Of a stretch of 32,828 nucleotides of DNA, positions 1-32,828 are shown in pieces (within the stretch, counting starts at the first letter, position 1; every line of letters begins with the position of its first letter). The notes beneath the pieces were generated by a model, which was given only the letters and a program-made list of their open reading frames with translations, made no database searches and was not told where the DNA came from. The translations under genes were made by a program, and so were the position numbers. Origin of the DNA: a virus; the IMG/VR virus record IMGVR_UViG_3300010413_000109, positions 1-32,828 of that record. One strand, given 5' to 3'.

Positions 1-140
1 GCACCGGGGTCTACTACAACATCTCCTATACCCCAAGGATAGATTAAACGTAAAGCCTCTCTTGCAAGACCATGTGGAGTTGGATAGAAATCATACTCAG
101 GTCTTTCCCTTAGAGATTTGTCAGTTTGGATTATGGTCAT
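1..140 (-). CDS. DNA methyltransferase, N-terminal fragment (runs off window)
   Basis: Only the first 46 codons are in the window. The ATG at 140 overlaps the TAA stop of the upstream gene (TAATG). The fragment reads as a probable SAM-dependent DNA methyltransferase: residues 16-22 give YDFYPTP, the short motif common near the start of phage adenine methylase-like proteins, and residues 40-46 give DVVVDPGA, which fits the SAM-binding motif I start. If so, it would methylate phage DNA, for instance to evade host restriction. It is the most distal visible gene of the leftward replication operon. The catalytic motif (DPPY or NPPY) lies outside the window, so base specificity cannot be judged. 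Confidence 0.6.
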   Translation of the reverse strand, partial: MTIIQTDKSLRERPEYDFYPTPHGLAREALRLIYPWGIGDVVVDPG

Positions 141-433
141 TACTGTAAGTACTCTCCTTCATCTAACTCTACTTCAGAGAATAAATTATACTTAATAGCC
201 TCCAAGTATAGAGTAGATAGAATAGCTACGTCTGCTAATGCTTTTTCTAACTCATATCCTTTTGATTCAAAATCTGTACTTCTTTCATCCCAAGACTCTA
301 GATCATCTGTATAGCTTTGTTTTATGGTTTGCTTTACATGCCATTGACCTTTATCATCTTTTTGCATGGTCATTTCTGTTATGTAGCGAAACCCCTTGTG
401 CTCTCCTAATTCCTTTTCTAGATTGTTTAACAC
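140..433 (-). CDS. hypothetical protein, 97 aa
   Basis: I do not recognise this protein. It is acidic and rich in Glu and Asp, with a helical C-terminal half (ELEKALADVAILSTLYLEAI). I prefer the GTG at 433: it overlaps the TAG stop of the upstream exonuclease gene (taGTG) and follows AAGGAG at a suitable distance. An in-frame GTG at 454 would add seven residues but would place that AAGGAG inside the gene. It lies between the exonuclease and the methyltransferase genes and is probably translated by coupling. No catalytic motif is visible. Confidence 0.7.
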   Translation of the reverse strand: MLNNLEKELGEHKGFRYITEMTMQKDDKGQWHVKQTIKQSYTDDLESWDERSTDFESKGYELEKALADVAILSTLYLEAIKYNLFSEVELDEGEYLQ

Positions 434-1122
434 TATACACTTCTCCTTATCCACTTTCTGGTGAATTCTATCCTATTATGTAGCTTCTCTAAAATCTCTA
501 CATCTCCTTTATTATGCTCAAGTACAGTCTTTAGTGCTCTTGCATCACCATACTTAGCTGCTCTCCATACATCTTTTTCGATAGGTGTCTTACCAGATAT
601 GCCTAAGAAATCACACACATTGTCCAATGATTTTCTGGTAAGTCTTAGTTTAGAACGTGCTGTCCAATACAAATCCCAAGTATATAATTCTCCATAACCG
701 GGAAAGTCAAAGCCATGTCTCATTGCCCTAGCACGTAAGAAGGGTACATCAAACCTATCTGAATTATACCCTACAACTATTTTGTATTCTTTCATTTTAT
801 CTAACAAACTTTTTACAATCCTTTTATCACTATCTCCATTAAATAATTCTTCTTTAGTAACTTCGTCATGGTAAATTTTACCATCTTTTTCTTTCAAACA
901 CCAAGTAAGCATAATTCCAAAGTCTGCAAAAAGGCTGTCAGTTTCAATATCAAAATATCCTATTTTATAACCGGGAAATTGATACCAAGGTACTCCTGTT
1001 TTTCTTTCCCAATCTCTATCATCTTTGAAATTGTAGTTTACTAAACCTTTCTTAAAGCATTTTGGATGTTCATCTATAGTATGTCTATGTATACAACGAA
1101 GTACTTTATCCTTTTTAGCCAT
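433..1122 (-). CDS. DnaQ/RNase H-like 3'-5' exonuclease
   Basis: The 229-residue protein carries the three DEDD exonuclease motifs. ExoI is YFDIETD near residues 56-62 (Asp58, Glu60). ExoII is VVGYNSDRFDVPFL in the middle of the protein. ExoIII is the HNKGDVEIL segment towards the C-terminus, with its Asp. The pattern resembles the exonuclease domain of family B polymerases and the stand-alone RNase H-like domain (PF13482 type), but no polymerase domain is attached. The expected role is removing nucleotides from DNA 3' ends, or from RNA, during replication or recombination. The polymerase encoded at 7591-9489 already has its own proofreading domain, so this is a second exonuclease in the operon. 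The start is ATG with TAGGAG somewhat far upstream. Confidence 0.8.
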   Translation of the reverse strand: MAKKDKVLRCIHRHTIDEHPKCFKKGLVNYNFKDDRDWERKTGVPWYQFPGYKIGYFDIETDSLFADFGIMLTWCLKEKDGKIYHDEVTKEELFNGDSDKRIVKSLLDKMKEYKIVVGYNSDRFDVPFLRARAMRHGFDFPGYGELYTWDLYWTARSKLRLTRKSLDNVCDFLGISGKTPIEKDVWRAAKYGDARALKTVLEHNKGDVEILEKLHNRIEFTRKWIRRSV

Positions 1123-1127
1123 AAAAA

Positions 1128-1643
1128 TTATAATCTCCTATTTGATTCTAACAACTTCATTACTCTTTCCATATCCTCTTCACTCAGGGAATATTTCTCT
1201 ACTATATATTCTGCATAACCTTCGTCAGTAAATACCCCACCCAATGAAAAAGCAATTTTATTACATGAAGTGTTGAAAATTTTTCTTGCTGAATCTCTAC
1301 TAATGTTTAATTCTTTTGATACCTCCTTATAAGAATTTCCTTCTGATAGCATTTCAATAACATTCAATTCTAATTCTGAAATCTGTCCAGTCTTAACTAA
1401 TTCTTTTATTTTTTCTTCCATCTGTCTAAGAAATCTATACTCATCTTCCTCTAAATTCATGGTAGTAAATACTACATTCTCATTAAATATATCATCGTTC
1501 TCTGTATACAATAACTGTACATCGTCATAATCTGTATCACCATATCTGGGAAGATTTGGTATTAATTCATTAGTCTCTACTCTATTTACTTTAGATAGTA
1601 TTATATATCTATCCAAAATTAAATTTCTTACTATCCAGCTCAT
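1128..1643 (-). CDS. sigma factor-like helix-turn-helix protein
   Basis: This 171-residue protein has a C-terminal helix-turn-helix at about residues 90-132 (ISELELNVIEMLSEGNSYKE onward, then ELNISRDSARKIF). It matches the style of sigma-70 region 4 and LuxR-type domains. The N-terminal 90 residues have no recognisable sigma region 2. Such proteins in phages can act as alternative sigma factors or transcription activators that turn on late genes, but the role here is inference. The start codon has GGAG upstream and overlaps the 3' end of the nuclease gene by 35 bp. It is a candidate regulator for the repeated TGGTATAAT promoters of this phage. An HTH protein in DNA packaging or replication is the alternative. 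Confidence 0.6.
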   Translation of the reverse strand: MSWIVRNLILDRYIILSKVNRVETNELIPNLPRYGDTDYDDVQLLYTENDDIFNENVVFTTMNLEEDEYRFLRQMEEKIKELVKTGQISELELNVIEMLSEGNSYKEVSKELNISRDSARKIFNTSCNKIAFSLGGVFTDEGYAEYIVEKYSLSEEDMERVMKLLESNRRL

Positions 1644-2340
1644 CTTTATTCTCCAATCCTAAGTGTTCGTGGCAATGCTCTCTGAAGAAACAAAACTTAC
1701 AGGTAGTATATCTAAATAAACCAGTGGGATTAAGTCTTCCACTATGAATTCTACTAAGCATTTCGTCTATTATTTCTGTATAAAGTATGTTAAAGAGCTG
1801 CTCATCAAACTTGAATTTTAGAAGTCTACCTGCTGTTAGTGATGCAAAGTAAACAGCTGCTGGAGGTTTACCATGAATTACTTCATAAGCATGGTGATAT
1901 AGCATAAACTGTGGATCACTATTTAAATTTCTAGGTAGACTTCTATTCGTCTTCCAATCAAAAATAATACCTTCCGGCGTAACTCTATCAAACATTCCTA
2001 TAATATTAATATCTTTAACAATAGAGTTAGCAGGTCTATATGGTATTTTAAATCTATGTTCTATCTCATCTTTAGGTGTAGTAAATTCTTTAAATTTATA
2101 AAAGAAATTCAGTACAGCCAACTCAGCCTTTTCTTTATCAATTTTTGTAGCAGAATATTGACTAATATATTTCAAAGCTTTACTTTTATTATTAGAATAT
2201 TTCTCTAAAGCTTTATGTACAACTAAGCCCCTAGTAGTTTCTTCTGTGGATATTCCCTTATCAGATGCAAATCTCCTATACCAGTACTTCCTTTCACAAC
2301 TGATAAAATCTTTAATACTAGAAGCTGACAATAAAATCAT
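1609..2340 (-). CDS. Cas4/AddB-like PD-(D/E)XK nuclease with Fe-S cysteines
   Basis: The 243-residue protein shows the full RecB-family nuclease pattern: LSASSIKDFISCERKYWYRR at residues 4-23, His42 in the RGLVVHKALE segment, Asp119 in GMFDR, and the catalytic D129-W-K131 of IIFDWKT, followed by QFMLYHHAYE. Cys15 plus Cys215, Cys218 and Cys224 form the one-plus-three cysteine arrangement that holds a 4Fe-4S cluster in Cas4 and AddB. The expected activity is exonuclease or end-processing on DNA, producing overhangs for the RecA-like protein of the same operon. No cas genes or repeats are nearby, so a recombination role fits better than CRISPR adaptation. ATGA-type overlap with the upstream gene supports translational coupling. 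Confidence 0.85.
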   Translation of the reverse strand: MILLSASSIKDFISCERKYWYRRFASDKGISTEETTRGLVVHKALEKYSNNKSKALKYISQYSATKIDKEKAELAVLNFFYKFKEFTTPKDEIEHRFKIPYRPANSIVKDINIIGMFDRVTPEGIIFDWKTNRSLPRNLNSDPQFMLYHHAYEVIHGKPPAAVYFASLTAGRLLKFKFDEQLFNILYTEIIDEMLSRIHSGRLNPTGLFRYTTCKFCFFREHCHEHLGLENKDELDSKKFNFG

Positions 2341-2687
2341 AATGAAACTGCTCTTTTATTCGCTGACTCTGTTTGCCAAACAGCAATCATAGACTTATAT
2401 ACATCAAATAGAGCCTTAGCTTCTGCAAGTTTAGCCTCTACATTTGCTAATTCTTTTCTTTTTGGTACTAACTCTCCATCCAAACCAACGGGTTTCCACA
2501 CTAACTTGGCGTATTCCATAGATGCGTACTTACCATTTACTTTCTTATGTGCCATATTATGTTCTATTGCTTTTGATTCTCCCTCTGAAATTTCAGCATC
2601 TAAAATTAATTTCTGAAAAGTTAAATCTCTAATTACATTAACTACATTGAACATCTCATCAAAGTCAGGCAATCTCGTCTCGTTCAT
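2337..2687 (-). CDS. hypothetical protein, 116 aa, coiled-coil rich
   Basis: I do not recognise this protein. It has two helical stretches with heptad-like spacing, at about residues 10-45 and 75-105 (KRKELANVEAKLAEAKALF), separated by a short segment with Trp and Gly. There is no membrane segment or cysteine motif. It sits directly upstream of the Cas4-like nuclease in the transcript and overlaps it by 4 bp. It also overlaps the gene before it by 23 bp. The position suggests a small partner of the recombination proteins, but nothing in the sequence proves this. Confidence 0.7.
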   Translation of the reverse strand: MNETRLPDFDEMFNVVNVIRDLTFQKLILDAEISEGESKAIEHNMAHKKVNGKYASMEYAKLVWKPVGLDGELVPKRKELANVEAKLAEAKALFDVYKSMIAVWQTESANKRAVSL

Positions 2688-3003
2688 AATATTCGTCCAA
2701 CTCCTTTCTATATTCTATATACCTTTGTATTATATCACATTCTTCGAGATTTGTCAAGTCATCGTTTTTAAATTTATACCAAGGACTATAAGATAAATTT
2801 TCTTCCCAACCATCAAATCCTAGAAAATTTCTACAAGCCATCTTTACATATTCTTCATCTAAACCAACCATATCAGAAACAAACTTATTAGAGAAACCAG
2901 AGACAACAAATAGCAATAAATTCTGTACACTGGCTAGAAAAAACCAACGTGCACTAAAACCTTTTTGTTTTAAATATTCAAAAAATTCTTCGTCAATTTT
3001 CAT
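2665..3003 (-). CDS. hypothetical protein, 112 aa, possible HTH
   Basis: I do not recognise the family. The central part (about residues 36-62) has the spacing of a helix-turn-helix, with SNKFVSDMVGLDEEYVKMAC resembling HTH helices, but the match is weak. Aromatic residues are abundant. The C-terminal third is charged (YIEYRKELDEYYERDEIA). It overlaps the neighbouring small genes on both sides by a few bases, which is typical of a coupled operon. Confidence 0.65.
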   Translation of the reverse strand: MKIDEEFFEYLKQKGFSARWFFLASVQNLLLFVVSGFSNKFVSDMVGLDEEYVKMACRNFLGFDGWEENLSYSPWYKFKNDDLTNLEECDIIQRYIEYRKELDEYYERDEIA

Positions 3004-3218
3004 TCTAACATTTCTAAAGTTTGATCTACAAGATTATTATATGCCTTACCTTCAGCAAGTAACATAACTTCTAGTATCTTTACTTTTCCTTTCAATTTTC
3101 TTACCTCTCTTTCTAAATCCTCTACTTTATATTTAAGTTCTATTGCCTTACCCCAACCAGTTTGTGATGGATCGATATTAGAAAAAATTGTATTATCAAG
3201 ATCATCTACTAATCTCAT
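3000..3218 (-). CDS. small coiled-coil protein, 72 aa
   Basis: This protein of unknown function has a heptad-patterned helix from about residue 28 to 55 (KYKVEDLEREVRKLKGKVKI), suggesting dimerisation through a short coiled coil. The N-terminal 25 residues are acidic and carry no known motif. It starts at ATG 3218 just after the membrane protein gene ends and overlaps the next gene by 4 bp. Confidence 0.65.
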   Translation of the reverse strand: MRLVDDLDNTIFSNIDPSQTGWGKAIELKYKVEDLEREVRKLKGKVKILEVMLLAEGKAYNNLVDQTLEMLE

Positions 3219-3230
3219 TCTATATCTCCT

Positions 3231-3437
3231 TTATAAAACTCCTTCAGATAATAATATATAAAAAAATATTACAAGTAAAACAAACATTAAAATAAAACCA
3301 GACCAAAATCTCCACGTACTATCTTCTTCAATAACTAATTTTTGATATAGAAAAACTATACTAACTACTGCTACTATTACTCCTATTATTGTTTCAACAG
3401 CATATTCTACAGCTTTTTGTAATAATATTGAGTCCAT
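3231..3437 (-). CDS. small membrane protein with two transmembrane helices
   Basis: The 68-residue protein has two hydrophobic stretches, at about residues 14-32 (AVETIIGVIVAVVSIVFLYQ) and 44-63 (WSGFILMFVLLVIFFYILLS), joined by a short charged loop. This is a helical hairpin in the membrane. Size and topology are compatible with a class II holin, but it lies in the replication operon with no endolysin near it, so that identity is not supported. Its start overlaps the stop of the resolvase gene by 1 bp. Confidence 0.6.
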   Translation of the reverse strand: MDSILLQKAVEYAVETIIGVIVAVVSIVFLYQKLVIEEDSTWRFWSGFILMFVLLVIFFYILLSEGVL

Positions 3438-3877
3438 TATTCCTCTCCTTTATAAGCAATGTCTAAATCTTCCTGCATTTGAGAAATTAGATTCATTAAT
3501 TTAATAAATATATCTAAATCCATAGCAACAAAATTTTCCACGCCTCCTCTTGAACCTGAAAATCTACAAGCTACCATTGGTAAAGAATAATCTTGTGCAG
3601 CTTCCTCTGCTATCTTATCAAACCATTCCTTATAAACTGTCATCTGTTTAGCACCACCGTAGCCTACCTTAGCTTCTATTTTTATTTTCTGTGGTACACC
3701 AAATACTCTACCTCTGACATCTCCTGTAAAATTAGGCTCTCCTACAATCGTACCTAAAGCACCAGAAGAAGGGGTCTTCTTAAACTCACTGGAAGAATTC
3801 TCCAACCCCTGATTTAACAGCTGCTCTAGCTGTTTCTCCCACCTGCTCCCCTTTCTCTTTTGCTTGTTTACCATCAT
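3437..3877 (-). CDS. Hjc-like Holliday junction resolvase / PD-(D/E)XK nuclease
   Basis: The 146-residue protein has the arrangement of archaeal-type Hjc resolvases and related small nucleases: a basic N-terminus KRKGSRWEKQLEQLL with Glu14, a Ser-rich turn TPSSGALG at residues 36-42, Asp53 in NFTGDVRG, and Glu68-Ala-Lys70 in KIKIEAKVGYGG. The likely role is cleaving four-way junctions made during recombination-dependent replication, before packaging. The start at 3877 (ATGATG after GGAAGG) lies 92 bp inside the helicase gene, in another frame. The catalytic Glu14 falls in the overlap, so the shorter forms would be inactive. Confidence 0.75.
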   Translation of the reverse strand: MMVNKQKRKGSRWEKQLEQLLNQGLENSSSEFKKTPSSGALGTIVGEPNFTGDVRGRVFGVPQKIKIEAKVGYGGAKQMTVYKEWFDKIAEEAAQDYSLPMVACRFSGSRGGVENFVAMDLDIFIKLMNLISQMQEDLDIAYKGEE

Positions 3878-5177
3878 GTATACCTTCCTTGTCTCTTATC
3901 TTATTAGTTTCTTCTTTGAAATCTAATAGTACCGTATCAGTAGGACCGTTACGTTGTTTCAAAATAATACATTCCATCAAACGAGGGTCTGGTGTTTTAA
4001 TATTATACTTCTTATCACGATAAAGTCCTAACACTATATCACCATCTTCTTCTATATTGCCAGACTGTCTAAGGTCATTCAAAATAGGTCTTTTATCTTG
4101 CCTAGCCTCTACATTTCTATTTAATTGAGATGCAGCTATAACTGCAATTCCTAATTCTTCTGCAAGTAATTTACATTTCCTTGTAATTCTACCAATAGCA
4201 TGAGTTTGATCAGCCTCTCTTTCTGCTAATATTTGTATGTAATCTATATAGAAAACATCTATGTCATGGAAATGTTTATATTTTCTTATCATAGTCTCTA
4301 GGTATTCTAGACTGGCTATGAAATTAGTATCCAAGAAGATAGGATATATCTTGAAAAGATTTAGTGCATCCCTGATTGTATTTAATTCTTCTTCATCTAA
4401 ATCCCCCATTCTAATATTAGGATAAAGAGGTATACCTGTAGAAATTGAAAGCATTCTCTCTATCAATAATTGTTTATTCATTTCTAAAGAAAACAGCATT
4501 GCTTTCTTGTTTTGTTTAGCATCGTCCAATACCATATTACAAATCATGGCTGTCTTACCCATGCCCGGACGACCTGCAATCACCCAAAAATCTCCACTAT
4601 TCTTACCACCAGTCAGTCTATCTAAACCAGCTAAACCAGTACTTATACCTGAGATACCGGGAGCTTCATGTTTATTTTTTAAATCTTCCCAAATATCCTC
4701 AACTAAATCTCCAACTGAAGAAACACTATCATCAGTAGAACCTTTGTCTAAGTTATCTAATTCTCTCCTAATATAACTTATTACACTCTGTACTTCAGCT
4801 ACACTCTTTACCCTAGCAGGTGCATCAATACATACCTGTATAATTTTTCTACTCTTCCAAGCATCAACTACTATTTTTTCGTAGTCTCTAATGTTATCTG
4901 GATTTATTTCTTTCAGATTTTTTAGTTTTTCTAGGTACTCATTACCACCAACATTCTCCTCATCATTCTGGTAGGCAATGGATTGAATTAATATATGAAA
5001 ATTTATTGGGGTTTGATTAGCATGTGACTGCTCTATAAATTCAAAAATCCTAATTCTTGGTATGTTACTGAACATATAGGATTTTAAAGAAGACAGTGAA
5101 AAATATTTATCTGGAGAATTTATTAATATATGTAAAATAGCTTCTTCTTGCTCTTCTGAATTAAAGTGTTGTAGCAT
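3786..5177 (-). CDS. dnaB: DnaB-like replicative helicase
   Basis: At 463 residues this has the normal length for DnaB. The N-terminal helical domain covers residues 1-105. The RecA-type motor follows with Walker A GRPGMGKT at 202-209, Walker B VFYIDYIQIL at about 308-317, the AASQLNR motif around 348-354, and LRQSGNIEEDGD at 369-380, which matches the DnaB arginine-finger region. The protein should unwind DNA ahead of the polymerase as a hexamer. No primase or helicase loader is recognisable in the window, so either may come from the host or lie elsewhere. The ATG follows TAGGAG. The last 30 codons overlap the resolvase gene. Confidence 0.95.
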   Translation of the reverse strand: MLQHFNSEEQEEAILHILINSPDKYFSLSSLKSYMFSNIPRIRIFEFIEQSHANQTPINFHILIQSIAYQNDEENVGGNEYLEKLKNLKEINPDNIRDYEKIVVDAWKSRKIIQVCIDAPARVKSVAEVQSVISYIRRELDNLDKGSTDDSVSSVGDLVEDIWEDLKNKHEAPGISGISTGLAGLDRLTGGKNSGDFWVIAGRPGMGKTAMICNMVLDDAKQNKKAMLFSLEMNKQLLIERMLSISTGIPLYPNIRMGDLDEEELNTIRDALNLFKIYPIFLDTNFIASLEYLETMIRKYKHFHDIDVFYIDYIQILAEREADQTHAIGRITRKCKLLAEELGIAVIAASQLNRNVEARQDKRPILNDLRQSGNIEEDGDIVLGLYRDKKYNIKTPDPRLMECIILKQRNGPTDTVLLDFKEETNKIRDKEGIHDGKQAKEKGEQVGETARAAVKSGVGEFFQ

Positions 5178-5200
5178 TCAAACTCCTAAATAGAAATTGA

Positions 5201-5229
5201 TGTGGGGTTAGTTTAGGTGCAACCCCACA
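5201..5229 (-). other. intercistronic hairpin between ssDNA-binding protein and helicase genes
   Basis: A perfect 9-bp inverted repeat (TGTGGGGTT and AACCCCACA) with an 11-nt loop lies in the 78-bp gap after the SSB-like gene and before the helicase. There is no following U-run, so it is a weak candidate for a standard terminator. It could protect the 3' end of the upstream mRNA, act as an attenuator that lowers helicase expression, or be an RNase site. Confidence 0.6.
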
Positions 5230-5255
5230 AACACCGAAGAGACATACTCAATGCC

Positions 5256-6047
5256 CTAGAATAAGTCGCTTATCTCAGACTGAATTTCTGCAACCTTTTC
5301 TTCATCTGGTTGTATAACAGATTCTACGTCACTTTCTTCTGATGAACCCCTTGCCTTGAAGATTTCGGTAAAAGAAACTCCTTTCATTTTCTTTTCCATC
5401 TCTTCAGGAGTTAGTTTCAATGCTACCCGATCTAGATCAAACAGATCATCTTCCTCGAATTCTACAACATCTCTATTGTCTGTTGGTACGGGTACTGTCT
5501 GATTACCAACTACATGCAAAGCTAGATCAAAATTCCTAACCCCAACTGGTTCTTTATTTTCATCTAAAACAGACTTATCTAAATCATCAATCTGTTCAAA
5601 AACTGTTGCAGCTCTGCTAAAAACTTTAACTTTATTTGTAACATGAGGTTCAATACTAACAATAGACTGCCCACACTCTGAGCAAGCAGCTGGAAACACA
5701 TTACTCACCGGTCTGTTCTCATGTCCACAGTTAGTACAAATTTTAATTGGTGTACGATCAAGTACATTCACAGCACCACGAGGCTGACGAGGAATAAAAC
5801 CTTCTACCTTTCTAGCTTCTTTGTATGCTGATTCAAAATCTCCACCAATATCATCAATAATCTGTCTATTTAATTTACATTGTGGGCAGTCATCTCCTAA
5901 ACATTCTACACCACTACCCATCCAATGTTGATAGTACTTCCTACCACTATCCTGAATAATTCTAATTACGTGTGTACCGGGAGTTAGTTTCAAATACTCC
6001 GTCTTTTTAAAATTACTTGCACCAGTACCTCTCTCAAAAAATGACAT
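5256..6047 (-). CDS. zinc-containing single-stranded DNA-binding protein (gp32-like)
   Basis: The 263-residue protein starts with FFERGTGASNFKKTEYLKL and contains two cysteine groups: Cys49, 54 and 57 (CLGDDCPQC), and a ribbon with Cys104, 107, 122 and 125 (CTNCGH ... CSECG). The C-terminal 50 residues are strongly acidic and end in SDLF, like the partner-binding tails of phage and bacterial SSBs. Location between recA-like and dnaB-like genes supports a role coating single-stranded DNA and recruiting the recombinase and helicase. The family is not proven by sequence; a zinc-ribbon scaffold protein of the replisome is the alternative. The start has AAGGAG upstream. Confidence 0.7.
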   Translation of the reverse strand: MSFFERGTGASNFKKTEYLKLTPGTHVIRIIQDSGRKYYQHWMGSGVECLGDDCPQCKLNRQIIDDIGGDFESAYKEARKVEGFIPRQPRGAVNVLDRTPIKICTNCGHENRPVSNVFPAACSECGQSIVSIEPHVTNKVKVFSRAATVFEQIDDLDKSVLDENKEPVGVRNFDLALHVVGNQTVPVPTDNRDVVEFEEDDLFDLDRVALKLTPEEMEKKMKGVSFTEIFKARGSSEESDVESVIQPDEEKVAEIQSEISDLF

Positions 6048-6049
6048 TT

Positions 6050-6337
6050 CTAATTCTCCTTATTTAATATTTGATTTAATTCGTCCATTGCTTTTGCCTT
6101 TAAATCTTCTAGATAAGTTATGGCATCCATTGGACTTAGTTGATCTAATTTTTCTTTTAGGATAAGATATTTCTTGAAAGTAAGCTCTAAGTTTATCAAC
6201 TGTATGAACCTTACCTTACCAATAAATTTCTCGTCCGTTACCAATTCCTCTGGAATATCACTAAGGACTTCCATAGGTTTGATTACATTGTAATCACTGA
6301 TAAAAAAAGTCCGCTCCACACCTACTGTACGTTTCAT
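6050..6337 (-). CDS. hypothetical protein, 95 aa
   Basis: I do not recognise this protein. The first 45 residues alternate basic and hydrophobic positions. The C-terminal half is a charged helix (LILKEKLDQLSPMDAITYLE and on) that could dimerise. It starts with ATG inside the ATGA overlap with the recA-like gene, preceded by AGGAGG, so it should be well translated. Its place between the recombinase and the SSB-like gene hints at a recombination mediator (a UvsY-like role), which is inference from position only. Confidence 0.65.
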   Translation of the reverse strand: MKRTVGVERTFFISDYNVIKPMEVLSDIPEELVTDEKFIGKVRFIQLINLELTFKKYLILKEKLDQLSPMDAITYLEDLKAKAMDELNQILNKEN

Positions 6338-7386
6338 TCAACCTCCTTTTCTAAGTTTTCTATATTATACTCTATTTCTTCTTCGATGTCAAGCTTTTCT
6401 TTTGTTTTGTTTATGTTACTCAAACATTTATCCTTTATTTCTTTCTTCAATTCATCATGTTCTTTTAGATATGCTATTGATTTTTCAATACCCTGCCCTA
6501 GTTGTGTATCTTCATAGTAGTAATAAGCAGCTCTCTTTCTTAGTATTCCCATTTCTTCAGCGAATAGAATTAAGTCTCTATAATAATCTATCCCTTCTCC
6601 AAACATCAAAGGGAAATCAAAGCTTCTGAATGGAGGCGATAATTTATTTTTCTTTATAGTAAACTTGCATTGCATACCAATTATATCTTTATCCTGCTTA
6701 ATCTTCTGTCCAGCAGAAAGAAATATAATTATAGAAGAATAATGTTTTAGTGCGTGTCCACCGGGAAGAGTGTACCCTTGGATGTAGCCACCTATCTTAT
6801 CTCTAACCTGATTGACAAATAAAAGTGCTACATCATTCTTGCGTAAATCAAACATATTCCTTCTGAAAAAAGATGTTAAAGTACGTGCTGTTAGTGCTAC
6901 ATTATGATCTGTTAATTCTTTTTCTTTTTCTATTTCTGGTGCTAAAGCTGCTACGGAATCTATTATTATTAATTTATACTGTCCGGGGTCTATCTTTAAT
7001 TTCTTGTCTCCTTGTATAAGTACTTCAACTAAACCAAGTGCCTCCTCTGAGGTCTCTGGTTGTGCTATAAGTAACTTATCCAAATCAAATTTACCTACTA
7101 AAGTTTCTACATAATTATAATCTAAACCCTGTTCTACGTCAATATAGGCTACATTGTCTCCACCCTCAATAGCGTTCCTAGCAATCTCTAAGCATAGTGT
7201 GGTTTTACCAGAACTTTCTGCACCATAAACAGTAGTTACTCTTCTCTTAGGTATGCCCCCTATTCCTGTAGATACGTCTAAAGAAAGAGAGCCTGTTGAT
7301 ATTGTCTCAACTACATCGTCTATTTCCCTGTCCAGTAAAATTCTTTCGTATTTGTCTTTTAACTTATCGACTATACTACTTTCCAT
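6334..7386 (-). CDS. recA: RecA-like recombinase
   Basis: About 350 residues long, with Walker A GAESSGKT (about residues 55-62), Walker B LIIIDSVAAL, the conserved FVNQVRDKIG and the GGHALKHYSS segment, all typical of RecA. It should form filaments on single-stranded DNA and drive strand exchange for recombination-dependent replication and repair. It lacks a long acidic C-terminal tail of the bacterial kind, but ends in a Lys/Glu-rich helix. I start it at the ATG at 7386, just after AAGG; a GTG two codons upstream (7392) is also possible. The start overlaps the end of the upstream small gene. Confidence 0.93.
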   Translation of the reverse strand: MESSIVDKLKDKYERILLDREIDDVVETISTGSLSLDVSTGIGGIPKRRVTTVYGAESSGKTTLCLEIARNAIEGGDNVAYIDVEQGLDYNYVETLVGKFDLDKLLIAQPETSEEALGLVEVLIQGDKKLKIDPGQYKLIIIDSVAALAPEIEKEKELTDHNVALTARTLTSFFRRNMFDLRKNDVALLFVNQVRDKIGGYIQGYTLPGGHALKHYSSIIIFLSAGQKIKQDKDIIGMQCKFTIKKNKLSPPFRSFDFPLMFGEGIDYYRDLILFAEEMGILRKRAAYYYYEDTQLGQGIEKSIAYLKEHDELKKEIKDKCLSNINKTKEKLDIEEEIEYNIENLEKEVE

Positions 7387-7576
7387 ATTCACCTTGTACC
7401 ACTACGTAATATTCATTATCCAAATGTTGTACCTCCTCTAACGGTCTAAGAGAAACTACTAACTTTTTTAAATCATAATTTCTATCATCCGTTATAATAA
7501 TTTCTCCACTCTTCCCTAAAGTGAATTTATATAATTCATTCGTATCTACGTGCCTAACAACACATACTCTTCTCAT
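7376..7576 (-). CDS. hypothetical protein, 66 aa
   Basis: A small, probably all-beta protein (MRRVCVVRHVDTNELYKFTL at the start) with no recognised motif. It lies between the polymerase and recombinase genes, has AAGGAG before its ATG and overlaps the recombinase start by about 10 bp. Function unknown. Confidence 0.65.
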   Translation of the reverse strand: MRRVCVVRHVDTNELYKFTLGKSGEIIITDDRNYDLKKLVVSLRPLEEVQHLDNEYYVVVQGEYGK

Positions 7577-7590
7577 ATTTTATCTCCTTG

Positions 7591-9489
7591 TTATCCTTTA
7601 CTCCAATGATCCTCTATTACTGCTTCAACTTCTACTGGCATAGAATGTATAAATTTCTCACCAGCTTTTATCATTTCATTCTTAGCAAACTCAGCAGCTT
7701 CTATCACAATATCCTCGGAAACTTCAAACCCTATTTCGTCATGTCCTTGTGTAACTAATTTAAATTTATCACCAAAAGGATTGTTATAATGACAATAACA
7801 CATTGCTAACTTAGTCATATCAGCACCAGTACCTTGAATTGGATGATTGAAACCTTCTCTCTTGACTTTACCTAAATATTTTATGTAGTCTCCGCCATCA
7901 ATAAACTTATCTCTAGGTTCAAAATACCTACGTCTACCAGCCATAGTTACTGAATAACCAGTCTCAACTACTTTATTTTCAAAAGCTGTTCTGAAAGAAA
8001 CAAATCTTGGCATCCCACCAAAAACTGCTAACATTATTCTTGTAGCTTCTTTCAATGTTATGCCAAGTCTGAACTTCAAACCACGTTCATCAATGCCATA
8101 AAACAAACCAAAGTTGATTGCTTTAGCTGCCTGTCTCTGTTCTTTTGTAACTTCTTCAATTGGTATATTATTTACAAGAGCTGCTGTAACAATGTGCATA
8201 TCTTTACCAGCATTATAAGCATCTATAATGTTTTGCTCTCCTGTAAACTCACCAATAATTCTATATTCTTGTTGAGAGTAGTCTATAGTGAGAAACTTAT
8301 TTCCAGATTCAGCCTCGAAACAGGCACGGTATTCACTAATAGCGGGAATATTTTGCATATTTGGATTTTTACAAGCCAATCTACCTGATGCTGTACCGTA
8401 CTGATGGTACTCGGCGTGAATGCGACCCGTCTTAGGATGAATTCTGGAAGTAAATTCCTCACCATATGTTGAAACTTTTTTTGCAAACTCTCTATATTTT
8501 ACAATATTTTCTGTAACTGGAAATTCTTCATAATGTTTTTTTAATGTAGCTGCTAAAGTATCCTGTACTTCAATTCCAGATAACAGCAATAAATTTTTCA
8601 TTTGTACATTAGAATCTATATTTAAATTTTCATAAATATAATTCTTAGCTAAAGTAACGTCTTTTACTTTTTCTAATTCTGTACTTCTTTTCTTAGCTCT
8701 TAAGTTCTTTCCTTCTTTATCTTTGAAAATACCTATGGCTATTGTAGCTTCTAGGAGATTTGGATACTTAGAAAAATCTACCCCATCCATAAAGAAATCT
8801 TTTACTATTTTTTCTTCAGCATCTGCCTTCTCTTGGTAAAGCTTAGCCATACCATTCCATTTATCAGCATTAAGATAGACACCATTAAGTTCCATCTGTG
8901 CTAATACTGGTAAGAATTTCATTTCTAATTGAAGAATTTTTTCTTGCTTAGAATTAATAATTTCTTCTAGCTGTTTATCACGAATAAGCTTAAGATATTT
9001 TAAATCATCAGCTGCATATTCATAATGTTCTTCTTTTAGTACTAAATTAGGATCAGTAAAATCTAATCTAATTCCTTTCTCTATATCAACATTGGCATAT
9101 TTTTTAACTAAATACTTTAAACCCGGATACTTAGTACCTTTACCATTAGTACAAATTATTTCAGAAATAAAAGTACAATAAACATTATCCAATAGAATAC
9201 CTAAATTAGATTTAATTAATTTAACATCATACTTAGCATTCTGTATAACACAAGTCTTACCTGAATTTTTAATCAGCTCCATAATATATATTTTAAATTT
9301 ATTATCTATCTTTCTATAATTAAATATATAGGTCTGATTATTAACTAATACTTGTAATAGAACTATTTTATCAGTAAGGGTATCTAAACCAGTAGTTTCA
9401 GTATCTAAATAAATAATATCTGTTAGACCTAAATCCTTTTGAAACTCTCCCAAACCTTTTGTAATATCCTCTACTAAAACGTAGCTCAT
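7591..9489 (-). CDS. polA: family A DNA polymerase with 3'-5' exonuclease
   Basis: The 632-residue polymerase has an active-looking proofreading domain: ExoI LDTET at 28-32, ExoII IQNAKYD at 82-88, ExoIII YAADD at 158-162. The polymerase domain has TASGRLACKNPNMQNIP around 366-382, motif A TIDYSQQEYR at 401-410 (Asp403), motif B RQAAKAINFGLFYG at 452-465 (Lys456, Phe460) and motif C QGHDEIGFEV at 581-590 with the catalytic Asp584. There is no 5'-3' nuclease domain. The position matching E. coli Phe762 is Phe, not the Tyr of T7 or the Leu found in some phages. This is the replicative polymerase and the first gene of the leftward operon, behind a long structured leader. AAGGAG precedes the ATG. 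Confidence 0.97.
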   Translation of the reverse strand: MSYVLVEDITKGLGEFQKDLGLTDIIYLDTETTGLDTLTDKIVLLQVLVNNQTYIFNYRKIDNKFKIYIMELIKNSGKTCVIQNAKYDVKLIKSNLGILLDNVYCTFISEIICTNGKGTKYPGLKYLVKKYANVDIEKGIRLDFTDPNLVLKEEHYEYAADDLKYLKLIRDKQLEEIINSKQEKILQLEMKFLPVLAQMELNGVYLNADKWNGMAKLYQEKADAEEKIVKDFFMDGVDFSKYPNLLEATIAIGIFKDKEGKNLRAKKRSTELEKVKDVTLAKNYIYENLNIDSNVQMKNLLLLSGIEVQDTLAATLKKHYEEFPVTENIVKYREFAKKVSTYGEEFTSRIHPKTGRIHAEYHQYGTASGRLACKNPNMQNIPAISEYRACFEAESGNKFLTIDYSQQEYRIIGEFTGEQNIIDAYNAGKDMHIVTAALVNNIPIEEVTKEQRQAAKAINFGLFYGIDERGLKFRLGITLKEATRIMLAVFGGMPRFVSFRTAFENKVVETGYSVTMAGRRRYFEPRDKFIDGGDYIKYLGKVKREGFNHPIQGTGADMTKLAMCYCHYNNPFGDKFKLVTQGHDEIGFEVSEDIVIEAAEFAKNEMIKAGEKFIHSMPVEVEAVIEDHWSKG

Positions 9490-9508
9490 AAAACTCCTTT
9501 CAAACAGT

Positions 9509-9646
9509 ATACCCCTATTAAGTACTTAATCTTATTTATTAAATTCTTCCCTTTCTTTTTTATATAAATCATCTGGCTGATTTGACTTATTTATTCAAGT
9601 CTTGGCTCCGCCAGCTTAAGGGTATTCTTTTTTTAAATTTCCTTCT
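9509..9646 (-). other. structured 5' leader of the polymerase operon (inverted-repeat array)
   Basis: Between the leftward promoter at about 9653 and the polymerase start there are several perfect or near-perfect inverted repeats: 9603-9606/9610-9613 (TGGC/GCCA), 9584-9588/9597-9601 (GACTT/AAGTC), 9566-9571/9578-9583 (AAATCA/TGATTT), and a 14-bp palindrome ATTAAGTACTTAAT at 9517-9530. The outer ends pair as well: GGGTAT at 9620-9625 with ATACCC at 9509-9514, just before the ribosome binding site. In RNA this gives several adjacent hairpins closed by a long-range helix, as in a riboswitch or autoregulatory leader. A replication origin with hairpins is an equally open reading. No tRNA could be fitted. 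Confidence 0.5.
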
Positions 9647-9652
9647 ACCTAT

Positions 9653-9682
9653 ATTATACCATAAAATGATCATTTATGCGAC
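9653..9682 (-). promoter_or_regulatory. leftward extended -10 promoter for the replication operon
   Basis: On the minus strand, TGGTATAAT (TATAAT at plus positions 9653-9658) forms an extended -10 element pointing to the polymerase operon. The -35 region is not TTGACA-like (near TCGCAT). The spacer contains a perfect 12-bp palindrome AAATGATCATTT (9664-9675), a possible operator. The same ATGGTATAAT-type core occurs at three rightward sites in the window. Confidence 0.65.
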
Positions 9683-9732
9683 ACTTTTTGAAAACTCTAA
9701 TCCTCCCTTAATGTATTGTTAATGTTAATATG

Positions 9733-9761
9733 CTACAATTACTATTGAAATGTGGTATAAT
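9733..9761 (+). promoter_or_regulatory. rightward extended -10 promoter for the right arm
   Basis: TGTGGTATAAT at 9751-9761 is an extended -10 promoter facing the gene at 9823. The upstream hexamer at the usual -35 distance (ctacaa) is poor. The expected start of transcription, near 9768, coincides with the beginning of the inverted repeat 9768-9792. Confidence 0.65.
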
Positions 9762-9767
9762 TAAGGT

Positions 9768-9792
9768 AGAGATTGGTATGTAGCCAACCTCT
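9768..9792 (+). repeat. inverted repeat between opposing promoters (leader hairpin or operator)
   Basis: The arms AGAGATTGGT (9768-9777) and GCCAACCTCT (9783-9792) pair at eight of ten positions plus one G-T pair, with a 5-nt loop. The repeat lies between the predicted start sites of the rightward promoter (about 9768) and the opposing leftward promoter (about 9786). It may be a protein-binding operator or a 5' hairpin on the rightward transcript. Confidence 0.5.
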
Positions 9793-9820
9793 ATTATATC
9801 ACAAATTTGAAAGGAGTCAA
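9793..9820 (-). promoter_or_regulatory. second leftward promoter, near-consensus sigma-A type
   Basis: On the minus strand TTGACT (9815-9820), a 16-bp spacer and TGATATAAT (TATAAT at 9793-9798) give a good vegetative promoter with extended -10. It faces the rightward promoter head-on and overlaps the ribosome binding site of the gene at 9823, so the two cannot easily fire together. It would give a longer leader for the replication operon. Confidence 0.55.
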
Positions 9821-9822
9821 GT

Positions 9823-10080
9823 ATGAATGAATTAACAAGACAAGCATTAGATATAGAAAAATTAAGAAAGGAAAATGAAAAATTAATACAAGAAAACAGG
9901 ATGCTAATGGACTCTGTTGATTTTTTCACTCAAGCTTTACTATGGACTGGAGGAGCTGAAGAATTTAAAAAAGAAGGAAAAGCTAAAGAGGGATGGGATA
10001 ATATTTTAGCTAGGTTAACCCAAGAAATTTCAAGAATAGAGAAAATGAAGAAAGATAAAAACTATTGGAATATTCGTTGA
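9823..10080 (+). CDS. small coiled-coil protein, 85 aa
   Basis: First gene of the rightward arm, with GAAAGGAG before ATG. Residues 3-30 form a strongly charged heptad helix (RQALDIEKLRKENEKLIQEN), followed by a short segment with Trp-Thr-Gly-Gly and a second charged helix (LTQEISRIEKMKKDK). It is not recognised as a family. It is expected early because of its place next to the control region, and it could be a regulator or a host-takeover protein. Confidence 0.75.
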   Translation: MNELTRQALDIEKLRKENEKLIQENRMLMDSVDFFTQALLWTGGAEEFKKEGKAKEGWDNILARLTQEISRIEKMKKDKNYWNIR

Positions 10081-10277
10081 GAACCTTAGCTTTATATATA
10101 ATCTATTTAATTTTTGGTTTCATATTAATGTTTCTATTTTATATAGATTATTTTCCACCACTAGCTGAAGTCATAATGGCTACGGTTTTATTGTGGTGTT
10201 TTATTTATGCAGCTAACATAACTTATGTGGTAGGGTTTGGTAAGTTATTGAGGAGGCAATTAAAAAATGAAAAGTAA
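10065..10277 (+). CDS. small membrane protein, two transmembrane helices
   Basis: Seventy residues with two hydrophobic helices at about 8-27 (LALYIIYLIFGFILMFLFYI) and 32-52 (LAEVIMATVLLWCFIYAANI), and a basic tail (GKLLRRQLKNEK) suggesting the C-terminus stays in the cytoplasm. The start is a TTG, either 10065 or 10077; both overlap the end of the previous gene and neither has a strong ribosome binding site, so translation may depend on coupling. Function unknown. Confidence 0.6.
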   Translation: MEYSLRTLALYIIYLIFGFILMFLFYIDYFPPLAEVIMATVLLWCFIYAANITYVVGFGKLLRRQLKNEK

Positions 10278-10344
10278 AGAGATACTCTTTTGGGTATTAC
10301 TGTTTATAGTGATAGCTGTTTTATTATCAGCCGGAGGTTGTTAA
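10267..10344 (+). CDS. 25-aa hydrophobic micropeptide ending in Cys
   Basis: A 25-codon gene starts at ATG 10267 behind a full AGGAGG (10251-10256), and its TAA stop overlaps the ATG of the next gene (taATG). The peptide has a short charged start (MKSKE), one hydrophobic helix (ILFWVLLFIVIAVLL) and ends SAGGC. It looks like a lipoprotein signal peptide that stops at the Cys, although the last residues do not fit the lipobox exactly. A single-helix membrane micropeptide is the safe reading. It may also serve only to couple translation to the next gene. Confidence 0.6.
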   Translation: MKSKEILFWVLLFIVIAVLLSAGGC

Positions 10345-10571
10345 TGGCAATTAAATTACCAGATGGTAGGTATAAATGTAGTTGGTGTAATAAGATATAT
10401 CCAGACCAAACTAAAGCAGATAGTTGTAGGGATAAGCATGACATAGTTTATATACCTATGTTACGCTCTGATGTAAGCAGACTGTTACAATTTATGGCTA
10501 CCAAAGATGAAAAGTTAATAACAACTACAATGTACCAGAGTCTACAAAGATTTCTGGGGAAGGTAGTATGA
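10344..10571 (+). CDS. small zinc-finger-like protein, 75 aa
   Basis: The start is the ATG at 10344 behind GGAGG; an upstream in-frame extension lacks a ribosome binding site and runs through the micropeptide gene. Residues 10-31 hold CSWCNKIYPDQTKADSCRDKH, a Cys2-Cys/His pattern like a C2H2-type zinc finger, preceded by a short beta segment (KLPDGRYK). The rest (residues 40-75) is helical. A small nucleic-acid or protein-binding factor is plausible. Confidence 0.7.
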   Translation: MAIKLPDGRYKCSWCNKIYPDQTKADSCRDKHDIVYIPMLRSDVSRLLQFMATKDEKLITTTMYQSLQRFLGKVV

Positions 10572-10762
10572 AGATATGTTTCAAATGCGAAAAGGCTATA
10601 AAAGAGGAAGAACCAATATTCATGTATGCGATAGATATACCATACGTGAATTTGTGGTTTCATAGGAGTTGTTTTGAGGAAATAGAAAACACTACGGAGG
10701 CATACTTATTGTCAAATTACGATAAATTAAATGAATTTGTATCAGATTTACATAAGAAATAG
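10568..10762 (+). CDS. small zinc-binding protein, 64 aa
   Basis: The sequence MKICFKCEKAIKEEEPIF and the later LWFHRSCFEEI give a Cys-x2-Cys ... His-x2-Cys set, the spacing of a LIM or PHD-like half-finger. The C-terminal 25 residues are helical and acidic. It overlaps the previous gene by 4 bp (ATGA) and is the last gene before the next promoter. It may bind a host protein; the function is unknown. Confidence 0.7.
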   Translation: MKICFKCEKAIKEEEPIFMYAIDIPYVNLWFHRSCFEEIENTTEAYLLSNYDKLNEFVSDLHKK

Positions 10763-10800
10763 CGTAATTTTACGCACAAAATACAAAAATATGGTATAAT
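10762..10800 (+). promoter_or_regulatory. rightward extended -10 promoter with hairpin at -35
   Basis: ATGGTATAAT at 10791-10800 repeats the extended -10 core used elsewhere in this phage. The -35 region is not TTGACA-like but includes a small inverted repeat GCGTA/TACGC (10762-10766, 10771-10775), which could be an operator or the end of the upstream transcript. It drives the gene at 10824 and probably the packaging region. Confidence 0.65.
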
Positions 10801-10823
10801 TAACTATAGAGGAGCTTATATAA

Positions 10824-11006
10824 ATGCAAGAAAAACCAAAGGTAAATGAAAAGATTTATGATTTTACTGACCAGTTTGAGGAGTTAGAACGAACAGATAC
10901 TATGTTAGATAAACATTATGAATGCCCAATTTGTTACACACTACTAATAAGAGTTGGTAGATGTGAAACCTGTCCCAATTGTGGCTGGAGTAGTTGTAGT
11001 ATATAA
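10824..11006 (+). CDS. zinc ribbon protein resembling the C-terminus of B12-dependent RNR
   Basis: The 60-residue protein ends in a four-cysteine ribbon (ECPICYTLLIRVGRCETCPN, then CGWSSC). The spacing and the CETCPNCGWSSC segment closely resemble the C-terminal zinc ribbon of adenosylcobalamin-dependent ribonucleotide reductase (NrdJ). The N-terminal 30 residues are acidic and unknown. No reductase catalytic domain is present in the window, so this may be a stray domain reused as a binding module. It has GAGGAG upstream and its own promoter. Confidence 0.7.
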   Translation: MQEKPKVNEKIYDFTDQFEELERTDTMLDKHYECPICYTLLIRVGRCETCPNCGWSSCSI

Positions 11007-11017
11007 AAGGAGGTTAG

Positions 11018-11218
11018 ATGAAACCTAAACTCAAAGGTAGAAACTGGTGGGGAAGAAGAACAAAAACCAGTTGGAGTGCTGGATGTAAGACACACTCCGA
11101 TATTTTGAGAATAAACGAATCTAATCAACAAGTAAAAGATTTTATGATAGGAGATAGTATTGTCAAAACACAAGAGAACAATAAGTCCGAAGAGTCTCAG
11201 AAATCTTCCTCAATATAA
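11018..11218 (+). CDS. small basic protein, 66 aa
   Basis: The gene has an excellent AAAGGAGG site before its ATG. The protein begins with a basic, Trp-rich stretch (MKPKLKGRNWWGRRTKTSWS) that may bind nucleic acid, followed by a polar tail rich in Asn, Ser and Lys. Its last 59 bp overlap the next gene in another frame, and both genes have convincing ribosome binding sites. Function unknown. Confidence 0.6.
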   Translation: MKPKLKGRNWWGRRTKTSWSAGCKTHSDILRINESNQQVKDFMIGDSIVKTQENNKSEESQKSSSI

Positions 11219-11864
11219 AGATTTGAGTGATGATGAATTTCTAAAAGTAATAGACGCTAGAAAAGAAGAGTATGAGACAGCACCTCTTGGTGAAGACTTT
11301 GAGGAAAGGATTGAAAACAAAATAGATGAACTTACGGAAGATTATGATCTTTCTGATATGAAATCAAATGATCTTCTAATACTCAGGGCTTTAGCACAAA
11401 GCTTAATTTCATTAGAAGACTTTGAATTATTAGCTTATGAAGAGCGTCAGAATATTGACGCTAACAATCTTATGACTGTTGATAAGGTACAGAAGATCAT
11501 TTCTGATTTAAGAAGAGATATTTCTAATCAACAAACTGATTTAAAGATTAGTCGTAAGATTAGAAAGAGTGATGACAGGGAGGATGTTATCCAAACTGTG
11601 GAGTTACTTAAGGAGAAAGCACAAAAGTTTTATAAACAAAAAATGGCTTATATAGTATGTCCTGCATGTGATATGCTTTTAGCCACTCTCTGGGTACAAT
11701 ATCCAGAAGTTGATAATGAACTTACTTTTGTTTGTAATAGAAGGAAAGGAGGAGAAGAGCCAGAGGTTTTATGTAATCATAAGTTTACAGTATATACTAA
11801 AGACTTATGGGCTACTAAAGAAGTTACCAATAAACCAGAGGTTCTTCCAGAAAGTATAACTTAA
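11160..11864 (+). CDS. putative terminase small subunit / packaging accessory protein
   Basis: The start is TTG at 11160, behind AGGAG. The 234-residue protein has the segment SLRNLPQYKDLSDDEFLKVI near the N-terminus, a helical middle with many charges (residues 60-165), and a C-terminal zinc-like region with CPACD, a later VCNRR and LCNH. The N-terminal phrase resembles those of some small terminase subunits of environmental phages, but I am recalling style, not a proven match. Genes for sugar metabolism separate it from the large terminase at 17945, which is unusual. A DNA-binding regulator is the alternative. Confidence 0.45.
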   Translation: MSKHKRTISPKSLRNLPQYKDLSDDEFLKVIDARKEEYETAPLGEDFEERIENKIDELTEDYDLSDMKSNDLLILRALAQSLISLEDFELLAYEERQNIDANNLMTVDKVQKIISDLRRDISNQQTDLKISRKIRKSDDREDVIQTVELLKEKAQKFYKQKMAYIVCPACDMLLATLWVQYPEVDNELTFVCNRRKGGEEPEVLCNHKFTVYTKDLWATKEVTNKPEVLPESIT

Positions 11865-12805
11865 TGTGGTATATAGTATCTAGAATAGGAATAGATTACG
11901 CAGCTTTCTATCCAATTTATGTACTTAGTAAACATATGAAAGCTAAGTATATGAATTATTTAGAGGCTAAAGACACTAATTTTTCTGGTGCAAATGTTAT
12001 TTTACATTGTGTGTGGAAAAAGAATCAATATGATGCTTGGAAAACTTTGCCTGAAAAAATAAAAAAAGAAGCTAAAAATCTCTGGGTAGAGTTTGATGCT
12101 GATAGTCATTTAGATAAATTATATCAATTAGATAGACCTAAAAATTCTTCACAATTTTTTCAAAAGACATTTGCACCAGTAGATAAATTTATCTGGGAAG
12201 AACCATTATTCTATAATCCTTTTGTTAGACCTGTAGAGAGAATACAATTACGTTGTTATCACAAGGAATTTGAGAAACCAATCTCAGCAATTAAAGATAT
12301 AGATTTTTTCACTTGCTTAGATACTGATAAAAATATTTCTGAAACAATTACTTTATTTACAGAATTAAAAAAAGCTGGACATAGTATTTGTTTTATGATA
12401 TTGAATCAAAATCTTTTTAATTTCTATAAAGATAAACTTCCTTTTCCAATTATAACAAATGAATTAAAATTCTCAAATAATTCTATTCAGAGATTTAATC
12501 ATCTAATGCAAAGGAGTAAAGTATATGTGGACTTATCTTATAGGCTTACTACTGGTAGGGTGGTTTATGATGCTAGTTTTTATGGTGCATATTTTGTTGG
12601 GAGCAATACTTACGGTGCTACTGATGTTTTATTTCCAGAGTATTCCTTAACTACTTATCCAGTAGATTTGACTAAAACTTTTGAATATTGTGAGAGAGCT
12701 TTATCAGATTGGACTAAGGAAAAAATTGTAGAAAAAAGAAATCAACTTAGAACTCACGCTAATGTAGATTTATTTATAAAGGAGTTAGAAGAAAGGAGTA
12801 AGTGA
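11864..12805 (+). CDS. GT-B-like glycosyltransferase
   Basis: The 313-residue protein looks like a divergent GT-B glycosyltransferase. The C-terminal part has a stretch like the nucleotide-sugar site of GT4-type enzymes: SKVYVDLSYRLTTGRVVYDA, then SFYGAYFVGSNTYGATDVLFP, where family members usually have TGR..EA...G.PVV.S...G. The N-terminal half (FYPIYVLSKHMKAKYMNYLE) has the Rossmann-like order of strands. The sugar and acceptor cannot be read from sequence. It starts with ATG overlapping the previous stop (taATG) and lies ahead of the nonulosonic acid cassette, so it probably works with it on virion or cell-surface glycans. Confidence 0.65.
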   Translation: MWYIVSRIGIDYAAFYPIYVLSKHMKAKYMNYLEAKDTNFSGANVILHCVWKKNQYDAWKTLPEKIKKEAKNLWVEFDADSHLDKLYQLDRPKNSSQFFQKTFAPVDKFIWEEPLFYNPFVRPVERIQLRCYHKEFEKPISAIKDIDFFTCLDTDKNISETITLFTELKKAGHSICFMILNQNLFNFYKDKLPFPIITNELKFSNNSIQRFNHLMQRSKVYVDLSYRLTTGRVVYDASFYGAYFVGSNTYGATDVLFPEYSLTTYPVDLTKTFEYCERALSDWTKEKIVEKRNQLRTHANVDLFIKELEERSK

Positions 12806-12984
12806 TGGCTACTATTTATGATGATTGTAAGATGGTAACTTTTGCTAATAGTTTAAGAGGAGTACTACAATTAGCAGACAGGTGGTTAGAAAACAATCCC
12901 GTTGTAATAATTAAAGTAGTTATAAGTAGTGATGTTCATGATAGTTATTTAACAATTTTTTATAGGGAAAGGAAGGAACAATGA
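12805..12984 (+). CDS. hypothetical protein, 59 aa
   Basis: The ATG at 12805 follows GAAAGGAG and overlaps the stop of the glycosyltransferase gene (tgATG). The protein alternates hydrophobic and polar residues (NNPVVIIKVVISSDVHDSYL), suggesting a small alpha/beta fold. No motif is recognised. Confidence 0.6.
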   Translation: MATIYDDCKMVTFANSLRGVLQLADRWLENNPVVIIKVVISSDVHDSYLTIFYRERKEQ

Positions 12985-13268
12985 ACGAGTTATTAGTAGT
13001 ACAGTTAGTTGCTGTCGGAGTTGCGATTTTATTTTTAGGAATTGCAATTGGAAGAATTTTAGGTGCAAAACAATATGATAAAATCATAGATGTTTACCAT
13101 GAAATTTGTGATGATTGGAATAGAATTTATCTTCAAGGTATGGCTGATTGGAAAGAAATGTACAAGAATAGCAGTAATGATTATATAAATGAAATGAAAT
13201 CACACACAGAAACTATTATTAAATTTACAAAGGAGCAAGAGGAATGGAAGAAAAACCTAGAGAAGTAA
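12981..13268 (+). CDS. single-pass membrane protein with coiled-coil tail, 95 aa
   Basis: A hydrophobic helix at residues 4-28 (LLVVQLVAVGVAILFLGIAI) is followed by a long charged helix with Glu, Lys and aromatic residues. This resembles phage spanin- or Rz-like inner membrane proteins, or tape-like membrane-bound factors, but there is no lysis gene near it, so function is open. The ATG overlaps the previous stop (ATGA). Confidence 0.6.
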   Translation: MNELLVVQLVAVGVAILFLGIAIGRILGAKQYDKIIDVYHEICDDWNRIYLQGMADWKEMYKNSSNDYINEMKSHTETIIKFTKEQEEWKKNLEK

Positions 13269-13456
13269 CAGATTTAGAAAAACAATTTGTGATGTTGCTT
13301 GGTTATTTTATTTATAAATATTGTGATGGAAAGCCAGCAGAGTTAGACCACGATGGTTTTATTAATTTTATGGATAAAAATCCTCAGTTAGAAAGAATGG
13401 ATCAAGAGCTAACTTCTTATTATAAGGTAAGTTTTAATGAAGGTCCTATTCATTAG
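13244..13456 (+). CDS. hypothetical protein, 70 aa
   Basis: AAGGAG lies at a good distance before the ATG at 13244, which is inside the end of the previous gene. The protein is acidic and helical (DLEKQFVMLLGYFIYKYCDG) with no known motif. It overlaps the metalloprotease gene by 20 bp. Confidence 0.6.
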   Translation: MEEKPREVTDLEKQFVMLLGYFIYKYCDGKPAELDHDGFINFMDKNPQLERMDQELTSYYKVSFNEGPIH

Positions 13457-13880
13457 TTTGTTATTGTTGAGTATTTCAATTATTGATCCATTTTCTACAG
13501 ATTCTGCAAATAATTTTGCAGAAGAAATGCAACCTTATTTTGGAGTACCCACTAATTGGCAGATAAAAGATTTAGGTAGTTGGTGGTCTGCTACTTTAGC
13601 AGTTGGTGATCCTCTTGTTTGTACTACCACAGTATATCTTTCTCCTAAGTGGAAAACAGAACAAAGTGCTCTTTGGAAATATACACTAGCCCATGAGTGG
13701 GCACACGTAAAACAGGGAAAGAGATGTGTAAACAATGAACATAGTGCTGATATAATTGCACTAACTAGTTTAGCTAAAGCTGGTGAATGGGGTGCTTTTA
13801 TAATAGGTGCGAACTGGCTAATGGACACAGGACAATTTACTATGAATGAAATAGTTAATATTGTGAAAGGAGTTAAGTGA
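13437..13880 (+). CDS. secreted HExxH (gluzincin-type) metalloprotease
   Basis: The 147-residue protein begins with a signal peptide-like sequence (Lys2, hydrophobic core at residues 3-17). The catalytic motif is H86-E-W-A-H90 within TLAHEWAHVKQG. Downstream, E101-H-S-A-D105 (NNEHSADIIAL) fits the ExxxD segment of gluzincins such as M48, where Glu supplies the third zinc ligand. Cys62 and Cys97 could form a disulphide, consistent with an extracytoplasmic location. The product should be exported or membrane-anchored and cleave proteins at the cell surface. It lies just before the nonulosonic acid cassette. It may act on host surface proteins, or be a moron unrelated to virion assembly. Length is short for full M48 peptidases. 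Confidence 0.75.
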   Translation: MKVLFISLLLLSISIIDPFSTDSANNFAEEMQPYFGVPTNWQIKDLGSWWSATLAVGDPLVCTTTVYLSPKWKTEQSALWKYTLAHEWAHVKQGKRCVNNEHSADIIALTSLAKAGEWGAFIIGANWLMDTGQFTMNEIVNIVKGVK

Positions 13881-13993
13881 TGATAACAAGTAAGAATATT
13901 GGCAAAATCCGCAGGTTTCTTTTTGTACCTTGGCGATCAAGGTGGAACGCATGGGTAAGAGATATTACAGCCATGCTTGAAAGGAGTACATAA
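13880..13993 (+). CDS. 37-aa Arg/Trp-rich micropeptide
   Basis: A short gene with GAAAGGAG upstream; its ATG overlaps the stop of the protease gene (tgATG) and its TAA overlaps the next ATG (taATG). The peptide MITSKNIGKIRRFLFVPWRS and on contains five Arg and three Trp residues in a potential amphipathic helix. Exact start-stop overlaps on both sides argue that it is real. It resembles cationic membrane-active peptides in composition, but no function is known. Confidence 0.6.
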   Translation: MITSKNIGKIRRFLFVPWRSRWNAWVRDITAMLERST

Positions 13994-14637
13994 TGGAAAT
14001 TGATTATAGAGCATATAGTGGTGCTATTTATGATATTATAAAATTTAAACTAGGTTACTCAGAAAATTTTGTATTACCTAATGATATAAAAAATTTAATC
14101 GAACCTAAATATGGTAAAGAAAAGTTTATTTTTGGTAAAGCATTTACAGCAAGGGGAGATAAAACAAAATATCCTAACATAGAAATCATTAGCGAAATGG
14201 TAGATGAAGTAGACGAAGGAGATGTTTATATTCTACAGGCTAATGATAATAGTCGTGCTCACTTTGGAGACATAATGGCACACTTTCTAAAAAGAAATGG
14301 TGCAGAAGGAGCTATCTTACAGGGCTGGACTAGAGATTTAGGTAGAATAGAATATATTGGTTTTCCACTTTGGGCTAAAGGAGTACAACCACAAGACTCT
14401 TCTGATATATGGAGTATCTCTAGTTACTTAGAAGAAATAGTAATTGGTAATATTTTTATTACACCGAGAGATTATATATTTGCAGATAGAGATGCTGTTT
14501 TAATTATCAGAGATTTTCTTGTGCTTGATCTCTTAGCAGAACTTCCTGATAAATTAGATTATGAAGCTGAGATAAGAAAAGAAATTAGCACGGGAACAAG
14601 TGCTAAAGAAATTTATAATGAAATAGGTAGGTGGTGA
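13993..14637 (+). CDS. RraA-like / HMG aldolase-family protein
   Basis: The 214-residue protein matches the RraA / 4-hydroxy-4-methyl-2-oxoglutarate aldolase family (PF03737). It has AHFGDIMAHFLKRNGAEGAI at residues 89-108, then QGWTRDLGRIEYIGFPLWAKG with the family Gly-x-x-Arg-Asp (Arg114, Asp115) and the final FP..AKGV.P segment. Family members bind Mg and can act as class II aldolases on oxo acids. Being first in a cassette with NeuB- and NeuA-like genes, it may take part in making or trimming an oxo-acid sugar precursor; this is inference. The extended N-terminal 45 residues are unlike RraA. Regulation of RNase E is unlikely, since the host may lack that enzyme. Confidence 0.8.
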   Translation: MEIDYRAYSGAIYDIIKFKLGYSENFVLPNDIKNLIEPKYGKEKFIFGKAFTARGDKTKYPNIEIISEMVDEVDEGDVYILQANDNSRAHFGDIMAHFLKRNGAEGAILQGWTRDLGRIEYIGFPLWAKGVQPQDSSDIWSISSYLEEIVIGNIFITPRDYIFADRDAVLIIRDFLVLDLLAELPDKLDYEAEIRKEISTGTSAKEIYNEIGRW

Positions 14638-15530
14638 TGACACAGTTTGTAGCAGAATTTACAACAAATCATATGGGAAATTATAATGTACTTGAAGAAA
14701 TGGTTAGACAAGCAAAGTTTGCGGGTGCAGACTTTATTAAAATGCAAAAGAAAGATGTTGAAAATTATTATTCTAAGGAAAAGTTGGATAGATTTTTCTT
14801 ATCACCCTACGGTAAAACGTACAGAGACTATAGGAAAATATTTGAATTTGGTAAAGAGGACTTCGATAGATTTAATTCATTGTGTAAAGAATTAAAAATC
14901 AAATGGTTCTCTACGGTACAAGATATTCCATCCTTAGAGTTTATGTTAGAATATAATTTACCTAAATATAAAATAGCATCTTCTAGTGCTAGAGATTTAG
15001 ATTTTATTTCTGAATTAGAAAAACAAGTTACTAAGCGTTCACAAATAGTAGTATCTGTTGGAGGTTCTACTCTAAAAGAAATTGATAGTCTTCTGAAAAC
15101 TTTAGGAGATAGAAGAATAGTCTTGCAACATTGCGTTGCAGAATATCCTTGTTCTATGTCTAGATTACGATTAGGAAATATTCAGAAACTAAAAGATGAA
15201 TTTGAAACTACAAAAGTAAAGATAGGATATTCTGGGCATGAAGTAGGAATTATCCCATCAGTAGTTGTAGCTAAGAAATATAAACCAGAATTAATAGAAA
15301 GACATTTTGCTTTGTCTAGACATTCTTTTGTACATCATATTGAATGTAGTTTAGAACCTGAAGAGTTTAAACAAATGATAAAGGAAAGTAATGATCCAAA
15401 TGTAGAATATAATATACCAGATATTGCTTTCTCTACATCTTTCGGTATGAGTAAGGTTGAAGAAAACTTTCTTTTAGAACAAACTTATGGCAATAAGTAC
15501 TTAGGAAGTACAAGTGATTGGACAGAGTAG
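14637..15530 (+). CDS. neuB: NeuB-like nonulosonic (sialic) acid synthase
   Basis: About 297 residues, with the NeuB TIM-barrel signatures: VAEFTTNHMGN at the start, GADFIKMQ with the catalytic Lys, PKYKIASSSARD, VLQHCVAEYPCS, IGYSGHEVG and ERHFALS. The two His residues (about 201 and 223) match the metal-binding His pair of NeuB. The C-terminal antifreeze-like (SAF) domain of cellular enzymes is missing. It should condense phosphoenolpyruvate with an N-acetylated hexose to form a nine-carbon acid. The ATG at 14637 overlaps the stop of the RraA-like gene; in-frame GTGs just upstream are less likely. Which sugar is made (sialic, legionaminic, pseudaminic or another) cannot be told. Confidence 0.85.
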   Translation: MTQFVAEFTTNHMGNYNVLEEMVRQAKFAGADFIKMQKKDVENYYSKEKLDRFFLSPYGKTYRDYRKIFEFGKEDFDRFNSLCKELKIKWFSTVQDIPSLEFMLEYNLPKYKIASSSARDLDFISELEKQVTKRSQIVVSVGGSTLKEIDSLLKTLGDRRIVLQHCVAEYPCSMSRLRLGNIQKLKDEFETTKVKIGYSGHEVGIIPSVVVAKKYKPELIERHFALSRHSFVHHIECSLEPEEFKQMIKESNDPNVEYNIPDIAFSTSFGMSKVEENFLLEQTYGNKYLGSTSDWTE

Positions 15531-16065
15531 GATAGACGTACTCAGGAGAGCTGTTAAAGAAATAACTCTTGATGGTTTAATTCTAGAGTTTGGAGTATAT
15601 ACTGGAGGTACTGCAAAAATACTTTCTAAATTACTACCAGATAAAACAATTTATGGCTTCGATAGTTTTGAGGGTTTACCTGAAGATTGGTATGGTAAGT
15701 ATACTAAAGGTACTTTTAATCTAAGAGGAATTATTCCAAAGCTACCTAAAAATGTTATACCAATAAAAGGAAGATTTGAAACTACAATTGGTCCTTTTTT
15801 GAGAGAACACCAACAAGATAAAGTTGCTTTTATAAACTTTGATGCAGACCTTTATTTACCAACAGCTACTGTTATAGATGTTTTACTTCTATGGGAAAGA
15901 ATAGTGCCGGGTACAGTTTTATACTTTGATGAATTTATTTCTAAGAGTTATTCAGACGAGTTCAGGGCTTTTATAGAATATGGTATTCCAGTTAAATTAA
16001 TAAGTTACTGGTGGTTAGAGGATTCTTATTCTAGTTTTGCTTTCAAGGTGATAAATAATGGATAA
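15514..16065 (+). CDS. TylF-like SAM-dependent O-methyltransferase
   Basis: The 183-residue protein has motif I GLILEFGVYTGGTAKILSKL, then TIYGFDSFEGLPEDWYG and KVAFINFDADLYLPT, followed by VPGTVLYFDEF. These are hallmarks of the macrocin O-methyltransferase (TylF/MycF) family, which uses SAM and a metal near the DxD. Members methylate hydroxyls on sugars or other small molecules. In this cassette the probable substrate is the sugar or the transferred glycan. The start is GTG, within the end of the NeuB-like gene. Confidence 0.85.
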   Translation: MIGQSRIDVLRRAVKEITLDGLILEFGVYTGGTAKILSKLLPDKTIYGFDSFEGLPEDWYGKYTKGTFNLRGIIPKLPKNVIPIKGRFETTIGPFLREHQQDKVAFINFDADLYLPTATVIDVLLLWERIVPGTVLYFDEFISKSYSDEFRAFIEYGIPVKLISYWWLEDSYSSFAFKVINNG

Positions 16066-16639
16066 ATTTTTCTTTCCTTTAGGTGAACCATATAAGTATG
16101 GAAGGGAATTAAATACTTATATGAAAGAAATTATTGGTAATAAAGTTGTACAAGATAAACATGCTACAGGTTTATTATGCCAAGCAATAGTAAATGCAGG
16201 AGATGGAGACTATGTTGAGATAGGTTCTCTATATGGCGGGTCTGCTATTACAGCTTTACTGACTAAAAGAGTTTTTAATTTGAAAGGAAATATTTATTGT
16301 GTAGACCCAAATCCTAAAGAGATTTTAGAAAATGCAAAATTATTTGGTTTGAAAGATCGAATAACTATTTTCAAAAGACCTTCTGAAGAAATAATTTGGG
16401 GAGATATGACATTCAGTTGTGGCTTTATAGATGGCGATCATAGAGAACCAAATCCATTATTGGATTGGTATGCTCTTAAAGATAGAGTGACTAGATATAT
16501 TATATTTGATGACTATGATAAATCAGAAACAGGTGTGGTATATGCAGTTAAGGATGTTTTATTAGATTATGAAAGTCCTTGGATGCCTGTACATATTTCT
16601 GATGCAATAGTTATTTTTGAAAGGGATTGGGTATTATGA
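16058..16639 (+). CDS. class I SAM-dependent methyltransferase
   Basis: The 193-residue protein contains GDYVEIGSLYGGSAITALLT (motif I) and GNIYCVDPNPKE (acidic motif II), and SCGFIDGDHREPNPLLDWYA, a Methyltransf_24-like pattern with the FIDGDH motif of small-molecule and sugar methylases. It is a paralogue in fold of the preceding enzyme but not close in sequence. It is likely to methylate the same or a related sugar. It overlaps both neighbours by a few bases (ATGA-type), showing tight coupling. Confidence 0.85.
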   Translation: MDKFFFPLGEPYKYGRELNTYMKEIIGNKVVQDKHATGLLCQAIVNAGDGDYVEIGSLYGGSAITALLTKRVFNLKGNIYCVDPNPKEILENAKLFGLKDRITIFKRPSEEIIWGDMTFSCGFIDGDHREPNPLLDWYALKDRVTRYIIFDDYDKSETGVVYAVKDVLLDYESPWMPVHISDAIVIFERDWVL

Positions 16640-17370
16640 AAGTAGCAGCTGTAGTACATGCTAAAGGAATAAGTGAACGTTTACCTAATAAAAATCTAAG
16701 GAAACTCGGAGGTAAACCTTTAATCTGTCATGCTATCTCAAATGCTTGTAATGCTGAGTTAGTAAATGATGTTTATATAGATAGCGAAGATGATTTAATA
16801 TTAAGGGTTGGTGCAGGTTGTGGTGCTATACCTTTGAAACGACCTCCCTATCTTGCTAACAATCAAATAACTGGAGATGACTTAGCTTATTGGCAAGCAC
16901 AAAGTTTACCACAATATGATATTCTGGTACAGGTTGTACCAACATCTCCATTTATAAAATCAAAAACTATAGACGAATGTATCAGTAATGTAATACTAGG
17001 ATATAATTCAAGCTTCACAGCAACTTCTGAAAAATTATATACTTGGAGTCAAAAAAATCCAACAGAAAGTTTAACCCCAGATTATTATGTAAATGGTAAA
17101 ATTTTAAACTCAAAAGATTTACCGTATATTTTTATAGAACATACAGGATTATTTGCTTTTAAAACTGAATATGCTTTTGAAAAAAGAAAAAGAATTGACC
17201 CTAGAAATTTTAGAGGAGTGCCTATAGATTACATAGAGGCTATAGATATTAATTATGAAAGTGATTTTAAAATTGCGGAGATTATATGGCAGGGATTACA
17301 CAGTTCAAAAACAAATATAAAGGGAGAAGGGGCTTTATTGCTTGCAACGGACCAAGCCTCAATGACATAG
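16636..17370 (+). CDS. neuA: NeuA-like CMP-nonulosonate cytidylyltransferase
   Basis: About 244 residues. It has the cytidylyltransferase signature AVVHAKGISERLPNKNLRKL then GGKPLI, where most homologues have PAR-GS; here His-Ala-Lys-Gly replaces it. It also has QVVPTSPFIKSKTIDE, EHTGLFAFK and the end motif EAIDINYESDFKIAE with the usual Asp. It should activate the nonulosonic acid by joining it to CMP. The ATG at 16636 overlaps the previous stop (ATGA). The 3' end runs 85 bp into the next gene, in another frame. The altered signature may mean a different sugar acid (KDO-like or other) or altered kinetics. Confidence 0.8.
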   Translation: MKVAAVVHAKGISERLPNKNLRKLGGKPLICHAISNACNAELVNDVYIDSEDDLILRVGAGCGAIPLKRPPYLANNQITGDDLAYWQAQSLPQYDILVQVVPTSPFIKSKTIDECISNVILGYNSSFTATSEKLYTWSQKNPTESLTPDYYVNGKILNSKDLPYIFIEHTGLFAFKTEYAFEKRKRIDPRNFRGVPIDYIEAIDINYESDFKIAEIIWQGLHSSKTNIKGEGALLLATDQASMT

Positions 17371-17957
17371 ATGTATCGAAACTTAGGGGAGAAATAGTAT
17401 TCGGACTAAACAGGGGGTATCTAAAGAAAGACCTTCCAATAACTTATTTAGTAACAATAGACGATCTAGTTGAAAATCAATTTAGACAAGAGATGGAAGC
17501 TTTCAAATGCGAGGCTAAGTTTACTCACAGCCTGAGAGGGGAAAATACTTATAAGTTACTCTGGACTAATGATGTACCTAAGTTTAGTCCTAGTATAGCA
17601 GTACCCATTTGGCAAGGACATTCAGTTACTAATGTAGCTTTACAAGTAGCATTTTATATGGGTTTGAATCCAGTTTATATTATAGGTATGGATCATTTTA
17701 TAGATTATAGTGATACCAGCAAAGTAGGTGGGAAATTCGTGAATAGTGGGGAAGATAGAAATCATTTTGATCCTAACTACTTTGCTGGTAAGATTAAATA
17801 TAACCCCCAGAACCTACAGAGAGTAGAGTTAGGTTATAAATTAGCAAGAGAATATTACGAAGGTTCTGGTAGAAAATTATATAATGCCAGTACTAAAACA
17901 AAACTAAGTGAGGAAATAATTCCAAGAATTAATTTTGAAGATATATGGCAATCCTAG
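17286..17957 (+). CDS. DUF115/Maf- or GT42-like glycosyltransferase
   Basis: The 223-residue protein begins GITQFKNKYKGRRGFIACNG, then PSLNDIDVSKL. The GNGPSL-type loop is shared by GT42 sialyltransferases, the DUF115 (6-hydroxymethylpterin-like) family and Maf flagellin glycosyltransferases. NPVYIIGMDHFIDYS follows further on. Such enzymes transfer CMP-activated nonulosonic acids to proteins or glycans, matching the NeuB- and NeuA-like genes before it. The probable role is the final transfer step. The ATG follows GCGGAG, and the stop overlaps the terminase start by 13 bp. The acceptor is unknown; virion protein and surface glycan are both possible. Confidence 0.75.
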   Translation: MAGITQFKNKYKGRRGFIACNGPSLNDIDVSKLRGEIVFGLNRGYLKKDLPITYLVTIDDLVENQFRQEMEAFKCEAKFTHSLRGENTYKLLWTNDVPKFSPSIAVPIWQGHSVTNVALQVAFYMGLNPVYIIGMDHFIDYSDTSKVGGKFVNSGEDRNHFDPNYFAGKIKYNPQNLQRVELGYKLAREYYEGSGRKLYNASTKTKLSEEIIPRINFEDIWQS

Positions 17958-19501
17958 AAAAAGTAACTCATGAAGATTTAATTCTTTTTGAAATACTTCG
18001 CAATCCAGTATTATGTAATGAATTTATTTATAATTATGACACTAAAGAATGGGAAGAAGAATTTGAATTAGACTGGTATCAAAAACAAATTCTATGTGAT
18101 TTCCATTTTCATGTTTCAGTAGCAACAGCCAGAAGTGTTGGTAAAACTGTATCGTTAGTTGCTATTCTTACTTGGCTTGTAATATTTCAAGTATACCCAG
18201 GTTTTGATGTAGTCTACACAGTACCTAGTAGAGTACATTTACAACCTGTTTGGAGAAATTTAATAAGGACTTTTAGATCAAATAGTTTTCTAAGAAATTT
18301 TGTATCTGCAAGTTCTGGTTTCAATAGTTCTACCTTTGAAGTAACTTTATTAAATCACAGCACCATTACCTGTCGTATTGCTGGTACTACGGGGACAGGT
18401 GCAAACGTTATTGGTCTTCACGTACCTTTTGTAATACTAGATGAATCTGGTTACTACCCTTGGGGTACTTGGGTAGAGTTACAACCAATTATAAATCAAT
18501 TTACTAGGGGGTATAGACTAATCACATCTGGTGTACCTACAGGGATACGTGAAAAAAATGTGCTATGGGTTAATGACCAAGAAGATTCAACCTATACTAA
18601 ACATAGTGTATCGGCGTTTGATAATCCTAGATTTACAGAAAAAGATAAACAAGATGCTATAGAAAAATATGGTGGAGAGGATAATGAAGATTATATCCAT
18701 CTAGTATTAGGACAGCATGGCTCTCCAGTATTCTCTATATTTGATAGGAATACTATGCAAATAGATTCTTATCCTGTATATAGATTAGTATTAGATGGTT
18801 TACAACTAAAAGAAAGTTTTGGTAACTATTTACCAAAGTTAGCAGGACTTCCTTCTTTACCTAGTTCAGCAAAAGACGTTTACTTTGGAATAGATTTAGG
18901 TTATACAGACCCTACCGCAATTATAGTTTTCTATTCAATAGCCTCTGGACAATTGAAGTTTCATTGTAGAGTGAGATTGGATAAAGTATCTTATGCAATA
19001 CAGGATAAGATAATAGATAGGCTGGATACCATGTACAAACCTAGAACTCTAGGAGTAGATTGGGGTTCAGCCGGAATAAGTGTTATACAACGCTTACAAG
19101 ATTCAAAAGAATATTTACATAAAGACTACAGAAAGAGAGTAGTACCTATTAATTTTTCTTCACAGATTTCATTAGGATTTGATTCTGATGGAGAAGAAAT
19201 AAAATCTAAAACAAAACCTTTTTCAGTTTCCATTTTACAGGAGTACTCTAACAATCATAAGTTTATCTATTCTTCTACTGATTTAGAATTAATTTCTGAG
19301 TTAGAAAGAATGACTTACTCTAAGACTCCAACTGGTGATTTGATTTATAAAACTCTAACACCAAGGGGAGGACAGAGGGGAGAAGACCATTTTACCGCAG
19401 CTTTATTGTGTGGTAGTATGGCTTATTATTTAGAGCATGAGTATTTTCTTCCTGCCAAAAATGTTACGAAATTGTTCAAAAGTAGGTGGTTAACAGTATG
19501 A
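17945..19501 (+). CDS. terL: terminase large subunit
   Basis: 518 residues. ATPase: Walker A TARSVGKT around residues 61-68, Walker B VPFVILDESGYY around 160-171 with catalytic Glu167. The RNase H-like nuclease has DVYFGIDLGYTDPTA (Asp317), LGVDWGSAG (about 375-383) and GEDHFTAALLCG near 485-495, the three acidic positions expected. It packages DNA into the prohead through the portal and cuts concatemers. The gene starts with ATG inside the end of the glycosyltransferase gene and stops inside the portal start, so sugar and packaging genes share one transcript. Confidence 0.95.
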   Translation: MAILEKVTHEDLILFEILRNPVLCNEFIYNYDTKEWEEEFELDWYQKQILCDFHFHVSVATARSVGKTVSLVAILTWLVIFQVYPGFDVVYTVPSRVHLQPVWRNLIRTFRSNSFLRNFVSASSGFNSSTFEVTLLNHSTITCRIAGTTGTGANVIGLHVPFVILDESGYYPWGTWVELQPIINQFTRGYRLITSGVPTGIREKNVLWVNDQEDSTYTKHSVSAFDNPRFTEKDKQDAIEKYGGEDNEDYIHLVLGQHGSPVFSIFDRNTMQIDSYPVYRLVLDGLQLKESFGNYLPKLAGLPSLPSSAKDVYFGIDLGYTDPTAIIVFYSIASGQLKFHCRVRLDKVSYAIQDKIIDRLDTMYKPRTLGVDWGSAGISVIQRLQDSKEYLHKDYRKRVVPINFSSQISLGFDSDGEEIKSKTKPFSVSILQEYSNNHKFIYSSTDLELISELERMTYSKTPTGDLIYKTLTPRGGQRGEDHFTAALLCGSMAYYLEHEYFLPAKNVTKLFKSRWLTV

Positions 19502-20964
19502 GCGATAAATTAGCTAAAGCAACCTTTTTACCAAATCAAGATATTTATTCTTTCAATGTTCCTTGGACTGGTACACCAGTAGATAAGATGGAAGTATTGG
19601 ATTTAAATACTTTTGAGAAGCTGGTAAATGCTTGTAGATTTTTCTATAGATATGATTCTTTAGTATCAACTGTTATTGATAAACTAACTGAAATAGGAAT
19701 TAATAATCTAGACTATGATAAGTCTAAACTAAATGAAAATGAAAAGAAAGTAATGGACAATTTAGTTCCAAGATTAAAAGAATTCGCAGAACAAATATCA
19801 TTAGAATATCTTATTTCTGGTTTAGTTGTGCCGGAAATAAAGTATGCACCAGTGAGTAAAAAAGAATTACAAGAGTGGAAGATAAAGAGATATGATACTC
19901 TTATTTTACCAGTGTATATGTGGTTACGTGATCCTACTACAATAAAGATCAACGATGCACTTGGTATTACAGAGCCTTCTTATTTCTATAAAATTCCAGA
20001 AGATTTAATTTTCTTTATACAAAATGAGGGAAAATATAAAGATGGTACAGAAGACCCAGAATTATATAAAGATTTATTGACATATTATCCTGAGTTTGTA
20101 CGAGCTGTTAGAGAAAATAAAAGATATGTTTTATTAGAAAACGAACTTATTACTAGGAGAAAGGTGGTTACAGATTCTCCTTACCCAACTCCTTATCTAA
20201 CACCAGTATTAGAACCTCTAAAACATAAAAGAAATTTAAGAAGAATGGATTATTCTATAGCATCTAGAGTTATTAGTGCTATACAATTATTCAGATTGGG
20301 TAGTGATGAGTTTCCAGTAACAGAAGATCAAGAGGAAACATTTGAGGAATTAAGACAACAGATGTACAATAGATACTCTGTTCAAGAAGATATTGAAAGA
20401 GTTTTCCAATTATTTGCAAATCATACTTTACAAATAGATTGGATAATGCCACCAGTTGAAGCACTTCTAGATGAAACCAAATATAGAGAAGTAAATGATG
20501 ATATTATTTTTGGTCTTGGTTTTCCTAGAATTCTAATTACTGGTGAGACTTCAAGGAGTGGTACTTCCAATTCAGAGTATGCAACTATGTCTCCAGTAAG
20601 AACTATGGAGAATATTAGAGAGAAAGTATTAACAATTCTTAGAGATATAGTCTATAATATTTGGGAGAAGAATAAATTTAGAGGGGAAATGCCAACAATA
20701 AAATTTGAACCAATCAACTTAGTTTCTTTCGGAGACCTGATAGAAGGACTTACAAGACTTTATGAATCTGGTAATCTTTCTAGAACTCATCACGCTAAAG
20801 CTTTTGGTTATGATCTTGATGAGGAATTCAGACTGAAGAAAGAAGAAAATGATACAATGGAAGAGATGGGTTTGGAAGAATTTGCTCCACAGCCCTTCAG
20901 TCCTCAGCCCGGAAACAATCAACAACAACCTAATACCCAAGAAAAACCAAAAGAAAATCAATAA
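19498..20964 (+). CDS. portal protein
   Basis: The ATG at 19498 overlaps the terminase stop (ATGA) and has AGGTGG upstream; an in-frame GTG at 19486 is less likely. The 488-residue protein follows terminase directly and shows portal-like features: a mixed alpha/beta body, a long helical segment (residues about 240-300, NLRRMDYSIASRVISAIQLF), FGLGFPRILITGETSRSGTS near residue 345, and a Gln/Pro/Asn-rich flexible tail. It should form the dodecameric ring for DNA entry and tail attachment. The family is assigned from pattern and position. Confidence 0.85.
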   Translation: MSDKLAKATFLPNQDIYSFNVPWTGTPVDKMEVLDLNTFEKLVNACRFFYRYDSLVSTVIDKLTEIGINNLDYDKSKLNENEKKVMDNLVPRLKEFAEQISLEYLISGLVVPEIKYAPVSKKELQEWKIKRYDTLILPVYMWLRDPTTIKINDALGITEPSYFYKIPEDLIFFIQNEGKYKDGTEDPELYKDLLTYYPEFVRAVRENKRYVLLENELITRRKVVTDSPYPTPYLTPVLEPLKHKRNLRRMDYSIASRVISAIQLFRLGSDEFPVTEDQEETFEELRQQMYNRYSVQEDIERVFQLFANHTLQIDWIMPPVEALLDETKYREVNDDIIFGLGFPRILITGETSRSGTSNSEYATMSPVRTMENIREKVLTILRDIVYNIWEKNKFRGEMPTIKFEPINLVSFGDLIEGLTRLYESGNLSRTHHAKAFGYDLDEEFRLKKEENDTMEEMGLEEFAPQPFSPQPGNNQQQPNTQEKPKENQ

Positions 20965-20987
20965 AAATTGCAAAATAAATCAATTTT
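20964..20987 (+). terminator. weak AT-rich hairpin after the portal gene
   Basis: A 7-bp perfect inverted repeat AAAATTG/CAATTTT with a 10-nt loop lies at the portal stop, followed after four bases by TTTTT. It may be a weak terminator insulating the capsid operon, or an operator, since it overlaps the -35 region of the next promoter. Confidence 0.3.
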
Positions 20988-21016
20988 AGTCATTTTTATT
21001 GAAAATATGGTATAAT
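20985..21016 (+). promoter_or_regulatory. extended -10 promoter of the capsid operon
   Basis: ATATGGTATAAT ending at 21016 repeats the phage's extended -10 core; the -35 region is not TTGACA-like. The expected transcript begins near 21023, with the hairpin AATAGGTG/CACCTATT at 21028-21049 close to the 5' end, and TAGGAG just after it. The placement before the scaffold, decoration and capsid genes fits strong late expression. Confidence 0.7.
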
Positions 21017-21027
21017 ATTAATGAGAG

Positions 21028-21049
21028 AATAGGTGTAAATTCACCTATT
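21028..21049 (+). other. 5' leader hairpin of the capsid transcript
   Basis: The perfect 8-bp stem AATAGGTG/CACCTATT with loop TAAATT lies between the promoter and the ribosome binding site (TAGGAG at 21050-21055). Hairpins at the 5' end often stabilise phage mRNAs against RNases and raise expression. A similar hairpin starts the 9768 transcript. Confidence 0.6.
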
Positions 21050-21061
21050 TAGGAGTTACTA

Positions 21062-22063
21062 ATGGATGAAAAAACTATTATCAAAAAGTACAAAGTGGAT
21101 TTTGTTGATGACGAGGAACAGTTAGCTGAAGCTGCAATCGCCGCAAACCACTCATTCAATTACTTAAAATTTATCTTAACAGATGATGAGCCTAATGCAA
21201 ATAAACAAAGGATTCCTAAAGAAGAATTTGAAAATGTTATTAGGACGGGGTTCTTTACCCCACTAAAGATGGCTCGCGGTGGTATTAGAGAAGGACATGA
21301 TCTCTCAGAACCACTAGGAGTCATTACACATCTAAAACAAAATGATAATCAAATTAGAGGACTAGCTGCTTTATGGTCTGAAGAAAGACCAGAAGATGTG
21401 AAGATTATCAAAGAAGCTTATGAGAAAAAGAAACCACTAAATATTAGTTGGGAACTTGGATATACCGCTTCTTCTTTTGAAGATGATGGTATTGAAAATC
21501 TTCACGGAGTAACCCTTAGAGCTGCAACCCTTGTGGATTTACCAGCGTATAAGGGAAGAACTCCTGTTATCGAAGTAGCTAGCGAAAAAAAGGAGGATAC
21601 TGACTTGGACGAGTTAGAAAAAACACAAAAGGAATTGGAAGATACCAAAGAATTATTGTCTAAAGCTCAAGAAGAACTTGAATCTCTTAAGGAACAACTT
21701 AAGGGTTTAGAGAGTCAGGCTTCAGAACTGGAAGAATTGAGAGAGTTTAAAGCCTCTATCGACAAAGAAATCGAAGAAGAAAAGGCTTTGAGTGCTATCA
21801 AAGAAAAGTTTGTAGAAGCTGGTGTTGAGAAGGATGATGAATATTTCTATGAAAATAAGGAACGTTTATTGTCTATGTCTCAAGAAGACCTTGAGTTTAT
21901 GTTGCAAGAAATTGTAGCTTTTTCTGCTAAAGAGGGAAAAGATGACAAAGAAGGCGATGATGAAGCGGGATTGAAAATTCCTAATGCTAGAAATAAAATG
22001 GAGAAGACCCTTACTCCTCAGGAAATCGCTAGACGATTGAAAGAGGCTAAGGCTTCTCAATAG
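21062..22063 (+). CDS. prohead protease-scaffold fusion protein
   Basis: The 333-residue protein has two parts. Residues 1-175 look like a capsid maturation protease: His79 in GHDLSEPLGVI, Ser129 in LNISWELGY and the GVTLRAATLVDLPAY segment, typical of serine prohead proteases. Residues 180-285 are a long Glu/Lys coiled coil, the expected scaffold, ending in a basic helix (MEKTLTPQEIARRLKEAKAS) that may bind the capsid protein. It is directly followed by decoration and major capsid genes. Catalytic assignment is by pattern. The product probably directs prohead assembly and is cleaved out. Confidence 0.75.
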   Translation: MDEKTIIKKYKVDFVDDEEQLAEAAIAANHSFNYLKFILTDDEPNANKQRIPKEEFENVIRTGFFTPLKMARGGIREGHDLSEPLGVITHLKQNDNQIRGLAALWSEERPEDVKIIKEAYEKKKPLNISWELGYTASSFEDDGIENLHGVTLRAATLVDLPAYKGRTPVIEVASEKKEDTDLDELEKTQKELEDTKELLSKAQEELESLKEQLKGLESQASELEELREFKASIDKEIEEEKALSAIKEKFVEAGVEKDDEYFYENKERLLSMSQEDLEFMLQEIVAFSAKEGKDDKEGDDEAGLKIPNARNKMEKTLTPQEIARRLKEAKASQ

Positions 22064-22079
22064 AGAGGAGATTTAAATA

Positions 22080-22643
22080 ATGGAAATTAACAAATATACT
22101 GATATTACTGGTGTATTAACTACAGAAGACATTCCAGAAGGTAGAATGGTTCTTCTAACTTCTCATTCGCAAAGCCATGACTACGGTAGTAGAGAGGATT
22201 TGCCCGGTGTGAAGTTGCCAGATGACTCTACAGAAGCTGCGGCAGCTCGCTTTTGTTTAACCTTTGCTGTGGATAATACAGAACCTCCGATCTTTATTCC
22301 TATGCCCACAGTTGCCAACACTTCAATGAGATATGGTTTTGATGGTGCGGCAAATGTACCATTTAGTGCTACTGTACATCTCACGCCTTTAAGCAATAAG
22401 AAAGGACTAACGATTCCCTCTGGATATTTAGCTTTGGCTTTTGGTCCGGGTGTGTTTACCGTTTGGTCTGGTGAATATGTTTATAGTGCGAGCCTTGTAC
22501 CGGGTGCATTCTTGGCTGTTGCCGATACATCTTCAGATAGTGAAGCTGATGCAGGTAAGCTGAAGTATTCTGCTTCCGCTACCTTTGCTCAGGTGATGGA
22601 AGTCGATAGCGACCTGAACCTAACCTTCCGTATCAATTATTAA
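22080..22643 (+). CDS. capsid decoration protein
   Basis: The 187-residue, beta-rich protein between scaffold and major capsid genes fits a head stabilising or decoration protein by position and composition: many Ser, Thr, Ala and Gly, few Lys, and no hydrophobic helices. The beginning MEINKYTDITGVLTTEDIPE resembles decoration proteins that make trimeric spikes on the shell. It has GAGGAG before the ATG. An internal capsid protein is the alternative. Confidence 0.65.
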   Translation: MEINKYTDITGVLTTEDIPEGRMVLLTSHSQSHDYGSREDLPGVKLPDDSTEAAAARFCLTFAVDNTEPPIFIPMPTVANTSMRYGFDGAANVPFSATVHLTPLSNKKGLTIPSGYLALAFGPGVFTVWSGEYVYSASLVPGAFLAVADTSSDSEADAGKLKYSASATFAQVMEVDSDLNLTFRINY

Positions 22644-22667
22644 AATTCTAGGAGGAATATATAAAAA

Positions 22668-23591
22668 ATGGATAAAGAATTAAAGGAAGCTATTGCATCT
22701 CTGGCAAAAGACAGAGGAAACAGAGAAGCTTTGGCTCAAATGTTCGTAGAATATCTAGAACCCGGACACATTACAGTTGATTTTGTCAATCTGTTGCTGG
22801 ATTCTCGTTCACTCAAGGAGGGTGATTCCTTAGTTAAGAAACTGAGAAAAGGTATTAAAGTTTATACTCTAGTACCCGGTTCAATTCATCTAAAGAGTGA
22901 AATCACTGTGTACGAGAGAGCCAACTACATTCTTGACGGTCTTGATGTAGGTGTCACATATAATGAATGGGAGATGAATGCTGGAGACATTGGTACTGTC
23001 GATGAAATTCGTGGTGAAATGCTCGCTAAGCTTAAGGATACTTTCCAACAGAAAGTCTTTACAGCTCTTAGCTCTATCTGGACAGCGGTGAATACTCCTA
23101 ATAATTATGTAGATGCAGGCGGAGCAATTACAGCAACCGTGCTGAAGAATGGTATTGATTATATTAATCGTACTACTCCCGGTGTGAAAGCTGTTGTTGG
23201 TACACGAGCTGCATTGACCCCAATCACTCAGTTTGGTGGATTCTGGAACGATGGTAATACTGTTGGTACAGATGCAATGTGGCGTGGACTTGATCCTCAG
23301 CTACAGGAAATCATGCAAACTGGTTGGCTTGGTAAATGGTATGGTGCTCCTATTGTTGCACTAGATCAGATTTATGATAACTTTGAAGATTATAATGCCT
23401 TCCTTCCTGAAGACAAGGTTCTCATTATTGGAGAGAAAGTCGGCGAGTTCATTACTTACGGTAATGTAAATTACAAAGAATGGACCGATATGCGTCCTAC
23501 TCCTCCACAGTGGAACTTGGAATTCTATCAGAGATTCGGCATTATGATTTGGAAAGCTGATGGAATCTATGTAATCGGTGGGATTAGCTAA
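22668..23591 (+). CDS. major capsid protein (HK97-like)
   Basis: The 307-residue protein has a strong AGGAGG site and the gene order expected for the major capsid protein. It starts with a helical N-arm (residues 1-30), followed by HLKSEITVYERANYILDGLD in a probable E-loop region. The P- and A-domain portion includes DYINRTTPGVKAVVGTRAAL and YGAPIVALDQIYD, where HK97-like proteins have the corresponding YG.PIV segment. The C-terminus is compact and ends in GGIS. Codon use and base composition are less AT-rich than neighbouring genes, consistent with high expression. Confidence 0.9.
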   Translation: MDKELKEAIASLAKDRGNREALAQMFVEYLEPGHITVDFVNLLLDSRSLKEGDSLVKKLRKGIKVYTLVPGSIHLKSEITVYERANYILDGLDVGVTYNEWEMNAGDIGTVDEIRGEMLAKLKDTFQQKVFTALSSIWTAVNTPNNYVDAGGAITATVLKNGIDYINRTTPGVKAVVGTRAALTPITQFGGFWNDGNTVGTDAMWRGLDPQLQEIMQTGWLGKWYGAPIVALDQIYDNFEDYNAFLPEDKVLIIGEKVGEFITYGNVNYKEWTDMRPTPPQWNLEFYQRFGIMIWKADGIYVIGGIS

Positions 23592-23709
23592 TTGACTTTA
23601 GTCTCTTATATAAAGAGATACCGAGATGGGAAGGTAGGTGCTATGGTCGTCCGTAACCAATCAATGCGGAACTTCCCCTATAAACTTAATATGGAAAGGA
23701 GATTTATAA
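23592..23709 (+). other. 118-bp intergenic region with possible structured RNA or 25-codon gene
   Basis: This gap after the capsid gene holds a 6-bp hairpin TCTCTT/AAGAGA (23602-23618), a long-range pair GGGAAG/CTTCCC (23628-23633 with 23672-23677), and two interlocked 4-bp helices inside it (TGGT/ACCA and TCCG/CGGA), the geometry of a small pseudoknot. It also contains a possible 25-codon reading frame from ATG 23643 to 23720 with AAGG upstream, which overlaps the next gene. The short stems may be chance. Confidence 0.35.
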
Positions 23710-24225
23710 ATGGACACTAATTTGGAAGCGGCTGATTTCTCTGCATTTAATTTAGAGAAACCATACAAATCATATAGAAAGACAATTCTTGGTCAGGTGT
23801 ATGTAAAAATTTTAAACCCCTTCAATAATCTAGAATCGATGGGGTTAATTTTAAGTGGGGAAGATAACTCTTCAGATAGTGCAATAATAAGAGTTTGGAA
23901 TCCTAAAGAAGATAAGTTTTTACGTACAGCTAATAAGAAACATTTTGAAAAAGGTTACTTGATCGAGTATAAAGAACCTGAAGTAAAACAAGTTTCTGAA
24001 GAAGAAAAGTTTAATAATCTAACGGATGCTGAATCAGAAGAACTGGTATCTTCTAAATTCTTTACTTTACAGTCAGCTGTAAATAAAATGACCTCTGAAG
24101 CTCCTCTATATAGGCTACTAAAGATTGCTGAGAGAGAAGAGAAATCAGAAAAGATTATTAATTTGATCAAAGGAAGATTGTCAGAAGTGCAGGGTTTGAA
24201 AGAACAGCCTCAGATTTTGGAGTAA
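23710..24225 (+). CDS. head protein of unknown function, 171 aa
   Basis: I do not recognise the family. The first 80 residues are beta-like (YKSYRKTILGQVYVKILNPF), and the rest is an acidic helical tail (VKQVSEEEKFNNLTDAESEE onward). Position between capsid and connector genes suggests a head or neck protein. AAAGGAG precedes the ATG. Confidence 0.65.
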   Translation: MDTNLEAADFSAFNLEKPYKSYRKTILGQVYVKILNPFNNLESMGLILSGEDNSSDSAIIRVWNPKEDKFLRTANKKHFEKGYLIEYKEPEVKQVSEEEKFNNLTDAESEELVSSKFFTLQSAVNKMTSEAPLYRLLKIAEREEKSEKIINLIKGRLSEVQGLKEQPQILE

Positions 24226-24228
24226 TAA

Positions 24229-24732
24229 ATGGCGACTACTACAGTAGACTATCTCTTACCAGAACTTAGATTACATCTTGGAGATATTGATTCTTCAAGT
24301 TATAGATATGCTGATGAATGGCTAGAGGTGGCATTAGAAATGGGTATCAAAGCTCTTGGCAGATGGTGGAATTTAAAATACATAATGGATATGAGTACCC
24401 ATTTAGTATCTAGAAATTCTAATATTACTTTTATTTTAGCAGAGCCTCCTGTTATAGAAATGCAGGATGAAAGACCAATTCTTTTGATGGCTTCTATAAT
24501 TATAAAAGAAGGTAGCTTAGAGAATAATTCATGGAATGCTGGTTCTTGGAAAGATGCTGAAATTTCTTTTTCAAATCTAGAAGGTTCTAGATCAAAACAA
24601 TTGTCCTTACAAAAGGATTGGGAAGAATTAAGTATGATACTTTCAGCACCAACTAGAAAACTAGCACAAACAGTAAAGGGTAGTTTACCCGGCTATAAAC
24701 AAAATCCCTTTGAAAATATGGGAGAATTCTAA
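24229..24732 (+). CDS. head-tail connector (adaptor) protein
   Basis: The 167-residue protein has an N-terminal helical bundle pattern (YLLPELRLHLGDIDSSSYRY then ADEWLEVALEMGIKALGRWW) typical of adaptor proteins that bind the portal ring in siphoviruses. The C-terminal half (FSNLEGSRSKQLSLQKDWEE) is mixed. It follows the capsid genes at the expected place. The match is by pattern, without a motif diagnostic of one family. Confidence 0.65.
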   Translation: MATTTVDYLLPELRLHLGDIDSSSYRYADEWLEVALEMGIKALGRWWNLKYIMDMSTHLVSRNSNITFILAEPPVIEMQDERPILLMASIIIKEGSLENNSWNAGSWKDAEISFSNLEGSRSKQLSLQKDWEELSMILSAPTRKLAQTVKGSLPGYKQNPFENMGEF

Positions 24733-24899
24733 TGCACGAAGAATGGCACGGTTTATGTATTTATTGTATGCTTAGGATTTTTACACCAGTGGTAATAACT
24801 ATTTTTATCAGCTGGTTTCTAAATAAAATTTGTGGTGAAAGGAATGGAGAAAAATGGAACAAGAACGAAAACGAATCCTCTGGATTTCCGATGGAGTAA
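24732..24899 (+). CDS. 55-aa single-helix membrane protein
   Basis: ATG 24732 overlaps the TAA of the connector gene (taATG) and follows GGGAGA. The peptide has three Cys residues in the first 35 positions (GLCIYCML, and later KICGE), one hydrophobic helix (RIFTPVVITIFISWFL) and a polar Asn/Glu-rich tail. Its end overlaps the next gene by 46 bp. It may localise or assist the glycosyltransferase encoded next; no function is proven. Confidence 0.55.
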   Translation: MHEEWHGLCIYCMLRIFTPVVITIFISWFLNKICGERNGEKWNKNENESSGFPME

Positions 24900-26050
24900 C
24901 TCCTACAGGATTTTCAAGAGTAGCACATTCGATCATTAAAAATTTAGATTCTGAAATTTTTCAAGTAATGCACTTGGCTATAAACTATTGGGGTGATCCA
25001 CATCCTAATAATTGGATGATATTTCCAGCACCAATTAGAGGAAATATTTATGGTATAGATAGAGTAAAAGAATTCAAGACAGCTAAAGTTGATATGATTT
25101 TTATTCTAAATGATCTCTGGATGATCAATGAATACCTAAAAGAAATCAAAAAACATTTTGATCCTGTACCTCCAATAGTAATTTATTTTCCAGTAGATGC
25201 AGAAGAGTTTGATAGAGTTTGGTTTGAGAATTTTGATATTGTTACACAGGCTGTAGTTTATACACACTTTGGCTATGATGTAGCTAAGAAAGTAGCACCA
25301 GAGGGAGTTGATTTTGAAATCATCCCTCATGGTATTGATACAGAAATTTTCTATAAACTAATGATGCCAAAGCAAGAACTAAGAAAAATTTCTTATCCAA
25401 ACAATGAAGACTTATGGGAAGAAGATTCTTTTGTTGTATTAAATGCAAATAGAAATCAACCTAGAAAAAGATTAGATTTAGCTCTAGAAGGTTTTTCTTT
25501 ATTTGCTAAAGATAAGCCAACAAATGTCAGATATTATCATCACGCTGGAATAAGAGATGTCGGTTGGAACATTCCTAAACTAGCAGAAAGATATGGAATT
25601 TCTAAAAGACTTCTGCTAACTAGTATGGAAGAAGGTGTTCAGAAGATACCAGAAAATCGTTTAAATTTAGTTTATAATAGTACGGACGTTGGCTTAAATA
25701 CTAGCATGGGAGAAGGTTGGGGTCTTCCTAGTATGGAACATGCTATTACTGGTGCACCGCAGGTAGTATCAGATAATAGTGCGAGTAGAGAATTATATAG
25801 TGATATTGGTTTATTAATTCCTACTAGCATGAATCAAACTTTTGAAAGAATTGAAACCGTAGGTACTGTAGTAAGACCAGAAGATGTAGCTGCTCAATTA
25901 CAAAAACTTTACGAAGATAAAGAACTATACAATGAATTATCAATAAAAGGTATAGAAAAATTTTCCAAGCCCGAATATAATTGGGCTAATATCGCAGAGC
26001 AATGGAGCGAAATCTTTAAGAGAGTAATGGGAATAAATGAAAATAGTTGA
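24854..26050 (+). CDS. GT4-family glycosyltransferase
   Basis: The 398-residue enzyme has both GT-B Rossmann halves. The N-terminal part begins RILWISDGVTPTGFSRVAHS; EIIPHGIDTEIFY marks the domain boundary; RNQPRKRLDLALEGFSLF follows; and the C-terminal site is NTSMGEGWGLPSMEHAITGA with PQVVSDNSASRELY, where the two Glu residues match the ExxxxxxxE motif of GT4. It transfers a nucleotide-activated sugar to an unknown acceptor. Its position between head-tail connector and tail genes suggests it glycosylates virion proteins. It lies outside the nonulosonate cassette and may work with or independently of it. Confidence 0.9.
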   Translation: MEQERKRILWISDGVTPTGFSRVAHSIIKNLDSEIFQVMHLAINYWGDPHPNNWMIFPAPIRGNIYGIDRVKEFKTAKVDMIFILNDLWMINEYLKEIKKHFDPVPPIVIYFPVDAEEFDRVWFENFDIVTQAVVYTHFGYDVAKKVAPEGVDFEIIPHGIDTEIFYKLMMPKQELRKISYPNNEDLWEEDSFVVLNANRNQPRKRLDLALEGFSLFAKDKPTNVRYYHHAGIRDVGWNIPKLAERYGISKRLLLTSMEEGVQKIPENRLNLVYNSTDVGLNTSMGEGWGLPSMEHAITGAPQVVSDNSASRELYSDIGLLIPTSMNQTFERIETVGTVVRPEDVAAQLQKLYEDKELYNELSIKGIEKFSKPEYNWANIAEQWSEIFKRVMGINENS

Positions 26051-26243
26051 TATAAATGGTAAGAAAAGAAACGTTAAGTCAATAAAAAAAATATCTCATA
26101 ATGTGGTTGATGCTAAATCTGGTTTAGAAATAAAAGAACCTTTTGTTGAAGTAGTTATAGCGGGAAAGCAAAGTACTTGGACAGAATGGTATCCGCTGGA
26201 TGAATTTTTAGATTTTAATCCAAATTATAATTTAGAGGGATAA
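26037..26243 (+). CDS. hypothetical protein, 68 aa
   Basis: A small beta-rich protein (MKIVDINGKKRNVKSIKKIS and on), overlapping the end of the GT4 gene by 14 bp, with only a weak ribosome binding site. The Trp-rich middle (KQSTWTEWYPLDEF) is unlike any motif I know. It immediately precedes the large virion protein gene. Confidence 0.6.
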   Translation: MKIVDINGKKRNVKSIKKISHNVVDAKSGLEIKEPFVEVVIAGKQSTWTEWYPLDEFLDFNPNYNLEG

Positions 26244-26244
26244 G

Positions 26245-27927
26245 TTGGCAGCTACAGTAGTTTTCAATGGTACTAATGTAACAGAAGCTGAAAATACTAC
26301 TAATTGGAATAACGATACTATTTCAGCAGCTGAGTCTTGGTCAGAAATAAAAATTCAATATAATGGTTCTGTTGGCTATCAAGCTAATAATAAGGACGGT
26401 TATGGTTGGTATGATTATTCTGGTACAGGTTCTTTTAACTTTAGTACTACACATGCAGGACAGCATGTTTTTATTTGGGTTAATATTACTACTCCCGGTA
26501 TTTTAGATACAGTAGCTAATAACGGTTTATATTTAATGGTGGGGGATAGTGATACTACTTTCAATTGTTATACTGTTGGTGGTGGAAATGCACTTGATAG
26601 ATATAATGGTGGTTGGAAAAGATTTGTCTTAGACCCAAGAAAAACTCCTACCTTTACTATAGGCGGTGGTGCAAGCATAAGCTCTATTAGTAGATTTGGA
26701 GTAGGGGTTAATACCACAGGTGCTTCCCGTGCAGATAACTTATTTATTGATAGAATTGATGTTGGTTGGGGCTTAAGAATATATGGTACTTCTACAGATG
26801 GTTGGGCAGATGTAGTATCTGCTGATATGAATACCTCAACAAATGTTTATGGTATTCTTCAGGAACGTGATGGAATTTATTATGCTTTTGGTCGTTTAGA
26901 AATTGGGGACGATCAAAGCACAAATGGTACTACTTTCTCAGATACAGATAGAGTTATTCGTTGGGTAAGCCAAGAATATTATTACAGTGGTGGATGGGTT
27001 GATATAATTGGAGATGACTTTTTCCGATTAGATATTGTTAGTAACAGTACTAATGCAACTTCATTTACTGATGGAATTCAAGTAGGTACGGGTGATACTT
27101 CAAGAGGTCGTAATGGTACTACCTTTTTAGGAAGTAGCTCACATACTACTACAATAAGTTTAGATGATGGTAATAATTCCAGCAATACTCTAAACTTATA
27201 TGGTACAACTCTAAGATATATGGGTGGGGGTATTTCAGCCAATGGAGATTCTGATCATAGAGTTTATGGTTGTGTTGTAGACCAGTGTGGAATATTTGAT
27301 CCGGGTGGAACAATAAGTATTAGAAATACAACTTTTTCTAATACTACAGATAATGGTTACTCTGGTTCATCTTTTTACTGGACTCCTACTGGTGTAGATA
27401 TTAAAAATAGTTTCTTCATTGCTAACACTCATGCTACTTATGACCCACATGGTATTTTACATACCGCATCTGGTATTTATCAATATGATAATTTAAAATT
27501 TGCTGGAAATGATTATGATATTGCTTTTAGTGGAGCTTCTGCCTCTGATTGGTTAACAATACAGTCAATAGATAACTCATCTGATCCGGGTACTGTTGAT
27601 GTTATAGTTGGTAGCGGGTATTCAATAGATAATGCTGTTTACTTAACTATTGATGTAGAGGATATTTTAGGAGTTCCAATAAGTGGTGCAGCTGTAGCAA
27701 TTTATACAGCTAGTGGCGGTGTAGTCCAGTTGATGAATGAATATACTAATCCAGCAGGACGAGCACAAGAATCTTACAATTATTTAGGTGCAATGCCTAT
27801 TTCAATACGAATTAGAAAATCTTCTGCTGGAGATACAAGATACTATCCAATAGATACTACTGGAGAAATAGGATCAGCTGGTTTTTCCCTGACAGCTATA
27901 ATGACAGAAGATACCATAGTAATTTAA
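26245..27927 (+). CDS. large beta-rich virion protein, probable receptor-binding or fibre protein
   Basis: The 560-residue protein uses TTG as start behind GAGGGA, with no in-frame ATG close by. It is low in Lys and very rich in Gly, Ser, Thr, Asn and Asp. The first 180 residues resemble a concanavalin-like lectin sandwich. Residues about 270-440 have short repeats like a right-handed beta-helix. Residues about 480-545 (ILGVPISGAAVAIYTASGG) look like an immunoglobulin-like or carboxypeptidase-regulatory domain. It ends SLTAIMTEDTIVI, a tail also found in the next protein. It could bind glycans on the host or form virion spikes. Confidence 0.65.
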   Translation: MAATVVFNGTNVTEAENTTNWNNDTISAAESWSEIKIQYNGSVGYQANNKDGYGWYDYSGTGSFNFSTTHAGQHVFIWVNITTPGILDTVANNGLYLMVGDSDTTFNCYTVGGGNALDRYNGGWKRFVLDPRKTPTFTIGGGASISSISRFGVGVNTTGASRADNLFIDRIDVGWGLRIYGTSTDGWADVVSADMNTSTNVYGILQERDGIYYAFGRLEIGDDQSTNGTTFSDTDRVIRWVSQEYYYSGGWVDIIGDDFFRLDIVSNSTNATSFTDGIQVGTGDTSRGRNGTTFLGSSSHTTTISLDDGNNSSNTLNLYGTTLRYMGGGISANGDSDHRVYGCVVDQCGIFDPGGTISIRNTTFSNTTDNGYSGSSFYWTPTGVDIKNSFFIANTHATYDPHGILHTASGIYQYDNLKFAGNDYDIAFSGASASDWLTIQSIDNSSDPGTVDVIVGSGYSIDNAVYLTIDVEDILGVPISGAAVAIYTASGGVVQLMNEYTNPAGRAQESYNYLGAMPISIRIRKSSAGDTRYYPIDTTGEIGSAGFSLTAIMTEDTIVI

Positions 27928-27945
27928 ATTTACGGAGAATAATAA

Positions 27946-29682
27946 ATGGCAGCTATTAGTACTGGCGATTTTACAATAGATTATGTAAATAAACTTATTA
28001 GATATGATGGAGCCGAGACTCCTCCCCATCCGTTAGCGGATATGCTATCAGTAAATGCTCTGTACTCATTCTTAATGGATACGTTTGATGAATTAGACCA
28101 AATGGATAATCCAGTACCAATGTCAGCACAGACTCCTACTGCTTACACTCTTATTAACGGCTGGTATATTGACGAGAAAACTATCCAAACACTAAAAGGT
28201 GGTGCTATTCAAACCAATGGTTGGAGTGGACAAATCGCAGTTTTGTATTTGGATGGTATTACTACACAAGCACAAGCATCAGATATTGGTAAAACAGTAA
28301 ATGATGATGCTTCCCCTATTGGAACACTTTTGCATTATGAAGAAATAAATGCAAGCGAGGCTAAGTGGTGGATAAGAACTACAAGTTCTATTACAGACCC
28401 GTCTGTAATGACCATCACTTCAAGTTCAGCAGATGGTAATGCTAATGGAAATTCTACTACTGGTGAGAATCTCTGGACTAACCTATATACGTTGGGTACT
28501 CTTTATGATACTCCTACTTTATATATTGTTAGAGATAATACCAGAATGTCACAATGGGGTACTGGTACAGATGCTTGGTGGGATACAGGACATATTGATA
28601 TTCTTGTATTAATCAAAGAAGCTGGTGTAGAGTTAGGAGATAATTTTACTACTACAGACACTGGTTATGTACAGGTATACGATAGAAACTGGACTAACTT
28701 ATGGGATTGGTTTGAAATCGATCTCGGTCCAGGTGGTAGACAGGCTGTGCCTTTGGCTACTGCTAATGACCTTAATAACCAAACAGCAGAAGGTACTGTT
28801 GCAGGTTGGACTGATGTTGTAATTAGTACTGCCGGTCCTTACTCAAAAGATATTGGTGATGGTGCTGGTCCACAAAACTATGACTATAGCATTAACTGTG
28901 GTGGTAGACCTCTTGATGAAGTATACGAAAGACTAAAGTACGTTGTTAGAGATGGAGAAACTACACAGATTGATGGTATGGATGGTGAGCAGTATGTTAC
29001 TGTAGTTGGGCAAGAAGGAACTTATTCCCCAATTAAAGCAGCCCCCTTCGGTTCATTTGCTGGTGGTACTTTCTTTGGTGCACGAGGTATCTGGATTGAA
29101 AATATGGATGCAGCTGATTCAGAAAAATATCAGCTGATTGATAGTGCTGGTGTTACTAGAAACCCACCGACACAAGCTCCTATTACTGTTGGTGGACTTG
29201 TTTGGGAAGCAGGAGTTGGAGATAGGGTCTTAGTTGCTGAATCTACAGGACAAGGTTCTTCTACTATTGATAAATCTCAATATACAATATCTGGTACAAT
29301 TCTTTCTGGTGATGATAAAATCTATATTACAGTCGGCTTACCAGCAGACACTCCAGCCTCTGGAGTTATCAGAGTAGTTGATTATGGAATTAGTGAAGAA
29401 AGATATACTTACTCAGCTTGGGGTGCAAATAGAGTATTCCTAGATAGCGTTACTTCTAAACAATACGACGGTCCTACCGATACTTGTTATATTCCATATG
29501 TGGATGCAGAAACAATCTCAGGTGCTACAAGTATTCAACAGCAATTAACTTATGCTCAAAATAGATACTTGGTGGCAAGAGTTAGACAGTACGGTATTAT
29601 TCCGTTTGAAACAACTGCTGAATTGAAATCTGGTGGAGTTACAATTACTGCAATTAGAACTACGGATACTATTGTATCCTAA
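27946..29682 (+). CDS. large beta-rich virion protein, 578 aa
   Basis: The protein begins MAAISTGDFTIDYVNKLIRY and has many Thr, Gly and Asp residues, a likely beta-rich body and no enzymatic motif. It shares the terminal motif TAIRTTDTIVS with the end of the preceding protein (TAIMTEDTIVI), so both tails may dock into the same partner. The composition and position, after connector genes and before smaller neck proteins, suggest an abundant structural protein such as a fibre or collar. ACGGAG lies before the ATG. Confidence 0.6.
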   Translation: MAAISTGDFTIDYVNKLIRYDGAETPPHPLADMLSVNALYSFLMDTFDELDQMDNPVPMSAQTPTAYTLINGWYIDEKTIQTLKGGAIQTNGWSGQIAVLYLDGITTQAQASDIGKTVNDDASPIGTLLHYEEINASEAKWWIRTTSSITDPSVMTITSSSADGNANGNSTTGENLWTNLYTLGTLYDTPTLYIVRDNTRMSQWGTGTDAWWDTGHIDILVLIKEAGVELGDNFTTTDTGYVQVYDRNWTNLWDWFEIDLGPGGRQAVPLATANDLNNQTAEGTVAGWTDVVISTAGPYSKDIGDGAGPQNYDYSINCGGRPLDEVYERLKYVVRDGETTQIDGMDGEQYVTVVGQEGTYSPIKAAPFGSFAGGTFFGARGIWIENMDAADSEKYQLIDSAGVTRNPPTQAPITVGGLVWEAGVGDRVLVAESTGQGSSTIDKSQYTISGTILSGDDKIYITVGLPADTPASGVIRVVDYGISEERYTYSAWGANRVFLDSVTSKQYDGPTDTCYIPYVDAETISGATSIQQQLTYAQNRYLVARVRQYGIIPFETTAELKSGGVTITAIRTTDTIVS

Positions 29683-29706
29683 AATTAGAGAGAAGGGAGG
29701 CAAAAC

Positions 29707-30390
29707 ATGGCTTATGTATTTGACTTCCAGAATACTCTCATAGAAATCACCAGTCCACAAACAGATGTAGATATTCAGGAATTGATCAATGAAATTAGAA
29801 CTGTAGAAGCATCAGTCCAAGGGATTGCTTATCCAAGAATAGCTAATGCAGCTGGTAAAGAATCCCTTGGTGCTGGTGTAGAAGTTGGTATTACAGTAGA
29901 GTTATTGAATAGTTGGCAATTACATTTCTGGGCTGGAAGTTATACAGCTACCATAGCTGGGGGAAACTTAGTTGGAGGTTTGGCTGGTGATCCAGTAGCT
30001 TATACAGCTGGAGTACAAGTAGTGCTTATTCAATCAGCAGCTTCTACCATAGTATCTACTGGAGGTAGTGCATTAACTCAAGAAGAGCATGATGAATTAT
30101 TTGCAGTAGCAGATAATGTTTGGGATGAGGTACTATCTGGTCATTCTTTGGCTGGTAGTGCAGGAAAAACATTAAGTGATGTTTTAACTGGAGTGGAGGA
30201 TTCTTTGGGAATTTCTGGAGAGAATAATAAGTGGAGTGGTATGGCGTTTGATGCTAATAATAATTTAATTTCAGCAGTTATTACACAATACACAGATAAT
30301 ACTTTAACTGTAGAAAGAAAGAAATGGCAATTAACAGCTAATTATGATCTTAATAGTAGACTAACAAACTACGAATTAAAGGAATATTAA
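29707..30390 (+). CDS. structural protein of unknown function, 227 aa
   Basis: The 227-residue protein has a short helix near the start (DVDIQELINEIRTVEASVQG) and a glycine- and valine-rich middle with beta character (AAGKESLGAGVEVGITVELL), then a helical domain (residues about 125-165) and a beta end. It resembles uncharacterised virion proteins of environmental phages in composition. The ribosome binding site GGGAGG is strong. A collar or fibre-attachment role is possible, without proof. Confidence 0.55.
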   Translation: MAYVFDFQNTLIEITSPQTDVDIQELINEIRTVEASVQGIAYPRIANAAGKESLGAGVEVGITVELLNSWQLHFWAGSYTATIAGGNLVGGLAGDPVAYTAGVQVVLIQSAASTIVSTGGSALTQEEHDELFAVADNVWDEVLSGHSLAGSAGKTLSDVLTGVEDSLGISGENNKWSGMAFDANNNLISAVITQYTDNTLTVERKKWQLTANYDLNSRLTNYELKEY

Positions 30391-30391
30391 A

Positions 30392-30577
30392 ATGCCTACA
30401 GCAGACTCCATAGCTTCTCATGGAAAGACAGGAAGAGTTTCAGCACTTTCTATAGGCTCTTTAGGAAGATTACTAAGAGGAATAGAAGAAGTAATAATAA
30501 GTGCTAAAACTGAAATCATTAACTTAGTTAGTGCTATTCATCCTGTAATGGAATTAATTTCTAAGGTCGGAAAATGA
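30392..30577 (+). CDS. small protein with decapeptide repeats at its C-terminus, 61 aa
   Basis: The protein starts MPTADSIASHGKTGRVSALS, has a basic helix in the middle and ends with two copies of a 10-residue pattern, INLVSAIHP and VMELISKVGK. The same pattern continues in the next gene in another frame. The TGA stop overlaps the next ATG (ATGA). A short A AAA run just before TGA could allow a -1 shift to fuse the two products, but simple coupling is enough to explain the layout. Confidence 0.6.
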   Translation: MPTADSIASHGKTGRVSALSIGSLGRLLRGIEEVIISAKTEIINLVSAIHPVMELISKVGK

Positions 30578-30735
30578 TAATAGAAGAAATTGAATTAACA
30601 TCTGAGATAAATCCTGTAATGGAACTAACTTCTATGATAACTACAGAAATGAATTTAGTATCACAAATAACAAAGGAAATGTTATTGGTAAGTGAAGTGT
30701 TTCCAGAACTAAGTGTTATATCTGAGATTGATTTG
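30527..30735 (+). repeat. tandem decapeptide-coding repeat across two genes
   Basis: About seven units of 30 bp encode x-(M/I/L)-x-L-(T/V/I)-S-x-(I/V)-x-x. Two units are at the end of the gene at 30392 and five in the gene at 30574. At DNA level the segment ATCCTGTAATGGAA-TAA-TTCTA occurs at 30540 and again at 30611, 71 bp apart, so the copies sit in different reading frames but encode the same peptide. Confidence 0.65.
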
Positions 30736-30747
30736 GAAGAGGTTTAA
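30574..30747 (+). CDS. 57-aa decapeptide-repeat protein
   Basis: The peptide is almost entirely five 10-residue repeats (EIELTSEINP, VMELTSMITT, EMNLVSQITK, EMLLVSEVFP, ELSVISEIDL). Hydrophobic residues at alternate positions suggest beta strands, as in a short beta-solenoid or triple beta-spiral shaft, rather than a coiled coil. The ATG overlaps the stop of the previous gene, with AAGG upstream, and the TAA is directly followed by the next ATG. It is probably a virion stalk or connector piece; function unknown. Confidence 0.6.
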   Translation: MIIEEIELTSEINPVMELTSMITTEMNLVSQITKEMLLVSEVFPELSVISEIDLEEV

Positions 30748-31038
30748 ATGGCAGACAAATTTTATGAAGGAGATACTCCCCTAATTAAGCTAGATTGTGT
30801 TAGCGATATTAGTGGTGCTTCAGGTTATAAAATCTTTTACCTGAAGCCAGATAAAGTTACTTCAGGGTATGTAACTGCCAGTAATCTAGGAAATAGATAC
30901 GTTACTTATCAAGTACCAAATACTGATTGGTTGAAACCAGCAGGTGATTGGATATTTCAATCTTATCTGTTGCAATTAGGAGAGTGGACTGGTCATGGGG
31001 AAAGAGCAATAGTACGTGTCTATGAGATAGGAAGATAA
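30748..31038 (+). CDS. small beta-sandwich virion protein, 96 aa
   Basis: The 96-residue protein (MADKFYEGDTPLIKLDCVSD and on) has alternating strand patterns and aromatic residues like an immunoglobulin-type fold, comparable with N-terminal modules of baseplate upper proteins. It contains no enzyme motif. The last bases overlap the next start. The assignment is by fold impression only. Confidence 0.55.
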   Translation: MADKFYEGDTPLIKLDCVSDISGASGYKIFYLKPDKVTSGYVTASNLGNRYVTYQVPNTDWLKPAGDWIFQSYLLQLGEWTGHGERAIVRVYEIGR

Positions 31039-31478
31039 TGACAATAAGTTTTCCTGATGACACTGAAAATACAATAGATGCAATAAGAAATGCTATTGGA
31101 AGGTACGTTACTTTCGTTACAGTTTCTGCTACAGCTTGCACAGCATCTGGTTGTGGTTTAGACCCTGTAACTAATACAAGTACTAATTCCTTTTGTACAA
31201 CTTGTTCAGGATTATATTGGATACCTAATCTTTCTACCTATGTGGTAAAAGCCCATGTCACTTGGGGCAATGCAGATCAGCTAAATTGGGTTACTGGAGG
31301 TCAATTTTTTGAAGGAGATTGCAGAATTCAGGTTAAGTATACTCCTGAACTTCTAGCAGAAATCGAAAGGACAGACCATGTACTTGTAGATAACAAGAAA
31401 TTTGAAATGCAATCTAAGATTTATAGAGGAGTACCAGAAATAAACAGAGTACTAATAGACTTAGTAGAAATGGAGTAG
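31038..31478 (+). CDS. neck or head-closure-like protein with Cys4 zinc site
   Basis: The 146-residue protein starts with a helix (DDTENTIDAIRNAIGRYVTF) and then has Cys-x4-Cys and, after DPVTNTSTNSF, CTTC, a Cys4 set that fits a zinc knuckle; this CGLDPVT..ST..FC..C segment is common in small neck proteins of siphoviruses. The C-terminal half (GDCRIQVKYTPELLAEIERT and on) is beta-rich. It probably closes the portal channel or joins head and tail, by analogy with head-closure proteins. Confidence 0.6.
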   Translation: MTISFPDDTENTIDAIRNAIGRYVTFVTVSATACTASGCGLDPVTNTSTNSFCTTCSGLYWIPNLSTYVVKAHVTWGNADQLNWVTGGQFFEGDCRIQVKYTPELLAEIERTDHVLVDNKKFEMQSKIYRGVPEINRVLIDLVEME

Positions 31479-31481
31479 ACA

Positions 31482-31760
31482 ATGGATGAGAATAGAGGAA
31501 CGGAAGGTGTGGTCATTCAAGGCTTGGACGTAATTGATGTCTTGAAGTTCGTTGATAAAAAGAAACAAAGATTTCTAGCAATAGGCTTGAATGACTTAGA
31601 AGAAATTTTTGAAGCTTCTAGTAAAGATAAAAACTCTGAAGAATTTCAATTGGTTAGAAAATTAATTCTAGACTTAGTAAATGAATATACACGTTCAATT
31701 CTTAGAGTAATTTTTGGAGACATAGAATATTTGAGGTACGAAGACCCTAATAAAAAATAA
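31482..31760 (+). CDS. hypothetical protein, 92 aa
   Basis: A small helical, acidic protein (residues 35-75, LNDLEEIFEASSKDKNSEEF then QLVRKLILDLVNEYTRSILR) with no recognised motif. It sits between the neck-like protein and the long gene that leaves the window, with TGGAG upstream of the ATG. A tail-assembly helper is plausible from position. Confidence 0.6.
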   Translation: MDENRGTEGVVIQGLDVIDVLKFVDKKKQRFLAIGLNDLEEIFEASSKDKNSEEFQLVRKLILDLVNEYTRSILRVIFGDIEYLRYEDPNKK

Positions 31761-32828
31761 TGGCAGATATGCGTAATAGAGCTAAAAAAGATGTTGAAGA
31801 ATTTCTTAGAGGGACTAGATCATTAATTCAAAAAGATGTTTTTGAAGCCGATAATGCAAGAAGTTTATCACAGATTTTTGAACAAGAAGCTAATAATATA
31901 GAAATACTTCGACAAGAATTACAAGATCGTTTAGAAGATTTATCTAGGGCAGCTCATGGTGGAGAATTTGGAGAACCTTTAAAGGTAGAAGATTTAGATA
32001 AAATAAGGGACGCTATTTATTATCGTGCTTTTATGGATACAGTAGAAGCTATACAAGATAAAGCTATAAACTTTTTAGTAAACGAAGCCATAAAAGCAGT
32101 AGTAGCTACTCAAGAATATAACTACGATTTATATGTGGACCATTTATTAGGGGCTTTAGAAGCTAATAAAGAAACTTTAATAGCTATTATACCTCGACCA
32201 GATTTAAATTCTGTAGAAGTAAAAGTAAATCTCGAACCTTTAGGAAAAATAGAAGAATGGGGAGCCGCAGTTAAAGGTTATAGAGAACAAAAAAAGTTAG
32301 GAAAAATCTCTGCTGTAAATAAAGAAAGAGCTTCTAAGATGTGGGCAGAAAAATATTATGGTTCTGCCAGAGAAGGGGTTAAAGTTATTAAAGGTAAACC
32401 AAGAAAGATGGCTCTTCCTACACTTACTACAAGAACGAGAAAAGGAAAATCTAATTTACTTTATCAAAAAGATGTAACAGAAAGATATAAAGGAAAATAT
32501 AGAGAAACTGTTGCAGGAAGATTATCTTTTATAGATTCCAGTAAAGCACCATTTTGGGAACTAATAGAAAAAGGAAATACAGAAGTTAAATTAGGTTTAG
32601 CAGATGAAGATGGAATTCCCTATCCTATTTTTGGTCCTACTAATTTTAGAAGAAATACTGAAGAAGCAGTAGCTACAGCTTTTTCTCAACTATACAATGA
32701 GTATTTACAAGCTGCTATTAATATAGTAAGGCAGATTACTCCAGAGAACCTGATCTTAGAAAGACAAAGACAAAGAGACTTTGAAAGAGAATTTGCTAGA
32801 GAAAGAGAAAGGGAAAGAGATTCAAAAA
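31760..32828 (+). CDS. probable virion structural protein, partial (runs off window)
   Basis: From ATG 31760 (overlapping the previous TAA) the frame stays open to the window end, 356 codons. The first 130 residues are helical and charged. The middle has basic segments (GKPRKMALPTLTTRTRKGKS), then SFIDSSKAPFWELIEKGNTE and GLADEDGIPYPIFGPTNFRR, a phrase pattern seen in minor head/tail completion proteins (HK97 gp10-like, with the P-x-P-F-GP ending). The tail is an Arg/Glu repeat (FEREFAREREREREDSK-like). The full length and end are unknown. Confidence 0.6.
   Translation, partial: MADMRNRAKKDVEEFLRGTRSLIQKDVFEADNARSLSQIFEQEANNIEILRQELQDRLEDLSRAAHGGEFGEPLKVEDLDKIRDAIYYRAFMDTVEAIQDKAINFLVNEAIKAVVATQEYNYDLYVDHLLGALEANKETLIAIIPRPDLNSVEVKVNLEPLGKIEEWGAAVKGYREQKKLGKISAVNKERASKMWAEKYYGSAREGVKVIKGKPRKMALPTLTTRTRKGKSNLLYQKDVTERYKGKYRETVAGRLSFIDSSKAPFWELIEKGNTEVKLGLADEDGIPYPIFGPTNFRRNTEEAVATAFSQLYNEYLQAAINIVRQITPENLILERQRQRDFEREFARERERERDSK

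Follow-up and report, generated by a model that had tools for sequence, protein, structure and literature searches.

A tailed-phage cassette linking an atypical NeuB-like synthase to an RraA-like protein: a candidate pathway for an ulosonic acid

We describe a phage gene cassette in which a NeuB-like synthase without a SAF domain is encoded beside an RraA-like protein, together with a NeuA-like CMP-sugar synthetase, two methyltransferases and a DUF115/MptE-like protein. The pathway that we propose, with a probability of roughly 55%, is one in which PEP would be condensed with an aldose that is not ManNAc and probably carries a phosphate, with the aid of aldol chemistry by the RraA-like protein, and the resulting acid would be activated with CMP, methylated and transferred by the DUF115-like enzyme. 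The enzyme families, their retained catalytic residues, the gene linkage and the purifying selection are observed; the acceptor, the reaction of RraA, the point at which methylation occurs and the target of transfer are what we infer. The DNA analyzed, hereafter the window, is the whole of the 32,828 nt (32.8 kb; positions 1-32,828) of virus record IMGVR_UViG_3300010413_000109, which is a fragment of a tailed-phage genome.

Results

A preliminary description of this DNA had placed six overlapping genes for sugar acid synthesis at positions 13993-17957, directly ahead of terL. Six ORFs were indeed found in this interval (Table 1), overlapping end to start up to and into terL, which is followed by the portal gene, and their identities as RraA-like, NeuB, two methyltransferases, NeuA-like and DUF115-like, the last at a score slightly below the Pfam cut-off, were borne out by Pfam and NCBIfam profile matches. 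The likelier starts of neuB and neuA are ATG 14637 and ATG 16636, respectively, which corrects an earlier reading. The TylF-like methyltransferase also matches Methyltransf_24 of Pfam (3e-7), and neuA overlaps the transferase gene by 85 nt, an overlap that is kept in the related contig described below. Because the genes overlap and no terminator-like site was found on the + strand of the cassette, a single coupled transcript covering the cassette and terL is plausible.

Table 1. Position and assignment of the cassette genes, the slot borders and the associated glycosyltransferases
Feature	Coordinates	Strand	Evidence
Left border gene of the glycan slot, 234 aa	11160..11864	+	83% identical in L002, 47% in L004
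GT4-type glycosyltransferase-like, cassette-linked	11864..12805	+	PF00534 E 0.00085, below cut-off
RraA-like protein, probable class II pyruvate aldolase	13993..14637	+	PF03737 9e-24; conserved residues
SAF-less NeuB-like synthase, His-His motif H233-H234	14637..15530	+	PF03102 2e-47
TylF-like SAM methyltransferase	15514..16065	+	PF05711 9e-11; phrog_6608 methyltransferase 3e-26
SAM methyltransferase (Methyltransf_24)	16058..16639	+	PF13578 1e-8; 45% homologue in the L021 cassette
NeuA-like CMP-sugar synthetase	16636..17370	+	PF02348 2e-13 (CTP_transf_3)
DUF115/MptE-like protein, probable CMP-ulosonate transferase, 223 aa	17286..17957	+	PF01973 3e-8, 33.9 bits vs cut-off 34.6
terL, right slot border	17945..19501	+	phrog_2 1.5e-16 and other terminase large subunit PHROGs
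Second GT4-type glycosyltransferase, structural gene block, probable partner	24854..26050	+	phrog_2170 3e-41; PF13524 and PF00534 above cut-off

A second contig of 64.8 kb (IMGVR_UViG_3300027917_000048; L002) carries the six genes in identical order at 64-85% identity. When the window was compared with L002, the dN/dS values of the six cassette genes were 0.08-0.25 versus 0.07 for terL, indicative of purifying selection, and the G+C content of the cassette agrees with that of the rest of the phage. These data indicated that the cassette functions in the phage and is not debris, and they ruled out contamination or an assembly artefact as its source. PADLOC returned no match, so that a defence function is not supported, and a search of the named-phage collection yielded two distant NeuBs only and no RraA.

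The NeuB-like protein belongs to the NeuB TIM-barrel family, since it scores 162 bits against PF03102 (cut-off 22.1), and it retains the PEP and metal residues of Neisseria meningitidis NeuB, with equivalents of E25, K53, Q55, T110, K129, S132, Y186, S213, H215, E234 and H236 all present. The protein is only 297 aa long, ending about 45 aa past the matched barrel, and the SAF domain is absent; all members carrying the His-His motif end at a similar point. With the SAF domain Arg314 is also lost, a residue whose replacement by Ala abolished the activity of the meningococcal enzyme (PMC6795526). As a mark of a variant enzyme, SAF loss alone says little, because most of the other viral NeuBs that we found are SAF-less as well. 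The Pro246-Asp247 pair of the meningococcal enzyme, which we take to face the acceptor in its structure, is replaced by His233-His234 in the window.

NeuB and NeuA had been read at the outset as the core of a sialic, legionaminic or pseudaminic acid type of pathway. The general logic of that description, in which a CMP-ulosonate is made and then transferred, is supported, but the type of sugar acid was not borne out as described: because the SAF domain and the essential Arg are absent and the acceptor-side D247 has become His, the synthase may make another ulosonic acid, perhaps one that does not have nine carbons. An ordinary nonulosonic route, in which a host hexosamine (ManNAc or a di-N-acetyl hexose) is used, NeuA activates the product and RraA is accessory only, would account for the family match of the synthase (2e-47) and for the best models being NeuB and PseI for the synthase and PseF for the NeuA-like protein. 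However, the scores lie far under the equivalog cut-offs (NCBIfam NeuB, TIGR03569, 141 bits versus 399.65; PseI, TIGR03586, 125 versus 340.25; PseF, 6e-21, 75 versus 205.7), there is no SAF domain to provide Arg314, D247 is replaced by His throughout the His-His clade, and RraA adjoins NeuB in every viral His-His case and is elsewhere fused to a CMP-synthetase. We therefore regard the ordinary route as quite improbable.

The NeuA-like protein is a member of its family by score (PF02348, 51 bits versus a cut-off of 22.6) and carries the conserved nucleotide-binding motif A-K-x-x-S-x-R-x-P-x-K-N. KdsB models score lower than PseF for this protein, and a profile built from six relatives hit CMP-NeuAc synthetases of solved structure (4e-28 to 1e-18). 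For the DUF115/MptE-like protein, the best fold match of an AlphaFold model (mean pLDDT 61) was to MptE-type HPPK, a weak one (E 0.003). Its homologues adjoin NeuB/RraA in the unrelated phage L021 and in the bacterial loci L031, L032 and L040, and going by sequence and neighborhood it is a probable CMP-ulosonate transferase.

In the RraA-like protein, R114, D115 and E191, which correspond to the reference residues R123, D124 and E199 of HMG/CHA aldolase, are invariant in 15 sequences, and D93, the equivalent of D102, is nearly invariant in 15 relatives (reference residues from PMC5065237). Aldolase-type models outscored the RNase-regulator RraA models, and the two RNase E regulator equivalogs fell below their cut-offs (NF006875, 37 bits versus 136; TIGR02998, 23.7 versus 241). 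The protein is probably an active class II pyruvate aldolase, and the subfamily to which it belongs, distinct and linked to ulosonate genes, ends in Gly-Arg-Trp. The fold and name of the family would fit an inhibitor of RNase E that serves host takeover and has no connection with the sugar genes. Such a role is very improbable, given the lower scores of the regulator models, the conserved metal and pyruvate residues and the position of the gene, which always adjoins a His-His NeuB in viruses or is fused to a CMP-synthetase in others.

The association between RraA and the His-His motif was examined in viral contigs scanned with a NeuB-only query, which, with the window and L002 added, gave 81 viral NeuBs with a readable context. 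RraA was adjacent in 16/16 His-His NeuBs versus 0/65 without the motif, and after dereplication at 80% identity in 10/10 versus 0/50 (Fisher 1.3e-11), in a scan whose query contained no RraA sequence but was built largely from RraA-linked NeuBs. In the tree, the His-His NeuBs fall into what is essentially a single clade (support 1.0), one member of which is of the HY type, and so the test does not amount to a count of independent events. Within this clade the phage backbone, the gene order, the NeuA subtype and the type of transferase (DUF115-like or GT29-like) vary, and the RraA-NeuB-NeuA core was found again in unrelated phages, where the adjoining enzyme is DUF115-like in some and GT29 (sialyltransferase)-like in others. 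The strictness of the association in viruses adds weight to the earlier suggestion of a modified or new sugar acid, signalled by RraA. Sequences from phages and bacteria alternate in the tree, where phages L048 and L049 group with Pelagibacter (support 0.96) and L051 with an Oscillospiraceae genome (0.84), which suggests several transfers.

When 84,980 genomes were scanned for the exact pattern, 14 bacterial loci were retrieved, 13 of which carry His-His. Among these 13, RraA lies directly upstream of NeuB in 10 and a histidine phosphatase is present in 11; RraA is missing nearby in the remaining 3, two of which have a dehydrogenase-like gene there instead. When four clade samples were searched for His-His NeuB, only the seed genome was recovered from each (1/337, 1/194, 1/347 and 1/300), and the cassette is thus rare and sporadic. 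One carrier, the bacterium Eilatimonas milleporae DSM 25217 (L034), is in culture and has RraA, NeuB, NeuA and the phosphatase.

A set of marine viral contigs (L131-L156) encodes a fusion of RraA with a CMP-synthetase, followed in several of them by a DUF115-like gene. No NeuB was detected in any of the 11 RraA-bearing records tested, some of which are fragments; three records that do contain a NeuB served as positive controls. A gene of the DAHP/KDO8P-synthase family is present in 6 of the 11. In the fusion phages L158 and L159 this gene adjoins a KdsB-like gene of its own, and in L160, where RraA is unfused, it is two genes away from RraA and adjoins a ribulose-phosphate epimerase gene. The idea that KdsA replaces NeuB in the fusion phages is weakened by the KdsB-like neighbor and by a distance of roughly 11-13 kb from the fusion in the two phages.

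The cassette lies in a region whose content is exchanged between related phages. In phages that are more distantly related by terL (54-64% identity), the position immediately ahead of terL is taken by sugar genes of unrelated kinds: GT11, a cytidylyltransferase-like gene, SIS, GT25 and two GT2 genes in L004; FkbM, GT10, SIS and GT25-like genes in L009; and an NDP-sugar epimerase with one GT2 gene in L012. The left border gene is conserved in L004 although the slot content there is entirely different. Taken together, these results indicated that the interval is an exchangeable glycan slot. The left border product has no Pfam or PHROG match, and its position suggests a putative packaging gene.

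Two glycosyltransferases outside the interval first described belong with the cassette. A homologue (36%) of the upstream enzyme is encoded directly upstream of RraA-NeuB in the unrelated phage L021; the AlphaFold model of this glycosyltransferase was too poor in quality for use. The downstream enzyme is kept in L003, L014 and L004 (57% identity in L004), and in L004 it has stayed fixed while the slot content was swapped.

The surroundings of the cassette bear on the target of the sugar. The same chemistry could serve the host surface, with a change of O-chain or capsule blocking superinfection or the re-adsorption of progeny, and this is the usual reading of LPS-type genes in marine phages (PMC7029224, PMC5332604). 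However, the slot sits in a packaging and structural block, for which late expression would be expected, the slot showed no gene of a flippase or polymerase family, a fixed glycosyltransferase is encoded among the structural genes, and the DUF115-like enzyme suggests a protein as the acceptor. A surface target thus appears unlikely. Given the DUF115-type transferase and the slot context, we favor glycosylation of a virion protein over masking of the infected cell, a preference drawn from genomic context. Candidate virion proteins are encoded at 22080-22643 and 22668-23591, besides the tail genes. Phage DNA is a very improbable target. CMP-ulosonates are not known to serve as donors for DNA, and no base-hydroxymethylating or DNA-glucosyltransferase family occurs among the genes scanned in the window, the record being a fragment. 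Hypermodification has a precedent in that some phages glycosylate their own DNA (for example, PMC6024577).

Discussion

In the pathway that we propose, the His-His NeuB would condense PEP with some acceptor in place of ManNAc, a phosphorylated aldose being the probable one, and the phosphate would be taken off by a histidine phosphatase, which most of the bacterial and some of the phage copies have. The window genes that were scanned include neither a phosphatase nor an acceptor-making enzyme, and the host would thus have to supply the histidine phosphatase. The RraA-like protein would act in the pathway as a metal-dependent pyruvate aldolase, making or trimming either the acceptor or the acid itself. 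The NeuA-like enzyme would make the CMP-sugar, one or two methylations would modify the sugar, and the DUF115/MptE-like protein would transfer it, most likely onto a cytoplasmic virion protein, as Maf enzymes do on flagellin. Maf members of the DUF115 family O-glycosylate flagellin (PMC11339370, PMC4065374).

The proposed pathway resembles the bacterial nonulosonic pathways (NeuB/LegI/PseI with NeuA/LegF/PseF) in that a PEP-dependent synthase of the NeuB fold is followed by a CMP-sugar synthetase, whereas here the SAF domain is lacking, His-His stands for Pro-Asp, an RraA-like partner is present and the acceptor-making enzymes are absent from the window. With the routes that use phosphorylated acceptors (the mammalian Neu5Ac-9-P, KDN-9-P and KDO-8-P synthases) it shares a synthase accompanied by a phosphatase, mostly in the bacterial copies and in some phage ones, and KDO8P synthases likewise have no SAF domain. 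In contrast to these routes, the synthase here is of the NeuB and not the KdsA family, the phosphatase is of the histidine and not the HAD type, and RraA is extra; a phosphorylated acceptor would be the likeness in substrate.

The individual enzymes also have known counterparts. HMG/CHA aldolase (PDB 3NOJ), an RraA-fold class II pyruvate aldolase, has the same four residues, whereas the RraA-like protein of the window is in a subfamily set apart by its Gly-Arg-Trp end and its ulosonate gene linkage. The Maf flagellin nonulosonate transferases share the broad DUF115/MptE-like family and CMP-ulosonate gene neighbors with the cassette protein, which, unlike them, is short and single-domain and narrowly misses the Pfam cut-off. 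Sugar genes, NeuA and KdsA among them, have already been described in phages (PMC5332604, PMC7029224), and the LPS/capsule sets in hypervariable regions of marine phages (those of pelagimyophages and of ocean virus genomes that encode NeuA and KdsA) likewise comprise variable sugar genes with CMP-sugar enzymes. What differs here is a set for synthesis, activation, methylation and transfer that occupies a defined slot before terL and contains the RraA/His-His NeuB pair.

No paper containing both "nonulosonic acid" and "RraA" was found in the literature searched, which covers few subscription journals, and a sugar acid pathway with an atypical NeuB and an RraA-type aldolase seems not to have been described before. 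We tentatively suggest that the SAF-less His-His NeuB and the RraA aldolase, with a histidine phosphatase in cells, represent a new branch of ulosonate synthesis that yields an undescribed virion sugar. Such a branch would span phages and scattered bacteria, including the RraA/CMP-synthetase fusion enzyme of marine phages.

Since Eilatimonas milleporae DSM 25217 carries the core genes, it gives experimental access to the chemistry even though the phage is uncultured. If the proposed pathway is correct, it would add a new enzyme type to ulosonic acid biosynthesis, and a simple sequence rule, a His-His NeuB with an adjacent RraA, would spot a variant otherwise annotated as a sialic acid synthase and an RNase regulator. 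The cassette would then be a tractable example of phages that make their own acidic sugar.

CMP-synthetase/RraA fusions and PEP-dependent synthases in viral contigs

In many viral contigs (L131-L156), a CMP-sugar synthetase domain at the N terminus and an RraA domain at the C terminus were found fused in a single ORF of ~430 amino acids. NeuB was not detectable in these fusion-bearing contigs, as judged by a check covering 11 RraA-bearing records, some of which are fragments. Near the fusion gene of one contig lies a gene for a RuBisCO-large-chain-like protein.

The viral contig L160 has a cluster that combines an unfused RraA with DAHP synthase and represents another case of RraA linked with a PEP-dependent synthase. 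Two further fusion-carrying contigs, L158 and L159, carry adjacent KdsA-like and KdsB-like genes, which probably constitute a CMP-Kdo module.

Features located in the window and in other loci
Feature	Location	Basis or content
CMP-synthetase/RraA fusion ORF, example	L142:5122-6429	PF02348 + PF03737
CMP-synthetase/RraA fusion ORF, example	L131:5131-6420	PF02348 + PF03737
RuBisCO-large-chain-like protein	L155:9923-11110	PF00016, 2e-36
RraA cluster	L160:5448-9371	RraA, ribulose-phosphate epimerase, DAHP synthase, thiamine-diphosphate enzyme
KdsA-like + KdsB-like genes	L158:984-2391
KdsA-like + KdsB-like genes	L159:1586-3005
Short-chain-dehydrogenase-like gene	L033 and L036, ~7100-8000	upstream of NeuB; translation inspected by eye
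Small protein	window 13437-13880	HEWAH
Second glycosyltransferase	window 24854-26050	GT4-type

Replacement of RraA in bacterial loci

In two alphaproteobacterial genomes, the RraA position ahead of a His-His NeuB is occupied by a gene that, on a by-eye reading of its translation, resembles the short-chain-dehydrogenase family.

Other genes of the window

A small protein that is conserved in the close relative L002 begins with a signal-like stretch and contains an HExxH-type motif; it may be a zinc peptidase. The second glycosyltransferase sits within the virion-structure block, and it is kept in relatives despite the wholly different content of their sugar slot.
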